Source: a virus
Length of the DNA: 64,000 nucleotides
Direction: 5' to 3' (one strand)
Virus record (IMG/VR): IMGVR_UViG_3300044846_005371
Location: 56,169 to 120,168 of that record
Part shown: one piece after another, positions 1-64,000 of the stretch
How positions within the stretch are numbered: the stretch's first letter is position 1
Layout: the number at the start of each line of letters is the position of its first letter
Position numbers and translations under genes: made by a program
The notes under the pieces: generated by a model
What the model was told of the DNA's origin: nothing
Databases searched by the model: none
Seen by the model: the letters and a program-made list of their open reading frames with translations, nothing else

Positions 1-2
1 TT

Positions 3-2195
3 AGGTACGCAAACGTATTTAAAAATAGACTAGGAGAATATCAAGTACTATTCAAAGGATTTAAAATAACTCTTAAAGATATAATAGATCCTTCTCTATT
101 ACAGGAAGACGGTCGACCAGTATATTCTGCTAATTCTACTCGATTTGATGGATATAAGTTTAGTGCTCTTCTTAAAGCTAAGAAGGAAGATATAAATGAT
201 CCTACTGTTCCCCCTATTTCATATAGGGTCATTGAACACACAGACTATAAGTTCATATTGCTTTTAATAGAAGTTTCATTAGGCGACCTCTCTGACATAG
301 ACGATTATCGTAAAGAACTATATGGAATTATATCGAATGGTCAGGACCCAGATGCGATTCAACCGAATGATCCCGACATGTATTCAGTATTTCCATCTGG
401 AAAATACTCATATCAGACGATTAATGGAGATTACCGAATACAGTTTACTAGCGTTGATGGAACTGAAATTTCAAATCTAAGCCATCTATTTTTATATGCA
501 TTTAAGCATAAAAAGTACAATGCACTGTTTGATTCTTTCTCAAACGCTAAACTTGCCTCAAAGATAAATTTAGGAAGTATTGATTTGCCTAAACTCGACA
601 ATCCAAGCTATCCAAATTATCCTTTTTCTCTAAAGGAAGAAACTACACCTAGGAAAACTAATACTACTTACTTAGGAGTTAGATTCATAAATACTGGGGC
701 AGAATATGTACTTGATGAGTATGATACTACTTTACTTACTCCAAAATTTATAAGTCCAATATCTGATGCAAATATAAATTTCTTAAGTTTATATGAGTCA
801 TCCGATAATCCATTTTTAATAGATGCATCAACTGGTGGACCATTTCAACCAATCCCATCAGCGTTAAGCTCAAATTTCTTTAAAACTAAAGCAGTGTTTA
901 AGATAATTAGCGGCGGTGAATTATATTACGAATCTCTTTTCTCAAAATTATCATTTGCTAATTTTAAAAAATATGTGAACGATTATTCAGCATTCATAGA
1001 GTATGAATCTTATTCTCTAGTTGATGGGATACCTGAATTATCAACGTCTCCTAGATTTTATGTTGAAGTCGTTTCACCTAAAGAAATTTATAAAACATCG
1101 GCACTTGTAGTTCAAGAAGATACTGATAGACCTGCTCAATTTTCATCAAGTTCTTCAATATCTACAAAAAAGTTTGAAGGTCAAAAATTATCTACGATAC
1201 CAAACAATACTGTCGCACCATTAATAGGATATCGTTACGGAAGAGTTAACTTATCTTCTCCTTATCATATTACACGATATGATGGAGGATACGAGCCACT
1301 ATTTAAAAATGTTTCAAAATTTGTTTCAACTTTCAAGTTTACTCAAAATGATATTGACGACCTAGATCAAAGCAACACCAAGTTGAATGTATATGCTGAT
1401 CACTTCTATGATTTAGTAAATTTCAATCACCTTAAAATAGCTGATTCTAAGATACTTACATTGGAATCCGACGATCAATATGATCCAGTTTATGAGCTAA
1501 TTGACGAAATTTCAATAGGTCGAAACGACATGTTTGTATTTAGTTCAAATTGGGATTATGGATTTCACCATAAGTATTCAACAAAAGTTTTAAGCTCGCC
1601 TGTTTCTGGAACTCTTAGAATAGAAGAAGACTCTGCATTTTTAAATAAGTTGATGCAACTTCCAACTTCAATAGAACTTGAAAATTTTGTAAAAACTGAT
1701 ATTTCTCCAAATGTTGAATTGAAGGACATTAATCCAGCACAATATGAATTAGCATTTAGAGAGACAGATTTTGAAGTTTCAGGGATCATAAACATAGGAA
1801 ATGTACTAAGCACTTACCTATTAAATAATGGGTTCATTCAGCCTTTTCAAGAACTAATTCCACAGACTTCAGAGTACATCGGAAATTATTCAACTCTAAC
1901 TAATTATGTAAAAGCATATATTGAAAAGAATATTAACCGACTATATGAAATAGAAACAATTGAATTTTACACAAAAGTTAGTAAATCTACGATATCTTCT
2001 CAAGTCGGAGTTGCAAATGTCAATACTATAGCGTTTTCATTTTTAACTGATGCTCAAAGGTATCAACAGGGATTTGTTCTATCAAAAGATTTTAAAATAA
2101 ATAAAACAGGTAAACTTAATCTCACGTATGAGTTTAATAAACCAATAAACGCTGGTGTAATAATCAGTCCAAAAATAAAAATTAAGTTCATCTAA
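3..2195 (+). CDS. Large virion structural protein, 5' end outside window
   Basis: The reading frame is open from base 3 to the stop at 2195 (about 730 residues visible), so the gene begins upstream of the window. The TTG at 258 is only an internal codon. The sequence is rich in Ser, Asn, Tyr and beta-prone segments, with no signal peptide, membrane segment or catalytic motif that I recognise. The downstream fibre-like gene begins on the last base of its stop codon, so the two are probably co-transcribed. Position beside a collagen-containing fibre gene and near late tail genes suggests a baseplate or fibre component. That role is inferred from context; the family is not recognised. Confidence 0.6.
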   Translation, partial: RYANVFKNRLGEYQVLFKGFKITLKDIIDPSLLQEDGRPVYSANSTRFDGYKFSALLKAKKEDINDPTVPPISYRVIEHTDYKFILLLIEVSLGDLSDIDDYRKELYGIISNGQDPDAIQPNDPDMYSVFPSGKYSYQTINGDYRIQFTSVDGTEISNLSHLFLYAFKHKKYNALFDSFSNAKLASKINLGSIDLPKLDNPSYPNYPFSLKEETTPRKTNTTYLGVRFINTGAEYVLDEYDTTLLTPKFISPISDANINFLSLYESSDNPFLIDASTGGPFQPIPSALSSNFFKTKAVFKIISGGELYYESLFSKLSFANFKKYVNDYSAFIEYESYSLVDGIPELSTSPRFYVEVVSPKEIYKTSALVVQEDTDRPAQFSSSSSISTKKFEGQKLSTIPNNTVAPLIGYRYGRVNLSSPYHITRYDGGYEPLFKNVSKFVSTFKFTQNDIDDLDQSNTKLNVYADHFYDLVNFNHLKIADSKILTLESDDQYDPVYELIDEISIGRNDMFVFSSNWDYGFHHKYSTKVLSSPVSGTLRIEEDSAFLNKLMQLPTSIELENFVKTDISPNVELKDINPAQYELAFRETDFEVSGIINIGNVLSTYLLNNGFIQPFQELIPQTSEYIGNYSTLTNYVKAYIEKNINRLYEIETIEFYTKVSKSTISSQVGVANVNTIAFSFLTDAQRYQQGFVLSKDFKINKTGKLNLTYEFNKPINAGVIISPKIKIKFI

Positions 2196-5100
2196 TGCCA
2201 ATTAGGATTAACCTTAGAGAAGTTTTTGCTTCAGACAGCCAAACAATCGCAGTCGATAAAATAAATTTCAACTTCAACAAAATTCTCGAGTTAGGAGTTG
2301 GTGAAGAAGGACCACTAGGAGATACTGGCCCTCAGGGACCAGCAGGTCCGGTCGGTCCAGAAGGCCCAGTCGGACAAGACGGTATTACTTGGCATGTAGG
2401 TTCAACTGACCCTAACGTAACGCCACCTTCTCCTGTTCAAGATGGAGATTTTTACTTAAATACCTCTGACTCAACTATTTGGCAGTGGGATGAAGGTGGA
2501 ACTGTGTGGAATCAATTAATTGATTTTACAACAATAATAAATGCTTACTTAGCGACTACTACTCAAACCTTTTTTAGAGGATTTGGTGATCCTTCCGATA
2601 CTAACTTTATAGTTTTTCCAAATAGGGACGAAATTGGCGACGGTAGTACTGATATATTGTTTTTATCTAACTTTAATGAAATTACTACACCTATTTCAAA
2701 TTTATCTAGCCCATATACTTCTTTACTAGATGGAGGAATTTTACAAATTTATGCTGATTCTACTGCCGGTGGGTCAGATGCTAGAGCAAATCTAGAATTT
2801 GGAGCGATATACTCAAATGGAGTAGATACTCTAATTAGCGAGAGAGATCAAAACTTAAAAATAAAATACTATCAGCATGATAATGAAGATAGTACATTCA
2901 CGTCAGTTGCTTCATTCAATATTAGTAAGTTAGAAGGCAGTGATATTACAGCAATTGATAGATACGGTGTACTAAAATTTATTACTCCAAATTACGTAGA
3001 TGGAGGAACTAATTCAGAACTATCATTTTACTTGGGATCACAAGGCGGTACTTCATATCTAACATCAGAATCTTTAAATTCATCTGGCTTAGTAATTACT
3101 TCAAGTGCGTCTTACAACTGGATAGAATTCGGTATTGCTGATGATCTATTTTGGTCAGATTCAACCTACGCATATCGTGATGCAGATTCAGATTTTTTGA
3201 ATATTTCAGGAAACAATAAAAATTATGTTTATCTGAAGGGAGGAGACAACACATCAGGCGTTTTCATAGATTCAACATTAGTTCAAGATTCCGGAGATAT
3301 TATTCAAGCTGGAACTGGCAGCTTTGTTAAAAATAAAGTAATCACACCTCCAATAAATACTGGACAAAGTGCGTCAGATTATTCTAAACATACTGGAATG
3401 GCGATGTATGGCGACAGAATTTATGTAGTTCATGGAGACCCTACGTTAACTACTTCAATTAGTAGCACAGCTTCAGCGTACGACAAGTATCACGTTTTAT
3501 TAGCAACTGACCCTTCTAATTTAAAAAACTGGATAACTCAAGAGAATCTTTCACTTAGCTCAACTTCTTCTAGTTTTTTATATGGTGCATGTGATATTGA
3601 TATTGCTGGAGATTATGCATATATTGTAAGTAACCATACATCCGACCGAAGCGGTACAAAAATCCCTTTTGCTATTGCAAAAATAGACGAAGAATATCAC
3701 GGCGAGTTAACATTACTATATTCATTGTCTAATAGTAATTACTCAAATGGTGCAATTACGTCAAGTAATACGCAATCCGATAATAACTTGGGATACGCTT
3801 GGACAAATCTATCTGCCGCCTACCGCCTTAAAGTTAAAGGAAATATCGCATACGTTATTAACAAATATGATGATGATTCCGCTTTTTCTGGAGACGGGAT
3901 AGAAGGTGATCAAGCCGGTGCATACTTATCTGCTATAGATATAAGTAATCCATACAATCCAATTATTGTAAATTCAGTCGTTTCCTCAGGAGAAAAGAGA
4001 AGTACTGATATGGCAGGTACTACTTATTCTTACGGAGGATATCGTCACCTTGCGCTAGATGTAAATAAATCAATTGCTGCTACTTTAACCTGGAAAAGAC
4101 TAACTACTGGTGCTTCTTCTCCAGATTACTCAAGAGACGAGTTTGGAGATGATGTAACTAGTGGAACTACCAATCAAATCATATTAAATCTATATGATCT
4201 TTCGGATGCTAGAACAGATGCCGACTTAATATATTCTCCTGACGCTACTGAAGAGCTCCCAAGTGTACCAAATCTTCGTAGATTTTCAGCAACTCCAATT
4301 CAGACCCAATCGACCGGCCCGTTAACTGACTTTGGATCAGTCTCAATATTTAGAAATTATGTATTTGTATCTTGGGAAAATAGCGTATATGTATACCAAA
4401 TACCTAATAATATTAAGCCTAATGTTGAGTCATTAATTGCAAATCCAGCAACCTCTTTGTTAACTTATGAGATGGCTGACTCTACTTATTATGCAATTGA
4501 TAGTAAGATATCAGGAAGATTCCTATATGTTCTATGGAGAAAAACAGTAGGTACTACTGGTGTAGTAACTAAACACGATATCTTTAAGATGATTGAGGTC
4601 GGTGGAAACAGTTCACTTGAACCGATTGCATCATATCAATTTGCACTTGAGTCTTCATATGGAAATGGAGTAAGCAGACTACTTATAAATGGCAAATATG
4701 TTTATGTTTCGTCATCTCATTCAGATGACCAGTTCGGCAGTGAACCATTAAACATAAAAACTTTGAGTTCAGACGGTATTATTTCGCCAGCTGCTCATAT
4801 AGACTCCATCCAAACTTCTATCTTAAAGGTAAATGAAACCATAAATGTTGGAGATTCTGCAAATATTGGACACTCTTTAAACGTAGGATCTGGAGGAATT
4901 GCGACAACTGGTCCTGTTTCTGCCCGTGGAATAAATGGAAATTTCCATAACTTTGGAGTAAGCGCGCCTTTAAGTAATTCATTTAACCCAACAATTAGTT
5001 CTCATGATAAGCCACTTTGTGGAATTTCATCGAATTTATCAATTTTACAAAGCGGATTATATCAATTTACTAATATTAGTCCTACTACTGAACAAAGATT

Positions 5101-5545
5101 TTTTACATTTACTCACACTGCCCAAGGCACACCAGTGCCTTATTCTGGAGGATTCCAAGCGATACGTTTACTTTGGACTAGAGTCGGGAATGTTGTAAAT
5201 GTATCAGGATTTGTGTATGTAGAAAGTACCCCTCTTCCTGCGTTATATGGATTCGCATTTCCAGCTCCATTGTATCCTGCTGAAATTTCGTCAGACGGTC
5301 CATATTCTTTATATGCAGCTGGCGTAGGTAACGCAATAGGAGGAGGTGTTCAAGTTTCAGGAACACTTAGTGCGTATTATGATGTAGATATTTCAACAAC
5401 TATTGAGTGCATCAACGTTGTTACTGGAGAACTTGAAGATCTATCTGTTCCCTACCTAGCTTTACGATTTTTTAATAATGATATTGATCAAGAGCTAGGT
5501 AATTTCTACTTTTCAGGTTCTTATTTGCTAACTAACCTTAGTTAA
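2195..5545 (+). CDS. Fibre-like virion protein with collagen repeats and beta-propeller-like region
   Basis: The protein has 1116 residues. An N-terminal segment of about 38 residues is probably the virion attachment part. Residues 39-62 are eight Gly-X-Y triplets typical of phage collagen-like stalks. Repeats around residues 380-880 contain phrases such as AIDISNPYNPI and GDYAYIVSN, which resemble LVIVD-type beta-propeller repeats. The C-terminal part (about 900-1116) is Gly/Ser/Tyr-rich and may be the receptor-binding tip. It is translationally coupled to the preceding structural gene (TAATG) and its stop overlaps the stop of the opposing gene at 5542. Fibre function is inferred from the collagen stalk and the neighbours; the receptor is unknown. 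Confidence 0.7.
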   Translation: MPIRINLREVFASDSQTIAVDKINFNFNKILELGVGEEGPLGDTGPQGPAGPVGPEGPVGQDGITWHVGSTDPNVTPPSPVQDGDFYLNTSDSTIWQWDEGGTVWNQLIDFTTIINAYLATTTQTFFRGFGDPSDTNFIVFPNRDEIGDGSTDILFLSNFNEITTPISNLSSPYTSLLDGGILQIYADSTAGGSDARANLEFGAIYSNGVDTLISERDQNLKIKYYQHDNEDSTFTSVASFNISKLEGSDITAIDRYGVLKFITPNYVDGGTNSELSFYLGSQGGTSYLTSESLNSSGLVITSSASYNWIEFGIADDLFWSDSTYAYRDADSDFLNISGNNKNYVYLKGGDNTSGVFIDSTLVQDSGDIIQAGTGSFVKNKVITPPINTGQSASDYSKHTGMAMYGDRIYVVHGDPTLTTSISSTASAYDKYHVLLATDPSNLKNWITQENLSLSSTSSSFLYGACDIDIAGDYAYIVSNHTSDRSGTKIPFAIAKIDEEYHGELTLLYSLSNSNYSNGAITSSNTQSDNNLGYAWTNLSAAYRLKVKGNIAYVINKYDDDSAFSGDGIEGDQAGAYLSAIDISNPYNPIIVNSVVSSGEKRSTDMAGTTYSYGGYRHLALDVNKSIAATLTWKRLTTGASSPDYSRDEFGDDVTSGTTNQIILNLYDLSDARTDADLIYSPDATEELPSVPNLRRFSATPIQTQSTGPLTDFGSVSIFRNYVFVSWENSVYVYQIPNNIKPNVESLIANPATSLLTYEMADSTYYAIDSKISGRFLYVLWRKTVGTTGVVTKHDIFKMIEVGGNSSLEPIASYQFALESSYGNGVSRLLINGKYVYVSSSHSDDQFGSEPLNIKTLSSDGIISPAAHIDSIQTSILKVNETINVGDSANIGHSLNVGSGGIATTGPVSARGINGNFHNFGVSAPLSNSFNPTISSHDKPLCGISSNLSILQSGLYQFTNISPTTEQRFFTFTHTAQGTPVPYSGGFQAIRLLWTRVGNVVNVSGFVYVESTPLPALYGFAFPAPLYPAEISSDGPYSLYAAGVGNAIGGGVQVSGTLSAYYDVDISTTIECINVVTGELEDLSVPYLALRFFNNDIDQELGNFYFSGSYLLTNLS
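2309..2380 (+). repeat. Collagen-like Gly-X-Y triplet run
   Basis: Eight consecutive Gly-X-Y triplets (GPL GDT GPQ GPA GPV GPE GPV GQD) lie inside the fibre-like gene. Such runs trimerise phage fibre stalks and vary in length by slippage. Confidence 0.9.
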
Positions 5546-6345
5546 ATCCATTGACCACTAGTGAATGGCATGATCTTTTCGCTAAAGATTAGCTTGTGCA
5601 TTTCACCAATTATATTGATTTCAAACGCTAGATTTTTGAGAAGCCCTTTATTTAGAATGACAATGTCCTTCATTACTTGAGCTACTTGATTTTCATCGCA
5701 ATCTTTTTGCATTATCGCAAAACATACATTAGTATTTGGAGTCATGTTGCTAAGCTGATCGATATTCAATTCATCAACTGCCTCTTTAAGAGCATTTTCC
5801 TTGACTTTCTTCAGTGTGACTTCACCAACCTGTGAGAAAGAGTAATTAAAGTTTTTTCTACGATCCTCCTTAAGCTTCCATACAGTATATGTGAGAGTTC
5901 CTTCATAATTTGTGACTATAAAAATCTCCTTTTCTTTATGTAATCCTGGATTAGTCATAAATATCTTTACTCCCTCCATTATGTCTAACTGGATATCCAT
6001 ATAGTCTAATATGAGATTTGAGAATACATAATTTGCATTCTTAAATATTTCAACAGTGTCTTGAGGTATATTATAAATTTCCTTAAGTTGTTCTTTAATC
6101 GCTTTTAGTCGAGGTTCGTTAAAAATGGGTCTTAACTTGAAGTCAAATACAAATCCTTCAACTGCTAAATTATTTAAGTTTAGACTGTGAAATAGAACTT
6201 CAGTAAATCTTGAAATATTCCCTTCATCAATCTCTTTCTTGTACTTTTGATTAGCCGCGAGTAGAATGTATGCGAAGTATTCTGGGTCCAAATACCTTCC
6301 CTTTGTGATCCATAGCGGATCCAGTATGTATTCGCTCTTCTTCAT
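5542..6345 (-). CDS. Unknown protein, 267 aa
   Basis: An ATG-started frame with a late-type promoter element 10-25 nt upstream (6354-6370). It points away from the gene at 6438 and converges on the fibre gene, sharing stop bases. The product looks globular and mixed alpha/beta, with a Lys/Glu-rich middle and a Trp-Ile C-terminus, and has no signal peptide or membrane segment. I do not recognise the family. The late promoter element and structural neighbours suggest a late gene, possibly virion assembly; this is inference. Confidence 0.6.
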   Translation of the reverse strand: MKKSEYILDPLWITKGRYLDPEYFAYILLAANQKYKKEIDEGNISRFTEVLFHSLNLNNLAVEGFVFDFKLRPIFNEPRLKAIKEQLKEIYNIPQDTVEIFKNANYVFSNLILDYMDIQLDIMEGVKIFMTNPGLHKEKEIFIVTNYEGTLTYTVWKLKEDRRKNFNYSFSQVGEVTLKKVKENALKEAVDELNIDQLSNMTPNTNVCFAIMQKDCDENQVAQVMKDIVILNKGLLKNLAFEINIIGEMHKLIFSEKIMPFTSGQWI

Positions 6346-6353
6346 AAGCTTTC

Positions 6354-6370
6354 TTTTTATTATTTATTTT
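6354..6370 (-). promoter_or_regulatory. Late promoter-like element
   Basis: Read on the minus strand this is AAAATAAATAATAAAAA, just upstream of the 267-aa gene. It matches the recurring element and resembles the T4 late box TATAAATA. Confidence 0.7.
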
Positions 6371-6407
6371 ACTCAATTTCAAGTACCAGTTTAGCGTAGA
6401 TTATTTG

Positions 6408-6423
6408 AATAAATAATAAAAAG
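6408..6423 (+). promoter_or_regulatory. Late promoter-like element
   Basis: AATAAATAATAAAAAG lies 15 nt before the ATG at 6438, divergent from the element at 6354-6370. No Shine-Dalgarno sequence is present. Confidence 0.75.
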
Positions 6424-6437
6424 TCGTATTCTGCTTC

Positions 6438-8597
6438 ATGGCAAGAGCAACAATCAAGCTAGTAATTGATCCTGACCGTAATAAATTAACTTTTAGTAAA
6501 AATTTTAGGATATTTTCAACGGATGAGCCGCTATCTGGAATAGTTGCATTTTCTGAATATTTGGAAAGTATAGATGTAACTTCTCCAAATACACTAGATC
6601 TAAATAGTTACTTATTCAGATCATTTAGGTATTCATCAAATAAGGAAGATTGGTCATTATGGTACTCAGTTTCTCCAACAAATACTTCTGAGATTTCATC
6701 AATTATATTGGATCCAGCTTCCAAGTTTTACTTTGAAATAAAATACGAATACGATAATGGTAATTTTGAGGAATTAGACAGTGCTATTCAAATCAATGAA
6801 ATTAAGCTAAGATTTGAAAAAGCTGACGACTCTTTACCAGATTCCTATGCGCCTAGAGTAGTATGTTCAAATGAGCGTTGCACAAATTTCATAACCACTA
6901 CTAATCCATCATTTAAACCATATCAAGTCGACTCAGCTATAGATATGTACCGCGAGCTTTCGCTATATACTAATAAGATATTTGGACATGATGTCGTTTA
7001 CTTTAAAACTGAACCTGATTCAGATAGTGGAGACTATATCTTTAAGGAATGGACACTTTACAAAAACATAGATCGTAAATGTTTAAAGGTAGTTGTTCCA
7101 AAGAACTCCTTTCCTTCAAATGCTCCTAAATTTACTGAATTTGGAATGGATTTTCAATTACCATTTGAAGTCCATATCGATCATAGGTATTTTCAATCAA
7201 TTTTTGGAGCAGGTACTGAACCTAGAGTTAGGGACTTTTTATATTTTCCTCTCTTAAATAGAATGTTTGAAATACAAGGAAGTTACATTCATAAAGGCTT
7301 TATGATGACTCCAACTTATTGGAAAGTATCGCTTAAGAAGTACAATCCAAATATCGACATGCTTCTTACTGATGATAGTCGACACTTCTTAGATAACGTT
7401 ATTCAAAGTGCTGAACAATTATTCTCTGCTCAAGTCGAGCAGTCTACTTCAGATGCTAAAATGACAAAGCAGTACGAAAATATTACAACGACTTTTGATT
7501 CATCACGTAAAGCAATACACTTTGACCTCATGACTAAGCAGCTAAAATACAATTTTAATCACGCTAGTCTAATTCAAAACTATTATGATTTAACAAAAAT
7601 AGTTCCAGTTCAAAAGACATATCAACTAACAAATGATGATCCAGTTGTCTCGATTAGCATGAATCATGTATCTCTTCAGGATTTGGATCAAAATTCTCCA
7701 AATTCTCATTACGTTATTCTTGCGTATCAGGAAAGTGAAATATTTAGCGCATGGCAAAATAATGCTCTATTTACATACGATAAAAATTTCTATGGAACTA
7801 TCACTAGATATCTTAGAGTTAGGGGACCTTTTGATACTATTCCAAATCACATTGGCCAGTCCGAATCCGGTCGATATTTAAGACTTGAGGCGTATAAAGA
7901 CCTTAGCTTAAAATCTCAAGTCAATGTTGCAGTAGATGCTATTCCAGGGACAGAGTTTAAAGTTTCTCTTAGGGATTCGGCAGTCGTTTATTCTTCTACT
8001 CCAAGATTCGATGAGTCGACTGTTAAAAACTTGACGTTTACTTGTCTATTTTGCGTGCCTACTCAAGTTGCAGAAACTTTACATTTTGTAAACGGATATG
8101 ATTCAACTGAGCTTTCGGGTTTAAAAATATCAGCAAATTACGTTCCTACAACAACCGCAGCCGTTGATCAACCGCTTGGTGATATTACATTGAATGTAGA
8201 TATTAATGAGATAACTAAAACCGTATCTGGTTCAAACATAAAGCTTGGAAAATGGTATGCATTAGTTGTTTCTTTATCTAATGAGTTTAAACAATGCGGA
8301 ATTAACGTGTATGAGATACTTGAAGATCCATCTGACCTAACAAATCATAATGAATTATTACAAGTTATTAACTATACATCTAGCTTAGTTCCGCAAATAT
8401 TTAATCTGACTACTCAGTATACTCTACCTAGCTCAAATATGTACATTGCAAATCTTAGATTGTTTAATACGATGATCAAACAAGAACAGCACAGTTTCAT
8501 ACTTAGCCAGCAATTCATCAAAGATGAGTCTAGTTTGATCTTAATCGACAACTGTCGTTCACAAACAAACTTACCATTTATCGCTAAAAATAGATAA
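6438..8597 (+). CDS. Virion structural protein, 719 aa (likely baseplate or fibre-associated)
   Basis: First gene of a + strand late operon, directly behind a late promoter element. The product is 719 residues, beta-rich, with no signal peptide. Residues about 525-680 contain alternating strands including a KWYALVVSLSN segment of the kind seen in LamG/concanavalin-like sandwiches, so a carbohydrate-binding-like domain is possible. The next gene, a gp15-like tail terminator, follows after 6 nt. Virion role is inferred from promoter and neighbours; the family is not recognised with certainty. Confidence 0.55.
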   Translation: MARATIKLVIDPDRNKLTFSKNFRIFSTDEPLSGIVAFSEYLESIDVTSPNTLDLNSYLFRSFRYSSNKEDWSLWYSVSPTNTSEISSIILDPASKFYFEIKYEYDNGNFEELDSAIQINEIKLRFEKADDSLPDSYAPRVVCSNERCTNFITTTNPSFKPYQVDSAIDMYRELSLYTNKIFGHDVVYFKTEPDSDSGDYIFKEWTLYKNIDRKCLKVVVPKNSFPSNAPKFTEFGMDFQLPFEVHIDHRYFQSIFGAGTEPRVRDFLYFPLLNRMFEIQGSYIHKGFMMTPTYWKVSLKKYNPNIDMLLTDDSRHFLDNVIQSAEQLFSAQVEQSTSDAKMTKQYENITTTFDSSRKAIHFDLMTKQLKYNFNHASLIQNYYDLTKIVPVQKTYQLTNDDPVVSISMNHVSLQDLDQNSPNSHYVILAYQESEIFSAWQNNALFTYDKNFYGTITRYLRVRGPFDTIPNHIGQSESGRYLRLEAYKDLSLKSQVNVAVDAIPGTEFKVSLRDSAVVYSSTPRFDESTVKNLTFTCLFCVPTQVAETLHFVNGYDSTELSGLKISANYVPTTTAAVDQPLGDITLNVDINEITKTVSGSNIKLGKWYALVVSLSNEFKQCGINVYEILEDPSDLTNHNELLQVINYTSSLVPQIFNLTTQYTLPSSNMYIANLRLFNTMIKQEQHSFILSQQFIKDESSLILIDNCRSQTNLPFIAKNR

Positions 8598-8603
8598 TAT
8601 TAT
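8589..8603 (+). promoter_or_regulatory. Late-box variant before the gp15-like gene
   Basis: AATAGATAATATTAT immediately precedes the ATG at 8604. The same AATAGATAATAT core precedes the gene at 9404. It looks like a variant of the late element and may give internal starts. Confidence 0.4.
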
Positions 8604-9389
8604 ATGCAAACAGTAAACAGCGAAAACATAACAAATTCTAACGTAAAGGACATCTTTCTTAGAAATGCAACAATTTCATTACTGGATCTTCTGAATAAAC
8701 AAATAATAATCGATCTAGTTAGAAAGGATGTTGTTGAACGCCATCCGATTCCTTTCTTTTACAACTTTGCTGGAGATGAAGGTTTCATGAAAGATTTTTT
8801 CATCGATCTTCCAGATGATTGTACGTATCCTAAGTTTGCTGATGGAAACTATGACCAGGTTCCTAGAGGAATAGTAACATTAAGCTCTTTTCAAATAAGA
8901 TCAGCTGATTTTACTAACAAATTCGTTAGAGGAAGTTTTAATCAGGAGACCCGTGATGTTAACGATCAAAAAGTTCTAAAAGCATATTCTTCAAGACTGA
9001 TGACCATTCCAATGAGTTTGAAATTTGATATTAAGATCAATAGCGATAATATGAATAAAACTTTCAAAATAATTGAAAGAATTATCGATTTTTACTATAA
9101 GAATAATGTTACTTACTTTCAATTTAGAGGAATTCGAATACCTGCACAAATAACTTTTCCTGAAGCTGAAAACTTTACTAAAAAATATGATTTTACTTAC
9201 TCTGATGATAAGATGGTGATTACTAACTTTACAATCGATATGGAAACGTATTATCCTAGCTTTAGCGATCACGGTGTGTTCTATAAGGGTAATAACATTC
9301 GTCAAGTAAACGTGCGATCGTCTATTCAAGATTCTGGAGTAACTTTATCAGATTCTTGGGTCGATCCTGATTTTCCACCAGCTGAATAA
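8604..9389 (+). CDS. gp15: Tail terminator / sheath stabilizer, T4 gp15-like
   Basis: The protein has 261 residues (T4 gp15 has 272). In T4, gp15 caps the tail tube and sheath and joins the tail to the head. The N-terminal phrase RHPIPFFYNFAGDEGFMKDF parallels the start of gp15. A central block (about residues 130-220) has the gp15 pattern of a 'tIPmsLkFdI' strand, an 'iIErIidfYykN' helix, a 'PaqitFPe' strand and a final 'fTIDmetYYPsF' strand. A Pro/Asp-rich tail follows, also as in gp15. The match is pattern-based and from memory, so alignment would be needed to confirm it. It sits in a late operon. Confidence 0.6.
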   Translation: MQTVNSENITNSNVKDIFLRNATISLLDLLNKQIIIDLVRKDVVERHPIPFFYNFAGDEGFMKDFFIDLPDDCTYPKFADGNYDQVPRGIVTLSSFQIRSADFTNKFVRGSFNQETRDVNDQKVLKAYSSRLMTIPMSLKFDIKINSDNMNKTFKIIERIIDFYYKNNVTYFQFRGIRIPAQITFPEAENFTKKYDFTYSDDKMVITNFTIDMETYYPSFSDHGVFYKGNNIRQVNVRSSIQDSGVTLSDSWVDPDFPPAE

Positions 9390-9403
9390 AATAGATAATA
9401 TCA
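9389..9403 (+). promoter_or_regulatory. Late-box variant before the DUF5872 gene
   Basis: AAATAGATAATATCA lies directly before the ATG at 9404 and shares AATAGATAATAT with the leader at 8589. Confidence 0.4.
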
Positions 9404-9988
9404 ATGGCACTAACTAGACTAAAAAGTTTCAATCAATTTGTAGGAAATTCAGTTCTTTCGGAAGGACTAGACTTTCACATCGCAAATCAACTATGTATAT
9501 CTGAATCGATATTTAGACCTACTTCAAATTCTCACATATCTCTTCTAAACGAAGCCCGTCAACTATTTGAGTCTGGTGAGCTTATAGTTAGCGGAATGGA
9601 TAAAATATTATTTGAAACAACAGATATCGGTCTATTTGGGACTTATCAGGGACGCGAGGTTCCACTCGATCTTCCAATAGATGTGGAACTAAATGAAGCA
9701 ACTAAAGGTGGAAAGAAGGTGACTCTAAATAAACCTATGCGAGGAGGTACTAAAAAGTATCACGTATATGTTAAGAATCCTAAGACCGGAAATATCACGA
9801 AAATAGCATTTGGAGACGTTCATGGAGGACTTACTGCAAAAGTAAGTAATCCTAAAGCTAGAAAGAGTTTTGCAGCAAGACACAACTGTGCAGAAAAGAA
9901 AGATAAAACAAAAGCTGGTTATTGGGCCTGCAGAATAAACAGATATGCTCACCTTTGGGGAGGAAAAACTTATCCTGGATTTTGGTAA
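9404..9988 (+). CDS. DUF5872-like basic protein with capsid-targeting-like N-terminus
   Basis: The protein has 194 residues. The C-terminal half (about 115-194) carries a block with KYHVYVKNPKTGNITKIAFG, a basic RKSFAARHNC segment and an Asp-Lys-Thr-Lys-Ala-Gly-Tyr-Trp-Ala-Cys run, which I recognise as DUF5872, found in phages and giant viruses and of unknown function. The first 21 residues contain F-N-Q-F and end in LSE-G, resembling a T4 capsid-targeting propeptide cut after L-x-E. The mature part is strongly basic, as expected for a DNA-associated internal head protein. The role as packaged cargo is inference. Confidence 0.65.
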   Translation: MALTRLKSFNQFVGNSVLSEGLDFHIANQLCISESIFRPTSNSHISLLNEARQLFESGELIVSGMDKILFETTDIGLFGTYQGREVPLDLPIDVELNEATKGGKKVTLNKPMRGGTKKYHVYVKNPKTGNITKIAFGDVHGGLTAKVSNPKARKSFAARHNCAEKKDKTKAGYWACRINRYAHLWGGKTYPGFW

Positions 9989-9989
9989 T

Positions 9990-10244
9990 ATGATATACGA
10001 AGATACAATAAAAGACAATCAATTAATCAGAAACTTTCATGAGGAGATAGATGAAGTTGAATTGAAGTGGCATAGGGATGAAGAGACTAGAATCATAGTT
10101 TCTCTTAATGAGACCGACTGGCAGATACAGCTAGAGAATTCTTTACCTTGCTCATTAAATTCGATTACAGTTATTCCTGCAATGTACTGGCATCGTCTCA
10201 TCAAAGGAACTGGCGATCTTTCTTTAAAAATAGTCAAGTTGTGA
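9990..10244 (+). CDS. Small cupin-like protein
   Basis: The ATG at 9990 directly follows the previous stop and gives 84 residues; a longer frame from 9945 would lie inside the upstream gene. The pattern ELKWHRDEETR, then Glu and Trp-Gln-Ile, then TVIPAMYWHRLIKGTG resembles the two conserved motifs of the cupin barrel, with possible metal-binding His residues in WHRDE and YWHRL. Cupin fold is a moderate-confidence guess; the substrate is unknown. It is flanked by two cargo-like genes. Confidence 0.55.
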   Translation: MIYEDTIKDNQLIRNFHEEIDEVELKWHRDEETRIIVSLNETDWQIQLENSLPCSLNSITVIPAMYWHRLIKGTGDLSLKIVKL

Positions 10245-10274
10245 ATCATTACGCTTTCTAAAAAATAAAAACCT

Positions 10275-10961
10275 ATGAGCATTTTAAAATTCAATCAGTA
10301 TTTGATACTTGAGAAAGGAACAGACTCCTGTCCAATTGCAACTCAAAATTTGGAAGTAAATACCAAAAATAGAGATGCTTCAATCAAAGCCGACTATATT
10401 CAGTATGGTCCTTTGAATCTTTCTGATGAAAAGTATTGGGAAGATTTAGCAGAACATTGGAAGACTACTCCAGACGTTGCTAAAAATTCTAATTGCGGAA
10501 ACTGCGTAGCTTTTGATATTTCTCCAAGGATGGAAGAATGTATGCCTGGCGAAGTTTCAGATCCTCAAGGAAGACTCGGTTACTGTTGGATGCATCACTT
10601 TAAATGTCATTCCGCTCGTACTTGTAGAACATGGGCAGCTGGCGGACCTATTGTAAAAGATTCAGTTTCCGCAGATTGGCAATCAAAGAGTGGAGAAAAG
10701 ATAGAAGAAAAGCGTAAAACTAAAAACTCTCCTGACTGGCATGATTCAGATGCTCCTGATGCAAATGGCAAGTTTAAAACGCTAGGCGTTAAAGCTCTTG
10801 CAAAGTGGTTAATTCGTACTAGAAATGGAGACATGCGAAAGATCACAGGAAGCTTGAACCAGCAAATAGTTTTTAATAGAAATGACAACCCAACATATGC
10901 TAAAAAAATGGAAAGCGTTAGAGAAGAAGTGAAGAGGCTATTGAAAAAAAATAAAAAGTAA
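10275..10961 (+). CDS. Cys-rich protein with capsid-targeting-like N-terminus
   Basis: The protein has 228 residues. The N-terminus (MSILKFNQYLILEKG) fits the shared F-x-x-[FY]-x-x-[LI]-x-E motif. Residues 74-117 contain six cysteines (C74, C77, C89, C104, C111, C117) in a CGNC ... GYCWMHHFKC ... C arrangement followed by WAAGGP. I have the impression of similar blocks in marine T4-like phage proteins, without a known function. The second half is basic and hydrophilic. Metal or Fe-S binding is plausible but not shown. The stop overlaps the next start (TAATG). Confidence 0.55.
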   Translation: MSILKFNQYLILEKGTDSCPIATQNLEVNTKNRDASIKADYIQYGPLNLSDEKYWEDLAEHWKTTPDVAKNSNCGNCVAFDISPRMEECMPGEVSDPQGRLGYCWMHHFKCHSARTCRTWAAGGPIVKDSVSADWQSKSGEKIEEKRKTKNSPDWHDSDAPDANGKFKTLGVKALAKWLIRTRNGDMRKITGSLNQQIVFNRNDNPTYAKKMESVREEVKRLLKKNKK

Positions 10962-11434
10962 TGATACTAAATTTTAAAGAGTTTTGTCTGCTTGAAGCTA
11001 AGTCTAAATCAAATAACCCAGCTCAATATAAAGCTCCGGAAGGAAGTGCTCGTGACAAGAAATTAGATAAAGCTAAGGAGCTTCTCAAGAGAGGAAATAA
11101 GGAAGAAGCTTACGCCCTTAGAGATGAAATGGAAGCAAGAGTTAGAAAGAATCCTAATTGGAAAAACACTCCTAGAAAAGATTCAAAGGTGAACGAGGCT
11201 TCTAAAAAAAGTGGCAGAAACTTAAGTAAGGAAACGTTAGCTAAGATCCGAGCAGTTGCTAAGAAGAAAGGATACTCCTTTGCTGATCTTAAACGTGAAT
11301 ATGTTAAAGGATTGGGAGCATACTACTCATCTGGTTCCAGACCAGGCATGACTGCACATCAGTGGGCAATGGCTAGAGTAAATGCAGCAAGTCCAAGTAA
11401 ATCATGGGCAAACGTAAAAAAAGTAGGTAAATGA
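10961..11434 (+). CDS. DUF5824-like basic protein with capsid-targeting-like N-terminus
   Basis: The protein has 157 residues. MILNFKEFCLLEA closely matches the T4 internal-protein signal MKTYQEFIAEA, with predicted cleavage after LLE. The C-terminal half (about 80-150) contains LSKETLAKIRAVAKKKG, then KGLGAYYSSGSRPG and HQWAMARVN, a pattern I recognise as DUF5824, found in phages and large viruses. The protein is very Lys-rich, consistent with a DNA-binding internal protein. The next gene overlaps by 4 nt (ATGA). Function unknown. Confidence 0.65.
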   Translation: MILNFKEFCLLEAKSKSNNPAQYKAPEGSARDKKLDKAKELLKRGNKEEAYALRDEMEARVRKNPNWKNTPRKDSKVNEASKKSGRNLSKETLAKIRAVAKKKGYSFADLKREYVKGLGAYYSSGSRPGMTAHQWAMARVNAASPSKSWANVKKVGK

Positions 11435-11796
11435 GCGAAATTTACGCGTATTCAAATGGAAAAATAGTGATCAAGAAAAGTTCTATTCATGGAATAGGAG
11501 TGTTTGCAAAAGAAGACATTTCAAATGGAGAATTAATAGAAGTATGCACTTCATTAGATTTAGATAGATGCAATAGAGCTACTCTAACTGAATATGCATT
11601 TGAAAGGCCATCAGATGGTCCAGTCAAAAGATTAGTCATATTATTAGGATATGGAAGTTTGTATAATCATTCAGAAGATAACAATGTAGATTTTACAATA
11701 AATTCAGATTCCAAACGATTCACATTCTTTGCAACTAAAGACATATCTGCTGGTTCTGAATTAACGATAAATTACCAAAAAAATAAAAATACATGA
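11431..11796 (+). CDS. SET-domain protein (putative protein lysine methyltransferase)
   Basis: The protein has 121 residues, essentially one minimal SET domain. Visible hallmarks are IHGIGVFAKEDISNGELIE (the G-x-G-V/F-A strand), GYGSLYNHSEDNNVDF (the NHS...N cofactor and pseudoknot motif) and ISAGSELTINY (with the catalytic-type Tyr). SET enzymes transfer methyl groups from S-adenosylmethionine to protein lysines. There are no pre-SET or post-SET cysteines. It overlaps its neighbours by 4 nt on both sides, so it belongs to the late operon. The target is unknown: it could be a host factor, a DNA-binding internal protein or a virion protein. Confidence 0.8.
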   Translation: MSEIYAYSNGKIVIKKSSIHGIGVFAKEDISNGELIEVCTSLDLDRCNRATLTEYAFERPSDGPVKRLVILLGYGSLYNHSEDNNVDFTINSDSKRFTFFATKDISAGSELTINYQKNKNT

Positions 11797-12344
11797 TATT
11801 AAACGCAAGGCAAAACGGTTTTGTATTTTTCTTTCCACCTGACTATTTTTCAGATGCAGTAAAGGAGAAATATAAAAAGTATTATCAAAGTTTAGTTCTT
11901 CCATATGACACAATAGAAGACTTTATGTCATCTACTATTCAGTCAATTGAATTTCCAGGCTGGGCAATTACACCAGTCGCTCAAACAAGAACTCTGGGAA
12001 AAAGACAAGAATATAAATCTTCAGTTCAAGTGGTAGATACTTTCACAAGAAAGTTTACTCTTACTTTTAAGATGACTGATTCATACTTGAATTACTTCAT
12101 ATTTTTAGATAATGCTTTAAATTTCTTAGACTTCTCAAATAAGAAACAAACGTTCTCACCAATGAGTCTTTCTATGTTGAATAATGAAGGATATTTGGTG
12201 TCGACTCTAGTATTTAAGGAGCCTTTGCTGATCTCTCAAGATAGCGTAAAATTAAGCTATAGTGCAGCTGCTCCAGATTTCAAAACATTCACAGCAACTT
12301 ATCAGTATTTCGATTTCAGCATCGATACTACCTTTAATGATTAA
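11793..12344 (+). CDS. Small virion protein, possibly tail-tube-like
   Basis: The protein has 183 residues, mainly beta. The central segment (about 45-130) reads IQSIEFPGWAI, QVVDTFTRKFTLTFKM and YLNYFIFLDNALNFL, a strand-strand-helix order reminiscent of tail tube-like folds (gp19, gp48/gp54 group). It is the last gene of the + strand late operon and faces the sheath gene across a shared terminator. Tail association is inferred; it could also be a baseplate component. Confidence 0.45.
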   Translation: MILNARQNGFVFFFPPDYFSDAVKEKYKKYYQSLVLPYDTIEDFMSSTIQSIEFPGWAITPVAQTRTLGKRQEYKSSVQVVDTFTRKFTLTFKMTDSYLNYFIFLDNALNFLDFSNKKQTFSPMSLSMLNNEGYLVSTLVFKEPLLISQDSVKLSYSAAAPDFKTFTATYQYFDFSIDTTFND

Positions 12345-12362
12345 TACTAAACTTAATTCAAT

Positions 12363-12389
12363 AAAAAAGGGACCAAATGGTCCCTTTTT
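12363..12389. terminator. Bidirectional hairpin terminator
   Basis: Six A, a GGGACCA / TGGTCCC stem with an AA loop, then five T. It lies between convergent genes ending at 12344 (+) and 12408 (-) and can act in both directions. Confidence 0.9.
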
Positions 12390-12407
12390 AGTTTTATTAG
12401 CTTCTTA

Positions 12408-15377
12408 TTAGAAGCTTGGAATAAATCCAGTAGAATCTGAACTTAATTGTCCACCTACTTTAGTAATAGTAATTCTATTAATAAACTTATGAATACCTCT
12501 TGGGAAATCTACTCGGATATCCATAATTGCAGTATTTGCTGAGATAACTTCATTAGTGTTGTTTGACTTGTCAAATATTACTTTATATGAAGTTAAACCT
12601 TCTGCTCTAACTACTGCATCTAAGTAGTTTTCAACAATTGTCTTAACTCTCAATCTTGTGATTTCATCGTTGAAATCGAACAAGAAGTTAAACATGATTC
12701 TCTCAATGTCTCTTTCGATAGTTGATAAGTTATCACGAACGTGAGCATTGTTCAACGCTGAATTGATTCTTTGATATGCAGTATTATTACTGAAGATCAA
12801 TGTTCCAAATCCTCTACGACGAACCAATAAGTTGTAACCAACTGGCTCCAAGTAAGCGCGATCCTCGTCAGTTAAGTTATATTCTAAACCTACAATCTCT
12901 GGATCAGTTACATTTCCTCGTTTTGCTCCAGCAGTAATCAAGAATGGAGTACCATTTTTGAATTTTCTAACATATGTATTAGAAACATATGCTGCTGGTG
13001 GAACTGAAATCGTCTTATTTCCCTCAGTGATCAATAGGTTTGGGAAGAAATAAGTTGAGTATGAGCTTAGTGGAACTCCATTAACGTCTTCTTCAGCAAA
13101 AGCAAATGTGAAGCTTGGATTAAGATCTAAATCTCCACCTTGTGCAATCAATCTAGTTGAAACCATCTTATTTGTTGAATCAATAAAGCTAGGATCAGTA
13201 GACTTCTCAAATTGCTCAATTGATGGAGCATTTAAGATTGCCATAGCTTGTCCATGAAGAGCAGCTATTTTTGCTAAGTAGTATTTAGAACTAGATGAAA
13301 CGTCACCAGCGTAAGAGTCAACTACATATCTAAAGTCAACTGCTTCGCCTGAAGCAAGTGCTTGTGGAATTGAAGTATCGTCCCATAAGAATTGTAAAAT
13401 AGTTTTTTGGCGTGAAGAACTTCCATTAGGCAAGTTAGCATCACGAATTACAAATCCTTTTAAGTATTGACCTTTGTATGTGTCTGCAAAGTTTTGGATT
13501 CCCTTTTGAACATATAATAAGTTCCCAGCAACATTCAATCCAACTACGTTCTCATTCATTGGAGTCATAGTAGTTATTACATACTTAACAAAACCAGTAG
13601 AAGGAGTTGAAGAAACAATTGAAATAATTTTTAAGAATCTAGTTCTTCCATCTAAAGTTTGAGCTTTAATGTAATGGTTTACTTTTATAAATTCATCAAT
13701 TATCTCTTTTTGTGCAGCATTTGCAGTATCAATAGTCAACTCTAATTTGTTTGGCTGAAGTACTACATATTCCTCAAAGAAATTAGTATCTGTCAAATCA
13801 AATTCATAAGCAAAAGTTTTACCAGATTGCATTGCAATTTCAATAAACTTACCTACATCTGTTGTAAATGTAGGATCTACTTGTGTAGTTAAACCAATAT
13901 TTGAGTATACTGTTATTTTAGCATAACTTAATCCAGTATCTGTCAGGAAACCTCCTTGTGTTTTAATGTAATTGTCATCACCGTCACCTGAAATAATATC
14001 TCCTGTTTTTACAAATCCCTTTGTATACATTTCATATAGCTTACTTCCTTCAATCGCTATAATGTAATTAGTATTAGCAGTAAGGTTGTTTGTTATAAAA
14101 GTTTCTCCGCTTGCTCCTGATGCAAGTATATTTGCCAAAGTTTCTTCCTCTACTTTGAATACTAAATTAGTATCAGCAGGCTTAGTATAACTGATAACAT
14201 CGATCAATGCAACAGGCGCTTTTTCAACAGGCGATCCGTCTGGTCCAGTAGATCCTCCGTCATCTGCAGAAAAAGTAGATGGAGAACCAGCAGTACCTAA
14301 TTCCATTTCAGATACTCCATATCCAGCTAAGTCTATTCTGTGTGTTAAGATGTTGTCATCTGCAAAAGTATCTTCAGTTAAATCAACTTTTTCTAGTTTA
14401 CTTGCGTCTAATGCACACATGATTCCAGTAGTTGGGAACAGTCTATTTACTACACGATCGATAGATACAGTGGAGCCACCCTGATCCTTAAATTCTGGGA
14501 TCAAACATCCAATTGCTCTGCTAATTACTTTAACTTCTCTTAATGAAAAGAAATCGTTCATCTTAGCTGCTTTTAAACCAGATGCATCAAAATAGTTAGC
14601 ATAAATAGGATCAGTTGCTAATCTTAGATTATTTGACCAATCTCCGCTTACTACTATAACTTCAACGAAATAATCAGAGATTAGATCATCTTCGTGAACA
14701 AAATTAGGAAAATCGATAGGATTTCCGCCGCCGATAGTATTATACCATTCTTTTGCAGTTACGTCATATCCTTTAATATCAGATCTCTTAACCCAAATAG
14801 TAACGTTATTCTTTCCAGTATTAACAAATGAAAGAATCTTATTAGATGGACCGTTAACCTCTCCTAACGATTCAGGAGCAGTTATAAAATCATCACCTAA
14901 TGCTAAGTTCTTACTTCTATTTAGCTGATCCGCACTTGCTGCCCAAAAAGTTCTCTTATTGAAGAATTCAACAATTGGGAAAGTTTCAGTTGTGTCAGGA
15001 TTGTTAGTAGCTGCTTCAGTATTAAATGTTGTGAAGTTCGCCTGATCTTCATTTGTAGTAGGATCAAGATAATCAACATCAGTGTCAAAAGGAAGCACAT
15101 TAAGAGCAAATACCGGTCCCTCTCTCAGGGCAACCTCGATTGTTCTATGGAAGTAACTTCCAGCTTTTTCTAATTTTGGATCATTATCTCCAAATACTGC
15201 TCTTAATGTTCTAACATCATTTATTAAAACAACAGTATTAAAAGGTCCAACTTTGCTGGACCCAACCACCAATCTACCAGTAGCAAGCGGCAATGCAACG
15301 TTCTCGCTAGCATCTACCTCAACAGTATACACGCCACTGGCCTTATAGTTGTTTAGATTAATGAGTCTATCGGCCAT
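12408..15377 (-). CDS. gp18: Contractile tail sheath protein
   Basis: The protein has 989 residues, larger than T4 gp18 (659), with the extra length in the middle. The N-terminus (NNYKASGVYTVEVDAS, GRLVVGSSKVGPFNTVVLINDVRTLRAVFG) is the typical sheath start. The C-terminal third has the conserved sheath core: FRYVVDSY, AAYVSNTYVRKF, NLLVRRRGFGTLIFSNNTAY, an RDNLSTIERDIERIM helix and a final FINRITITKVGG strand. It has its own late promoter element at 15388-15405. The protein would polymerise around the tail tube and contract during infection. Confidence 0.92.
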   Translation of the reverse strand: MADRLINLNNYKASGVYTVEVDASENVALPLATGRLVVGSSKVGPFNTVVLINDVRTLRAVFGDNDPKLEKAGSYFHRTIEVALREGPVFALNVLPFDTDVDYLDPTTNEDQANFTTFNTEAATNNPDTTETFPIVEFFNKRTFWAASADQLNRSKNLALGDDFITAPESLGEVNGPSNKILSFVNTGKNNVTIWVKRSDIKGYDVTAKEWYNTIGGGNPIDFPNFVHEDDLISDYFVEVIVVSGDWSNNLRLATDPIYANYFDASGLKAAKMNDFFSLREVKVISRAIGCLIPEFKDQGGSTVSIDRVVNRLFPTTGIMCALDASKLEKVDLTEDTFADDNILTHRIDLAGYGVSEMELGTAGSPSTFSADDGGSTGPDGSPVEKAPVALIDVISYTKPADTNLVFKVEEETLANILASGASGETFITNNLTANTNYIIAIEGSKLYEMYTKGFVKTGDIISGDGDDNYIKTQGGFLTDTGLSYAKITVYSNIGLTTQVDPTFTTDVGKFIEIAMQSGKTFAYEFDLTDTNFFEEYVVLQPNKLELTIDTANAAQKEIIDEFIKVNHYIKAQTLDGRTRFLKIISIVSSTPSTGFVKYVITTMTPMNENVVGLNVAGNLLYVQKGIQNFADTYKGQYLKGFVIRDANLPNGSSSRQKTILQFLWDDTSIPQALASGEAVDFRYVVDSYAGDVSSSSKYYLAKIAALHGQAMAILNAPSIEQFEKSTDPSFIDSTNKMVSTRLIAQGGDLDLNPSFTFAFAEEDVNGVPLSSYSTYFFPNLLITEGNKTISVPPAAYVSNTYVRKFKNGTPFLITAGAKRGNVTDPEIVGLEYNLTDEDRAYLEPVGYNLLVRRRGFGTLIFSNNTAYQRINSALNNAHVRDNLSTIERDIERIMFNFLFDFNDEITRLRVKTIVENYLDAVVRAEGLTSYKVIFDKSNNTNEVISANTAIMDIRVDFPRGIHKFINRITITKVGGQLSSDSTGFIPSF

Positions 15378-15387
15378 ATTTGTTCAA

Positions 15388-15405
15388 TTTTTTTATTATT
15401 TATTC
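15388..15405 (-). promoter_or_regulatory. Late promoter-like element for the sheath gene
   Basis: Minus-strand GAATAAATAATAAAAAAA, about 11-28 nt before the sheath ATG. Confidence 0.75.
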
Positions 15406-15463
15406 GAAATTACTAACAGGAAAGCTAAAAAATCTAAAAATAGAGATCCTTGAGTATTTATTC

Positions 15464-15473
15464 AGTATAAGAC
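15464..15473 (+). promoter_or_regulatory. GTATAAGA-type promoter element
   Basis: AGTATAAGAC lies about 15 nt before the GTG start of the dUTPase gene and matches elements at 15988, 43912 and 62615. Probably an early or middle promoter. Confidence 0.5.
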
Positions 15474-15487
15474 CTGAAACGATTATT

Positions 15488-15976
15488 GTGAAAATACTCA
15501 AGACTCGAAATGTTAGAACTCCTGAAAGAGGAACTAGCTATGCTGCAGGAATAGATTTCTTTGTTCCATATGAAGAAGATTTTTATATTGTTAATTCAAC
15601 TACTGGGGAAGTTAAAAAAGGCGGAAAAGAGCTTATTTTACTTCCTGGAGAATCTGCTCTCATTCCATCCGGTATAAAAGCATGCCTTCCTGAAGGATAC
15701 GCTCTAGTTGCTTTTAATAAATCAGGCGTTTGTACTAAAAGGTCAATAACTGTTGGTGCAGAAGTAGTTGATGAGGACTATATGGGTGAAATTCACTTGC
15801 ATGTTATAAATTCAGGCATGCATTCTACTCAAATTCATCCTGGAGATAAATTAATCCAGTTCATGTTAATCAAACAGAACTACTTAGATGTAGAAACTGT
15901 TGAAACTGAGTTTGAATTATGGAGAGATAAGAAATCTGATCGTGGCGAGGGAGGTTTCGGCTCAACTGGAAACTAA
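15488..15976 (+). CDS. dut: dUTP diphosphatase (dUTPase)
   Basis: Hydrolyses dUTP to dUMP, keeping uracil out of DNA and feeding dTMP synthesis. The frame is open upstream to 15380, but similarity starts at KILKTRNVRTPERG. A GTG at 15488 sits just behind a promoter-like element and gives 162 residues, the normal size. All five motifs are visible: AAGIDFFVP, NKSGV (normally RSG), VGAEVVDEDYMGEI with the catalytic-type Asp, GDKLIQFMLI, and the C-terminal DRGEGGFGSTG that closes over the nucleotide. It opens the + strand nucleotide/replication block. Confidence 0.92.
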   Translation: MKILKTRNVRTPERGTSYAAGIDFFVPYEEDFYIVNSTTGEVKKGGKELILLPGESALIPSGIKACLPEGYALVAFNKSGVCTKRSITVGAEVVDEDYMGEIHLHVINSGMHSTQIHPGDKLIQFMLIKQNYLDVETVETEFELWRDKKSDRGEGGFGSTGN

Positions 15977-15987
15977 TAAAAATAATC

Positions 15988-16000
15988 TTGTATAAGATAA
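15988..16000 (+). promoter_or_regulatory. GTATAAGA-type promoter element
   Basis: TTGTATAAGATAA lies immediately before the ATG at 16002, upstream of the polymerase operon. Confidence 0.5.
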
Positions 16001-16001
16001 C

Positions 16002-16253
16002 ATGACAAAAATTATTGAAAACGATTTTACTGGAGGTCAAGGTGCAATGCCTCAGCAACCCCAGATCAATCCGGCAGATTTGCCATATATTGAATGCGAA
16101 TCATGTGGACACAAAGTCTTTGAAGAAAAGATGATGATAAAAAAAGTATCTAAGTTATTGACAGGCAATCCAACTGACTCAATTATGCCAGTTCCAGTTA
16201 TTGCTTGCTCAAAATGCGGACATGTTAACGAACTCTTTATGCCAAAAGTATGA
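16002..16253 (+). CDS. Small zinc-ribbon protein
   Basis: The protein has 83 residues with two Cys pairs, CESCGH and CSKCGH, about 36 residues apart, forming a probable zinc ribbon. The N-terminus is Gln/Pro-rich and disordered. It overlaps the polymerase start by 4 nt (ATGA), so the two are co-expressed. A DNA- or polymerase-binding role is a guess from that coupling. Confidence 0.7.
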   Translation: MTKIIENDFTGGQGAMPQQPQINPADLPYIECESCGHKVFEEKMMIKKVSKLLTGNPTDSIMPVPVIACSKCGHVNELFMPKV

Positions 16254-17674
16254 TAGTTGGTTCAGAAGTATTAAATGATAGCAATGAGCTACTAATCTCA
16301 TATTATGGAAGTGATGGCAAGATATCGTACATCCGAAAGAGACTTCACGATCATGAAATGTTTAACTGGGTAGAATCGTCAGTTCCCTCAGCTATTAAAG
16401 CATGGAATGGTAAATCGTTAAAGAAGGCAAACTCTAATGGTCGATATATGTCTCAATTTAGAATTCAGGAATTGATCAAAGAGAAATTAACCCCTGAAGA
16501 AATTGAAGCTATCTACTCATTTGATAACTTGCCAAAGAAACACTACTTAGATATCGAGATCAAGCTACTTGATGAATCTTTTCCAGATCCTGAGAGAGCT
16601 AGAATGCCAGTAGGTTTAGTATCATTCTGTAATGAGGATGATGTCACATACGTACTTTCAATGATGAATAATGAAGAGCAACCGAATGGTTTATCTGAAG
16701 AGGACATCAAGCGAATGGAAAACGATGTGAAAGAATACTTTAAAGGAATTGTTCCATTAAAACCTGAGGATGCTAAGTTATTCAATAAGGATTTCAAGAT
16801 AAAGTATGTTTACTTTAACACTGAAGAAGAACTTTTAGAATTTTACTTTCATAAGATTCTTCCAAAGATGTCCTTCATTACTGGTTGGAACGTAACCGAA
16901 TTCGACTGGAAGTACTTAATGAATCGTTGCTCAAATATGAAAGTTGATTCCATGCAAAACATGGTGTCCAGAGCAACTTTCTCAAAAGTAAAGATTCCAA
17001 CTCACATGGGAATACTTGACTATATGCAAGTATTTGAGAAACTAAAGCCATATAAAGTTGTTGAAAACTACAAGCTTGATTACATCGCAAGTATAGTTTT
17101 AAATGCAACTAAATTGAAGCATGATTATGCAACCATGTTTGAGTTTCAAAAGGATCTTTATCTCTTTACAATGTATAACGTAATTGACGTTATCCTCGTT
17201 AAATTGATTGAAGAAAAGCTATCAATTCTTGATGTTGCATTCTCAATTGCAAATGTTGCGCAAGTTGAAGTAAACAAAGTATTTAGTCCAGTTTACATTG
17301 CTGAACTATTGATGTGTCGTGAATTCTTGAATAAGAATCTTAGGATGCCGAAACCTGAATGGGGACAATCTAATGATGTTGATGCAACATATGAAGGCGC
17401 ATACGTAAAGAAACCAAACCCAGGTCACTATAGTTACGTAGCATGTTATGACTTCTCATCAATGTATCCTAACATTCAAATACAATTCAATATTTCTCCA
17501 GATACCTATCTTGGGAAAGCAGATGAAGTTAAGAGAAAGGGTGGAGAGATAACTACTCGAAACAATACTTTATTTAGAAGTGATACTGACTCAGCAGCTC
17601 GAACCATCTTAACAAAACTATACAACGAACGTATATCAACTCAAGGAGAAATTAAAAAGTTAAAAAATAAGTAA
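16250..17674 (+). CDS. gp43A: DNA polymerase family B, N-terminal part (split gp43)
   Basis: The protein has 474 residues and resembles the first half of T4 gp43 (898 aa). The proofreading exonuclease is complete: Exo I D101-I-E103, Exo II in GWNVTEFDWKYLMNR, Exo III in YNVIDVILVK. The palm begins with motif A (YDFSSMYPNI, catalytic-type D401) and the gene stops about 70 residues later at TKLYNERISTQGEIKKLKNK. Motif B (fingers) and motif C (the DTD catalytic site) are absent, and the next frame is unrelated. Polymerisation therefore needs a separate C-terminal polypeptide encoded outside this window. Split gene 43 is known from some Aeromonas T4-like phages. Confidence 0.88.
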   Translation: MIVGSEVLNDSNELLISYYGSDGKISYIRKRLHDHEMFNWVESSVPSAIKAWNGKSLKKANSNGRYMSQFRIQELIKEKLTPEEIEAIYSFDNLPKKHYLDIEIKLLDESFPDPERARMPVGLVSFCNEDDVTYVLSMMNNEEQPNGLSEEDIKRMENDVKEYFKGIVPLKPEDAKLFNKDFKIKYVYFNTEEELLEFYFHKILPKMSFITGWNVTEFDWKYLMNRCSNMKVDSMQNMVSRATFSKVKIPTHMGILDYMQVFEKLKPYKVVENYKLDYIASIVLNATKLKHDYATMFEFQKDLYLFTMYNVIDVILVKLIEEKLSILDVAFSIANVAQVEVNKVFSPVYIAELLMCREFLNKNLRMPKPEWGQSNDVDATYEGAYVKKPNPGHYSYVACYDFSSMYPNIQIQFNISPDTYLGKADEVKRKGGEITTRNNTLFRSDTDSAARTILTKLYNERISTQGEIKKLKNK

Positions 17675-17675
17675 T

Positions 17676-18008
17676 ATGAATTCAGAATCATTAATCAATT
17701 GGATCGAAGGTTATCTAGATGCTTGTAAAAACAAGCCAACTCATAATCAAATTAAGGAAATCAGAAAGAAGATCGAAGAGTACCGAAAACCTTCAACTAG
17801 TTTTTGGGGTCCTGGAACTACTACAGTACCTAGCCCAATCTATGGATCTGGAACCACTCTGCTAACCGATAGCCCAAGATTTAGCTATAATGAGATTCCT
17901 GTTACTAAAAGTAACGGTGAAGAAGTTCTTCAAAATAATAATTCTGAGATAGATGAGCTTATTGAAAAAGCTAAGCGAGCTACTACCATGGAAGATTTGG
18001 AGCAATAA
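17676..18008 (+). CDS. Unknown protein, 110 aa
   Basis: Begins 2 nt after the polymerase stop. The N-terminal 40 residues look helical (LINWIEGYLDACKNK, IKEIRKKIEEYR), the middle is Thr/Pro/Ser/Gly-rich and probably disordered, and the C-terminus is an acidic helix. It occupies the place where the polymerase C-half would be expected but shares none of its motifs. Family unknown. Confidence 0.6.
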   Translation: MNSESLINWIEGYLDACKNKPTHNQIKEIRKKIEEYRKPSTSFWGPGTTTVPSPIYGSGTTLLTDSPRFSYNEIPVTKSNGEEVLQNNNSEIDELIEKAKRATTMEDLEQ

Positions 18009-18021
18009 AAAATCAAAGAAA

Positions 18022-18684
18022 ATGTACGACGAAAACAAACACATCTCCTTAATGGAGAATTTCAACAGACAGAAGTTTCAATGGATAAAAACCAAGGATC
18101 GTTCTAGACTAGCAAAGGTCGTAACATGCATTGATATTGTTCCAAGTGGTCGTTCCTTTGTTGCAAAATTTGACGACGGTTCAAGTACCGATGTTTCTAG
18201 GATAAGTTCTGATCTTATGATGATTACTGCTGACATGCCAGCTCTTTCTAAAGCTGAGGTAGAATCTATTAATGGTCCAGTCATAACTTCTACTCCTAAA
18301 ACTGGAGAAGGGCCAATCAAACTTCCGCCTGAGCTTCAAAAGGAAGCCGAAGCTATGCGAGCAGAAGCTGCTCTTGCAAATAAACAAGTAGTTTCTACTC
18401 AAATAGTGTCGGAAAATCCTACATTTGCTGGAACAACAGTTTCACATATTGCTAAAGTTACTCCTTCTACTATTTTCTCAGCCTTTAACTCAGAAGAAAC
18501 TCAAATTTCATTGGGAGTTAATATAAAGCTGCCAGAGAAGAAGCTTTTGAAGATGATGTACATGAATGCTGAAAGCAAAGATAAGTTCGTAGAAGATCTT
18601 TCTGAGTTTATTCTAAGTCAAATAAATAAACAAGTAGTATCATCTTCTGTACTTTCTATGCTTATGTCATCTAAGGGAAAATGA
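18022..18684 (+). CDS. Unknown protein, 220 aa
   Basis: The ATG at 18022 after the upstream stop is preferred over a frame start at 17953 that overlaps the previous gene. Residues about 30-70 form a small beta segment (LAKVVTCIDIVPSGRSFVAKFDDGSSTDVSRI) that could be an SH3/Tudor-like barrel. A Pro/Ala/Glu linker and a helical C-terminus follow. Family not recognised. Co-directional with replication genes. Confidence 0.6.
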   Translation: MYDENKHISLMENFNRQKFQWIKTKDRSRLAKVVTCIDIVPSGRSFVAKFDDGSSTDVSRISSDLMMITADMPALSKAEVESINGPVITSTPKTGEGPIKLPPELQKEAEAMRAEAALANKQVVSTQIVSENPTFAGTTVSHIAKVTPSTIFSAFNSEETQISLGVNIKLPEKKLLKMMYMNAESKDKFVEDLSEFILSQINKQVVSSSVLSMLMSSKGK

Positions 18685-18706
18685 TTTACTTAAAATTAAG
18701 TAGACA

Positions 18707-19282
18707 ATGGGACAAGATCTAAGTAACTTTGCATTTAATCCTCAGGAAAAGTATTCTGATGGAAAATATTCATTCTATGAAATTTCTGATGGAACAAATT
18801 CTCATCGACGTATAAATTGCGATGTTGATGGGATCTGCATAATGCCATTTGATTTAAACGATCATGGACAGATACATCATATTTACTTGCAAAAGTATCT
18901 AGATTATTTCAATGGAACTCAGGATTATTGTTGTGTGCATCATGATATGGATCCCGAGTATGACAACTCTCACTATGATGCTCTTGTAAGAATTTGTGAA
19001 AAGGAACTTGCGCTTGACGATATTGACGTAAATGATATTTTCTATCTAGGAAAAGTTGCTCATACTGTTCCATTTAGTAAAACATATCGTTGTTATGGCG
19101 TAAACGTTTCAAATTATTCAGCAGATTCAGTAGAGGGGTTTAAGCCAGCTATTCCAGTATCGGAAAGAGATTCTAAAAATCATTCATTGGAAAAAGTTAG
19201 ATTCACTCGACTTCTAAATGGAAGTATCGCCGATTCACTAGCTCTTTCTTGTGGCTGCTTGCTTCTTTCTTACATAAAGTAA
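18707..19282 (+). CDS. Unknown protein, possibly degenerate Nudix-like
   Basis: The protein has 191 residues. The order of elements suggests a Nudix fold: a strand ICIMPFDLNDHGQIHHIYLQKY, a helix YDALVRICEKELAL in the place of the Nudix box, FYLGKVAHTVPFSKTYRCYGVNV, and a late SLEKVRFTRLLNGSIADSLALSC segment. The canonical Nudix box (G-x5-E-x7-R-E-x2-E-E) is not intact, so catalysis is doubtful. It lies just upstream of uvsX. The fold assignment is weak. Confidence 0.5.
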   Translation: MGQDLSNFAFNPQEKYSDGKYSFYEISDGTNSHRRINCDVDGICIMPFDLNDHGQIHHIYLQKYLDYFNGTQDYCCVHHDMDPEYDNSHYDALVRICEKELALDDIDVNDIFYLGKVAHTVPFSKTYRCYGVNVSNYSADSVEGFKPAIPVSERDSKNHSLEKVRFTRLLNGSIADSLALSCGCLLLSYIK

Positions 19283-19319
19283 GAAACTTTTTCCTTCTTC
19301 CTAGTAAAAGATATAAAGA

Positions 19320-19332
19320 AAAAATAATTTTT
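19320..19332 (+). promoter_or_regulatory. Near-palindromic leader before uvsX
   Basis: AAAAATAATTTTT directly abuts the uvsX ATG. The identical 13-mer abuts the ATG of the HAD gene at 58512 on the other strand. Confidence 0.4.
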
Positions 19333-20535
19333 ATGTCGGATACTAAGGATGTTTTGGCCGCTTTTTCAAAGTTTAATGATCTGTTAGACAAAAAGACAAA
19401 AGGCCACGTAAAGCTAAAAGGCTTTTCAGATATTGATGAATTTATTCCAACCGGAAATTATATGCTAAATGCATTAATGTCCGGTTCTTTGTTTGGAGGA
19501 TATCCAAATGCAAGAAGCGTCGGAATCGCTGGAGAATCAGGCACAGGCAAGACCTTCCTCTGTATGAATGCCGTTCGTGAAGCACAAAAGAAAGGATATG
19601 TAACTTTTTATGTGGATACTGAGGGAGCGTTAGATACTGGTGATTTTGAAAAGTTCGGAGTTGACTTAGGACTTTTAAAATATGTAAGATTAGGTATAGT
19701 ATCTGAAGTTAAGTTCTTCATCAATGATCTTATCAAAACAGCTGAGGAGAATCCTGGGCTCAAGATCATGGTTGTAGTTGATTCTTTGGGTATGCTTGAA
19801 ACAGATAAAGAAGTTGCAGATTTAGATAAAGGTAAGAGTGCAAATGATATGGGTCTTAGAGCTAAGGAATTACGTTCCCTGTTCAAATCCTTTACTCTTG
19901 ACTTGTCAAACTTGAAGATTCCATTCCTTTTCACAAATCACATCTCATCCTCACTAGATCAATATAAGCCAGATGGAATGGGTGGAGGTATGGGACCAGT
20001 ATACTCAGCCAGCGTTGTGTTAATGTTGAAAAAAGCTCCTCTTAGAGATGAGGCAACCAATGCAAAAACTGGAGTTATCTGTAGAGCAACTACTGATAAA
20101 AATCGATTAGCAAAACCGGACGCAATTGAGATGCATATTTCCTTCCTTAAAGGAATGAATGAATTTGTAGGCTTGCATAAGCTTCCATTTAACTTTGAAA
20201 ATTGTGGAATAGGTAGAGGTAACAAATTTACTGAAAAGGAATTTTCTAAATTAAAGCCAGCTGAACAATCTGCATGTATTCCATTTGAGATAAGCGGTGA
20301 AAAGTTTTATTTCTTCCCAAAGGAAACTGCTAGAAACTATATCTCACGCCATACTGGCGAAGCGTATCCGTTGAGAGAATTATTCTCTGAAAAGGTATGG
20401 ACAGACGACGCTCTTAAGGAACTTGATGAGAACTTAATTCGTCCAATGTATAAGTATAGTACTGCTCAGGACTTACTTAATGAAGAAACAAACGACTTAG
20501 ACCATTTCAGCGATGACGATAGCGATTCGTTCTGA
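19333..20535 (+). CDS. uvsX: UvsX, RecA-like recombinase
   Basis: The ATG at 19333 gives 400 residues (T4 UvsX has 393); a longer frame from 19249 overlaps the previous gene and is rejected. UvsX coats ssDNA and drives strand exchange for recombination-dependent replication. Walker A is GESGTGKT (residues 67-74), followed by YVDTEGALD, the Walker B-type MVVVDSLGML, and FTNHISSSLDQYKPDGMGGG (L2-like loop). The C-terminal tail is very acidic (DDDSDSF), as in T4 UvsX. Followed in T4-like order by a small gene and the gp41 helicase. Confidence 0.93.
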   Translation: MSDTKDVLAAFSKFNDLLDKKTKGHVKLKGFSDIDEFIPTGNYMLNALMSGSLFGGYPNARSVGIAGESGTGKTFLCMNAVREAQKKGYVTFYVDTEGALDTGDFEKFGVDLGLLKYVRLGIVSEVKFFINDLIKTAEENPGLKIMVVVDSLGMLETDKEVADLDKGKSANDMGLRAKELRSLFKSFTLDLSNLKIPFLFTNHISSSLDQYKPDGMGGGMGPVYSASVVLMLKKAPLRDEATNAKTGVICRATTDKNRLAKPDAIEMHISFLKGMNEFVGLHKLPFNFENCGIGRGNKFTEKEFSKLKPAEQSACIPFEISGEKFYFFPKETARNYISRHTGEAYPLRELFSEKVWTDDALKELDENLIRPMYKYSTAQDLLNEETNDLDHFSDDDSDSF

Positions 20536-20851
20536 TTTGCCGATCAAGTATTACTTGAATCTGCAAAATGATCCAAATATCTTCGATAATGACTCATACC
20601 TATATGAAATTATAGTGTATTTGTTAAAGGTAATTGAGACAAAGGATAAGAACTTGAGCATGGATAACTTAAAGTTTTCATCAAAATCTCTAAAATATGT
20701 TTTTGGAGATAAACTTTCTGATGAAACCTTTAAGAACAATCTAGTTCAAGCATTAAAGGAGATGATCTCCAAGAATTACCTTCAAAATGATGGTGATTTT
20801 ATAAAAATAACAAAAGTAGGACTCGCTAAGTTTTATACAATAAATGATTGA
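20513..20851 (+). CDS. Small winged-helix-like protein between uvsX and gp41
   Basis: The protein has 112 residues, overlapping uvsX by 23 nt and the helicase gene by 8 nt. The C-terminal half (FKNNLVQALKEMISKNYLQNDGDFIKITKVGLAKFYTI) has the helix-helix-wing pattern of a winged HTH. T4 has gene 40 (114 aa) at this position, but I see no clear similarity and do not assign that name. A role linked to helicase expression or loading is only suggested by position. Confidence 0.6.
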   Translation: MTIAIRSDLPIKYYLNLQNDPNIFDNDSYLYEIIVYLLKVIETKDKNLSMDNLKFSSKSLKYVFGDKLSDETFKNNLVQALKEMISKNYLQNDGDFIKITKVGLAKFYTIND

Positions 20852-22325
20852 TTTTACGCAAAATATAGACTCACTTGAGAGCATGGTTTGGAACTTCATT
20901 TTTAATGAAGATAACATAGATAATGAATTAAAACCAAAGAACCATGATTCATTGCGTAGAGAAGAGCTGATAACTTTAATCCACCCTAAATACTTTAATG
21001 GTGATGTCCGTCAAAATTGTTTTAGAATGGCCTTAAAGTTTTTTAAGGAGCACGATAAGATTCCAAATCGTAAAGAATTAAAGAGCTACCTTGACGTTAA
21101 TTCAATATACTTAGACGAAGAATTTGATGAACTATACGAATTTAATTTACGAGAGTATAATTATGACTATCTTTACAAATATGTAAGGTCCTTTATACTC
21201 TTAAGAAACTTAAATCTAACAGTTTTTGATCTACTCAGTTACCTAAAAACTACTACTATTGATCCAGATAATATCGATCTAATTTCCGAAAAAGTTAGAA
21301 ATGATATTAGTGGAAAGCTTGCAATTAATTTCTCAAGTGGAGATACTGGTTTAAACTTTTTTAATCCAGAAGGTCATATTCAAATCCCAAAGAAGGGAAC
21401 TTCAACTGGCTTCCCATTCCTAGATAAAGTTTTGGGTGGAGGATGGAACTTAAAAACGTTAGTCGTTTTTCAAGGTAGGCCTAAAGTTGGAAAATCAATG
21501 GTGCTTGGAAACATAGCCGCTCGATCATTCTTATCAGGAAATGTCACCGGCTTAGTTACTGTTGAATTAGCTGAACGTCAGTACATGAAGAGAATAGGTT
21601 CAAATATTCTAAGCATTCCTGGAGATGAATACTCTGCAATTATTGATAGCGATAAGGCATCAATAATTTCAAATAAGCTAGCTGATCTTAAAGCGAATAC
21701 TACTGGAATTGGAGAGCTTTGGGTGAAAGAATTTCCTACTGGAAACTGTACAGCGATCGATATTGAGAACTACTTCCTTCGTTTGGAAAGCAAGATCAAT
21801 AAAAAGTTTAAAGTTATTGTTGTTGACTATTTGAATCTACTGAGACCTCTTAAAGATCAAGAAGGACTCTATTCAAAAGTAAAAGCAATTTCAGAGGAAC
21901 TTAGGGGAGTTGCAATGCGTAACGAGTGGTGTATGGTATCAGCTACTCAAATTCGTAGAGAAGACGTTGAAAACTTTGACTTAGGTATGGAATCAGTCGC
22001 CGAATCATTTGGTCTAGTGCACACAGTTGACTCCCTATTTGGCTTGATGCGAGCTCCTTTAGAATCAAGAATGAAGATCAAAGTCATAGCGAATCGCGAT
22101 AATGGATACGAAGAAAGTTATAAATTCTTCGCAATGCAAAAAGAGTTCTCAAGATTAACTGAGGAGATCGGAATAGGTAGTGAATTCTATAGCGATGATG
22201 AAGAAGTAAATAGTCTAGCTGAACAAGTTAGATCTGAACATGCTAGTTTAAGTGTTCAACCAAATCAGCAACCTGCGACGGTCAGTGCATCCGATAATTA
22301 CGATGATCTGCTAAGTAGTATATAA
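20844..22325 (+). CDS. gp41: Replicative DNA helicase, DnaB/gp41 family
   Basis: The protein has 493 residues (T4 gp41 has 475). It would form the hexameric fork helicase that unwinds DNA 5'-3' and contacts primase. The N-terminal 160 residues are helical. The RecA-like core starts at TGFPFLDKVLGGGW, with Walker A GRPKVGKS (211-218), the VTVELAE segment, Walker B KVIVVDYLNLL and the sensor SATQIRRE. The C-terminal 60 residues are acidic and flexible, as in gp41. Its position behind uvsX matches T4 order. Confidence 0.92.
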   Translation: MIDFTQNIDSLESMVWNFIFNEDNIDNELKPKNHDSLRREELITLIHPKYFNGDVRQNCFRMALKFFKEHDKIPNRKELKSYLDVNSIYLDEEFDELYEFNLREYNYDYLYKYVRSFILLRNLNLTVFDLLSYLKTTTIDPDNIDLISEKVRNDISGKLAINFSSGDTGLNFFNPEGHIQIPKKGTSTGFPFLDKVLGGGWNLKTLVVFQGRPKVGKSMVLGNIAARSFLSGNVTGLVTVELAERQYMKRIGSNILSIPGDEYSAIIDSDKASIISNKLADLKANTTGIGELWVKEFPTGNCTAIDIENYFLRLESKINKKFKVIVVDYLNLLRPLKDQEGLYSKVKAISEELRGVAMRNEWCMVSATQIRREDVENFDLGMESVAESFGLVHTVDSLFGLMRAPLESRMKIKVIANRDNGYEESYKFFAMQKEFSRLTEEIGIGSEFYSDDEEVNSLAEQVRSEHASLSVQPNQQPATVSASDNYDDLLSSI

Positions 22326-22341
22326 AAATAATCCAACTTGG

Positions 22342-22884
22342 ATGCAAAATGAAGAATTTGAAGAAATAGATGATTCGTTAGATAATGAAGTAACTAGAGA
22401 AGATAAAATATTTAATAATCGCTATAACTCTGGCGATGGATTAATGGACCCAGATGATTATGCATTTAATGCAAGACTCAATATAAGTAATGATTACTCC
22501 TCATCCTTCCTTAAAGATATTTATGAAGTTGAATATCAGATGGAGTATTCTAACTCAATTGATAGCATCTTTGATTTTTTCAATAATGATCCTGAAATCT
22601 CAAAAATGATCACAGTAAACTCAACAGGAAGTAAAAATAAGTTTGCAAAGGAAGAAATTAATTTTATCTTCAATAAGGCATATTCTCAACTAAGTTCAGT
22701 TGAAGAAGACTCCCATTATTTTAGCCCAATCTACATAGTTGAGGCAATATCTGCAATTTCTTCAATGGAATATAAGAAAATATTCGATTCTCTTGAAACC
22801 GATATACAGGAAATTCTTATAATTGAACTAAATAAAAAATATAACTTCCTAGAGGGAAGATTTACTAAAAAAAGAATGCACTAA
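22342..22884 (+). CDS. Unknown acidic protein, 180 aa
   Basis: Starts 16 nt after the helicase stop. The N-terminal 55 residues are acidic and probably disordered; the rest is predicted helical (SIDSIFDFFNNDPEISKM, YIVEAISAISSMEYKKIF). No recognised motif. It overlaps the next gene by one base (TAATG). A replication role is suggested only by location between gp41 and gp47. Confidence 0.6.
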   Translation: MQNEEFEEIDDSLDNEVTREDKIFNNRYNSGDGLMDPDDYAFNARLNISNDYSSSFLKDIYEVEYQMEYSNSIDSIFDFFNNDPEISKMITVNSTGSKNKFAKEEINFIFNKAYSQLSSVEEDSHYFSPIYIVEAISAISSMEYKKIFDSLETDIQEILIIELNKKYNFLEGRFTKKRMH

Positions 22885-23129
22885 TGAGATTTGTAAAATT
22901 TACAATAAATGGTATTGCCAGAATGATAAACTTGTATCAGGTGAGCGATATTCAGTATGTTTCCGGTACTTCAATTGTTCTCATATTCTATAACACTTTC
23001 GATTATAGCGAAGTTGTGACCATTGAATCTGCATCAGATGACGAAGCTAGATTACTATTTGAAAAATTGGAAAAAGCATGTCGTCCAATCGACTTTGATG
23101 AACTTGATATTACTGAAATTAGAGATTAA
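22884..23129 (+). CDS. Unknown small protein, 81 aa
   Basis: Coupled by single-base TAATG overlaps to both neighbours. Mostly beta-strand for about 50 residues, then a helix (DDEARLLFEKLEKACR) and an acidic tail, a layout of small PH- or Sm-like modules. No motif recognised. Directly precedes gp47. Confidence 0.6.
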   Translation: MRFVKFTINGIARMINLYQVSDIQYVSGTSIVLIFYNTFDYSEVVTIESASDDEARLLFEKLEKACRPIDFDELDITEIRD

Positions 23130-24247
23130 TGATAAATTTAACAGGAATTAGAAAAATATTTCTGTTGGGTGATCTACACTTAGGCGTTAGAAATAACTCA
23201 ACAGAATGGTTTGAAATCCAAAAGTCTTTTCTTTTGGATTTTTTTATCAGAAAAATAGAGGAAGATGGATTTGATCCTGATCAAGACGTCTTATTCCAAG
23301 CTGGCGACTGGAATCACGTTAGAGAATCCACAAATGTTAGAATTTGGAACTCATCTTTAGATATTGCTGAGGCCCTATCGAATAAGTTTAAGAGAGGTGT
23401 TTATATCATCTTAGGCAATCATGATGTATATTATAAAGATCGAACAGATACACATTCTCTAAAGGGATATGATAGAATGTTTCCTAACTTTAAGATATTT
23501 GAAAAACCTGAGGTCCTTCAAGTAAATAATAAGCATAAATTCTTAATGCTTCCTTGGATAGAAAGCGTTGACGAGATTTCGCAAGTTGTTCTTAATCATA
23601 GTGGAAAAGTAGATTACATACTTTGTCATGCAGACATTAAGGGATTTCGACTAAATAAATGGGCAACCTTAGAACACGGATTAGAGATAAATGATTTGCA
23701 AGCATTCAAACGAATCTATTCTGGACACATCCATATTCGTCAGGAGAACTTAAATTCATTATATGTTGGTACACCATACCATATGGATAGAGGTGATCGT
23801 GGGAACTCTAAGGGCTTCTACATACTTGATTTTTCTACAGGAGATCTTGTGGAAAGATTCGTTGAGAATACTGAGTCGCCACAATATGTAAAATACGATA
23901 TGTTTGAGTTATTAAACATGAACTTCGATGAAATTTCAACTCTATTTAAGAATAACTTCGTTGACGTTATGATTGAAGCCGAATTTGCATCAAAATTCCC
24001 AATAACTCAATTTACTGAGATGGTAAAACCATCTGGTTATCGACATATTGAGTTCTTCACATATAATAAGAATCAAAAGACTCGAAGCGAACAAGAATCA
24101 GAATCAAGTTATGAGTACAATATCTTCGATATTCTTGAAAATCAGCTAAAGTCTAGAAGTTATTCAGAATCGTTAAGCACCGAAGTTAGATCAAAGTTCA
24201 AGGAGATCTATGATTCTCTTAGGAACAATAAAAGTCACGCACAATGA
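23129..24247 (+). CDS. gp47: Recombination nuclease subunit, Mre11/SbcD-like
   Basis: The protein has 372 residues (T4 gp47 has 339). It would be the nuclease subunit of the gp46/47 complex that resects DNA ends for recombination-dependent replication and host DNA breakdown. All metallophosphoesterase motifs are visible: LLGDLHLGVR, QAGDWNH, ILGNHDVYY, ILCHADI and SGHIHI. The stop overlaps the gp46 start by 4 nt (ATGA), fitting equimolar subunits. Confidence 0.93.
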   Translation: MINLTGIRKIFLLGDLHLGVRNNSTEWFEIQKSFLLDFFIRKIEEDGFDPDQDVLFQAGDWNHVRESTNVRIWNSSLDIAEALSNKFKRGVYIILGNHDVYYKDRTDTHSLKGYDRMFPNFKIFEKPEVLQVNNKHKFLMLPWIESVDEISQVVLNHSGKVDYILCHADIKGFRLNKWATLEHGLEINDLQAFKRIYSGHIHIRQENLNSLYVGTPYHMDRGDRGNSKGFYILDFSTGDLVERFVENTESPQYVKYDMFELLNMNFDEISTLFKNNFVDVMIEAEFASKFPITQFTEMVKPSGYRHIEFFTYNKNQKTRSEQESESSYEYNIFDILENQLKSRSYSESLSTEVRSKFKEIYDSLRNNKSHAQ

Positions 24248-25935
24248 AGCTATTAGAATTTTCATACAAGAATATACTTTCATACGGTAACAAGCTACAA
24301 AAATTTGAATTTACTGATGAACCTCAACTTATATTAGTCGAAGGAGAAAATGGTGCAGGTAAATCATCAATTAAAGAAGCATTAACTGTTTCGATTTACG
24401 GACGATCTGCTATCCGAAAGATGAAAGATATTCCAAATTGGATTAATCGAAATGCGTATACTCAAGTTAAGTTTATTTCAAATTCTGGAGAAACTATTGA
24501 GATCGATAGAGGAATCGATCCAAACTTTAGTAACATCCAAGTAAATGGATCAGAATTTAATCTGCCAGATAAGAGAAAAGTTGATGAGTTCGTAGAAGAT
24601 GATTTAGCTAGAATACCATTTACTGTATTTTGTAATACTATTAGCCTATCATTCGATGATTTTAAGTCATTTGTTAACTTAACTCAAGCAGATAAGAGAA
24701 AGATTGTCGATCGAATCTTTGGAATCGATATCCTTAGTGATATGCGAGTAGTTGTTAAAGATGATCTAAAATCAAGAAAGAAGGAACTTGAATTAATTGA
24801 CACAAAGCTTTCTCAAAATAAGGAAGTTTTATCAAGATCAATGATTCAACTAGATACTCTAAAGAAAACTTTACTTGAAAAAAAGGACAATGAAGTTTCT
24901 AGACTAACTACTTCAATTTCCGATAAGGAATCCGAATTAGTTGAAATTCGTGAAAAGTATCAAGCTTTTAAAAAGGTAATTGATGATGTTAATGCAAAGA
25001 TAAACGATATTAAGGAAAATTCTAGGAGTTATTCATCCTCTATCCGAGATCTTTCATCAAAATTAGATCTCTATAATAAGAATAGATGCCCGCACTGCTT
25101 AAATGACCTAACAACTGATACTTCTAAAAAGACCAAGGAAATTATTGAGTCCAAGAAAATAGAGCTAGAGCAAAAGTTACCTGCTCTAAATGCTTCTCTA
25201 TCTGAATTGAACGCTGAATTAAATAAGCAAGTTGATGAGCAATCAGAGGCTAGGTCAGATTTCTATCAAGTTCAAGCAGATCTCAACGCTTTAAAAAATG
25301 AGCTTGATAAATTACAAAAACAACTTGAAAATTCTGAAACAGGTTCAATTCAATCAATTATCGATTCGTTAGAAAGTGATATAGCTAGAGAAGAATCATT
25401 ACTTTCTGAAAAGAAAGGAGCTTCTCAACTATTTGAAATTTTAGACGATTTATTATCTGATTCAGGAATAAAGAAATCATTAATTGACAAAATTATTCCA
25501 GCCCTAAATGATAGAATCTTGGAAATTTCAAAACAGTTAGAATTCAAATTTACATTTGAGTTCGATAGCGACTTCAATCCTATCATTTCTTATTTAGGAA
25601 TGGATATTTCTCCTGAAAGTTTATCAAGTGGTCAACGTAAGAAGATGAACCTAATTGTTCTTCTTGCTTTCATTGAGCTAATTAAGATGAAACACAATCA
25701 AATGAATATCATGTTTCTTGATGAGATCTTTAGTTCTCTTGATAAGAACAATGTATATCGTGCAATTGAGATTCTAAAGCAATATTCTGAGAAATATAAT
25801 ATGACTATCTTTGTAGTATCTCACGAAGCTCTTCCTGAAGAATTCTTCGATACTCGTATCTCAGTTACACAGTCCGACCATTTCTCAGATATGAAGATCA
25901 TCTCAAATAAAAAGCAAGTAAAACCTAAGAAATAA
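24244..25935 (+). CDS. gp46: Recombination nuclease ATPase subunit, Rad50/SbcC-like
   Basis: The protein has 563 residues (T4 gp46 has 560). Walker A is GENGAGKS (residues 34-41). A long coiled coil (about 165-390) carries a zinc hook CPHC near residues 282-285. The ABC signature is LSSGQRKKM and Walker B is IMFLDEIFSSLD, followed by the D-loop and the switch His in VVSHEAL. It pairs with the gp47 gene immediately upstream. The Lys-rich end (KKQVKPKK) is typical. Confidence 0.94.
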   Translation: MKLLEFSYKNILSYGNKLQKFEFTDEPQLILVEGENGAGKSSIKEALTVSIYGRSAIRKMKDIPNWINRNAYTQVKFISNSGETIEIDRGIDPNFSNIQVNGSEFNLPDKRKVDEFVEDDLARIPFTVFCNTISLSFDDFKSFVNLTQADKRKIVDRIFGIDILSDMRVVVKDDLKSRKKELELIDTKLSQNKEVLSRSMIQLDTLKKTLLEKKDNEVSRLTTSISDKESELVEIREKYQAFKKVIDDVNAKINDIKENSRSYSSSIRDLSSKLDLYNKNRCPHCLNDLTTDTSKKTKEIIESKKIELEQKLPALNASLSELNAELNKQVDEQSEARSDFYQVQADLNALKNELDKLQKQLENSETGSIQSIIDSLESDIAREESLLSEKKGASQLFEILDDLLSDSGIKKSLIDKIIPALNDRILEISKQLEFKFTFEFDSDFNPIISYLGMDISPESLSSGQRKKMNLIVLLAFIELIKMKHNQMNIMFLDEIFSSLDKNNVYRAIEILKQYSEKYNMTIFVVSHEALPEEFFDTRISVTQSDHFSDMKIISNKKQVKPKK

Positions 25936-25940
25936 AATAG

Positions 25941-25950
25941 TGTATAAAAT
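25941..25950 (+). promoter_or_regulatory. TATAAAAT promoter-like element
   Basis: TGTATAAAAT lies 4 nt before the ATG at 25954 and resembles the GTATAAGA elements. It may start the nucleotide-enzyme operon. Confidence 0.4.
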
Positions 25951-25953
25951 ATT

Positions 25954-26829
25954 ATGATTATCCATAAGGCTAAAACATTTGCTGAAGCTTATAAAGAAAG
26001 TATCGAAGCAGTTTATAAAAACCCTCAATTCGTAACTAGACCTCGAGATCTAAATATCTATGAGAATACTGATGTTGCATTAGTTATTGAGGATCCTCTT
26101 TCGTGTTTATATGATAATGCAGCACGATCTTCTCAGTATAAATACATCTCTGCTGAGTTGTTATGGTATTTCATGGGAAGAAATGATGTAGCTTTCATTG
26201 AGAAATTTGCAAAATTCTGGTCCTCAATTCAAAACGAAGACGGCACAGTAAATTCATCGTACGGAAACCTTCTCTTCACTAAGAAAAATAGATATTCCCT
26301 ATCTCAATACTTTTGGGCATACCAGTCACTGGTGAGAGATAAGGATTCTAGACAAGCTGTGATGCATTTTAATTTACCGGAACACCAATATGTTGGAAAC
26401 AAGGATTTTGTATGCACAATGTATGGGATATTTCAAATCAGAGATAATAAGTTGAATTTAACTATATCTATGAGAAGTAATGATGCAATTTGGGGAACTC
26501 CAACCGACGTTGCTTTTTTTGCAACTCTTATGAGTCAAATGCAATATCATTTAGTATCTAGTGGAGTCTATCCAGATCTTGAACTTGGAACTTACACACA
26601 TATAGCAAATTCATATCATATTTACGATAGACACTTTAAATTAGTTGATCAAATGTTAGAGAATGAGTTTATACCAGTCTCAATACCTGCAGTTGATTCC
26701 AACTTAATTTCACAAAATGGAGAGCCTACTTCAAGTTTACGAATATTGTTCGATCATTATTCAGAAGGAATTTCTCCAGTAAAATCAAATATTTACGCAT
26801 GGATATCAAAGCATCTAGCCAACAAATAA
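25954..26829 (+). CDS. Thymidylate synthase-family enzyme, likely dCMP-specific (dCMP hydroxymethylase-like)
   Basis: The protein has 291 residues. The family core is clear: SRQAVMHF (phosphate-binding Arg), DFVCTMYGIFQI with catalytic-type C154, MRSNDAIWGTP, and THIANSYHIYDRH. Aligned to the E. coli enzyme motif RSxDxxLGxPFN, the base-selecting Asn is here Asp (D185). In T4 dCMP hydroxymethylase (gp42) an Asp at this place selects cytosine rather than uracil. I therefore favour dCMP hydroxymethylase or methylase activity over classical TMP synthesis. No glucosyltransferase is seen in the window. Followed by a dCMP deaminase, as T4 also has both activities. Confidence 0.75.
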   Translation: MIIHKAKTFAEAYKESIEAVYKNPQFVTRPRDLNIYENTDVALVIEDPLSCLYDNAARSSQYKYISAELLWYFMGRNDVAFIEKFAKFWSSIQNEDGTVNSSYGNLLFTKKNRYSLSQYFWAYQSLVRDKDSRQAVMHFNLPEHQYVGNKDFVCTMYGIFQIRDNKLNLTISMRSNDAIWGTPTDVAFFATLMSQMQYHLVSSGVYPDLELGTYTHIANSYHIYDRHFKLVDQMLENEFIPVSIPAVDSNLISQNGEPTSSLRILFDHYSEGISPVKSNIYAWISKHLANK

Positions 26830-27029
26830 GAAGCAAAGTATTTTCAAAAATTGTATCAAGAATTATCGGATTCTTCATATCTGCTTTAATATGTAAGTGG
26901 TTATATGACGCTTTCTTACTTGATGTATTTAAAACAAGTATAACATACGTTGATTGGTTACTAATAAAACTAATATTAAATCTATTAAGCCCCACATTTT
27001 TCAATGTTTCATTCAACTCTGATAAGTAA
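26799..27029 (+). CDS. Small membrane protein, 76 aa
   Basis: Begins inside the end of the thymidylate synthase-like gene (31 nt overlap) and ends 26 nt into the deaminase gene, filling an otherwise empty 175-nt gap. It has one or two hydrophobic stretches (IIGFFISALICKWLYDAFLL and WLLIKLILNLLSP) after a polar, basic N-terminus. No family recognised. Real coding is plausible given the gap, but the overlaps make it uncertain. Confidence 0.45.
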   Translation: MDIKASSQQIRSKVFSKIVSRIIGFFISALICKWLYDAFLLDVFKTSITYVDWLLIKLILNLLSPTFFNVSFNSDK

Positions 27030-27438
27030 AGAACTAAAGTATCATTTAACATACTTAAAGATGGCTAGTGAATGGTCAACTTTATCATGTTGTGGTAGAA
27101 AGAAAGTAGGCGCCTTGATTGTCAAAGACGGTACTATTATTTCAGATGGATTTAACGGAACGCCTAAAGGCTTTCCGAATGATTGTGAAGATGCAAATGG
27201 CGACACTCACTGGTATGTTTTGCACGCCGAAGCGAATGCATTACTTAAAGTGGCTAGATCTACTCAAAGCACTAATGGAGCAACTCTGTACGTCACAACT
27301 TCTCCGTGTAAAGAATGCAGCAAATTAATAATTCAAGCAGGCATATCTATGGTTGTGTATAAGGAAGACTATAAGGATTTGACTGGCTTGAAAATTTTGC
27401 AAGAGGCTGGGATAAAAATTACAAAATTAGAAATATGA
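27004..27438 (+). CDS. cd: dCMP/deoxycytidylate deaminase
   Basis: The protein has 144 residues. Converts dCMP to dUMP using zinc. The active site is visible: HAEANALL (His and proton-shuttling Glu) and TTSPCKECSKLI (two zinc Cys), plus the early CGRKKVGALIV strand. ATG at 27004 gives a normal N-terminus; a later ATG at 27061 would cut helix 1. Overlaps the next gene by 4 nt. With dUTPase it supplies dUMP. Confidence 0.9.
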   Translation: MFHSTLISKELKYHLTYLKMASEWSTLSCCGRKKVGALIVKDGTIISDGFNGTPKGFPNDCEDANGDTHWYVLHAEANALLKVARSTQSTNGATLYVTTSPCKECSKLIIQAGISMVVYKEDYKDLTGLKILQEAGIKITKLEI

Positions 27439-27836
27439 TTGAGCCGCGCCAAGTAAATGTAATCTTCGTAAAAGAGTATAGGTATTATATTCATGCTTTT
27501 GATAAAAAAAGCAAAGAAGATTATGTTTTAAACGTTAGCAAAATCATTAAAGAGAAATTCAACACTAAGTTCATAATACCGAATCCAGTTCAATCTTTCC
27601 TATTGAATTATGAGATTAAGAAATTACTAGATAAAGCTATTAATATCAAAAATCAAAAGTATTCAAATATTGTGTATCTTAATTCGAACTTAACGTATTC
27701 TTCTATCATAAATACTGTTAGTTTTATGGAAGCTGAGTATTCAGACATCGAATTCAAATTTAAGTACGTTGAGCATAAGGACTTCGATGATATGATACAC
27801 ACTATTGATTTTTTGGAAATACTCCAATTAAAATAA
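27435..27836 (+). CDS. Unknown protein, 133 aa
   Basis: Last gene of this + strand operon, overlapping the deaminase by 4 nt and ending in a terminator. Alternating strands and helices (VNVIFVKEYRYYIHAF, NIVYLNSNLTYSSIINTV) suggest a small Rossmann-like fold, but there is no P-loop or catalytic motif. Family not recognised. Confidence 0.6.
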   Translation: MIEPRQVNVIFVKEYRYYIHAFDKKSKEDYVLNVSKIIKEKFNTKFIIPNPVQSFLLNYEIKKLLDKAINIKNQKYSNIVYLNSNLTYSSIINTVSFMEAEYSDIEFKFKYVEHKDFDDMIHTIDFLEILQLK

Positions 27837-27860
27837 AAAACCCACCATTTGGTGGGTTTT
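27835..27860. terminator. Bidirectional hairpin terminator
   Basis: Six A, stem CCCACCA / TGGTGGG with a TT loop, then four T, between convergent genes ending at 27836 (+) and 27879 (-). Confidence 0.88.
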
Positions 27861-27878
27861 ACATTAGTAAATATTTCA

Positions 27879-28289
27879 TCAAAGGGTAAACTGTTGGTGT
27901 GACGATACTGAAACTCCTAATCTAGATAATATGTCCCTGTTTAGAAGAACAAGAGTCTCTTTATCTGATCTGTCAGTCAACGCAACTGGTGCTTCCATCC
28001 GAACTCCTCCTATCTCTATCGTCAGCATGACAATAGGCCTTTTATCTAGAGAGTGTCCTACTTTTGCATGGCTCCAATCTATAATATGATCTACTCTATG
28101 CTCCCCATTACATTCCCATCTAACTGAATCTCCAGCTATTTCAAGAGAATTGACACCTAATGAACTAGCTTTAGTTCCATTTCCAGTATCTAACTTAGCT
28201 GTGAATTGACCTAATCCATCTATTGTGATCATCTCTTTCCAACCAAGTTCTTTCTCAAATAAAGAGTAGTATTTAATATACTTCATCAC
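27879..28289 (-). CDS. Retropepsin-like aspartic protease (PF05618-type)
   Basis: The protein has 136 residues. AKLDTGNGTKASSL (D34-T-G) matches the active-site loop of the family once called 'ATP-dependent zinc protease', now regarded as retropepsin-like aspartic proteases. The family's second block is seen at VALTDRSDKETLVLLNRDILSRLGV. These enzymes work as homodimers, each giving one Asp. The N-terminus YIKYYSLFEKELG is loosely like the capsid-targeting motif seen in other proteins here. Substrate unknown; a second maturation protease or packaged effector are both possible. Confidence 0.75.
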   Translation of the reverse strand: MMKYIKYYSLFEKELGWKEMITIDGLGQFTAKLDTGNGTKASSLGVNSLEIAGDSVRWECNGEHRVDHIIDWSHAKVGHSLDKRPIVMLTIEIGGVRMEAPVALTDRSDKETLVLLNRDILSRLGVSVSSHQQFTL

Positions 28290-28318
28290 GATAGCTATGA
28301 AAACTTTACATTAAGCTT

Positions 28319-28990
28319 TTAGAAATCATCTTCAAAATAGTCTTCGTCCTCATCTCCTTCTTCTCCACCTAAAAGCAGTCTTTCAATTTCCCTAATTTCA
28401 GCAGCACTCGGCTCTCTATCAGTAGAATAATTAGAAGAAGTATCTTCATCGTCATTTGCTAAATCATCGAAGTCGTCTTCTAAGTATTCATCTTCATCTG
28501 ACATTGCTTCAATCTTGTCCCAACTCATAGGCTTAACATCATATTCTTTCATGCCTAATGGATTTGCACCAGTTGCTAATTCAGCATCACTGTACTCTTC
28601 TTCTGGCATGTCTTGTTCATTCACAAATTGTGAGAATTTCGAATATGCTTTACCTTCGTTCATTTTAGCTTTCTTTTTTGCTGCTTTTCTTTCCATTGCA
28701 TCTTCTAGATCAACTACTGGAATACCCATCATTTCATGGTCGTAATCAAAAGCATCTTGACCTTCTTGCTTATACACTAAGTCATGAGTCATTGCTTTGT
28801 ATGTTGAATCATAGTGATCTCCAAACATTGGATCTCTCTTTACTACACGGCGATATCCGTTTAGTTTTTCTTCTTTTCCTACCTTTGTTTTAGGTTTAGC
28901 TGAAGAGGGTCCACCGAATCCAGGTTTACTTAGGTCCATATATGAATCCATATCGTGAAGGTCTCTTCTTTTAGGGTTAAAAATGTCCAT
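28319..28990 (-). CDS. Acidic protein of unknown function, 223 aa
   Basis: Located between the tail tube and the protease gene, probably in one late transcript. The N-terminal half is mixed basic; the C-terminal half is strongly acidic with runs of Asp/Glu. An internal AYSKFSQFVNEQ at about residue 115 resembles the capsid-targeting/cleavage motif. Acidic, cleavable proteins occur in T4-type prohead cores (gp67/gp68), so a core protein is possible, but no homology is visible. Confidence 0.55.
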   Translation of the reverse strand: MDIFNPKRRDLHDMDSYMDLSKPGFGGPSSAKPKTKVGKEEKLNGYRRVVKRDPMFGDHYDSTYKAMTHDLVYKQEGQDAFDYDHEMMGIPVVDLEDAMERKAAKKKAKMNEGKAYSKFSQFVNEQDMPEEEYSDAELATGANPLGMKEYDVKPMSWDKIEAMSDEDEYLEDDFDDLANDDEDTSSNYSTDREPSAAEIREIERLLLGGEEGDEDEDYFEDDF

Positions 28991-29008
28991 TTTCTACTCT
29001 AGATTATT

Positions 29009-29584
29009 TTAGATTTCAATTTGACCTATTCTAGTCTCTACATACGAATCACAACGGAACTTAAGACCAGTAATTTTGTAGATTTCGTTATCTGTGTAGT
29101 TTAGATCCATTGCTGTGATTGGCGCTTCCAAGTAAGCTGGTTTAAATCTAAATTCTCTATAAATTTGTCCAGCTTTATTAAATACTCCAACATATATTTC
29201 ACCAACATAGTCTTTTTTCAAACCTTGGCGACCATTTAGTGGATCGTAGATTAAATCTGCCCAAGCACGAAGAGTATTGTAAACATACATGCTATTATCT
29301 TCATTTAAGTTAACTTCAAAGTCCATGTTCAAAGTAACTGAAGTTGCTTCTGGCATACCTCCAACAAATGTTCTTTCAGCAAATTTGTAGAACTGCTTTA
29401 CAATTGTACCAGTTCCTGCTTTTTCAGGAAGTCCTGTAATTTTAGTAACATGTTCAACTAAAAGATTCACATTATCTGTGATTGTTGCAGGCGGAGTTAT
29501 AATTACTTCAAACTGATTCTTAAATAAAGGTTCGTAGTAATTACGTGCAGCTTGCGAATTATTCCAATGCGGTAAACCGGCCAT
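29009..29584 (-). CDS. gp19: Tail tube protein, gp19-like
   Basis: The protein has 191 residues (T4 gp19 has 163). The tube fold is indicated by the opening FKNQFEVIITPP, by VTKITGLPEKAGTGTIVKQFYKFAERTFVGG (matching the loop region of gp19), by SVTLNMDFEVN, and by a C-terminal YKITGLKFRCDSYVE strand pair. It would stack as hexamers forming the channel inside the sheath. A late promoter element lies at 29598-29612. Confidence 0.82.
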   Translation of the reverse strand: MAGLPHWNNSQAARNYYEPLFKNQFEVIITPPATITDNVNLLVEHVTKITGLPEKAGTGTIVKQFYKFAERTFVGGMPEATSVTLNMDFEVNLNEDNSMYVYNTLRAWADLIYDPLNGRQGLKKDYVGEIYVGVFNKAGQIYREFRFKPAYLEAPITAMDLNYTDNEIYKITGLKFRCDSYVETRIGQIEI

Positions 29585-29597
29585 CTATCTTTGATTA

Positions 29598-29612
29598 TTT
29601 TTATTATTTATC
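29598..29612 (-). promoter_or_regulatory. Late promoter-like element for the tail tube gene
   Basis: Minus-strand AGATAAATAATAAAA, 14-28 nt before the tube ATG. Confidence 0.75.
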
Positions 29613-29619
29613 TAGTGAG

Positions 29620-30438
29620 TTATTCGCTTTCTTCCATATCATCTTCCTTATCAGAAGGTTTGTTTGAAAGAATCTCTTTATCTTTTCTTGCACCAAATAT
29701 TGAATTAGGATCTGCTTGTGATATAGAAGCGACTTCAGCGGATCTACTAGTAAAAGTTTCAGCAGACACTCTATCTCCACGATAATTCAAAACAAGTGAT
29801 GGAATAATCGTTTGAAATATGATTTCTTCTTTATTTTCAACAGGATCGTATGCCTTTATTTGAGAAATTGGAATTTCACTAGAATTATCAACATTTATGC
29901 TTATTCCTGGACCTGTGGCCTTCAGCTTAAATGAATTCCAACTATCTATGCTCTTTCCATCAAGTTCATCCACCATTCCAGTAGAAAGTTTCAATACTAT
30001 ATTAGGATTTCCAGAATCTAATCCACTTGTTGATACTTCTCGTAATACTACGTGATCAGTAATTAACTGAACATCAAACGTAACATCATTGAAATACTTC
30101 TTGTTTATTTCTTCCTTATTTGCATGATCTTTAGACATTTCCCTAGCGTATTCTACACTAATCATTTCCTTTATCTTCTCAGAAGCAAGATCAAATTTTC
30201 TTTTCAATAAGGATACTTCACTTAAAATATAATATGTCGACGTTGCATACGCCTCAGTGTAATTCATGTCAGGAAAAACATCAACTTGATGAAGTTTTGC
30301 TAAAATTTTAGATTGATCGAAGAATGTCGAGCCATTTACTATCTTCCAAGACAGATCATGGCTTATAATGGCTTGAAAAACAAAACCACCGTCCTTTGCA
30401 CTAGTCTCATCATAGTAACTCGATTCAAAAAGTTTCAT
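29620..30438 (-). CDS. Unknown virion-associated protein, 272 aa
   Basis: Starts with MKLFESSYYDE, a short version of the recurring LFE motif. The body mixes helices (LSEVSLLKRKFDLASEKIKEM) with strands and ends in an acidic Ser/Asp/Glu tail. Its stop is followed by the tail tube promoter. Overlaps the upstream gene by one base. No family recognised; late expression from 30941 is inferred. Confidence 0.55.
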   Translation of the reverse strand: MKLFESSYYDETSAKDGGFVFQAIISHDLSWKIVNGSTFFDQSKILAKLHQVDVFPDMNYTEAYATSTYYILSEVSLLKRKFDLASEKIKEMISVEYAREMSKDHANKEEINKKYFNDVTFDVQLITDHVVLREVSTSGLDSGNPNIVLKLSTGMVDELDGKSIDSWNSFKLKATGPGISINVDNSSEIPISQIKAYDPVENKEEIIFQTIIPSLVLNYRGDRVSAETFTSRSAEVASISQADPNSIFGARKDKEILSNKPSDKEDDMEESE

Positions 30439-30695
30439 TAATCTTCGTTTGCGTCTCTTGTTCTGGTGTAGTTTTTCCAGATCTCATTATAAATGTTGCA
30501 AGAAGCTCCCAAGAAGTTAACAATTCCGACGTATTTTTTCTTCTTTTCGCCGTCCATGTTAGCGATCTTAACGCCGAGCTTCTTAGCATCATTGATCGTT
30601 AGCTCCTCCTTAGGATCCTTTCCAACAAGTTTTTTCAACTCTCCCTTTTTCTCCAGAATAGAGAATTTGTTAAAGTTTGTGATAGCTCTTTTCAT
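30438..30695 (-). CDS. Small Lys-rich protein with capsid-targeting-like N-terminus
   Basis: The protein has 85 residues. MKRAITNFNKFSILEKKG fits the shared F-x-x-F-x-I-L-E pattern. The rest is Lys/Gly-rich with KLVGKDPKEELTINDAKKLG. Possibly a packaged DNA-associated peptide. Family unknown; coupled to the downstream gene by a one-base overlap. Confidence 0.55.
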   Translation of the reverse strand: MKRAITNFNKFSILEKKGELKKLVGKDPKEELTINDAKKLGVKIANMDGEKKKKYVGIVNFLGASCNIYNEIWKNYTRTRDANED

Positions 30696-30707
30696 TATCT
30701 TAAGGAA

Positions 30708-30929
30708 TTATTTTCCTACAATATTCTTCTTCTTAACTGTGTTAAGATACTGCTTAGTGTACTTGTCAAGAGCAGCTGTTCCCTTTCCTTTAACGTCAGA
30801 AAGTTCTTGCTTCACTTTGGCAGTTCCATTAGCATCTTTTGCTGCAACATTAGCTTTTGCTCTATATCCAGCCTCAGCCTTTTTAAAAGCAGCCATGAAT
30901 TGGTTGTAATTCATTACAGGATTGCTCAT
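30708..30929 (-). CDS. Small basic Ala/Lys-rich protein
   Basis: The protein has 73 residues and lies directly behind a late promoter element. The N-terminus MNYNQFMAAFKKAEAG is related to the capsid-targeting-like motif (Y-N-Q-F). The mature part is Ala/Lys/Gly-rich and unstructured or helical, resembling small histone-like internal head proteins of T4-like phages. Function inferred only from composition. Confidence 0.55.
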   Translation of the reverse strand: MSNPVMNYNQFMAAFKKAEAGYRAKANVAAKDANGTAKVKQELSDVKGKGTAALDKYTKQYLNTVKKKNIVGK

Positions 30930-30940
30930 CTCTATTCGAT

Positions 30941-30956
30941 TTTTTATTATTTATCT
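30941..30956 (-). promoter_or_regulatory. Late promoter-like element
   Basis: Minus-strand AGATAAATAATAAAAA, 12-27 nt before the ATG at 30929. Confidence 0.75.
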
Positions 30957-30974
30957 GAATTGTTTTGTAGAATT

Positions 30975-30996
30975 TAAGTATATTAGCTAAAAAAGA
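30975..30996 (+). promoter_or_regulatory. TATATT-type promoter element
   Basis: AGTATATTAGCTAAAAAAGA precedes the ATG at 30999 and is nearly the same as the element at 38733. TATATT fits the Bacteroidota TAnnTTTG box loosely. Confidence 0.45.
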
Positions 30997-30998
30997 TT

Positions 30999-31199
30999 AT
31001 GCAAATTTTACTCTGGATTCATATTGATTCCCTTGAAGACTTAAATCATGTGATTACTTACGGGTTCTTGAAAAGAGAGAATGGAACAATTTTCATATAT
31101 CATTCTAGCCAAAGCTCTGAACACGTGTGTGTCAGTATCCCATATTCTACATACTTAGACATTATCAATAACCCTAATTGTCAATCAATCGATGCCTGA
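30999..31199 (+). CDS. Unknown small protein, 66 aa
   Basis: Starts behind a promoter-like element and overlaps the glycosylase start by 8 nt. Strand-helix-strand pattern (ILLWIHIDSLEDLNHVITYGFL, GTIFIYHSS), no motif recognised. Co-transcribed with the DNA repair genes downstream. Confidence 0.55.
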   Translation: MQILLWIHIDSLEDLNHVITYGFLKRENGTIFIYHSSQSSEHVCVSIPYSTYLDIINNPNCQSIDA

Positions 31200-31977
31200 A
31201 CTTGCCGAAGTTAAAATTACATCAGAACAGATCAATTCACTATGTGAAGATCTAATTTTCAAAAAAATTCTAAAGTCGCCTGAAACCAAAGTAAAGACTG
31301 ATCTCTACTGTGAATTTGACCAGTTTAGAATAAAGGCAGTTAGTCGAGGCAAAGAATTGCAACTCACCCTATCTGAGGTTGGGACTCCAAATTCAAAAAA
31401 GATGATAATTACTTTGGGAATGAGCGGTTATTTTGTAATGTCAAATGACTGGCCAAAACACGCTCATCTTAAATTTGAATCAGAAAGTGGAAGTCTCTAC
31501 TTTGTTGATGTTCGTAGATTTGGAAAATGGAAATGGTCAACCTGGTCCAGTAATAGAGGTCCATGCGTACTAACTGAGTTCAATTCTTTCTCCGAAAACG
31601 TACTATCTAATATTAGTAAAAAAGAATTTGAGAAGCCCATCTATGAAGTTATGATGAATCAAAGATACTTTAATGGAATTGGCAACTATCTTAGGGCTGA
31701 GATCTTAAATCGATTAGATATAAATCCGTTTCAGTCCGCTCGTGAATATATTCTAGCTTCTACTAATTTCTTAGAGATGTGTCATCGAATAGTCTATGAA
31801 TCATACATTTTAGGAGGAGGTCAACTTAAAGATTGGCAAAATCCATTCAACGTTCCAGTAAACGGCTTTTCTGAATGGCTCACATGCTATTCAATCGGGG
31901 ATAAGCTACTTGACAGAAATGGAAGAACTTTTTGGTTCAATCCAAAGTGGAAACCGCAAACTTTATTAATTTCTTGA
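31192..31977 (+). CDS. Fpg/Nei-family DNA glycosylase with zincless finger
   Basis: The protein has 261 residues. Removes oxidised bases by bifunctional glycosylase/lyase action. The N-terminal MPELAEVK supplies the Pro nucleophile and Glu3; SRGKELQL holds the conserved Lys; VDVRRFGKW and the H2TH segment GIGNYLRAEILNRLDINP are typical. At the C-terminus the four zinc-finger cysteines are lost except one, but the hairpin with the catalytic-type Arg (NGRTFWFNPKW) remains, as in 'zincless finger' Nei-like enzymes. Oddity: Ala5 replaces the usual Pro. Confidence 0.88.
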   Translation: MPELAEVKITSEQINSLCEDLIFKKILKSPETKVKTDLYCEFDQFRIKAVSRGKELQLTLSEVGTPNSKKMIITLGMSGYFVMSNDWPKHAHLKFESESGSLYFVDVRRFGKWKWSTWSSNRGPCVLTEFNSFSENVLSNISKKEFEKPIYEVMMNQRYFNGIGNYLRAEILNRLDINPFQSAREYILASTNFLEMCHRIVYESYILGGGQLKDWQNPFNVPVNGFSEWLTCYSIGDKLLDRNGRTFWFNPKWKPQTLLIS

Positions 31978-31986
31978 GTATAATAC
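31976..31986 (+). promoter_or_regulatory. GTATAAT promoter-like element
   Basis: GAGTATAATAC lies just before the ATG at 31991. Confidence 0.4.
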
Positions 31987-31990
31987 TAAT

Positions 31991-32446
31991 ATGAAGCACT
32001 CAATTTACTTAGATGACATCCGAACTCCAGTCGATAAGAGATGGACAGTTGTTAGAAACTATGACGAGTTTGTTGAAAAGGTCAAGGAACTTGGCTTGGA
32101 AAATATTTCATCAATATCTCTAGATCATGATCTTGGAGAAACTGCGATGATTGAATACTACACAAACGTTTCTCCAAATTACCAGTTGGACTACTCTCAT
32201 ATTGAGGAAAAAACAGGATATGATTGTGCTAAATGGCTAGTTAATCATTATTATGAGCTCTTTCCAGAAAAAAGAGAACGTCCTCGACAAGCTATTGTTT
32301 TTCCACAAGTCGTTGTTCACTCTGCAAATCCAATCGGCTCTGCAAACATGATGGGATATATCAACAATTTCCTAATGAACGAACACCAGCCTCAAACTTG
32401 CGCAAGAGTGAGAATAGAACACACAATTGAAACTCAAGTAGATTAA
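31991..32446 (+). CDS. Cyclic-phosphate processing receiver-domain protein (cREC)
   Basis: The protein has 151 residues. It has a receiver-like core with LDDIRTP (D8-D9), ISLDHDLGE (D45, D47), GYDCAKWLVNHY and VVVHSANPIGSANM, the pattern of the cREC family proposed to act on cyclic-phosphate ends or nucleotides. It is not a two-component regulator: no output domain or kinase is nearby. It overlaps the XPD-like helicase start by one base, tying it to nucleic-acid repair. Activity in phages is not established. Confidence 0.75.
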   Translation: MKHSIYLDDIRTPVDKRWTVVRNYDEFVEKVKELGLENISSISLDHDLGETAMIEYYTNVSPNYQLDYSHIEEKTGYDCAKWLVNHYYELFPEKRERPRQAIVFPQVVVHSANPIGSANMMGYINNFLMNEHQPQTCARVRIEHTIETQVD

Positions 32447-34035
32447 TGTCAAAAGTAAAACTTGAGTTTAAACCTCGCGAAGAACAAGTAAAAATACTTG
32501 ATTTTGTCAAGTCTTCAGTAAAGGATAAGAAGAAATTCATGCTTATTGATGCTCCAACTGGCGTTGGTAAATCATATGCAGCTATGATGATTTCTGAATG
32601 GTACACTCGTGAAGTTGCCCCAAAAGGTAAAGTAGATATTCTAACGAATAGCAAACTTTTGCAAGACCAATACGTCAAAGACTTTAAATTTCTCGCAAAT
32701 CTTAAAGGTAAGGATAACTATTGGTGCCGAACTAATCAGATGAGTTGTGGTGAAGCATCGATACTTAATAAAGCGACTAACAAGAGCTGCCAAGCGTGTT
32801 CCCACAAGATTGCCCAAAGCCATTTTGTTAGAAATGAAGTAAGCTTAACTAATTTTCATCTTATAACCGCCTACTCCATGTATTCTCCTGAAATACTTGG
32901 AGATCGTGGTGCAAATTTGCTAATTGTAGATGAAGCTCATGGCTTTGAAGAAACTTTTTGTGATTTTATCTCATCAACTTTTTCTGAAAGAAGCCTAAAG
33001 GCTTTAGATATTTGGGAATATTGGATGGAGAAAGATCTTGAGAAAATTCAAAATATCGCTGAGTTAGCTGAATATGTTTCCAAGACAATAATTCCAATGA
33101 TGTCATCCAAAATAGCTTCGAACATTGATGAAGCTAAAGAGACTCGAGGAAAAAAGAAAAAGCTTGATCTTGTGAAGAAAGCAGATCACCTTGATAAGTC
33201 AATGTGTAAGTACAATCGTTTTATTAATGATCGAGAAAGCCATTCAACCAATTGGTCATTTGAAAAGGATCTAGATGCAAATGGAAAGATTAGGCTACTA
33301 GTTGAACCTATTTGGGGAAATCAATATCTTGATGAAACATTTTGGCAGCAGTACGATCATGTGATCTTTATGTCAGGCACAATATTAGATCAAGACTTAT
33401 TTAGTTTCCTAATGGGATATGATGTCGAGAACTCTTCATACTTAGCTCTTCCCTGTCCATTTGATGCTGCAAAAAGACCAATTATTTACTTGAAATTTGG
33501 TAAAATGTCCTATTATCAAAAGGAAGAGAGCTTCAAAAGAGCAGTTCCAATTATCAATAAAATTCTTGAAAAGAATGCGACAAATAAGGGAATTATCCAT
33601 AGTGGTAACTATGAATTTAGTCGTAGAATTGAGTCTTCAATAAAAAATCCTAGGCTAATTGTTCATGAATCTAAAACCAGAGAAGAATCTCTAAGTTTAC
33701 ATATCAGATCCGAGCAAGAAACTGTGATAGTTTCTCCATCTATGATAAATGGAATAGACTTGAAGGATGATTTATCTAGGTTCCAAGTAATATTAAAGGT
33801 GCCATTTCCTAACTTAATCAGTAAGAAGATTAAGAAGAGATTGGAAACCAACTCAGAATGGTATTCTTGGAAAACACTAGTTGATATTCTACAAGCTTAT
33901 GGAAGATCCATCCGAAATGATCAAGACTGGGCAGAAACTTACATTCTAGATGAATGCTTCGATCAAGTATTAAATAATCAAAGCTTGCCTCAATATTTTA
34001 AGGAAGCTTTAAAGATTAAAAAATTACCAAAGTAA
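32446..34035 (+). CDS. XPD/DinG-like superfamily 2 helicase with Fe-S cluster
   Basis: The protein has 529 residues. Walker A is APTGVGKS (36-43) and motif II is VDEAHG (161-166). Between them lie four cysteines, C94, C101, C115 and C118, in the position of the 4Fe-4S cluster of XPD, FANCJ and DinG. The C-terminal motor domain shows VSPSMINGIDLKDD and the Arg-finger motif QAYGRSIRND. Predicted 5'-3' DNA helicase for repair or displacement of blocks. Lies between the cREC gene and topoisomerase genes. Confidence 0.85.
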   Translation: MSKVKLEFKPREEQVKILDFVKSSVKDKKKFMLIDAPTGVGKSYAAMMISEWYTREVAPKGKVDILTNSKLLQDQYVKDFKFLANLKGKDNYWCRTNQMSCGEASILNKATNKSCQACSHKIAQSHFVRNEVSLTNFHLITAYSMYSPEILGDRGANLLIVDEAHGFEETFCDFISSTFSERSLKALDIWEYWMEKDLEKIQNIAELAEYVSKTIIPMMSSKIASNIDEAKETRGKKKKLDLVKKADHLDKSMCKYNRFINDRESHSTNWSFEKDLDANGKIRLLVEPIWGNQYLDETFWQQYDHVIFMSGTILDQDLFSFLMGYDVENSSYLALPCPFDAAKRPIIYLKFGKMSYYQKEESFKRAVPIINKILEKNATNKGIIHSGNYEFSRRIESSIKNPRLIVHESKTREESLSLHIRSEQETVIVSPSMINGIDLKDDLSRFQVILKVPFPNLISKKIKKRLETNSEWYSWKTLVDILQAYGRSIRNDQDWAETYILDECFDQVLNNQSLPQYFKEALKIKKLPK

Positions 34036-34038
34036 AGT

Positions 34039-35913
34039 ATGGCAAAGTCAAAAGGAGTCGAACAAAAATATCAAAAGCTAACTGATGTTGAGCACGTCTT
34101 ACTTAGACCATTTATGTATATAGGATCTATCTCTCCTCATACTGGAGAGCAGTATTTGTATAATGGAAGTGAGATATTAAAGGAAGAAGTTGTATACAAT
34201 CCCGGTTTTATCAAATTATTTGATGAGATCGTGTCCAACTCAGTTGATGAACATCGTCGTAATCCAAAACTAAATGAAATTAGAGTAACTGTCGATGTCG
34301 ATAATGGAGAGATTTCAGTTTGGGATAATGGTGGAATTCCAGTACAAAAGCATAAAGTGCATAAAGAATGGATCCCCGAAATGATCTTCTCAAATCTAAA
34401 ATCTGGTTCGAACTTTGATGATAGCGAGGAGAGAATAGTTGCCGGGACAAATGGTGTCGGCTCAACCTTAACAAATATCTTTTCAAAACAATTCACAGTA
34501 AAGACTTGTGATGGAGTAAATAAGTTCGAGCAAACTTTTACTGATAACATGCTAAAGAGAAGCAAGCCAACGGTTTCTCCTGCTAAAAAAGGATTTACTG
34601 AAATATCATTTATTCCAGATCTAAAGAGATTTGGAATGACTGTAATAGATGAAGTTAGCACAAAAATTCTATTTAAGAGATGCTTGGATGTTGCTGGCTG
34701 TAATTCAAAGTTGACAGTTAGTTTCACAATAATTAAGGATGGAAAGTCCACCAAAAGTGTTCTAAAGTTCAAAACTTTCGAAGAATATATCGCATTGTAT
34801 ACATCAGATTATTTTTACGAAGAATCTAAAGATTGGAAGATAGGTTTTGCCAAATCTGACTCAGGTTTTGCAAATGTCAGTTTTGTAAATACTGTTCATA
34901 CTAAGGATGGCGGATCGCATGTTGAATATATCGCAAATCAGCTCATCAATCAATTGCGTGAGATGATTAAGAAAAAGCACAAAGTTGATGTAAAGCCAAG
35001 CGACATTAAAAATTACCTTTATGTGTTTATTGATTGTAATATCGTAAACTCGTCATTTAGCTCGCAAACCAAAGAAAAACTCATTACTGAACCTAAGGAT
35101 TTCAAAACAAAACATGAGGTCACTGATAAAATTGCAAAGCTGATATTCAAATCCGATATTATCCAATCTGTTTTGGACTGGGTTGAAAAGAAAGCGCTTG
35201 CTCAAGAAAGAGCTGAAATGCGCAAGTTAAACAGTCAACTAGATAAGAATAAAGTTGCTAACTTAATTGATGCTCAACGTAAGGGAGACAGAGGAATTTG
35301 CATACTTGGAATATACGAAGGAATGTCCGCATTATCCGCTGTTCGAAAGTTTAGAGATACTCAAACGATGGGAGCTTATCCATTAAGAGGAAAATTTCTA
35401 AATGTTAGCGAACTATCTAATTCCGAAGTTATAGCAAATAAGGAGGTAAAAGGTCTTATGGGTTCGCTTGGCTTGAAGCTAGGAGAAGAACCTACTGGAT
35501 TAAGATACGGTCGAATCTACTTGTATGTCGATGCTGATCCTGATGGAAATTCAATCGCAGGTCAATTGATAAATTTCTTTAATAAGTACTGGCCAGAATT
35601 ATTCGAGCAGGGCAGAATCTATAAAGTAATGACACCATTAGTTGTTGCTAGAAAAGGATCAACTATTAATAGCTTCTATACTCAAGCAGAGTTTGATGCC
35701 TGGCTGTCTAAAAACAATCCAAAATCTTGGAGTATAGAATACAAGAAAGGATTAGCTGCGTTAGAGGATGACGAATATCAGGAAATAATAAAGAATCCAT
35801 ATGTTGTGCAATTGAAAAATGATCACACTACTCGAGATTCATTAAATGCCTGGTTCGGCAGTGATTCTCAACCTAGAAAGGAAAAAATACTAAACTTACA
35901 ACCTAATATCTAA
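34039..35913 (+). CDS. gp39: DNA topoisomerase II large subunit (GyrB-like), gp39/gp60 equivalent
   Basis: The protein has 624 residues in one chain, whereas T4 splits this into gp39 and gp60. The GHKL ATPase domain shows FDEIVSNSVDEHRR, VWDNGGIPV and GTNGVGSTLTNIF. The transducer includes the QTKEKL lysine region. The Toprim domain has ILGIYEGMSA and LYVDADPDGNSI. With gp52 it relaxes supercoils and supports replication. It is separated from gp52 by one small gene encoding a DnaA-like domain. Confidence 0.93.
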   Translation: MAKSKGVEQKYQKLTDVEHVLLRPFMYIGSISPHTGEQYLYNGSEILKEEVVYNPGFIKLFDEIVSNSVDEHRRNPKLNEIRVTVDVDNGEISVWDNGGIPVQKHKVHKEWIPEMIFSNLKSGSNFDDSEERIVAGTNGVGSTLTNIFSKQFTVKTCDGVNKFEQTFTDNMLKRSKPTVSPAKKGFTEISFIPDLKRFGMTVIDEVSTKILFKRCLDVAGCNSKLTVSFTIIKDGKSTKSVLKFKTFEEYIALYTSDYFYEESKDWKIGFAKSDSGFANVSFVNTVHTKDGGSHVEYIANQLINQLREMIKKKHKVDVKPSDIKNYLYVFIDCNIVNSSFSSQTKEKLITEPKDFKTKHEVTDKIAKLIFKSDIIQSVLDWVEKKALAQERAEMRKLNSQLDKNKVANLIDAQRKGDRGICILGIYEGMSALSAVRKFRDTQTMGAYPLRGKFLNVSELSNSEVIANKEVKGLMGSLGLKLGEEPTGLRYGRIYLYVDADPDGNSIAGQLINFFNKYWPELFEQGRIYKVMTPLVVARKGSTINSFYTQAEFDAWLSKNNPKSWSIEYKKGLAALEDDEYQEIIKNPYVVQLKNDHTTRDSLNAWFGSDSQPRKEKILNLQPNI

Positions 35914-35919
35914 AAATAA

Positions 35920-36399
35920 ATGAAAGCCGTAAAAGTTACTAAATTGAATAGCGCTATGCAACGCTTAAATCTGAATATTAACCAAGTAGTTGCTAGATTC
36001 TATGCAGAGATTAATGAATCCTTCAACTTAGACAATAATCCGAATAGCGATAAAGTAATAACTTTTCTTCTCTCAATTGATGAAGTTATTGAAGGAGTTG
36101 AAAAGGTCGCTGGGATGAAATTTTTTACGGAAGATCGAAAGAAAACAGATGAGTTGGTTACATATAGACAATTCTGTTACTACATACTTACTACTATGGG
36201 ATATGGCCCTAGCCAAATTGCATCACGAGTTGGATATAACCATGCGACCGTAATACATGGAAAAAACAATATTGAAGATTTATTGGATGTAGGCAGCGCA
36301 AAATACATGTATATGTATATTGAAATCATTGATCACCTTAAGCAAGTATACGCAAACAAAAAAACATTCAGAAACATACCTGATATCGTATCTAAATAA
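35920..36399 (+). CDS. Stand-alone DnaA domain IV-like DNA-binding protein
   Basis: The protein has 159 residues. The C-terminal two-thirds resembles the DNA-binding domain IV of DnaA: a helix RKKTDELVTYRQFCYYILT, then GYGPSQIASRVGYNHATVIHGKNNIEDLL, which mirrors the DnaA signature (IG..R.HSTVIHA). There is no AAA+ domain. The N-terminal 75 residues are helical and unfamiliar. It sits between the two topoisomerase subunits with a one-base overlap into gp52. It could mark a phage origin, bind DnaA boxes, or compete with host DnaA. Confidence 0.75.
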   Translation: MKAVKVTKLNSAMQRLNLNINQVVARFYAEINESFNLDNNPNSDKVITFLLSIDEVIEGVEKVAGMKFFTEDRKKTDELVTYRQFCYYILTTMGYGPSQIASRVGYNHATVIHGKNNIEDLLDVGSAKYMYMYIEIIDHLKQVYANKKTFRNIPDIVSK

Positions 36400-37760
36400 T
36401 GGCAAAGAAAACAGTTCAAACAGTTACTGATTACTTAGACACTGCATATCGTGAATATGCAGTATATGTTGTCGAAAATAGAGCAATTCCATCAGTTATT
36501 GATGGATTCAAGCCAACTCAACGTAAAGTAGTTTTTGTAGCAGATAGAGTATGGAAAAACGGTTCTGAAAAGAACTTAAAAATATTTCAGTTAGCTGGTA
36601 AGGTTGCAAGTGATGCTCATTACCACCATGGAGATTCATCTCTAAGCGGAGCAATTATTGGAATGGCTCAAAAATTCAAGAACTCAATGCCGGTTTTGGA
36701 TGAAATTGGTCAATTCGGATCCTTACGTTCTCCTGAAGCAGGTGCTCCTCGCTATATCTCAACGAGACTTCATCCTAATTTTAGATTACTATACAAGGAT
36801 TTTGAATTGCTCTCTCCTAGATACGAAGAAGGTAATGAGATCGAACCTCAATACTTTTTACCAATTATACCTACTGTTCTATTAAATGGAGGAAGCGGGA
36901 TCGCTGTCGGGTTTGCGACAAATATCCTAAATAGAAATCCATTGGAGCTAATTGACGCATGTATTAAGTCCCTGGAAGGCAAGAAGTTTAAGGAGCCTCA
37001 GCCATGGTTTAATGGATTTAGCGGAACTTGCGAAAGAGTTGATGATACTAATTCTTGGATCTTTAGAGGTCTTTATGAGATAAAGAATACGAGCACCATT
37101 CAAATATTGGAACTTCCACCATCAATGACCTATGAAAAGTATGATGCTTATCTAAATGGTCTTGAGGAAACTCGTAGAATCACAGAATACGACAATAATT
37201 GTAAGTCTGATGTGAACTATCTCATCAAGATGAGAAGAGAAGAAATTAAATCATTGCAGACTAGTGATAAGTTAGCTAAATTCCTAAAGATGGAGGAGAA
37301 AGAATCCGAAAACTTCACAGTTTTGGATGAAAATGGAGCTTTAAAGATATTTGAATCTGCGACAGACATCATCAACTATTTCGTAAACTTTAGATTAGGT
37401 TATTACAGTAAAAGAAAGGAGTATTTGATCGCAAAAATCGAATCTGAACTTCTAAACTTAAGTAATCGTGCAAGATTCATTAAGGAAATTATTGAAGGCA
37501 CGTTAAAAGTAAATAATGTTGCACGTAGCGTGATTGAAGAGCAGCTAGAAAAGAAAAAATTTGATAAGATCTCAGAATCGTATTCGTATCTTCTTTCTAT
37601 GGCAATTCATACTCTAACTAAGGAAAAATTTGAAGAGCTTTGTAAGCAAGTGGAAGTGAAGAAGGAAGAATTGGAGATGATTAAGTCTAAAACACCAGAT
37701 GGCATGTATAAAGAAGATCTTTCTGAGTTAAAAAGAGCAATTTCTAAGCAATATAGTTAG
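36399..37760 (+). CDS. gp52: DNA topoisomerase II medium subunit (GyrA-like)
   Basis: The protein has 453 residues (T4 gp52 has 442). Breakage-reunion subunit. The N-terminal winged-helix region has RAIPSVIDGFKPTQRKVV, KVASDAHYHHGDSS and the catalytic site EAGAPRYISTRL with Tyr119. A long coiled coil (about 330-450) closes the C-gate. The gyrase beta-pinwheel is absent, as in T4, so no supercoiling activity is expected. Confidence 0.94.
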   Translation: MAKKTVQTVTDYLDTAYREYAVYVVENRAIPSVIDGFKPTQRKVVFVADRVWKNGSEKNLKIFQLAGKVASDAHYHHGDSSLSGAIIGMAQKFKNSMPVLDEIGQFGSLRSPEAGAPRYISTRLHPNFRLLYKDFELLSPRYEEGNEIEPQYFLPIIPTVLLNGGSGIAVGFATNILNRNPLELIDACIKSLEGKKFKEPQPWFNGFSGTCERVDDTNSWIFRGLYEIKNTSTIQILELPPSMTYEKYDAYLNGLEETRRITEYDNNCKSDVNYLIKMRREEIKSLQTSDKLAKFLKMEEKESENFTVLDENGALKIFESATDIINYFVNFRLGYYSKRKEYLIAKIESELLNLSNRARFIKEIIEGTLKVNNVARSVIEEQLEKKKFDKISESYSYLLSMAIHTLTKEKFEELCKQVEVKKEELEMIKSKTPDGMYKEDLSELKRAISKQYS

Positions 37761-37775
37761 GATAAATAATAAAAA
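37761..37775 (+). promoter_or_regulatory. Late promoter-like element
   Basis: GATAAATAATAAAAA directly follows the gp52 stop and lies 11 nt before the ATG at 37787. It suggests that the next genes are late although they follow replication genes. Confidence 0.75.
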
Positions 37776-37786
37776 TACATATAGTG

Positions 37787-38152
37787 ATGTCTTCAATCAT
37801 AGTAAATTTCATAAAAATGCAGCAGCAAGTCAGAATATTTCACTGGCAGTCTACTAGTTACTCTAGGCATAATGCATTTGGTTCAATATATTCAGACTTT
37901 GATGGTCTTATTGATGAATTTATGGAGGTGTATATGGGAAAATATGGAAGAGTTGCGCTAGAGCAAGGAGAGTCAGTAGATTTATACAATATTGGAGATC
38001 TTCCACTAAATGATTATTTACAAACAGTTACTCAATTTCTATTAGATTTTGACTCATCTCTGAATGCTCATCAGGATACTGATCTTTTAAATCTTAGAGA
38101 TGAAATGTTGAGCAAAGTGAACAAACTTAAGTATTTATTAACTTTAAAATAA
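37787..38152 (+). CDS. DUF5856-like, ferritin/Dps-like helical protein
   Basis: The protein has 121 residues from the ATG at 37787 (an in-frame GTG lies one codon earlier). MQQQVRIFHWQSTSYSRHNAFGSIYSDFDGLIDEFMEVYMG resembles the first helices of Dps (H-W and the A-F-G-x-x-Y-x-x-x-D-x-L-x-D-E pattern). I recall this family as DUF5856 in phages and giant viruses. It is shorter than true Dps and the ferroxidase residues are only partly evident. Late promoter directly upstream; a DNA-binding or packaged protein is possible. Confidence 0.65.
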   Translation: MSSIIVNFIKMQQQVRIFHWQSTSYSRHNAFGSIYSDFDGLIDEFMEVYMGKYGRVALEQGESVDLYNIGDLPLNDYLQTVTQFLLDFDSSLNAHQDTDLLNLRDEMLSKVNKLKYLLTLK

Positions 38153-38153
38153 G

Positions 38154-38708
38154 ATGCATATTTTAGACAATTTTATTTCTTGGAAAGATGCCAAGAAGCT
38201 CTTTGAGGAGAAACAAACATATGAATATGGCTGTGCTATGTTATATTTTGAAATGCCTCAAATGAAGGAACTTCACGAATCAATAGCTCCAGATGATGTA
38301 TACACACAAGAAGGAGATCGTTCGTTTGGATTAGAAACAAATCCTCACGTAACTCTATTATATGGCTTACATCACGATGTCGATCATGATGCAGTTATGA
38401 ACACTTGTCAATCTCGACAATATCCTCAACTTACTCTAAAGAATGCATCATGCTTCAATAATTCAGATTATGATGTTTTGAAATTCGATGTCGATTCACC
38501 AGAGTTACACCAAGTAAATCAGGAATTGACTAAATTTCCTCATACTACTAATTTTCCTGACTATCATCCACATTCTACTATTGCTTACCTTAATAAAGGC
38601 GCAGGCCAAAAGTATATTGATGCGCTAAGAGGAAAAGAATTCACAGTTACTCCAAATAAGATAGTCTATTCATTAGCGTCTGGAGATAAGATTGAAAATC
38701 CTTTATAA
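38154..38708 (+). CDS. 2H phosphoesterase (2'-5' RNA ligase-like; candidate anti-CBASS)
   Basis: The protein has 184 residues. Two H-x-T/S-type motifs define the 2H fold: NPHVTLLYG (H65, T67) and YHPHSTIAYL (H140, T142). The family cleaves 2',3'-cyclic or 2'-5'-linked nucleotides; T4 Acb1, which degrades CBASS cyclic nucleotides, belongs to it and is of similar size. The N-terminal 24 residues (FISWKDAKKLFEEK) precede the fold and resemble the capsid-targeting-like motifs here. It follows the DUF5856 gene by 1 nt, downstream of a late promoter. Substrate not determined. Confidence 0.8.
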   Translation: MHILDNFISWKDAKKLFEEKQTYEYGCAMLYFEMPQMKELHESIAPDDVYTQEGDRSFGLETNPHVTLLYGLHHDVDHDAVMNTCQSRQYPQLTLKNASCFNNSDYDVLKFDVDSPELHQVNQELTKFPHTTNFPDYHPHSTIAYLNKGAGQKYIDALRGKEFTVTPNKIVYSLASGDKIENPL

Positions 38709-38730
38709 TATTTTAATTTAGGTCGAGGCT

Positions 38731-38752
38731 TTAGTATATTTTTAAAAAAGAC
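38731..38752 (+). promoter_or_regulatory. TATATT-type promoter element
   Basis: TTAGTATATTTTTAAAAAAG precedes the ATG at 38757 and is nearly identical to the element at 30975. Confidence 0.45.
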
Positions 38753-38756
38753 TCAT

Positions 38757-38984
38757 ATGACAGCACATAAAGTAGGCGATCAATACCGATTAAACGAGCT
38801 ATCGGTTCAAGAAGGAGGTACTTCCTTAACAGTATATCAGAATGATGGAAAAGTACTAATCTACGATAAGATAAAATCCGTAGAAAAGTACATCAATTCA
38901 ATTCTTAATAAGAAACGTGGATCCATTCTTAGAATAGTTGACACTAATACTAATCATCAATACTATCCAAATGTCGAACAATAG
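38757..38984 (+). CDS. Unknown small protein, 75 aa
   Basis: Follows a promoter-like element. Beta-rich N-terminus (YRLNELSVQEGGTSLTVYQNDG) followed by a helix and a strand. No recognised family. Overlaps the next gene by 14 nt. Confidence 0.55.
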   Translation: MTAHKVGDQYRLNELSVQEGGTSLTVYQNDGKVLIYDKIKSVEKYINSILNKKRGSILRIVDTNTNHQYYPNVEQ

Positions 38985-39183
38985 AGAAATAATACAACAC
39001 CTATTGGAGATGATGGAAAAGTTTTCAGGTGAGCCAGGCAGAACAATATCAGAATCGAACTTTTCAGACTTTGAAAAGTATGCAATTAGTTATCTTAAAA
39101 AGAATCTGTTAATTACTCGAGAATCAGCTATTTCAGAATTTAACTGGTTCGTCAATAAGTACCACATCTCAGTTGTTAAATAG
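38971..39183 (+). CDS. Unknown small protein, 70 aa
   Basis: The ATG at 38971 is preferred; the frame continues upstream to 38938 only inside the previous gene. Entirely helical, charged (IIQHLLEMMEKFSGEPGR, DFEKYAISYLKKNLL). No family recognised. Ends before a terminator. Confidence 0.5.
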   Translation: MSNNREIIQHLLEMMEKFSGEPGRTISESNFSDFEKYAISYLKKNLLITRESAISEFNWFVNKYHISVVK

Positions 39184-39235
39184 AGGATCACGGATGGACT
39201 TATTATCTAATTAAATATTTCTAAGTATCACACAT

Positions 39236-39263
39236 AAAAAAAGAGGACCGAAGTCCTCTTTTT
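39236..39263. terminator. Bidirectional hairpin terminator
   Basis: A-run, stem AAGAGGAC / GTCCTCTT with a CGAA loop, T-run. Lies between convergent genes ending at 39183 (+) and 39282 (-); it terminates the abundant capsid transcript. Confidence 0.9.
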
Positions 39264-39281
39264 CATTTATCTACGTTTCTA

Positions 39282-40910
39282 TTAAGGAACGATAGTAGTT
39301 GATCCAGTCAAGATACCAATAGCGCCATCTGACAATGTCATAGTAACGTATTGAGTTTCTGGATGCCATCCAGCCTCGGTGATAGCATAACGAGACTTCA
39401 TTCCGATCTTAGGAGAGAAAGTTCCCTCTGCGATAGTTTGAAGAGACTCGGCCATGATGTAAGGCATGAATTTAACACCTGGTTCTTCATCAGCACCTTT
39501 ACGTCCGAAAACGATACGATCTGATCCGAAAGGCAAGTTAGGATCTACAAATACTTGTACTCCATAAACTTTACCAGCAGGATACAATTGACCAGCTGTT
39601 CCAGCGAAGTCGCTAGGAACTTGAGCGATGCTGTAACCAGCAACGTCAGCCAACGCAGAAGCAACACGACCACCACATACCATGAAGGTAGCAGCACCGA
39701 AACGACCTCTGTGATAGATCAAGTTAGCTAATTCAAGAACCTTAGTAACGAAACGACGTTGCAAAGTTGAAGTGTTATCGAAAGAACCTGCAGCCAAGTT
39801 CAAAGTAACAACATCAGAACCTTCTAATGCAATCGCTTGGTTAGCACCAGCCTCACCCATTTGGAATACACGGTCAACCAAACGCTTGTTGATTGATTGT
39901 GCTAAGTCATTAACTGCAACGTTTTCCAACATTGAGATAACATCATAGTTCCAAACACGGTTTAAGTCTTGGATTTGCTCAACAGTAGCAGAGATAGCAA
40001 CTTGGTCAGTTTCAGCCTCTACAAACTTGGTGAACATACGAAGACCCATTTGACGGAACTTAGAGTTCTCACCTTGTTCACGACGCATTGCACCAGGAAC
40101 ATCACCAGTAGCTGGCAAGTATGGACCATTGAATGCAGCACCTTGATAATCCTCATCAGATACGCTAGTGAAACCAGAAATATGGTTTTCAAGAGCAGAT
40201 ACTAATTGTACATCAGCTGAAGCAACTGTGTAGTTAGGAGCAGTGTTTGCACCGATTGCAGTGATGTTACCTACTAAGTCACCAGCGACTGTGTCACCAG
40301 CACCCAATTCCTCTTCTACTTTAATGATCAAATGACCATCTACGCGAGAGAAACCTACGAATGTGTAAGCTCCAGTAGCAGCACTGTGTACGATTGAATC
40401 ACCAGGAGTGAAAGTACCACCACCTAAAGCAGCAGCAGTTGCTCCAACGATTTTAACCAAATATGGTTCGAATTCGCTAGTAGTACGACCACCTGCGTAA
40501 ACGTAATCCAAATAAGGTAAGAAACCTACTGGAGAATCCATAGGAACTACTGGAACAAGGTCGAAACCAATTGTCTTAGCAGCAACTTGGATAGCTACTG
40601 GAAGTAAGCTTGGGAATTTATCACCAGAACCACCAGTAGTAGTTTTAGCACCATTAAAATAAGGTGCTTGAGTGTTCAATGGAGCAACTGGGTTACCCAT
40701 GCCATTTAAAGCGCCAGGAGTTTGCAAGAACTGACCAGGAGATGCTTGCTCGAAAAGAGGAGTAGCATTTTCGAACATTGCGTGGTTATGAGCGTAATCT
40801 ACTAACCAAGGCGTCTTGTTCAAATCTGCACCATGTCCTTCCAATACAGGCTTCCAAGTAGTTGCTAAACGATTGTCGCTAGAACGTTTGAAAATTTTTG
40901 TACGTGCCAT
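39282..40910 (-). CDS. gp23: Major capsid protein, gp23-like
   Basis: The protein has 542 residues (T4 gp23 has 521). The N-terminal pro-region contains TWKPVLEGHG, as in T4 (WKPLLEGEG), and ends near residue 54 with TPLFE before QASPG, a probable prohead protease cut (T4 cuts after E65). The HK97-type core starts near PVAIQVAAKTIGFDLVPVVPMDSPVGFLPYLDYVYAG, matching gp23. An insertion domain (about 150-230) and a C-terminal KIGMKSRYAITEAGWHPE follow. Base composition is visibly less AT-rich than its neighbours, as expected for a very highly expressed gene. Confidence 0.94.
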   Translation of the reverse strand: MARTKIFKRSSDNRLATTWKPVLEGHGADLNKTPWLVDYAHNHAMFENATPLFEQASPGQFLQTPGALNGMGNPVAPLNTQAPYFNGAKTTTGGSGDKFPSLLPVAIQVAAKTIGFDLVPVVPMDSPVGFLPYLDYVYAGGRTTSEFEPYLVKIVGATAAALGGGTFTPGDSIVHSAATGAYTFVGFSRVDGHLIIKVEEELGAGDTVAGDLVGNITAIGANTAPNYTVASADVQLVSALENHISGFTSVSDEDYQGAAFNGPYLPATGDVPGAMRREQGENSKFRQMGLRMFTKFVEAETDQVAISATVEQIQDLNRVWNYDVISMLENVAVNDLAQSINKRLVDRVFQMGEAGANQAIALEGSDVVTLNLAAGSFDNTSTLQRRFVTKVLELANLIYHRGRFGAATFMVCGGRVASALADVAGYSIAQVPSDFAGTAGQLYPAGKVYGVQVFVDPNLPFGSDRIVFGRKGADEEPGVKFMPYIMAESLQTIAEGTFSPKIGMKSRYAITEAGWHPETQYVTMTLSDGAIGILTGSTTIVP

Positions 40911-40941
40911 TTTTTGATTTGATTTTTTTAGTTACTTGTTA

Positions 40942-42159
40942 TTAACCGTTTGCTCGGCGAAGCAAACCGTCCAAGTATGATTGAGAGTAACCTCTCTGCA
41001 TATCAACTACCTGTTCTACAGGAATTAGGCCTTCTGTACCTTGGCTTTCGTTGAGTTTTGCTATTTTTAAATTATGTTTTTCAATTTCAACTCTTTCATT
41101 TACTGCTCTGAAATCCATTTCGTCCCAAAATGCTTTTGCTTGATATGGAGTATTGATAGTAAATAATTGAGCCTTTGCATGAATTCTGTTTTGCTCAGAC
41201 TCATTCATAGTTGTCCATACTGATTTGTATTCAGCTGGCATAAAACGTAAGTAGTTAGGAAGATCTGCAGCTTGCTTATTAACTACTGCTTCCATGATAC
41301 TCATTACTTCGTTCTCATTGAACCATACTGATCCATTCAAAGTTTCAACAACTGCTTGCTTAGTTTGAGAATCTAAGTTATAGAAAGCAGAGCGATTTGA
41401 TTCAGAAAGAACTTTCAAGAAAGGATGCTTGTTTTCCAAAACTTCTTTAGCTGATTTGTTCTTAACTTGAATCAACGCTTCGTCAACTTTAGAAATCAAT
41501 TGATCTACTTTACTAACTCCATTTAAAAGATTACGACCTTCTGCTGGAGTGAATGATCCGCTATTTAATGATTCTACCACATACTCAGTGTATCCAATAG
41601 ATTCAGTTAGTTTGTTAGAGATATAGTCAGAATAATCGCGATTCAAATTCAAGTTTTCAGCTAAATATTCAGAATACTCTAATCCTTTGTTAGCACCTTC
41701 TGCAACATACTCAATGTATTGAATAGACTCATCCAATTCCTTACCTAAGTAGTTTTGATAGTTGATGCTAGTGTTTAAGTTTTCTTTCAAATACTCAGAG
41801 TACTTAATGTTTTGATCAACTTTCTCAGCAACATACTCTTGGTAATTGATGCTCTGATTCAATTTTTCTCCAATGTAGCTAGTGTACTCAATAGAATTAT
41901 TGGTAGTCTCAGCAACGTGCTCAGTATAACGAATTGCTTCGTTCATTTTCTTGCTTAAGTATTCAGTGTAGTTAATTAGACCTTCCATGTTCTCAGCTAA
42001 GTAATTAACAAAGCCAGTCAATTTAGAAGAGTCCACATCAGAATTAGAAGATTCAAGCAAAGATTTTTGCTCTTTTAATTCTTTCTTAATACCCTGAATC
42101 TGTTGTTTCAATACTTCAGAATACTGATTCATCTGATCCTTTGTTACGAAATCGGCCAT
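40942..42159 (-). CDS. gp22: Possible nested in-frame scaffold protein
   Basis: An in-frame ATG at 42159 (residue 245, MADFVTKDQMNQYSEV) begins exactly where the protease ends and the scaffold begins. A late promoter-like element (42221-42232) lies about 60 nt upstream and this is the first ATG after it. The nested product would be 405 residues of pure scaffold. Analogous nested scaffolds (lambda C/Nu3) are known. The product itself is inferred. Confidence 0.5.
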   Translation of the reverse strand: MADFVTKDQMNQYSEVLKQQIQGIKKELKEQKSLLESSNSDVDSSKLTGFVNYLAENMEGLINYTEYLSKKMNEAIRYTEHVAETTNNSIEYTSYIGEKLNQSINYQEYVAEKVDQNIKYSEYLKENLNTSINYQNYLGKELDESIQYIEYVAEGANKGLEYSEYLAENLNLNRDYSDYISNKLTESIGYTEYVVESLNSGSFTPAEGRNLLNGVSKVDQLISKVDEALIQVKNKSAKEVLENKHPFLKVLSESNRSAFYNLDSQTKQAVVETLNGSVWFNENEVMSIMEAVVNKQAADLPNYLRFMPAEYKSVWTTMNESEQNRIHAKAQLFTINTPYQAKAFWDEMDFRAVNERVEIEKHNLKIAKLNESQGTEGLIPVEQVVDMQRGYSQSYLDGLLRRANG

Positions 42160-42891
42160 TTGCGATGTATTTTTTTCTTGAGATATGGATGTTTCAAATA
42201 CAGATTTGAATTCCTTATCTTTTTTATTTATCTTGTACACTTTATAATTATCTGCAAAATTTAAACTTTCAGATACGTCATCCAGGTTATGAGTTTCAAC
42301 AAATGATCTATTCTTCATAGCATCATAGCTCTCAGTTATCATCTCAAACTCACTCTTTAGAGACTCATTCATAGTTTTCTTAAGAACTGCTTGTGTAAAA
42401 CCAGGCTCACCTACTAAATCGTAAGTAAAGATTCTGTGTAATCTAACTCGCCCTTCTGATAAAACCTCTCCTGCTGATCTTGATGATACTGATAGAGTAA
42501 CTCCACCGTCTAATAAAGCTTTTGCAATCTTTCCATTTGGAGTGTTTTCCAAAATTCTCAATTTGATCATCACCTTATTGTCACCATCAAAATATAAATC
42601 TTCGATGATATGTGATGCGCTCTTTAGAGTAACATCAAAATGAGGTGGGTGGTCAAGATCTCCAACAAGTTGACCTTTTGAGATTTTCTCCTTTAAATAT
42701 GAAAGGTGTGGTAGATATTCGTTCTTTTCGTATACTCTACGATTGTTATTCATTTCGCCGAATACTGCGCAAACTCCCTCCAATATCGTGTTGTTTTGAG
42801 ATCTGCTCTTTACTGCTAAATCTTCTCCAACATTTTCAACGATCAGAACCCAATCGTTTGGCAAGTTTGAATTTAAAGAATTACTCTTCAA
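40942..42891 (-). CDS. gp21: Prohead protease fused to scaffolding core (gp21-gp22-like)
   Basis: The protein has 649 residues from a TTG start at 42891 (a stop codon lies two codons upstream and no ATG comes before residue about 47). Residues 1-200 are a T4 gp21-type serine protease: NRRVYEKNEYLP, GDLDHPPHFDV with the catalytic-type His, KALLDGGVTLSVSSRSAG with the catalytic-type Ser, and YDLVGEPGF. The second half is a coiled-coil scaffold with ten 14-residue repeats. It would shape the prohead and then digest core, capsid pro-regions and cargo signals. T4 encodes the two activities as separate genes. Confidence 0.88.
   Translation of the reverse strand: MKSNSLNSNLPNDWVLIVENVGEDLAVKSRSQNNTILEGVCAVFGEMNNNRRVYEKNEYLPHLSYLKEKISKGQLVGDLDHPPHFDVTLKSASHIIEDLYFDGDNKVMIKLRILENTPNGKIAKALLDGGVTLSVSSRSAGEVLSEGRVRLHRIFTYDLVGEPGFTQAVLKKTMNESLKSEFEMITESYDAMKNRSFVETHNLDDVSESLNFADNYKVYKINKKDKEFKSVFETSISQEKNTSQMADFVTKDQMNQYSEVLKQQIQGIKKELKEQKSLLESSNSDVDSSKLTGFVNYLAENMEGLINYTEYLSKKMNEAIRYTEHVAETTNNSIEYTSYIGEKLNQSINYQEYVAEKVDQNIKYSEYLKENLNTSINYQNYLGKELDESIQYIEYVAEGANKGLEYSEYLAENLNLNRDYSDYISNKLTESIGYTEYVVESLNSGSFTPAEGRNLLNGVSKVDQLISKVDEALIQVKNKSAKEVLENKHPFLKVLSESNRSAFYNLDSQTKQAVVETLNGSVWFNENEVMSIMEAVVNKQAADLPNYLRFMPAEYKSVWTTMNESEQNRIHAKAQLFTINTPYQAKAFWDEMDFRAVNERVEIEKHNLKIAKLNESQGTEGLIPVEQVVDMQRGYSQSYLDGLLRRANG
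41558..41977 (-). repeat. Ten tandem 14-residue repeats in the scaffold
   Basis: Units of 42 bp encode consensus I-x-Y-x-E-Y-[LV]-[AG]-E-x-[LV]-[ND]-x-S, for example INYQEYVAEKVDQN and IKYSEYLKENLNTS. Fourteen residues equals two heptads, giving a regular coiled coil. A degenerate unit precedes them up to about 42015. Confidence 0.9.
42221..42232 (-). promoter_or_regulatory. Internal late promoter-like element
   Basis: Minus-strand AGATAAATAAAA within the protease-scaffold gene, upstream of the nested ATG at 42159. Confidence 0.5.
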
Positions 42892-42900
42892 AGCCTAAAA

Positions 42901-42920
42901 TTTTTTTATTATTTATTATA
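42901..42920 (-). promoter_or_regulatory. Late promoter-like element for protease-scaffold
   Basis: Minus-strand TATAATAAATAATAAAAAAA, about 10 nt before the TTG start; it supports that unusual start. Confidence 0.75.
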
Positions 42921-42949
42921 GGCTTTTTGTAAAAACTTGTGAGTTTTCC

Positions 42950-43891
42950 CTATTTACTTAGGAGATCTTTTAGAATTATTAATTCTTCCTCACTTAAACT
43001 AGATAAATCTGGGCCAAGTACTTTAAATCTAACTACATAATCTCCTCTTATTCCATCAACTTTCATTATGCCCTGTTGCTTTATTGTTAATTTAAGAGAG
43101 CTTAAATTTTTAGCTGAATTGAATTCAGCGTCGTATTGCTTATCAAATATTGTAGATATTCTAACCTTCTCTCCCTTAAGTATTGCCTGATGCAGAGGAA
43201 TTTCAAGTTCATGCACAACTAATCCATCTTCTAATTTAAGATTAACTGCATTCATCAATTCAATGTGAACATATAGATCACCTGCATGAAATACAGATTC
43301 AATATCTCCCCAAATTCCAACTTTACCTATTCTTTCCTCGTGCCCTAATTTTTGAATTCTTACCTTGATTACATTCTTTCCATCTTCTGAAATAATATTA
43401 AACTTTTTTTCGCTTAAATTTATTTCGACAGATATCGTCTTTTCTTCCGTTCCAAATGACTGGTCAGGTTGAATAACTCTTCGTGCCACGTCAAATTCTA
43501 TCTTTGTTCCAAGTAAAGCATCAGCTAGTCCTAAGCTAACGGTATGAACTATATCTAGGTGTTGTGTTTGCTCCTTTACCTTCTTTTCAGTAAAGCCAGA
43601 GCCACGTCTAAAGTCTTTTCTAAAGGACTCGTTAGATCTAACGAAATCATCAAATGAAAAATCTGAATTGCGACTTCTTCCATAATTAAATTTAGGTGCA
43701 TCATGTTCCTTTCTCTTTTTTTCATCCCCTAGTACTGAGTATGCTTCCGCAATTTCCTTAAATTTGTCAGCCGCTCCATCTTCCTTATTTTTATCGGGAT
43801 GATACTTTACCGCAAGCTTACGATAGGCTTTTTTAATCTCATCAGCCGTTGCTGATTTATTAATGCCGAGTATTTTGTAGTAATCCTTCAT
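42950..43891 (-). CDS. dnaJ: DnaJ-like co-chaperone
   Basis: The protein has 313 residues. The N-terminal J domain is complete ([23 protein letters not shown] with HPD at 31-33, [15 protein letters not shown]). A short Phe/Ser-rich linker and two substrate-binding beta domains follow, with no Cys-rich zinc domain, as in DnaJ type B/CbpA. It would recruit host DnaK. It sits between the scaffold and baseplate genes, so assistance to virion assembly is likely; T4 instead encodes a GroES-like gp31. Confidence 0.9.
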
Positions 43892-43911
43892 AAACTTTTA
43901 CGATCAAATAT

Positions 43912-43920
43912 TGTATAAGA
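43912..43920 (+). promoter_or_regulatory. GTATAAG promoter-like element
   Basis: TTGTATAAG lies upstream of the gene at 43947, in the divergent gap with dnaJ. Confidence 0.45.
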
Positions 43921-43946
43921 AAAAACAAATAAGTTTTCTATTATTT

Positions 43947-44237
43947 ATGATAACTCCAAAGAAAGTATACGAATTTTTCGAAGGTAACTTGAAAATGTTA
44001 GGTGATGAATTTGGCCTGCTTGCCGATCATCAAAAGGAGCAAGTTTTGTATAGAATGGAAAAATGCAAAGATGATTGCGTTAAATTTCAATACTGCATAT
44101 ATTGCGGATGTGACGTTCCTGGAAAACTATACGTTAAGCGTTCCTGTAACGACGGTGCACGTTTTCCAGATATCATGAATAAGACCGATTGGGAAAAATT
44201 CAAAGAAGAAAACAACATTGTCATAAAAAGACTTTGA
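43947..44237 (+). CDS. Small Cys-rich (zinc-binding-like) protein
   Basis: The ATG at 43947 gives 96 residues; the frame extends to 43911 without a better start. Cysteine cluster CKDDCVKFQYCIYCGCDVPGK followed by a later C and FPDIMNKTDWEKFK, suggesting a zinc-binding module ending in a short helix. The family name is unknown to me. A lone + strand gene in a late - strand block, ending head-to-head with the spike gene with no terminator between. Confidence 0.6.
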   Translation: MITPKKVYEFFEGNLKMLGDEFGLLADHQKEQVLYRMEKCKDDCVKFQYCIYCGCDVPGKLYVKRSCNDGARFPDIMNKTDWEKFKEENNIVIKRL

Positions 44238-45029
44238 TTACTTACTCACTTTCACTGAACTTGACAATAGCAAAGCTTGTTGAACAGCTGCCGTTGCTAC
44301 TCCTGGTGAAGGTGGGAATTTAGCGTCAGCTGTTGCTGCAATAATCTGTAAAGCAGCTATTAGCGCTTCTCCAAGAACTGCTGAATTTGTGGGAATCTTT
44401 CCTATTTTTACAGAAGATCCATCTGCTACTATCTCAGCGGATGCTACTTCAACTTTACTTGCGCTAGTTATGTTAACTGTACTATTCGAGACTATTTTAA
44501 TCTCAGATCCTCTAAGTTCGATAGATGATTGCGAATCCGCATGTGAAATAGTTATAGCTTTATCTTGACCTATGCTTATCCTAGATCCCTTTAGTTCAAC
44601 GATTAGTCCATCTGTCATGTTAAACCATATCTTAAGCTCCTCATCTCCGTCAAATAATATGACATGCGAACCAAAATATTTTCCTTCTTTGTTGAACTCA
44701 TCCTTAATATCATCAGCTAACTCATGTACTGAGAAAAATTCAGGTGAATACTTATTACCGTTATCGAATCTAACTGCAACTACTGCACCTATTTTTGGAA
44801 CAGAGACTGCTGCCGATTTACCGTCCTTTCCAAAGTAAGCACTTTTTTGCTTAGGGTACGCCCATGGAAGATCTTGAGTTTCTATTCCTTCATGCAAACC
44901 AAATACTCTAATCTTACAGCGACCTTCTCTACGAAGGTCATTAGCATCTTCGACTATTCCCAAGTACTGCTTATCTAATAGATCGTCAGTGTCCCTTACT
45001 TCAATATCGTGATTGTTACTTTCAATCAT
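44238..45029 (-). CDS. Baseplate central spike protein (gp5/gpV-like)
   Basis: The protein has 263 residues. The N-terminal part (about 20-110) is the OB-fold seen in spike proteins: YLGIVEDANDLRREGRCKIRVFGLH, DLPWAYPKQ, VPKIGAVVAVRFDNG. Then comes a repetitive beta segment (ISIGQDKAITISHADSQSSIELRGSEIKIVSN...) typical of the triple-stranded beta-helix needle. There is no lysozyme domain, unlike T4 gp5. The Ala-rich C-terminus would be the base of a tip. Follows hub and wedge genes. Confidence 0.82.
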   Translation of the reverse strand: MIESNNHDIEVRDTDDLLDKQYLGIVEDANDLRREGRCKIRVFGLHEGIETQDLPWAYPKQKSAYFGKDGKSAAVSVPKIGAVVAVRFDNGNKYSPEFFSVHELADDIKDEFNKEGKYFGSHVILFDGDEELKIWFNMTDGLIVELKGSRISIGQDKAITISHADSQSSIELRGSEIKIVSNSTVNITSASKVEVASAEIVADGSSVKIGKIPTNSAVLGEALIAALQIIAATADAKFPPSPGVATAAVQQALLLSSSVKVSK

Positions 45030-45033
45030 TACA

Positions 45034-45047
45034 GTATCTTATATCAA
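45034..45047 (-). promoter_or_regulatory. TATAAGATAC promoter-like element
   Basis: Minus-strand TTGATATAAGATAC, just before the spike ATG; similar to TTGTATAAGATAA at 15988. Confidence 0.4.
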
Positions 45048-45065
45048 TTCTTTTTAAAAGGTTTA

Positions 45066-46229
45066 TTAGTATACTTTTCCACTAGGTGGCGCTTGTCTAG
45101 CAGGTGGTGTATCTCCATTAGTTGAATATCCACTTTCGTACGCATCTCCAAGTGATGTTACTCCTCCAAATGAGCCAGTTCCAACAAAATTGGCAGCAGC
45201 TGCTAATGCAGGATTTATGAAGCCTCCGATGTTACTTGCTGCTTGCTGTGCAGCTGCTGTAGCTGAATTGATCGCGTTTCCAATTGGAGCAAATCCACTC
45301 ATAAAAGTTCCAACGTTCTGAACATTTGTTCCAATATTTCTATTACCCCATGGATTTTGAACTGCTGTTTTGCTTGGCATATCGAAGGTTTTAGTTCCAT
45401 CTCCAAATGAGTTTTCTTCCTCATAGAAACCAATATTTATAGCAAATTTATTAGTTGCTTGCTGAGCTTGGCCTCCGCCTACTGCATTAATGCTAGGTAA
45501 ACTATCGGAAAAATCAAATTCGCACATTGAACACTTAAATTTAATGTATCCGTACTGATCCATCACATTAGCAAACTGATTTCCAGATCCGGCTAAACTG
45601 CTTAATGCTGCTGTGTTTACTCCAGCAAATTGAGCAACTCCTTGAGCAACTCCAGGAAGACGATACCTAAGATTTCTAAATTCTGCAATATAGATGTCCA
45701 TGTTAAACCATCGCAAGTTATCAGGTACTCTGGCTCTCATATAGAATTTATCATAAATTGAATTTCTATATAGGTCAGCAATTTCAGTTAATCGTAAATC
45801 GACTGCCTCTAGAGTGTTTATTTCAAGTCTAACTGGATTTTTCATACTCTTGCTACCTGACTTAGTGTCAGTAGCATTTTTCCAAAGAGAATTCAAACCC
45901 TGAATGCTATTAAAATACCAAGGAGCATTGAATGTTAAGTATTTAAGAATTTCCTTAAATGTCTTTAGTGCATTTGCTTGAGGCACATATCCGCGATTGA
46001 TCAGATAATTCTGTGCGCTATTTGGATCATCATTTGCATCGCCCTTTGCATTTTTGAAGAGTGGGCTTGCATGCAAGAAATAATCAGGTCCTTCGACCGT
46101 TGTAAAAGAAGTAGCTTCAAAGTTAAAATCGATAGCGAAAGTCAAGTAAGTAGGTTCATCGAATGGATCCATGAAAACACCCTTTCTGAAGTTATCGGTC
46201 TTTGTTCGTATGTTTAAAAAATTATGCAT
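45066..46229 (-). CDS. Baseplate/tail protein, tail-tube-like fold suspected
   Basis: The protein has 387 residues. The middle (about 155-265) has YDKFYMRARVPDNLRWFNMDIYIAEFRNLRY and YIKFKCSMCEFDFSDSLP, alternating strands like the tube-like domains of baseplate tube-cap proteins. The C-terminal 110 residues are Gly/Ala/Asn-rich and flexible. Position between the hub and the spike suggests a tube initiator or hub adaptor (role of T4 gp48/gp54). Family not securely recognised. Confidence 0.55.
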   Translation of the reverse strand: MHNFLNIRTKTDNFRKGVFMDPFDEPTYLTFAIDFNFEATSFTTVEGPDYFLHASPLFKNAKGDANDDPNSAQNYLINRGYVPQANALKTFKEILKYLTFNAPWYFNSIQGLNSLWKNATDTKSGSKSMKNPVRLEINTLEAVDLRLTEIADLYRNSIYDKFYMRARVPDNLRWFNMDIYIAEFRNLRYRLPGVAQGVAQFAGVNTAALSSLAGSGNQFANVMDQYGYIKFKCSMCEFDFSDSLPSINAVGGGQAQQATNKFAINIGFYEEENSFGDGTKTFDMPSKTAVQNPWGNRNIGTNVQNVGTFMSGFAPIGNAINSATAAAQQAASNIGGFINPALAAAANFVGTGSFGGVTSLGDAYESGYSTNGDTPPARQAPPSGKVY

Positions 46230-46234
46230 CTATT

Positions 46235-46247
46235 AAATTATTTATCG
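46235..46247 (-). promoter_or_regulatory. Late promoter-like element
   Basis: Minus-strand CGATAAATAATTT upstream of the ATG at 46229, overlapping the end of the hub gene. Confidence 0.6.
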
Positions 46248-47731
46248 GATTGCTTCCACTCACGTCTCATTAAAAAGTATTCAGTATGAAACTTATTTTC
46301 CTTTTTCCCCAAGCTATCAAATATGAACTTTGCTCCACCTATGTAATATGCACTACTTAACTGGGTGTCTACGACCTCTGTCATATTATTCTTTTTAGCA
46401 TCTTCTGAATCTGTTTTTTCAAGTTCAGTATCTTGTCTATTTTTTGAGATATTGTCGTCGACTGATAATTTTATCTCAACCGGCACTTTCATTCCTCTAA
46501 CTATTTGAAAGTTTATACCATTCACCCTAGCGAAAAGCATTATCTTTCTAAGTTCCTTTAAGTTATGATCGTTCAATAATCTAGCTGCATTCCATTCTCT
46601 ATGAGTGTTTCCATAGTTGATGTTCATCCACTTCTTTGCTAAGCTTTCTCTAAACTCCTTATTTTCAGGAATTAAAGGAATATTGCCAGATGAATCTGAT
46701 GTGTAAATTGCATTCATATTAAAGGTGGTAAACTTATTCTTAGATTCAGTTTCTTCCTTAAAATGATCGTAATAATATATTTGCTTCTTATATCCATTCT
46801 TCTTCAAAATCCTTCCTTGCTCAGATAATAATGAATATTCTTCAATAAATACAGACTTTCCTTCTTTTGAACTATCTGTGCTTAAAAATATGGGTAGTTC
46901 AGTATCAGTTAGATTAGTATCTGCTCCATTTGCGTTGATTTGACTTGTTTCAAGAACTCCCGTGTCTGGAGAAACTTGCATAGTTTTTTGAACTTCTCCT
47001 GGGCTTAACTGAACTTGAACATTAATATAATTCAAATAATACCATTTATCGATATACACTTCAAAAAATGAGTCTTCGTTTTGATACGAATGAGCTGCAA
47101 TGTCTTTAATGAAGTCAAAATATGTAGTGTTAGTGTTTACCCATGTCATCGAATCATTTGGCGCAGAATCATTTTCTGCAAATCCCAATCCTAAATCAGT
47201 TGCTATCGCTTTTAACGCATCCTTCGACGACATGTTTCTATAGCTTTTTGAAACATTTGCATAGAGCTTTGGCACAAACAGTTCACCAAATATCGTATAA
47301 TCTATATTTTTTGCGCTAGGTATTAATTTACCTGAGGCTGATGATTTAACGTCAGTTATTAAGAAATCACATCTAATTGGCTTAAGTACATCTCCTGTAA
47401 CTTTGATGTAAACTGAAACTAACGTGTCAGTTTTAGGAAAATTATTTCCAGAAAAAATACCTTCTTTGTCCTTAAATGAGAGCATCACTCTAGGTAAAAA
47501 TCCAGTTTCATCAATCTTTAAGTAGTCTAACGCTTTTTCTGGAAGCTGTATTGATCCGATCATTACAAAAGGCTCAGTTGAACCATACCTTTGTGCAGAG
47601 TCCGGTTTATCTACTCCTACTTTTACTACAGATTGCGTATTCTTTTCGTTATTACCATCATACGCTGTAAACATCTCCTTTAAAGACACCTTAGGTAATA
47701 TTGTGCCTTTAAGTACTTGCTTAAAACCCAT
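46238..47731 (-). CDS. Baseplate hub protein (gp27/gpD-like)
   Basis: The protein has 497 residues. Segments such as LPRVMLSFKDKEGIFSGNNFPKTDTLVSVYI, DYTIFGELFVPKLYANVSKSYRNMSSKDALKAIATDLGLGF and an EDSFFEVYIDKWYYLNYINV strand pair follow the order seen in tail hub proteins that form the trimeric ring above the spike. The C-terminal part (about 320-497) holds the last barrel. Coupled to the upstream gp53-like gene (TAATG). The assignment is based on pattern and synteny. Confidence 0.7.
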   Translation of the reverse strand: MGFKQVLKGTILPKVSLKEMFTAYDGNNEKNTQSVVKVGVDKPDSAQRYGSTEPFVMIGSIQLPEKALDYLKIDETGFLPRVMLSFKDKEGIFSGNNFPKTDTLVSVYIKVTGDVLKPIRCDFLITDVKSSASGKLIPSAKNIDYTIFGELFVPKLYANVSKSYRNMSSKDALKAIATDLGLGFAENDSAPNDSMTWVNTNTTYFDFIKDIAAHSYQNEDSFFEVYIDKWYYLNYINVQVQLSPGEVQKTMQVSPDTGVLETSQINANGADTNLTDTELPIFLSTDSSKEGKSVFIEEYSLLSEQGRILKKNGYKKQIYYYDHFKEETESKNKFTTFNMNAIYTSDSSGNIPLIPENKEFRESLAKKWMNINYGNTHREWNAARLLNDHNLKELRKIMLFARVNGINFQIVRGMKVPVEIKLSVDDNISKNRQDTELEKTDSEDAKKNNMTEVVDTQLSSAYYIGGAKFIFDSLGKKENKFHTEYFLMRREWKQSDK

Positions 47732-48321
47732 TAAAATAACTTATTTTTTATTAGAGCTTCCTGTAATCTTGTTCTGGAAATTGGAGCCGGACAATTTTTA
47801 CTATTAATTGTTGTAACATCCTCTCCAAATACTACTTTACCGTCCTTGATCTTCACATTCTTACTTCCAGGCTGATTAACATTTGGTGGAAGAATAGCAG
47901 CACCTGCCTTCTTCTTAAGATCATCTAATCTTGCCTGATCTTTTGTAGTTTTTGGATTATTAAATATAGATTCTTCGCTAGTTTTCTTCTCAACTCCCTT
48001 TTCAGGAACTGTTTTAGGAGGAGTAAACATTGACTCAATTGATGAATATGGAAGACACATTAAAATGTCTGCATAATCCACACTGAATGGGTTTGAAATC
48101 CCATTAAACTTTAAAATTGCATCAAATTTATTATGATCTCCATATATCCGGTTTGCAACCAAATCCGGTCTCATTACTTCGTCCTCATTTACCGCAATAT
48201 AACTCGTTCCAGCTGAGTTCAAAGTATTTGAGTTGAACGTACCGCTAGTTAGATCAACTACTTGATCTCCATTAGACTTAGTGAACAGCTTTTTCTTCTT
48301 AAATAGTCCTAGATTCAACAT
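47731..48321 (-). CDS. gp53-like baseplate wedge protein with LysM-like segment
   Basis: The protein has 196 residues. Residues about 45-92 (DEVMRPDLVANRIYGDHNKF, ILKFNGISNPFSVDYADILMCLP) match the LysM-like pattern of T4 gp53 and P2 gpX: a Tyr-Gly-Asp turn, an Asn-Gly-Ile loop and a final Leu-Pro. The C-terminal half is Lys/Pro-rich and extended. Lies between a large tail protein and the hub, as expected for a baseplate component. Confidence 0.7.
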   Translation of the reverse strand: MLNLGLFKKKKLFTKSNGDQVVDLTSGTFNSNTLNSAGTSYIAVNEDEVMRPDLVANRIYGDHNKFDAILKFNGISNPFSVDYADILMCLPYSSIESMFTPPKTVPEKGVEKKTSEESIFNNPKTTKDQARLDDLKKKAGAAILPPNVNQPGSKNVKIKDGKVVFGEDVTTINSKNCPAPISRTRLQEALIKNKLF

Positions 48322-48323
48322 AA

Positions 48324-50279
48324 TTAATCTTTAGTTTTTAATTGATAGAAATAATCTGGCAACATTTTACTCATTGCGAAATCTTCACCATAGAAAGATT
48401 TGATTCGTGGTTTAAATACTCTATTTACATTATCTAAGATAGCATCTCTTTCTTGACTAGTTGCCAAAGAATTAGTTGCAGTTTGGGAAGAACTAGCTAA
48501 GTTTTGTCTCTGGCTATTCGCTTCTCCAAATGTATTGATTGCTGATGCTGGTGGAGCAAGAGGAGTATGTGATAATTTACCAGCACCTAAGTTAAACATG
48601 CTTTCAATATCCTGCTTTGCTCTAGGTCGCCCATGGTCTAATGTAACTTGGAAGCTTACACCAGTTGGAAAATCATCTTCTCCTAATTCTTCGCTAAACG
48701 TTATCTTAGTGCTCTTAACTATCAAATTACCGATTACTGCAATCGGATTCATAGGGTTACCTACTGTGAGGTGCCATTCACCAACTGCTCTTCCGTCCAA
48801 TAACGCTTTCATTTTTAGAGGAGTCTGTATCAGATTTCCCATCCTTTTTGCAAGTATCAAGTTTAGTTTAGATCTTGCATAGTCATCAGTTGCAGCTTCC
48901 TTTTCAAGCAAGCTAGTATCTGTTTCTGAGCCTGACATTAATCCTCCTAAATATCCGGAAAGTTCCTTAAATGCTCCACTTGCAAGTACCTTGAGCCCAG
49001 ATAAGCTTTGAACTAACGCACCCAACATATCTCCGTCTTCCATTGCTTGAGCTCCAGGAACAGACGATACTACTAGTCCAGTTTTTCTAAAATATCTATA
49101 TCCTCCTCCCCAAAAAGGAGCGGTGTTATACGTTAAACTCAAGAAGTTAGAAATTAAATCTAACATCGCAATCTTAGGATTTATTAAGTTATATGATCTA
49201 AGTGAATAATTAAAAGTTAATGTGATAGGCTGAGTGTATGTAAATCCCCTACTTCTCATTTGAGTAGAGTTTATAACGTTCACTGGGCCTAATATGCGAT
49301 TCCAATAAGGTCCCTCAGGACCATATGCATTTCTAGCAAAATCTTGTAATTTTTTATCATATCCGCTTAGTGCTGCAACATCATTCTGATTTGCAATAAA
49401 CAACGTAATAAAACTTTTTAATTTTTCATCCTTTATGCCAGCTGCTGTGTATACGTCTTCCCATGGAATCTCGTTACCTTCTACTGTCTGCACGTCAGCT
49501 GATACTGAAGTCCAGTTGAATCCATAGTTTATCCCAAGAGTTGTCCCCAATGAATTACCTGTGCCTTCTCCAAACCAGCTAACCGCCTGTGCTATTGGAA
49601 TCAATGGCATCTTTTCTTCGTTAACTCGTAAGTTATCTTGTACAGGAATAGGGTACCTTCTTAGAGTAAGCAGACGATTATTTGGAACTTTTCCATAGTC
49701 TCTACACCAGATAAAATCAGTAAGGGCATAAGGAGCTGGTGGAACAGCCGCACTGCTTGATGCGTTTAATTGAGACCATTCAATAATCTTCTTAGCTGTC
49801 GGATTTGAAATATTTTCTCTAGAATTTTCATTTGAGTTCAACAATATTCTCTCGCTATTTGGATCAACTTGTTGAGCATTATTTGGAGAAAATAATGAAA
49901 CTACGTTATTTACAGTAGACCCTAAACTTGCGTTGATTGCTTCAATCGGAGATGATCCCATTAGACCTTCTGCTGACTTTTCACTAACATCTCTATGCTT
50001 TGCTGGATCATATCCAGTAGTTACACCAAATCTGGAATACCTAAATACATTAAAAGGATTAAATATCGATTGAGCGGCTTCATATTCAGTAGCTTTACCT
50101 CCTTCCCTAAGGATGTATGTCATTCTGACATTAGAATCGTATGCTGCCTGTAAAACTTCAAATTGTCCTATTTGGCCTGATGGAATCTGACCTAATACGC
50201 TTCCGTCGCTTCCATCACCTGATCCAATTACTCCATTTATTGCAGATACTACACCGCTTCCTATATTACCAAATGGCAT
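48324..50279 (-). CDS. Large tail/baseplate structural protein, 651 aa
   Basis: Follows a late promoter element and precedes the gp53-like gene by 2 nt. The N-terminal 160 residues are Gly/Ser/Asn-rich. The core has YALTDFIWCRDYGKVPNNRLLTLRRYPIPV, RSRGFTYTQPITLTFNYSLRSYN, and a C-terminal block GEWHLTVGNPMNPIAVIGNL followed by KSTKITFSEELGEDDFPTGV and a TLDHGRPR strand, the look of a tail tube-like domain. Probably a baseplate tube or wedge protein; no specific T4 counterpart is assigned. Confidence 0.6.
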   Translation of the reverse strand: MPFGNIGSGVVSAINGVIGSGDGSDGSVLGQIPSGQIGQFEVLQAAYDSNVRMTYILREGGKATEYEAAQSIFNPFNVFRYSRFGVTTGYDPAKHRDVSEKSAEGLMGSSPIEAINASLGSTVNNVVSLFSPNNAQQVDPNSERILLNSNENSRENISNPTAKKIIEWSQLNASSSAAVPPAPYALTDFIWCRDYGKVPNNRLLTLRRYPIPVQDNLRVNEEKMPLIPIAQAVSWFGEGTGNSLGTTLGINYGFNWTSVSADVQTVEGNEIPWEDVYTAAGIKDEKLKSFITLFIANQNDVAALSGYDKKLQDFARNAYGPEGPYWNRILGPVNVINSTQMRSRGFTYTQPITLTFNYSLRSYNLINPKIAMLDLISNFLSLTYNTAPFWGGGYRYFRKTGLVVSSVPGAQAMEDGDMLGALVQSLSGLKVLASGAFKELSGYLGGLMSGSETDTSLLEKEAATDDYARSKLNLILAKRMGNLIQTPLKMKALLDGRAVGEWHLTVGNPMNPIAVIGNLIVKSTKITFSEELGEDDFPTGVSFQVTLDHGRPRAKQDIESMFNLGAGKLSHTPLAPPASAINTFGEANSQRQNLASSSQTATNSLATSQERDAILDNVNRVFKPRIKSFYGEDFAMSKMLPDYFYQLKTKD

Positions 50280-50290
50280 GGGCGAATTCC

Positions 50291-50309
50291 TTTATTTTTA
50301 TTTATTACT
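50291..50309 (-). promoter_or_regulatory. Late promoter-like element
   Basis: Minus-strand AGTAATAAATAAAAATAAA, about 12-30 nt before the ATG at 50279. Confidence 0.65.
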
Positions 50310-50322
50310 TTGATAAAATTAC

Positions 50323-52269
50323 TTACTCTCCAGTCGCATGCTTCATGAACTGTGCAAAGTTCATTATCTTTGCAGAACTCTTCTTTTTGCTCTTCTTATC
50401 CTTCTTTTGAGGACCGGCTAATGCAAAAGTATCCATGTTCTGATCAGGTAAAGTTGATGGAGTCTGATGAGCCTGTCCAGGAAGTGCAGGATTCATTAGA
50501 GGAGCGCTGGACATAGGTAACGGCGCAAGCATATCTTCTTTAACTTTTCCGAAAACTTCTTTATTTGGGTCCTCCGATGTGAATCCTATTTCTCTCAATG
50601 GCATAACGCTATTTGTAAATTTATGCATTGCCTTTTCGTAATCTCGACCAGCTTGTTTGCCTCCAATTAACGTAACAACGCTTGAAAAAAGCTTATTTAC
50701 TGCTTGAAAAACTGCCTTGTTTTGAGCATTATTGCCAGAGGCTGTTCCATCAGTATATGTCGCATCATAGAGATAGCTTAGACCCTTTCCAACTTTTCCA
50801 AGAGGAGTTTCAGATATTCGTTCAGCGTTAGTTACAGCTAGTCTGACTTTTTGATATAACGGTAATCTTATCTCAGGTTTTATTCTAAATGCCGCAAAGT
50901 TACTAATATTGAAACCCTTAGATAGGTAGAAATTCTTAATTTCTTTTCTCTTAACTTCGGCTAATGACTCTATCGTTTTTGCGCAAGATACTGCTTTTTT
51001 CTCAGGAAAAGTTCCGTCCTGATCGCTCTCAATCCAGTCAATTATCCATTGTTCTGACGAATTTAAGTAGTCAAGCTGATGTGCTTCTTCCGCGCTCTCA
51101 GTAGTTGAATGAGTTCTTAAAAATTCATTTGCTTTCTCAACGTCACCTCGATATACTCTTTCTCTAACTATTCTCTCCATTCTCTCAGTATTATCATTAA
51201 GAAGAGTTGAATAGAGAGCAAAGTATCCACCGGGAGCAGTAATTTGACCAGCATTTATTGCAGGTAGAAGAGACTTAGCCAGCGAGTTTCTTAGATTCTT
51301 AAAGATAGTATTCTTCAAACGACTTCCAGTTGCTCTTGGAGAAACTTCCTGCTCCCTTTCAGCAAGTGCAGTTTCCATAGGAACTCTTTCGTTTCTACTC
51401 ACAGTTTCTACTAAAGCGGCTGCTAGATCTCTAATTGCTTCGATAGCTGCTTCGATCTTTTCCAACTTAGAATCATTATCTCTTTCAGAATCAATTTCAT
51501 TTAGAGTAGTTGTGTTAAGAGTATTCAACCAGATGTAATAATTTGAGATAGCTGTCGCATTATCTTGAATAGTTGTGTTGATTTTCTTCTCACTATCTTC
51601 ATCTAGCATCGAGTCTAATGAGCTACTTCCACTCGATTTTAAAATATTCTGAAACTCGGAAGCTGTTAGATTAGAGACAGTATCGTCATCATATTTAATA
51701 GCTATGTCGTTCTCCTTAACCTCAATTATCTTAAATTTCTTACCTCCTTCTACGAAAGTTGCATCAATACCTTTAAGTATCTTGGCTTTCTTTTCAATAA
51801 CACCTAATGATGCAAGTTCACCAGAATTTATTGTTTCTGCAAGTATCTCTCTTAATTTTGCTAAACGTGCAACGATTGTGTCACAAGTTATCAAATATGG
51901 TCGAACATTTACTTTAGTTGAAACTAGCGACTTTACATCATTCTTTAAATCTGCTAATTTATTTGCCTCAAATTTTGAATATTCAATTATATGGTCTAAT
52001 CGATTAGGATCTATAAATTTAACAAAGACATTCTTTATTTTAGGATCGTTCGTTGAACCTTCAATTGCCTCATATGGAATTATATCTAACACCAATTGCA
52101 TTGCTTCAAACGATGAATTTTTAATAGCCGCATTTGAAATATCTCCAACTATTTTTCCATCCAATAATTCAGCTGCTTGGTCAAGTTCCGCATAATTAAA
52201 TGCAGGAGCAGACTCCTCCAATTTTGAAGAAATAAACGAAAATCCAATAAGGCTATCTAGAAAACTCAT
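50323..52269 (-). CDS. Helical virion-associated protein, 648 aa
   Basis: Almost entirely helical, with long charged segments (about 200-480) and no membrane span. It ends in a Lys-rich tail and IMNFAQFMKHATGE, which resembles the N-terminal capsid-targeting-like motif of other proteins but at the C-terminus. The length is close to that of the T4 tape-measure/hub protein gp29 (590 aa), and it lies among baseplate genes. I cannot show tape-measure homology. Late promoter element at 52285. Confidence 0.5.
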   Translation of the reverse strand: MSFLDSLIGFSFISSKLEESAPAFNYAELDQAAELLDGKIVGDISNAAIKNSSFEAMQLVLDIIPYEAIEGSTNDPKIKNVFVKFIDPNRLDHIIEYSKFEANKLADLKNDVKSLVSTKVNVRPYLITCDTIVARLAKLREILAETINSGELASLGVIEKKAKILKGIDATFVEGGKKFKIIEVKENDIAIKYDDDTVSNLTASEFQNILKSSGSSSLDSMLDEDSEKKINTTIQDNATAISNYYIWLNTLNTTTLNEIDSERDNDSKLEKIEAAIEAIRDLAAALVETVSRNERVPMETALAEREQEVSPRATGSRLKNTIFKNLRNSLAKSLLPAINAGQITAPGGYFALYSTLLNDNTERMERIVRERVYRGDVEKANEFLRTHSTTESAEEAHQLDYLNSSEQWIIDWIESDQDGTFPEKKAVSCAKTIESLAEVKRKEIKNFYLSKGFNISNFAAFRIKPEIRLPLYQKVRLAVTNAERISETPLGKVGKGLSYLYDATYTDGTASGNNAQNKAVFQAVNKLFSSVVTLIGGKQAGRDYEKAMHKFTNSVMPLREIGFTSEDPNKEVFGKVKEDMLAPLPMSSAPLMNPALPGQAHQTPSTLPDQNMDTFALAGPQKKDKKSKKKSSAKIMNFAQFMKHATGE

Positions 52270-52284
52270 CTAACAAGATCCTTT

Positions 52285-52300
52285 CTTGTTATTTATTTAG
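52285..52300 (-). promoter_or_regulatory. Late promoter-like element
   Basis: Minus-strand CTAAATAAATAACAAG, overlapping the end of the small upstream gene, 15-30 nt before the ATG at 52269. Confidence 0.65.
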
Positions 52301-52481
52301 ATTTCTTATCTTTATGCCATTCAGAATAAGGCTTGATCCACAATCGTCTGTCGATCTGACTCTTCATATAATCATAGATCGATTCTTCTCTATCTTCTGG
52401 GTGTTGAAGAATTGCATTCTTTAGGGGTTCACGACCTCCTAAATAATTTGAGTAATTCTTGAAACTGTCATTTTTTGCCAT
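52293..52481 (-). CDS. Unknown small protein, 62 aa
   Basis: Lies between two co-directional genes with 15-nt and 23-nt gaps. Polar, Lys/Asp/Tyr-rich, with SFKNYSNYLGGREPL at the start (faintly like the F-x-x-[YF] cargo motif). No family recognised. The compact fit supports it being real. Confidence 0.5.
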   Translation of the reverse strand: MAKNDSFKNYSNYLGGREPLKNAILQHPEDREESIYDYMKSQIDRRLWIKPYSEWHKDKKSK

Positions 52482-52496
52482 CTCTCTATGATTATT

Positions 52497-54071
52497 TTAA
52501 GGTTTCATTGTGGTAAATTCTCCACGTATGAAATTAATATGTTGTGCTTTCCCATTCTTATGTATGAGGATATGAGATTGTAACCAGCTGCTTGCTCCAT
52601 TATTATAGCCTACTCTTAATTTAGTTGATGTACCAACAGAAAGAGCGCCATCTTTTCTTCCAGGAGAATGATAGTGTCCAACGATTATCTTCACATTTAG
52701 TTTTCTAAATTGTAATAATGATCCTCTAGACCCATTTGATCCAATATCACCATGTTGACCTAATTCCCAATCTTCTACTATGTAGCTATCATTTCTTCCA
52801 AGAGTCTTAAATTTTGGAAATTTCTTATTGATTAAGTATGGAATAATTCCGTTTGGAGCATCGCCCTTTAATAGAGCTGCACTGTATTCCATATATTCCA
52901 ATGAATTCTTTGGAGTAACTGTCTTTCGCCAATCAGTATTCTTCAACCATCTATCTATGAAATCATCATGGTTACTTCTAACAATCACAGTATTGTACTT
53001 TTTAAAAGCTTCCAGTCCATCAAGCATCGCATCTACCTCAGCTTTAAGAGAATTTAATCCTGAGATTTCTTTTTGATACTGTGCAAATGGGTCGTTAATA
53101 TCGTGATGATTAATAGAAGTTCCATCAAATACGTCATGTAAAATAACATGAGCAGGTTTCAAATCTTCCATTAATTTTAGAGTTTCATCTAATACTCTAT
53201 CGTCATGGTGACCGTAATGGAGATCGCCTAATACTATTGCAGAAACTTCTTTATTCTTCTTGATTGTACTCTTCTTTGTTCTAGCGCTATATGTTACTGA
53301 ATAGTATAGATCGCTAAAGTCTCCGTCTTCATTTGCAGTTACCTGCCTAACGAAGAATACGTCATCATCCTTGATCTCAACTATTACAAATCCTAAAGTA
53401 TGATGAAATTCTCCTTTTTTACCTGACTTTGAATCTGTGTAATTACCTAATGTGCATGCGCCAGTAGTTAACATCATCTTAGGATCAGCTCCCTGTAAAA
53501 CTGGAATAGTTTCTAATTGAACCTTCGGCGATCCAAATATACAAGAATTTATTCCGCTCATTCCCTGCAATCCAGTCATAGGATCGACTGCAGTTGGCTG
53601 TATCTTAACATCTGACATGATCCACATACGCTTGTGAATCTCTTGACGATTTGCATCAAGATACTCATCCAATCGATCTGCCCAAGTATCATAGCTTTTA
53701 TCGGTGAATACTGATGTAGGATTTTTATATCTCCCTGCGATCACATGAATGTCTGCTCTTATTTCAGAAGCGTACGCTTCCATATTTGTGAAAAAAGCAT
53801 CATGAACAGGAGTATCATTCTGTGCCCAAGTTATCATAAACTTGCTGGCATTTGAATCAAAAACTTTTTCCTTTGCTTTGATTAATTGAGGAGACTCAAT
53901 ATCGGACTTGCTTTTTACACCCAAGCTAACTAACCATCGTCTGACGGTTCGTTCCGACTTGTTCAAGTATTCCATTAATTGAGATATTCTAGAGTCCCAA
54001 CTTAGATCCTTTCTGGAATATACTTTCTTTATGTGCTCAATGTCAACATCTGTTAATTCTTCAAATTTCAT
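52497..54071 (-). CDS. HTH-metallophosphoesterase, T5 A1-like nuclease candidate
   Basis: The protein has 524 residues. The N-terminal 60 residues contain an HTH (YLNKSERTVRRWLVSLGV). The C-terminal half has the calcineurin-like metal motifs VLGDLHYGHHDD, VILHDVFDGTS, VIVRSNHDDFIDRW, GQHGDIG and GHYHSPG. HTH plus this phosphoesterase reminds me of the T5 pre-early A1 protein, implicated in host DNA degradation. DNA cleavage by this protein is inferred. It has no clear late promoter, though it lies in a late block. Confidence 0.75.
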   Translation of the reverse strand: MKFEELTDVDIEHIKKVYSRKDLSWDSRISQLMEYLNKSERTVRRWLVSLGVKSKSDIESPQLIKAKEKVFDSNASKFMITWAQNDTPVHDAFFTNMEAYASEIRADIHVIAGRYKNPTSVFTDKSYDTWADRLDEYLDANRQEIHKRMWIMSDVKIQPTAVDPMTGLQGMSGINSCIFGSPKVQLETIPVLQGADPKMMLTTGACTLGNYTDSKSGKKGEFHHTLGFVIVEIKDDDVFFVRQVTANEDGDFSDLYYSVTYSARTKKSTIKKNKEVSAIVLGDLHYGHHDDRVLDETLKLMEDLKPAHVILHDVFDGTSINHHDINDPFAQYQKEISGLNSLKAEVDAMLDGLEAFKKYNTVIVRSNHDDFIDRWLKNTDWRKTVTPKNSLEYMEYSAALLKGDAPNGIIPYLINKKFPKFKTLGRNDSYIVEDWELGQHGDIGSNGSRGSLLQFRKLNVKIIVGHYHSPGRKDGALSVGTSTKLRVGYNNGASSWLQSHILIHKNGKAQHINFIRGEFTTMKP

Positions 54072-54132
54072 TAACGATTTTGAACTTTTTTAATAAACTC
54101 TTATATCCAAAAAAGGAGATAAGTTTTAACTT

Positions 54133-56733
54133 TTAAATCTTACCCGGAATGTGATTATCTAATTCAGAGTAATTTGGAGTACACTGCTTGGCTATCTCAA
54201 TAAGTTCGTTAATTAAGGAAGTTACTGCAAGTATAACTTGCTTATCACTGCCGAATGAACTTCCTAATATATTGATACTCGATATCTTCTTAAGATTATT
54301 CCTTGCCTCAATTAACCACCCAACAATATTAGACCGAGTTAGTCTAAATAGTAATGCAACGATACAATACTTCCAAATGCTTTTTGAAAGATTTAAAGTG
54401 GTTGGCATGCCAAGTATCTTCTTTATAGCTTGTGGAGTAAGAGCTAATGCTTTCTTAATTCCTTGACTTGCTACAATATTTGCAAAGTTTCCTCCAACTG
54501 GAACAACTGTTGTTCCTAATGTTATGATTCCCATCATAGCATTAGTGATCTTGCTCTCATCGTCCTTCGCTAGGAAATATCTAGCTCCGTAACTTATTGC
54601 GTGAGCAACATCAATCCCAGCCGAAATTAAATTACCTATCCCTGGAACTCCATCAATCATCGCTGAAGTCAAATTAATTAAATCATCGATAGACAAATTC
54701 TTAAGAACATTTCCAGCACTTGCCATGTTCATTGAGCCATGTGGATCATTTCCTTTTAATGTAACAGTTGGTGATCCCATGCTATAAAATTGTTCATCTA
54801 TAATATCTTCATTCGTTTCTTCAAGTATGATGGAATCTACTGCAGTTACCTCTTCCTCAATTCTCAAAGATCCTCCTAATGCTTTTTCAGCTTCATTCAA
54901 TGAATTTGGAGAAATTTCTTTTTGTAAATTAAAGAATTCTGATGCAATTGATTTAGGAACAATCTTTTTATATTCCATATAATCTGAGTTCTTAATCAGT
55001 TCTAAACAGTCTGCATCTTCTCCAAAGTTAGGAGTCTCAACTAGTTTAAATTTATTAGATAGGCTCAGCGGAATATCTCTCTTTTTAATATGATCTAATT
55101 GTAAAACATAATCCTTCAACTTCTTTCCATTTGTGCCTAATAAACAAAGTTCATATTCTGGTCTTAACGCTTTTACTAGATCTTCAATTTGAGAAGCATT
55201 CACAAATTTAATGTCTTCAATTAGGTCTGAATATTCATTCTTTACTTTAGTTAAAAGATTTTTTACGCTATTCGCAGCAAGCGGTGCTTTTTTAGTAGGC
55301 TTCGCTTTCTTTATAGCAATAAGAACGATCTTATGATTGTTTACTGATTTTAACTTTTCGGCAGCTTTTATATGAGCTAGCGTGATAGGTTGAAAATCGT
55401 CAATAATAACATTAACTAATTTCGCTTTCTTTAAAGAATCTCTCTTCTTTTCAAAAACATCTTCTCCAATTAAATAAGAATCATCAGAATCATTTCCAAC
55501 AAACTCATTAAATGATGGGAATAAACTTTCATAGATTTCATCTCCCATAATAATGTTCTTGATCTTATTGACTTGCAAGTTTAACTGGTTTATAAGTTCT
55601 GGAGTAAAGAATCCAGAGCTAACCTTTTTTCTAGTCTTATTGAAGAAATTTATCAATATCCTATAAATTTCAGCATATGTTTCGTTGTTTGTGATCAGCT
55701 TCTTGATTTCCTTATCACCGACCATATCCATGTCAACTGCGAATTCATCTCTCTTCAAATAGTCAGGAGTATCTAGTTGCAAACCTTCGTATTTCGGTCC
55801 CATCTTCTTGATAAAATCCTTAAATACGCAGTTCATCAAGTTAACGTATCTCTTATCGAAATCCTTAGTGTCTTCGTCTCCACAATAGCTCTTTAGCGTC
55901 TGAGTATTGTAGATTTCAATGAAATTCATTAGATCGATTAGTATTAACCAAATATAATCGTTGCTCCTATTCTCACGAGATTTATCCTGAGAGACTTCTC
56001 TTTCTTGGAATAGTGGATCAACTAGTTTAGCTAAATACGTTTCAGCCTTTGGATTTTCCTGAGTTTCATCATAAAATCTGAAAACTATAGAATCTATCCC
56101 GTCTAGTTCTCTATTCATCAAATAAGCTTCCTTCTTATCTGGACAAAGCAGATTAACTATAAATCTTGTAAACGAGTCAGTCTTAAATCTTTCGAATAGA
56201 GTTTCCATTGGTGAATACACAAACTCCATTATAGCTTCCTTCTGCTCATCGCTCAACATTCCTTCAAAAATGATTGGCGGTTTTTCAACATCGAGAAAAT
56301 CTGCCCATTTGTTTAAGTCACTGCCGTTTTGATAAGTTTCCTCAATTTCACCATCCTTTCCATACTTATGAATGAAAGTAAGAGTTAAATTATTTTTAGG
56401 AAGATTATCGTATCGTTCTGCAGAGTTATCCTTTCCGGTCAAGTATTGAAATCCGAAATACAAGCTTGACGGAATTCTTTCAACTTTCTCAGGCTCAATA
56501 CTTTGCATATGAGCAATTGCTGGATTGTAATACTTTGTCAATACTCTATCGACATATGTAATTTCTCCGTTCTTCTTAAAATACTTAAAGTTATCGGTTT
56601 TCTGATCCTTCTTTACACCAAAGAATGAACCATCAACTTTTTCGTTAATGATAACATAGTTATTTAGGAGACCCTTTAAAAAGTCATCTCCTTTACTCTC
56701 ATAGATTTCACGTAGGTGATTTATACCCGCCAT
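54133..56733 (-). CDS. Ligase-like / HIGH nucleotidyltransferase / hydrophobic-domain fusion
   Basis: The protein has 866 residues. (1) Residues 1-240 resemble an ATP-dependent nucleic-acid ligase core: motif I EK32VDGSFFG, a motif IV-like DGIDSIVFRF (211-220) and a motif V-like LAKLVDP. (2) Residues about 437-600 look like a HIGH-type nucleotidyltransferase: DDFQPITLAHIKAAEKL (canonical FxP..xGH) and DYMEYKKIVPKSI. (3) Residues about 690-810 are hydrophobic and Gly-rich (VPGIGNLISAGIDVAHAIS), like pretoxin or membrane-active modules. It follows kinase and phosphatase genes. Joint function unknown; RNA or DNA end repair is inferred. Confidence 0.65.
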   Translation of the reverse strand: MAGINHLREIYESKGDDFLKGLLNNYVIINEKVDGSFFGVKKDQKTDNFKYFKKNGEITYVDRVLTKYYNPAIAHMQSIEPEKVERIPSSLYFGFQYLTGKDNSAERYDNLPKNNLTLTFIHKYGKDGEIEETYQNGSDLNKWADFLDVEKPPIIFEGMLSDEQKEAIMEFVYSPMETLFERFKTDSFTRFIVNLLCPDKKEAYLMNRELDGIDSIVFRFYDETQENPKAETYLAKLVDPLFQEREVSQDKSRENRSNDYIWLILIDLMNFIEIYNTQTLKSYCGDEDTKDFDKRYVNLMNCVFKDFIKKMGPKYEGLQLDTPDYLKRDEFAVDMDMVGDKEIKKLITNNETYAEIYRILINFFNKTRKKVSSGFFTPELINQLNLQVNKIKNIIMGDEIYESLFPSFNEFVGNDSDDSYLIGEDVFEKKRDSLKKAKLVNVIIDDFQPITLAHIKAAEKLKSVNNHKIVLIAIKKAKPTKKAPLAANSVKNLLTKVKNEYSDLIEDIKFVNASQIEDLVKALRPEYELCLLGTNGKKLKDYVLQLDHIKKRDIPLSLSNKFKLVETPNFGEDADCLELIKNSDYMEYKKIVPKSIASEFFNLQKEISPNSLNEAEKALGGSLRIEEEVTAVDSIILEETNEDIIDEQFYSMGSPTVTLKGNDPHGSMNMASAGNVLKNLSIDDLINLTSAMIDGVPGIGNLISAGIDVAHAISYGARYFLAKDDESKITNAMMGIITLGTTVVPVGGNFANIVASQGIKKALALTPQAIKKILGMPTTLNLSKSIWKYCIVALLFRLTRSNIVGWLIEARNNLKKISSINILGSSFGSDKQVILAVTSLINELIEIAKQCTPNYSELDNHIPGKI

Positions 56734-56741
56734 ATGTAATA

Positions 56742-57317
56742 TTAAGTGTTGGTAGTTTGAGTTGATTGAGTTTGCTGATTAGCTGGTTCAGCAGGAGTCT
56801 CAGCTTGTGCTGGTACCTCATCCTTCTTACTATTTCTAATAGCAAACTTTCTAATTGCTTCTGAGTCCATGCTAATTGAAATGCTTCTAACATTATCGAC
56901 ATCCTCAGGATTTTGAGTAAAATACTCAATCAATTTCTTAAGATTGATGTTATTTGGGTTTTTTCCAAAGCCTCCAAACTCTTCAACCTTCTGTTTTAAA
57001 CTTTGACTTGCTTCCCAGCTTCCTCCATAGTTGATATTCCAACAGTAGAATCTAACTTGCTCGCCCTTAGTTTCATAGTAATGTTGCATGTCTCTAATCT
57101 TTTCGATAGCGCCATTTGCATCTCTATATGTTGTGGCATGACCATAAGTATCTGAGGGAACGCCGAATCGAAGACCATCTGACATGATCTCCATCATTTC
57201 TCCTATTCTGCCAATTATTTGTTCTGATGTATATCCTTTCAGTTGACCAGTTGGCATTTGATCCTGATCGCCTTCGACCAAATATCTAGAAAAAGATTTG
57301 ATGAAATTATTGTTCAT
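56742..57317 (-). CDS. Unknown protein with capsid-targeting-like N-terminus, 191 aa
   Basis: MNNNFIKSFSRYLVEGD fits the F-x-x-[FY]-L-x-E-G pattern with predicted cleavage after LVE. The middle is mixed helix/strand (IIGRIGEMMEIMSDGLRF, VRFYCWNINYGGSW); the C-terminus is Pro/Gln/Thr/Ala-rich and disordered. Late promoter element at 57333. Lies between the kinase and ligase-like genes. Function unknown; packaged cargo inferred. Confidence 0.55.
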   Translation of the reverse strand: MNNNFIKSFSRYLVEGDQDQMPTGQLKGYTSEQIIGRIGEMMEIMSDGLRFGVPSDTYGHATTYRDANGAIEKIRDMQHYYETKGEQVRFYCWNINYGGSWEASQSLKQKVEEFGGFGKNPNNINLKKLIEYFTQNPEDVDNVRSISISMDSEAIRKFAIRNSKKDEVPAQAETPAEPANQQTQSTQTTNT

Positions 57318-57332
57318 CCTTGAAGCATTTTT

Positions 57333-57346
57333 GATTATTTATTTGC
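57333..57346 (-). promoter_or_regulatory. Late promoter-like element
   Basis: Minus-strand GCAAATAAATAATC before the ATG at 57317, inside the end of the kinase gene. Confidence 0.6.
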
Positions 57347-57949
57347 TCCAATAGACTTGTTTATTATTTGATCCATCAATTCATTGAACAAACGTACGCT
57401 AGGCTCATTAAATCCATTCTTTAGCATATGAAAAGTATTTTTCTTTTCTCCATTTACTAAATATGAATTAAACTTCTGTAGAAGCTCAGCAAATATTTCT
57501 GATTCTCTTGAATAATTTTCAAAATTACCAAAGTAGTCTTTATCTCTCTTCTTATCAATTTTCACATTCTCATCTCTATCTAAGTAGAGAAGAGAAATAT
57601 TGGAGTACAACTCACTTTGTAAGATCTTCTCAAGTTCAGCATGAAGTCTTGATGTCTTCATTCTCTTTCTATAAATTGACCACACATATGCTGAGAATAA
57701 ACACCTATCGAACACAATCACCTTATCTTTAAATAAGGTTTGATTTAGCTCAAATATAGAAAGAATATTTCCTAAGCTAAAATAATGAACACCTGAACCT
57801 GACTCTTGATCTCTAAAACCAAATTGATCAATATACTTTGCAAAATAGAACTTATAGTATATTACATTCGGGTTCGTATTCTGCTTAAAGAATTCTTCAA
57901 GTAAATGAGTTTTGCCCGAATGTCTAGGTCCTTCAATTATCAATATCAT
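57335..57949 (-). CDS. P-loop nucleoside/polynucleotide kinase-like protein
   Basis: The protein has 204 residues. Walker A is GPRHSGKT (7-14); the DR motif VIVFDRCLFSAYVWS is that of deoxynucleoside/thymidylate kinases; an Arg/Lys-rich lid (DRDENVKIDKKRDKD) follows. The start overlaps the HAD gene stop by 4 nt (ATGA), so the two are made together. Adjacent phosphatase plus kinase recalls T4 polynucleotide kinase-phosphatase split into two proteins, but the sequence alone fits a deoxynucleoside kinase equally well. Confidence 0.75.
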   Translation of the reverse strand: MILIIEGPRHSGKTHLLEEFFKQNTNPNVIYYKFYFAKYIDQFGFRDQESGSGVHYFSLGNILSIFELNQTLFKDKVIVFDRCLFSAYVWSIYRKRMKTSRLHAELEKILQSELYSNISLLYLDRDENVKIDKKRDKDYFGNFENYSRESEIFAELLQKFNSYLVNGEKKNTFHMLKNGFNEPSVRLFNELMDQIINKSIGANK

Positions 57950-58512
57950 ATTAGTTTTATACTTCGCACATCAGTTAAGTTCAGAGAAGTTAGCTTAAAT
58001 ACTCTAGATTTATCAACTATATAAAATTCAAATGTCTTTCCATGATACTCTGGATTTTCTACAAAAACTTGAGAGTACTGAAGTATTTGAGCAACTGAAT
58101 CTTCGTATATCGTTATGTGAGATATGCTCTGATGCTTTTTCAATATTTTAGCAACAACTTCCGCTTTTTTTGATTTTCTGCCTAGGAAATAAGAATCATC
58201 AAATTCAATTCCATTAGAAATCAGTATTTCCATTACATTATGTCGAAGCGACTCGACTCTATGCGTTATTAAGACGCTCATAGTAGACTTCTCAGAAATG
58301 CCTTGCTTCAAATCAGATAGCACAGGGTCTATGAATTGAATGTTATGTAAGACCCTATCTAATGAGCACCAATGATCGTAGAAATCATATGGATCATTTA
58401 GCTTCATGTTATCGAAAGTTTCTTCCATGTGAAACTTACTAGTATACGTTGGAATTCTAAGTAAAGTATCGTCCAGGTCGAAGACATTAAGCTTAGTCAT
58501 TTTGTGATCCAT
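57946..58512 (-). CDS. HAD-family phosphatase, RNA-repair-like
   Basis: The protein has 188 residues from the ATG at 58512. HAD motifs: VFDLDDTLLR (nucleophile and acid Asp), SVLITHRVE (motif II, Thr) and a late THITIYEDSVAQI (acidic motif). The arrangement resembles the 'Swiss army knife RNA repair-like' HAD group and the phosphatase half of T4 Pnk, which removes 3'-phosphates. A 3'-end phosphatase is likely but not proven. The leader before the ATG is the same 13-mer as before uvsX. Confidence 0.75.
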   Translation of the reverse strand: MDHKMTKLNVFDLDDTLLRIPTYTSKFHMEETFDNMKLNDPYDFYDHWCSLDRVLHNIQFIDPVLSDLKQGISEKSTMSVLITHRVESLRHNVMEILISNGIEFDDSYFLGRKSKKAEVVAKILKKHQSISHITIYEDSVAQILQYSQVFVENPEYHGKTFEFYIVDKSRVFKLTSLNLTDVRSIKLI

Positions 58513-58525
58513 AAAAATTATTTTT
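58513..58525 (-). promoter_or_regulatory. Near-palindromic leader before the HAD gene
   Basis: Minus-strand AAAAATAATTTTT abuts the ATG at 58512 and is identical to 19320-19332 before uvsX. CGTATATTTC just upstream resembles the TATATT promoter class. Confidence 0.4.
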
Positions 58526-58570
58526 ATGAAATATACGAAAAATTAAGCAAAAGTTTTAATTTTCCATCAT

Positions 58571-58597
58571 TTTTTAGTATTTTAGTAATATAAAATT
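58571..58597 (+). promoter_or_regulatory. Promoter-like AT-rich element before the CAP gene
   Basis: TTTAGTAATATAAAATTAAG lies about 5-25 nt before the ATG at 58605; related to TTTAGTATATT at 38731. Confidence 0.35.
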
Positions 58598-58604
58598 AAG
58601 CATT

Positions 58605-59249
58605 ATGAAAAATTTAGTAGTAGTTTTCTTAGTAGCTTTCACAACCTCACTAAGTGGTCAAAGCTTTCCAGAGTCTCCGTTCATCTATCCAGCATTGTTG
58701 AACACAGAAGATGCTACTGTTCGCTTGTTGAATCGAATCAATCAGTATCGTTCTGAGAATGGGTTGAACCCGCTACCTTTCGATACTGCTATGACTAACG
58801 CTTGCGCATATCACTGCAACTATAAGTCTTTAGATACAGCTAAGGTTTCTTTACATACTGAGTCATATTTAGGTAATGCAAAGAATGTTATGAAACCTAT
58901 ACCTTATTTTGAAACTCGCATGTCTCACTTCAATGTAAAATTAAAAGGCAATCGTCGTAGCGAGATCTGTTGTAAGGGTCCTGGAAACTTTGTGCATAAT
59001 CCTGCATATTCTCAATATGCCATTAAGATGGGAGAAAGCTGTAAAGCTGGAAAATGTGATCCGTCTGCCGTTACTGAGTATGTCTTTCAAATGTGGAAAT
59101 CTTCAAAATCTCATAATGAATCAATGCTTTCCCCAAATGGCCGCATGGCAGGCTGCTATCAGTATGTTTATGAGAAAGATGGTGTTTATTGGGTTATGGC
59201 TGCGTGCTTAATAAATTCTCACAAACCATACGATCCAGGTGAAGAATAA
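58605..59249 (+). CDS. Secreted CAP/SCP-domain protein
   Basis: The protein has 214 residues. A signal peptide is visible (MKNLVVVFLVAFTTSLSGQS, Lys then a hydrophobic stretch), so it is exported. The CAP fold is shown by LLNRINQYRSENGLNPLPFDTAMTNACAYHC, then TEYVFQMWKSSKSHNESMLSP and GCYQYVYEKDGVYWVMAAC. Nine or more cysteines suggest disulfides, consistent with a periplasmic or extracellular site. CAP proteins bind lipids or act as proteases in other systems; the phage role is unknown. Own promoter-like leader and terminator, so it is a stand-alone 'moron'-like unit. Confidence 0.88.
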   Translation: MKNLVVVFLVAFTTSLSGQSFPESPFIYPALLNTEDATVRLLNRINQYRSENGLNPLPFDTAMTNACAYHCNYKSLDTAKVSLHTESYLGNAKNVMKPIPYFETRMSHFNVKLKGNRRSEICCKGPGNFVHNPAYSQYAIKMGESCKAGKCDPSAVTEYVFQMWKSSKSHNESMLSPNGRMAGCYQYVYEKDGVYWVMAACLINSHKPYDPGEE

Positions 59250-59274
59250 AAAAGGGAAGCACTGCTTCCCTTTT
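59248..59274. terminator. Bidirectional hairpin terminator
   Basis: A-run, stem GGGAAGC / GCTTCCC with an ACT loop, T-run; between convergent genes ending at 59249 (+) and 59297 (-). Confidence 0.9.
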
Positions 59275-59296
59275 AATTTCGATTATTTTTTAATTA

Positions 59297-60871
59297 TTAA
59301 TCGTATGCTGCACAGTGTTTATCACAAGGTAAAACTCTATCTGGACTCTTACGATTTAAGAAACTTCTAGGAATTCGAGTTGTACTACTACCTCCGTTAC
59401 CACCTTTAGATTTTTCAAAAGCTATGCTAATTTGCCAATTTCCTGAATAATCAACAGATTCAATTTCTTCTCCAGGAGTTGTAGAAGTAGACGAAGTTTC
59501 GTAAGTTACGTCTATCATAATTGTTGAAAATCTAAATGCTGCATACTTAGGTTCATCAACATTTCCTCCTTTTACCCATTTGCTACTTCCAGGATAACTA
59601 GTTTCATCATAATTGTTTGGAGCAAGTTGCTTATCTACTTTTGCAATTGCTTTAAGATCTGGAATCTTAGCAATCGCGGGATTAATTACTTGATTAATTA
59701 ATGAATCTGCTCTTGCTTCAACTAGAGCTTCATTTCCACTCTTTCCTTTATAAGTAAAGGTAGTCGGTATGACGTTAGTTGATGCAACTGCCTTAAATGT
59801 AATTGAAGTAAGTTTTGAAAAACCTTCTGTCTTTTTAATTTCTTCAATTGCCGCTGCGATCTGATTGATCAAAGAATCTGCGTAGCCAGTTACAAACTCT
59901 GCTTTATTGTTTTCAAACATTGCTTTGGCTTGTTCAGGAGTTGCAATACTTTTTGAAACTACCGCAGTTGTTGTAGTTGAAGTAGGTTCACTAAGCTTTT
60001 CAGTATTTGTTGTTTTTTCAACTTTTCCTTTAGGTGATATACGTATATGGTATGCATTTTGAATAGCTTCAGCAGCTGTATCATATTTTGCATCCTTTCT
60101 AGATACATACTTTTCTGCTTTTTCTTCAAGTTTATCAAGCAAGACCGCCTTATCTTCAGCTTTCATTTGAACTGCCCCTCTATAAAAAATAGACTCATCT
60201 TGAGGTGTTCCTAGCGTAGTCATAATCGTGTCAACATTTGCATTTAATGCTTTTGCCCATTCTTGAAATTTTCTAAGTGCTGGACCTGCTTGACCATCAT
60301 CATACTGTCTAGATTTAGTATAATCTAAAAGTTCTTTTCCAAATGCTGGTCTCCAGCCAAGATATAATTTACCTTTAGCAGGATCCTTCGGAGAAGGAAT
60401 AACGTTTACTTTATTACCATTTACTACCCAGCCTTCCTTCTCTAATTCTCTTAGCCTATCTGCAAGTTTTTTTGCATTTTCAGCAGTCTTTTGAAAATCT
60501 ACTCCGTTTGCATAACTTCCCTGTTGGCCAGATGCTTCACCTGCGGCAGCTGCCCATGCATCAGTTGCAGCAGCATCACTAAATTTGTCTAAGTAGACAA
60601 GAACGCTATCAATCGTAGTGCTTCCTTGTCTACTTGAATCACCTGCCCAGTACGCCAACATCTTCTTAATATTGTCTGAAGAAATTTTATCTGATTTTGC
60701 TCCCTTTGGTCCAAATTCCTCAAACCACGCAAAAAGAGGAGTATACGCAGGTTTTGAAGGAACTTCTGTGCCCTCATCTGATTGTTTCGCGTTAGCAATT
60801 AGCGTAGCAATATCATTAGATGCTTGCTCAAATAGCTTTTTAAACGTTGAATAATTTACAAGATAACTCAT
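59297..60871 (-). CDS. Capsid-cargo-like protein, 524 aa, unknown function
   Basis: The ATG at 60871 is used (a TTG lies one codon earlier). The N-terminus STFKKLFEQAS shares LFEQAS exactly with the cleavage region of the major capsid protein, so cleavage by the prohead protease is likely. The body has two similar segments, GYADSLINQIAAAIEEIKK and EARADSLINQVINPAIAKI, each after a strand region, reminiscent of OmpA-like repeats. The C-terminus has CDKHC. Function unknown. Late promoter element at 60883. Confidence 0.6.
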   Translation of the reverse strand: MSYLVNYSTFKKLFEQASNDIATLIANAKQSDEGTEVPSKPAYTPLFAWFEEFGPKGAKSDKISSDNIKKMLAYWAGDSSRQGSTTIDSVLVYLDKFSDAAATDAWAAAAGEASGQQGSYANGVDFQKTAENAKKLADRLRELEKEGWVVNGNKVNVIPSPKDPAKGKLYLGWRPAFGKELLDYTKSRQYDDGQAGPALRKFQEWAKALNANVDTIMTTLGTPQDESIFYRGAVQMKAEDKAVLLDKLEEKAEKYVSRKDAKYDTAAEAIQNAYHIRISPKGKVEKTTNTEKLSEPTSTTTTAVVSKSIATPEQAKAMFENNKAEFVTGYADSLINQIAAAIEEIKKTEGFSKLTSITFKAVASTNVIPTTFTYKGKSGNEALVEARADSLINQVINPAIAKIPDLKAIAKVDKQLAPNNYDETSYPGSSKWVKGGNVDEPKYAAFRFSTIMIDVTYETSSTSTTPGEEIESVDYSGNWQISIAFEKSKGGNGGSSTTRIPRSFLNRKSPDRVLPCDKHCAAYD

Positions 60872-60882
60872 CAATCTATCTT

Positions 60883-60900
60883 TTTTGTTATTTATTATTG
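60883..60900 (-). promoter_or_regulatory. Late promoter-like element
   Basis: Minus-strand CAATAATAAATAACAAAA, 12-29 nt before the ATG at 60871; divergent from 60926. Confidence 0.65.
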
Positions 60901-60925
60901 AGACCGCCTGAAATTTTGTCCATTT

Positions 60926-60941
60926 CTAATAAATAAAAAAA
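60926..60941 (+). promoter_or_regulatory. Late promoter-like element
   Basis: CTAATAAATAAAAAAA lies 12-27 nt before the ATG at 60953. Confidence 0.65.
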
Positions 60942-60952
60942 ACTAAATAAAC

Positions 60953-61519
60953 ATGTCTTTCTATAAAAATGAATCAAAGAGAAACGTGTTATCCTTTTCT
61001 AGCTTTATCTTTGAAGCAGCAATTGAGGATGATCGTATTAAAAATCAATTAGAACGTTTCTATAATTTACAAGAAGAAATTAAAGAAATGAAAGCTCGTC
61101 TTAAGGAAGCTGAAGACGAATTCAAAGGATTTGAGATAACTGTGAAGCCTATGTTAGATTCATTGAAAGAGCTCGATGATAAGATCGGAGAAACTGAGCG
61201 TTTTATCGTTCAGATCAACAGATACGGTCATACTAGAACCGATATTGGTTGGAAGAGCGTTGTTGAATCTGCTATGGAAAAAGTAGATGATGCTGCTCAG
61301 GAGATCTTAAGAGAATGCATGGAGGCCAGTAAAAAGACAGTTGAAGTAAAACATTCATTTGAGATTAAGATGAATGAGTCTAAATTATTAGCTTCTTTAA
61401 AATCAGCAGCTAAGAGAATAATTGATTCTTTTACTAGGTTCTTTACTTCTAGATTGAATAGAATCGATGCCCAAAACAAAAAGCTAGCAACAGTATTAGC
61501 AAAAGTTAAGAAAAAATGA
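60953..61519 (+). CDS. Coiled-coil cargo-like protein, 188 aa
   Basis: RNVLSFSSFIFEAAIEDD near the start fits the capsid-targeting-like motif, with cleavage predicted after IFE. Residues about 25-80 form a charged coiled coil (LQEEIKEMKARLKEAEDEF) and the C-terminus is a basic helix (KSAAKRIIDSF, KKLATVLAKVKKK). Late promoter upstream; 4-nt overlap with the next gene. Possibly an internal DNA-binding protein. Confidence 0.6.
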   Translation: MSFYKNESKRNVLSFSSFIFEAAIEDDRIKNQLERFYNLQEEIKEMKARLKEAEDEFKGFEITVKPMLDSLKELDDKIGETERFIVQINRYGHTRTDIGWKSVVESAMEKVDDAAQEILRECMEASKKTVEVKHSFEIKMNESKLLASLKSAAKRIIDSFTRFFTSRLNRIDAQNKKLATVLAKVKKK

Positions 61520-61974
61520 GACTAAAGCTGTTTGAAGAATTTATATCGCCACTAACTTCTCATTCGTGGAATGAGATTAGGGACACTATGCAAAATAGAC
61601 TACCTTTTGCAATAATATGTTTTATGGGAAAGAAGTCATTTTCAAGATGTTCTGATACTTTTTTAAAAGGATACGATATGTGCGAACAGAGTTTTTCAAC
61701 TCAAATTGATGGGAAGGGAATTACTCTACCTTGTTTATTTGTTTTTGATCCAGATCAAAAGGTTGAAAAAATGTTAGATGACATTAAATCAAAATGTAAA
61801 GTTCATCATGTAGTTATAGGAAAGATGAAAGATTCAGAAAACAAATATTATGATAATTCAGGATCTTCATATGATGGCGGATCTGACATCGAAACATCTT
61901 TAGATTCTTCTCAATTTGGAAATGACGATTATTACACCCATGATTCAACTCATTTTAAATTTATTCAAAATTAA
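61516..61974 (+). CDS. Unknown protein, 152 aa
   Basis: Begins MRLKLFEEFISPL, a short version of the cargo-like motif. The central part (LPFAIICFMGKKSFSRCSD, ITLPCLFVFDPDQKVEKMLDDIKSK, VHHVVIGKMKD) has alternating strands and helices, then an Asp/Ser/Tyr-rich acidic tail. No catalytic motif recognised. Co-transcribed with the coiled-coil gene. Confidence 0.55.
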   Translation: MRLKLFEEFISPLTSHSWNEIRDTMQNRLPFAIICFMGKKSFSRCSDTFLKGYDMCEQSFSTQIDGKGITLPCLFVFDPDQKVEKMLDDIKSKCKVHHVVIGKMKDSENKYYDNSGSSYDGGSDIETSLDSSQFGNDDYYTHDSTHFKFIQN

Positions 61975-61990
61975 AAATAACAAAATCGCT

Positions 61991-62596
61991 ATGGCTTACA
62001 CAAGAGAGCAAATTGAAAAAGCAGTTACTGCTAAAGGCTACAAATGGTTTTCTGATGATTCTAACAAGGGATTTGATGTTAACATCGTCGGAGTTAGAAA
62101 TTCAGCAACTGGTAAAAATGTAACCAACCTGTTTGATGATACTTTAACTCTATCATTTAAGGAAAATGGAGTTTGGAAATTCTACGAATGGAGAATCACA
62201 ACTGATCCTGGTCGCAAAGCAGTATTGGAGTTCCATAATCCAAATGGAGTAGGTCGCCTTGTCCCAGGACAATATCGTGGAGTATGGAAGATAGATTTAC
62301 ACCAAGGAAAATACAAAGCTCTTTGTCAGAGACTTGGTAATGTTAAGGTGTACCGTGACAAGAACAAGGACATGACCTTTAATGAATCAGTTGTTCAAGA
62401 AGGCATGTTCGGAATCAATATTCACAGATCTAATCCAAAAACTGAGTCAGAATACGTTGAAAACTGGAGCGAAGGCTGTCAAGTATTCAAAAGAGTTAAA
62501 GATTTTAATGAATTTATGGCAATTTGCGAAAAAGCTGCCGCTATTCACGGTAATAAATTCTCTTATACTTTGTTGGAAAGTTCTGAGATTGCATAA
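61991..62596 (+). CDS. L,D-transpeptidase-like (YkuD-type) protein
   Basis: The ATG at 61991 gives 201 residues; the longer frame from 61916 overlaps the upstream gene. GINIHRSNP (H145) and, 15 residues later, NWSEGCQVF (S160-x-G-C163) match the His and S-x-G-C catalytic motifs of L,D-transpeptidases, with the order and spacing of YkuD domains. Residues 75-110 (LEFHNPNGVGRLVPGQYRGVW) supply the preceding strands. The usual Arg after GC is replaced. No signal peptide. It may act on peptidoglycan during lysis or entry; endolysin function is inferred. Confidence 0.6.
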   Translation: MAYTREQIEKAVTAKGYKWFSDDSNKGFDVNIVGVRNSATGKNVTNLFDDTLTLSFKENGVWKFYEWRITTDPGRKAVLEFHNPNGVGRLVPGQYRGVWKIDLHQGKYKALCQRLGNVKVYRDKNKDMTFNESVVQEGMFGINIHRSNPKTESEYVENWSEGCQVFKRVKDFNEFMAICEKAAAIHGNKFSYTLLESSEIA

Positions 62597-62614
62597 ACTT
62601 TAGATTAGCTACAT

Positions 62615-62624
62615 AGTATAAGAC
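62615..62624 (+). promoter_or_regulatory. GTATAAGA-type promoter element
   Basis: AGTATAAGAC lies 4 nt before the ATG at 62629 and is the same as 15464-15473. Confidence 0.5.
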
Positions 62625-62628
62625 TGAC

Positions 62629-63066
62629 ATGTCGGAAGAAAGTAGCAAAATCAAGATAGCTGATAAGTTTAAGAAGCGCCGAGACGAAGTTTCAGCCGAA
62701 ATTTACGAAGGTATCGTTAAACTATCTAATCTAAAAACCTTAAAAGATGCCCAAGTTGAGATGCTGTCGTTGAGACAGCGTCTCCTTGAGGACAATCATA
62801 CTCTATTAGAGCACATCTCAACTCTTCGTAAAAAATATCGTGACGAGCGTGGCGAAGAGATGGAAAAACTTTCAAGGAATCTGCAGCTTCGTTACCAAGC
62901 TAATGAAAAAACAGTAGTTATTGATAGAGCCACTTCAACAACTAAAGAATATTTGGAACTATTCGAGAATCAAGTATCATTCTTTAACGAATCAATAAAG
63001 ACAATAGATAATGTAATCTTTGGAATAAAGACTCGACTCGACATAGAAAAAACTCTAGGATTGTAA
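62629..63066 (+). CDS. uvsY: UvsY-like recombination mediator
   Basis: The protein has 145 residues (T4 UvsY has 137). Helical, with a basic N-terminus and a C-terminal helix (TTKEYLELFENQVSFFNESIKTIDNVI) that parallels the oligomerising end of UvsY. It lies directly upstream of uvsW, with the stop overlapping its ATG; in T4 uvsY and uvsW are also neighbours. UvsY loads UvsX on gp32-coated ssDNA. Assigned by size, helix pattern and synteny. Confidence 0.7.
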   Translation: MSEESSKIKIADKFKKRRDEVSAEIYEGIVKLSNLKTLKDAQVEMLSLRQRLLEDNHTLLEHISTLRKKYRDERGEEMEKLSRNLQLRYQANEKTVVIDRATSTTKEYLELFENQVSFFNESIKTIDNVIFGIKTRLDIEKTLGL

Positions 63067-64000
63067 TGCTAACCTTCAAGGTCTCTGAAGATAGAAAATG
63101 GATAGAACTTTTAGACTTCTCATTAAATAGCGAAAGAACTTCGCTATTTTCTTTTTTTAAGAAGAAATCTAAACAGGCTGACTTCAATGTGTTAGTCGAT
63201 CGTGGTATTTGGGATGGAAATGATGTCTTTATCACAAAGGAAGGCAAAATTTCAATAGGTCTATGGAAAGAGATCTACAAGTTCAGTGATCATACTGGAT
63301 ATGAAGTTTCTATAGAAGGATTGGATGAGCTTCTTTCAACTTATCCCGATAGAGAAGAGTACGACACTTATGTAAATTCTCTTCTATCTAATGTAGTTGA
63401 TGAACGTGGCTATCCTATAGTTCCTCGTGATTATCAGGCAGAAGGAGCATATCGTGCAATCAAATACAAGTTCTGTACTGAGGAATTAGCAACATCTGCC
63501 GGAAAGACCCTCATCTTTTACATATACAACTCGTACCTTAGGGACACTGGAACCATCACAAGTAAGAAGAAGTCCCTTATGATCGTCCCAAATGTTTCCC
63601 TAGTAGGCCAGACTGCTGAAAAGTTTGAACTGTATTCGGCAAATGCTAAAAAATGGAAAGTACATGTGGTTGGAGGCAAGAACAAATTCAATCAGAAGCA
63701 ATTTGATGAATGTGAGATCTTTATCTCAACATACCAGAGCCTGCAGAACTTTCCAGCTGAATTCTTTAAAGTATTTTCAGTAGTTAACGTTGACGAGACT
63801 CATAAGTCTAGAGGAAATACGATTAAGCAAATTATTGAATCTTGCACAAATTGGGATTACAAGCTAGGATTATCTGGAACTGTTAAGATTGACGAGAAAT
63901 ACTCGGATTTCTATAAGATGCAGGAAAATGTAGGCCCACTTGTTATGGTACTTTCGGCAAAGCACCTTATAGATAATAAGTATTCACCAAATATTAAGAT
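63066..64000 (+). CDS. uvsW: UvsW-like superfamily 2 helicase, 3' end outside window
   Basis: The ATG at 63066 overlaps the uvsY stop; 311 codons are visible before the window ends. The N-terminal 110 residues are the UvsW accessory domain (VLVDRGIWDGND, FSDHTGYEVSIEGLDELL). Then RDYQAEGAYRAI (Q-motif region), Walker A TSAGKTLI, motif Ia LMIVPNVSLVGQT, motif Ib STYQSL, motif II VDETHKS and motif III LGLSGT. UvsW processes R-loops and stalled forks. Only the second motor domain is missing, by truncation at the window edge. Confidence 0.92.
   Translation, partial: MLTFKVSEDRKWIELLDFSLNSERTSLFSFFKKKSKQADFNVLVDRGIWDGNDVFITKEGKISIGLWKEIYKFSDHTGYEVSIEGLDELLSTYPDREEYDTYVNSLLSNVVDERGYPIVPRDYQAEGAYRAIKYKFCTEELATSAGKTLIFYIYNSYLRDTGTITSKKKSLMIVPNVSLVGQTAEKFELYSANAKKWKVHVVGGKNKFNQKQFDECEIFISTYQSLQNFPAEFFKVFSVVNVDETHKSRGNTIKQIIESCTNWDYKLGLSGTVKIDEKYSDFYKMQENVGPLVMVLSAKHLIDNKYSPNIK

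What the first reader, a model, noticed from the sequence alone, without database searches (positions are those of the whole stretch)
40942..42891. Prohead protease-scaffold fusion with a nested scaffold start and internal late promoter
One frame encodes a gp21-like protease followed by a coiled-coil scaffold. A late-type element (42221-42232) and an in-frame ATG (42159) sit exactly at the domain junction, so full-length protease-scaffold and excess scaffold could be produced in different amounts.
Basis: partly seen in the sequence, partly recalled or inferred. Interest (0 to 1): 0.75.

Follow-up and report, generated by a model that had tools for sequence, protein, structure and literature searches.

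The report
Phage protease gene with nested scaffold gene
A large T4-like phage encodes its head-cutting protease and its head scaffold as one fused gene, and comparison with about 70 relatives shows that the scaffold half keeps its own late promoter and its own start codon inside the gene, so the phage can probably make much scaffold and little protease, as herpesviruses do with theirs.

Summary
Confirmed and strengthened. The 649-codon minus-strand frame (TTG start, 42891-40942) joins a T4 gp21-type prohead protease (Peptidase_S77; best fold match 5JBL, T4 gp21) to a long helical scaffold of eleven 14-residue repeats, directly upstream of the gp23-type capsid gene. Relatives in IMG/VR and in 460-735 kb phages are fused the same way. 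Two internal signals are under selection beyond the protein. (1) ATAAATAA at 42231-42224 is kept in 38 of 38 divergent close relatives (11% expected under synonymous shuffling). It is this phage's late-promoter word, usually 22-32 nt before genes, and a gp55 late sigma factor is encoded. In a sister clade whose late word is ATATATA, the internal site reads ATATATA instead (17 of 22; 11% expected). (2) The ATG at 42159 is invariant in a linker whose sequence and length vary, and its context ranks at the 99.4th percentile of internal ATGs. The full-length start is usually weak (TTG/GTG in 37 of 41). Most likely working: a little protease-scaffold plus excess free scaffold from a promoter in T4 P22's position. 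The layout parallels herpesvirus UL26/UL26.5; I found no earlier description in T4-lineage phages. No RNA or protein data were available.

The parts
40942..42891 (-). Full-length protease-scaffold frame, 649 aa, TTG start at 42891-42889
   Evidence: same fusion in IMG/VR relatives
42334..42828 (-). Protease domain, residues 22-186 (His81, Ser136/137 motifs DHP and SSR)
   Evidence: Pfam PF03420/PF20034, 5JBL by sequence and fold, invariant columns
42909..42916 (-). Late promoter word ATAAATAA of the full-length gene, 25 nt before the TTG
42890..42926 (-). Inverted repeat AAAGCCTA / TAGGCTTT around the upstream late promoter, 3' arm reaching the TTG start; possible start-hiding hairpin in read-through mRNA
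   Evidence: T4 precedent PMC3014915
42224..42231 (-). Internal late promoter word ATAAATAA
42169..42179 (-). A-rich tract before the nested ATG, likely translation signal
40942..42159 (-). Nested scaffold frame, 405 aa, ATG at 42159-42157 (MADFVTK...)
   Evidence: Met invariant 30/30 in a variable linker; start context 99.4th percentile
41548..42009 (-). Eleven 14-residue repeats (residues 295-448), many with (L/I/V)xE
39282..40910 (-). gp23-type major capsid protein, next gene downstream; no ATAAATAA in its short leader

Best explanation
The locus is a nested pair of genes. The outer gene, from its own late promoter and a weak TTG start, makes a small amount of protease joined to scaffold. 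A second late promoter inside the reading frame, at the place where T4 has P22 between genes 21 and 22, together with a strong in-frame ATG, makes a larger amount of free scaffold; its transcript probably continues into the capsid gene. The shared scaffold part carries the protease into the prohead core. After assembly the protease would cut itself free and cut the scaffold after (L/I/V)xE motifs that recur in its 14-residue repeats. Shown here: the fusion and its conservation, selection on the internal element and on the ATG beyond the protein, the match of the element to each clade's late-promoter word, and a gp55-type late sigma factor. Inferred: that both products exist, their ratio, co-assembly and the cleavage sites.
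For: ATAAATAA at the internal site in 38/38 divergent group 1 relatives against 11% expected under synonymous shuffling; it is among the most synonymous-constrained windows of the gene. The word marks gene starts genome-wide. In group 2 the genome-wide word is ATATATA and the internal site follows it. gp55 homologue in the record and in 9 of 12 relatives. Nested Met invariant with variable flanks and spacer length; start context. Outer start TTG/GTG in 37 of 41. T4, KVP40, S-WAM2 and Minot have TATAAATA 35-48 nt before gene 22, at or near the end of gene 21. T4 needs about 580 gp22 to 55 gp21 (PMC9958956). Protease fold and motifs.
Against: No transcript or protein data. The internal element is 72 nt from its ATG, longer than the usual 22-32 nt. 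Synonymous constraint also occurs near the 3' end without an explanation, so constraint alone does not prove a promoter. PTm1 and Lak-A1 are fused but have no clear nested Met. Relatives are not independent samples. The structure model is modest overall (mean pLDDT 62, pTM 0.29).
Confidence: 0.8

Rival explanations
1. Only internal translation matters: full-length mRNA is read from both the TTG and the inner ATG (as in lambda C/Nu3 or Mu I/Z), and ATAAATAA is not used as a promoter.
For: The ATG context is strong and Mu-type phages work with an internal start alone (PMC4378225).
Against: The promoter word is frozen at synonymous positions and switches to the other clade's late word.
Confidence: 0.1
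2. One product only: the fusion is made at 1:1 and the protease separates itself from the scaffold by cutting in the linker; the inner Met and A/T-rich word are not used.
For: A nearly invariant E208 in a (V/I)SE context lies in the linker; PTm1 and Lak-A1 have no clear nested Met.
Against: It demands equal protease and scaffold, against about 1:10 in T4 (PMC9958956), and does not explain an invariant Met in a linker of variable length nor the frozen promoter word.
Confidence: 0.07
3. The internal promoter exists mainly for the capsid gene downstream, and nested scaffold is a by-product.
For: The capsid gene has no ATAAATAA in its short leader, so the internal promoter is the nearest recognisable one upstream.
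Against: The nested ATG and its A-rich context are conserved together with the promoter. The capsid gene may have another kind of signal in the constrained 3' end.
Confidence: 0.15
4. Chance: an A/T-rich word and a Met that happen to lie in the linker.
For: A/T-rich words are common in a 35% GC genome; a single sequence has the word in 8% of shuffles.
Against: 38/38 conservation, clade switch and Met invariance.
Confidence: 0.02

Closest known systems
T4 genes 21 (prohead protease) and 22 (core scaffold) with late promoter P22
   Same: Protease family and fold, gene order protease-scaffold-capsid, late promoter word between protease and scaffold, gp55-type late sigma factor, (L/I)xE motifs in the scaffold
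   Different: Here one frame, with promoter and scaffold start inside it; the scaffold has no detectable similarity to gp22
Herpesvirus UL26/UL26.5 (protease precursor and nested scaffold)
   Same: Scaffold nested in frame at the 3' end of the protease gene with its own promoter inside the coding region (PMC2949831; PMC10284419); related protease fold
   Different: Different virus realm of hosts and promoters; sequence similarity absent; here the internal promoter is of the T4 late type, and the scaffold is a 14-residue repeat helix
Mu I/Z and lambda C/Nu3 nested protease-scaffold genes
   Same: In-frame internal start giving free scaffold (Mu: PMC4378225; lambda from own knowledge)
   Different: There no separate promoter is described in that source; different protease families (own knowledge)
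Tenacibaculum phage PTm1 and Prevotella phage Lak-A1 gp21-type proteins
   Same: Fused protease plus long C-terminal part; PTm1 is annotated 'prohead core scaffolding protein and protease'
   Different: No clear nested Met and no ATAAATAA at the junction
T4 gene e, soc, 49 and I-TevI leader hairpins
   Same: Late promoter enclosed by an inverted repeat that can hide the start in read-through mRNA (PMC3014915)
   Different: Here at a prohead protease gene with a TTG start; seen in about half of the distinct leaders only; not tested experimentally

Membership tests
T4 gp21-type prohead protease (Peptidase_S77) | Match to the family profile above the curated cut-off | tested here: met
   PF03420 48.5 bits, cut-off 27
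T4 gp21-type prohead protease (Peptidase_S77) | Catalytic His and Ser motifs and gp21 fold | tested here: met
   DHP and SSR invariant, as GELNHP and SSRG in T4; 5JBL best fold match
T4 gp21-type prohead protease (Peptidase_S77) | Cleaves head proteins after (L/I)xE | not testable with these tools
   Only motif enrichment and conserved motif in the capsid N-terminus of close relatives
T4 gp22 core scaffold | Sequence or profile similarity to gp22 | tested here: not met
   hhalign probability 0.4%; no phrog_237 hit at E<=1
T4 gp22 core scaffold | Position between protease and gp23, helical, rich in (L/I)xE | tested here: met
   so it may work like gp22 without being shown to be one
T4-type late promoter | A/T-rich word placed shortly before late genes | tested here: met
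   ATAAATAA 16/22 upstream, mostly 22-32 nt; the word differs from T4 TATAAATA by its frame of letters
T4-type late promoter | gp55-type sigma factor encoded | tested here: met
   phrog_234, E 1.1e-15 in the same record
T4-type late promoter | Transcription starts at the internal site | not testable with these tools
   needs RNA data
Nested protease/scaffold gene (UL26/UL26.5 or Mu I/Z kind) | In-frame internal start conserved | tested here: met
Nested protease/scaffold gene (UL26/UL26.5 or Mu I/Z kind) | Two proteins made, scaffold in excess | not testable with these tools
   needs protein data

The most novel reading that the evidence does not exclude
A large clade of T4-lineage phages, including phages of 460-735 kb, sets the protease-to-scaffold ratio by a herpesvirus-like nested gene: a weak TTG/GTG start (in part with a start-hiding leader hairpin) for the fusion, and a separate in-frame late promoter plus ATG for the scaffold. 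The in-frame promoter was rewritten within the coding sequence when the late-promoter word of a clade changed (ATATATA versus ATAAATAA).
Probability: 0.55. Interest if true: 0.7.

Novelty: new variant of a known kind. Interest (0 to 1): 0.58.

Why it matters
In T4 the protease and scaffold come from two genes and enter the prohead at about 1:10. Here they are fused, which would force 1:1 unless the scaffold half has its own expression, and the sequence shows that it kept a promoter and a start inside the frame. The layout matches the herpesvirus UL26/UL26.5 gene, whose protease is related in fold, so it offers a phage counterpart for testing how that ratio controls capsid assembly, including in the largest known phages. 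It also shows that gene callers report one protein where two are likely, and it gives testable late-promoter words for poorly studied phages (two phages in the fused clade, PTm1 and Lak, infect Tenacibaculum and Prevotella).

Tried and rejected
Homology of the scaffold half to T4 gp22 was tested by profile comparison and PHROG search and not found. A chance late-like word was rejected by synonymous shuffling and by the clade switch. A Met conserved for protein reasons was rejected because flanks and spacer length vary. An automated leader search first missed 30 loci and was redone. Recurrence of the constrained 3' word AACGAAAGCCAA as a genome-wide motif was not found. Literature searches found no description of this nested arrangement in T4-lineage phages; most subscription journals and all preprint servers are outside the library.

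Full report
What is there. The window is 64 kb of a 120 kb IMG/VR phage record. On the minus strand the frame 42891-40942 reads 649 codons from a TTG. Residues 22-186 match Peptidase_S77, Peptidase_S80 and phrog_207. A profile of the family finds T4 gp21, 5JBL, and the AlphaFold2 model has it as best fold match, followed by herpesvirus assemblins. The motifs DHP and SSR are invariant and correspond to GELNHP and SSRG of T4. The model gives a confident protease (34-170), a poorly ordered linker (about 174-251), a long helix (287-434) and a helical C-terminal domain; overall confidence is modest (mean pLDDT 62, pTM 0.29). Residues 295-448 are eleven repeats of 14 residues. The next gene is gp23.

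Relatives. Two scans of IMG/VR gave 17 and 80 loci; 74 distinct loci remained after adding phage records, among them uncultured phages of 460-735 kb. All are fused in one frame, apart from fragments cut by contig ends and one frame read as only 425 residues (L091), where repeats continue past an in-frame TGA. A tree of the protease domain puts the fused forms in one supported clade, apart from T4, KVP40, S-WAM2, Minot, phiAS5 and C48C1, whose genes 21 and 22 are separate (long branches, so the places of PTm1 and Lak are unsure).

The nested start. The Met at residue 245 is invariant in 30 of 30 sequences down to 37% identity, whereas most neighbouring columns vary and the spacer to the conserved VT changes in length: MADFVT, MAEKFVT, MADNKDFVT, MENNFVT, MESKKEYVT. 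This is how protein starts behave. An A-rich tract lies upstream, as before other genes here; the context score is at the 99.4th percentile of 521 internal ATGs and above the median of real starts, with the same median over 45 relatives.

The internal promoter. In group 1 (relatives of about 44-67% identity) the codons read ATA AAT AAW, although the preceding amino acid varies among K, R and Q and ATA is the rarest Ile codon. In L053 and L057 the word has moved by some codons and is still intact. The site is among the most constrained synonymous windows of the gene. Synonymous shuffling expects the word in 11% of sequences; 38 of 38 have it. It is this genome's late promoter by position: 16 of 22 copies lie 12-80 nt before a gene, mostly 22-32 nt, more than any permutation of its letters, and the same holds in a second group 1 genome. 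The record encodes a gp55 homologue, as do 9 of 12 relatives.

The decisive comparison. In group 2 (about 35% identity) the upstream-enriched word is ATATATA and protease leaders carry it. There the internal site has ATATATA in 17 of 22 (11% expected) and ATAAATAA in 1 of 22. Across loci, all 44 with only ATAAATAA in the leader have ATAAATAA inside; of 29 with ATATATA in the leader, 24 have ATATATA or ATATATnA inside. An internal site that follows the promoter word of each clade is best explained as a promoter.

Origin. T4 has TATAAATA overlapping the stop of gene 21, 35 nt before gene 22; KVP40, S-WAM2 and Minot have it 37, 48 and 35 nt before gene 22. The internal element is in the same position. 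The simplest reading is that gene 21 and a scaffold gene were joined while promoter and start were kept, though the direction of change is not shown and the scaffold is not detectably gp22.

Dose control of the outer gene. The outer start is TTG in 32, GTG in 5 and ATG in 4 of 41 group 1 relatives; the nested start is ATG in all 45. In the window and about half of the 23 distinct leaders an inverted repeat encloses the late promoter and reaches the start codon. Its arms differ between relatives yet pair better than shuffles (mean 17.0 against 11.1) and better than arms of different relatives (12.6). T4 genes e, soc, 49 and I-TevI use such hairpins to silence read-through mRNA, with late transcripts starting inside (PMC3014915). 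By analogy read-through mRNA would give little protease here; this is inference.

Scaffold removal. T4 gp21 cuts after (L/I)xE (PMC9026906). The motif is enriched in the scaffold (11 against 6.5 expected here, p 0.04; p 0.003 or less in the relatives tested), recurs at the same place in many repeats, and occurs in the capsid N-terminus of close relatives (PLFE, SLNE). Cleavage itself is inferred.

Comparison. The layout is that of HSV-1 UL26/UL26.5, with the scaffold promoter inside the protease coding region and 3'-coterminal transcripts (PMC2949831), and it resembles Mu I/Z, which has an internal translation start (PMC4378225). I found no account of it in T4-lineage phages within the library searched. 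It is a new variant of a known kind. What is missing is any direct observation of the second transcript or protein.

Noticed in passing
window 42890-42926 (minus): Inverted repeat enclosing the upstream late promoter and reaching the TTG start of the protease gene; arms covary among relatives, like the start-hiding hairpins of T4 gene e.
   Followed up: partly
window 41052-41041 (minus): AACGAAAGCCAA near the 3' end of the frame is nearly invariant at synonymous sites in group 1 but occurs once per genome; group 2 has a different constrained stretch (QKQKA codons). Unexplained; possibly linked to capsid gene expression.
   Followed up: partly
window 40932-40977 (minus): Stable hairpin just before the capsid gene (z -3.6 against shuffles); not evident in the relatives looked at by eye.
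   Followed up: partly
window 6360-6420 and 60890-60935: Divergent pairs of ATAAATAA late words on both strands between divergently oriented genes.
   Followed up: no
window 16250-17674 (plus): A DNA polymerase B-type frame of only 474 codons, possibly the N-terminal part of a split polymerase gene (recognised by eye, not searched).
   Followed up: no
window 42950-43891 (minus): DnaJ co-chaperone homologue (DnaJ and DnaJ_C domains) just upstream of the protease gene, among structural genes.
   Followed up: no
L091 around 4001-5917: In this relative the scaffold frame stops at TGA inside the repeats and the repeats continue beyond it; error, recoding or decay not determined.
   Followed up: no
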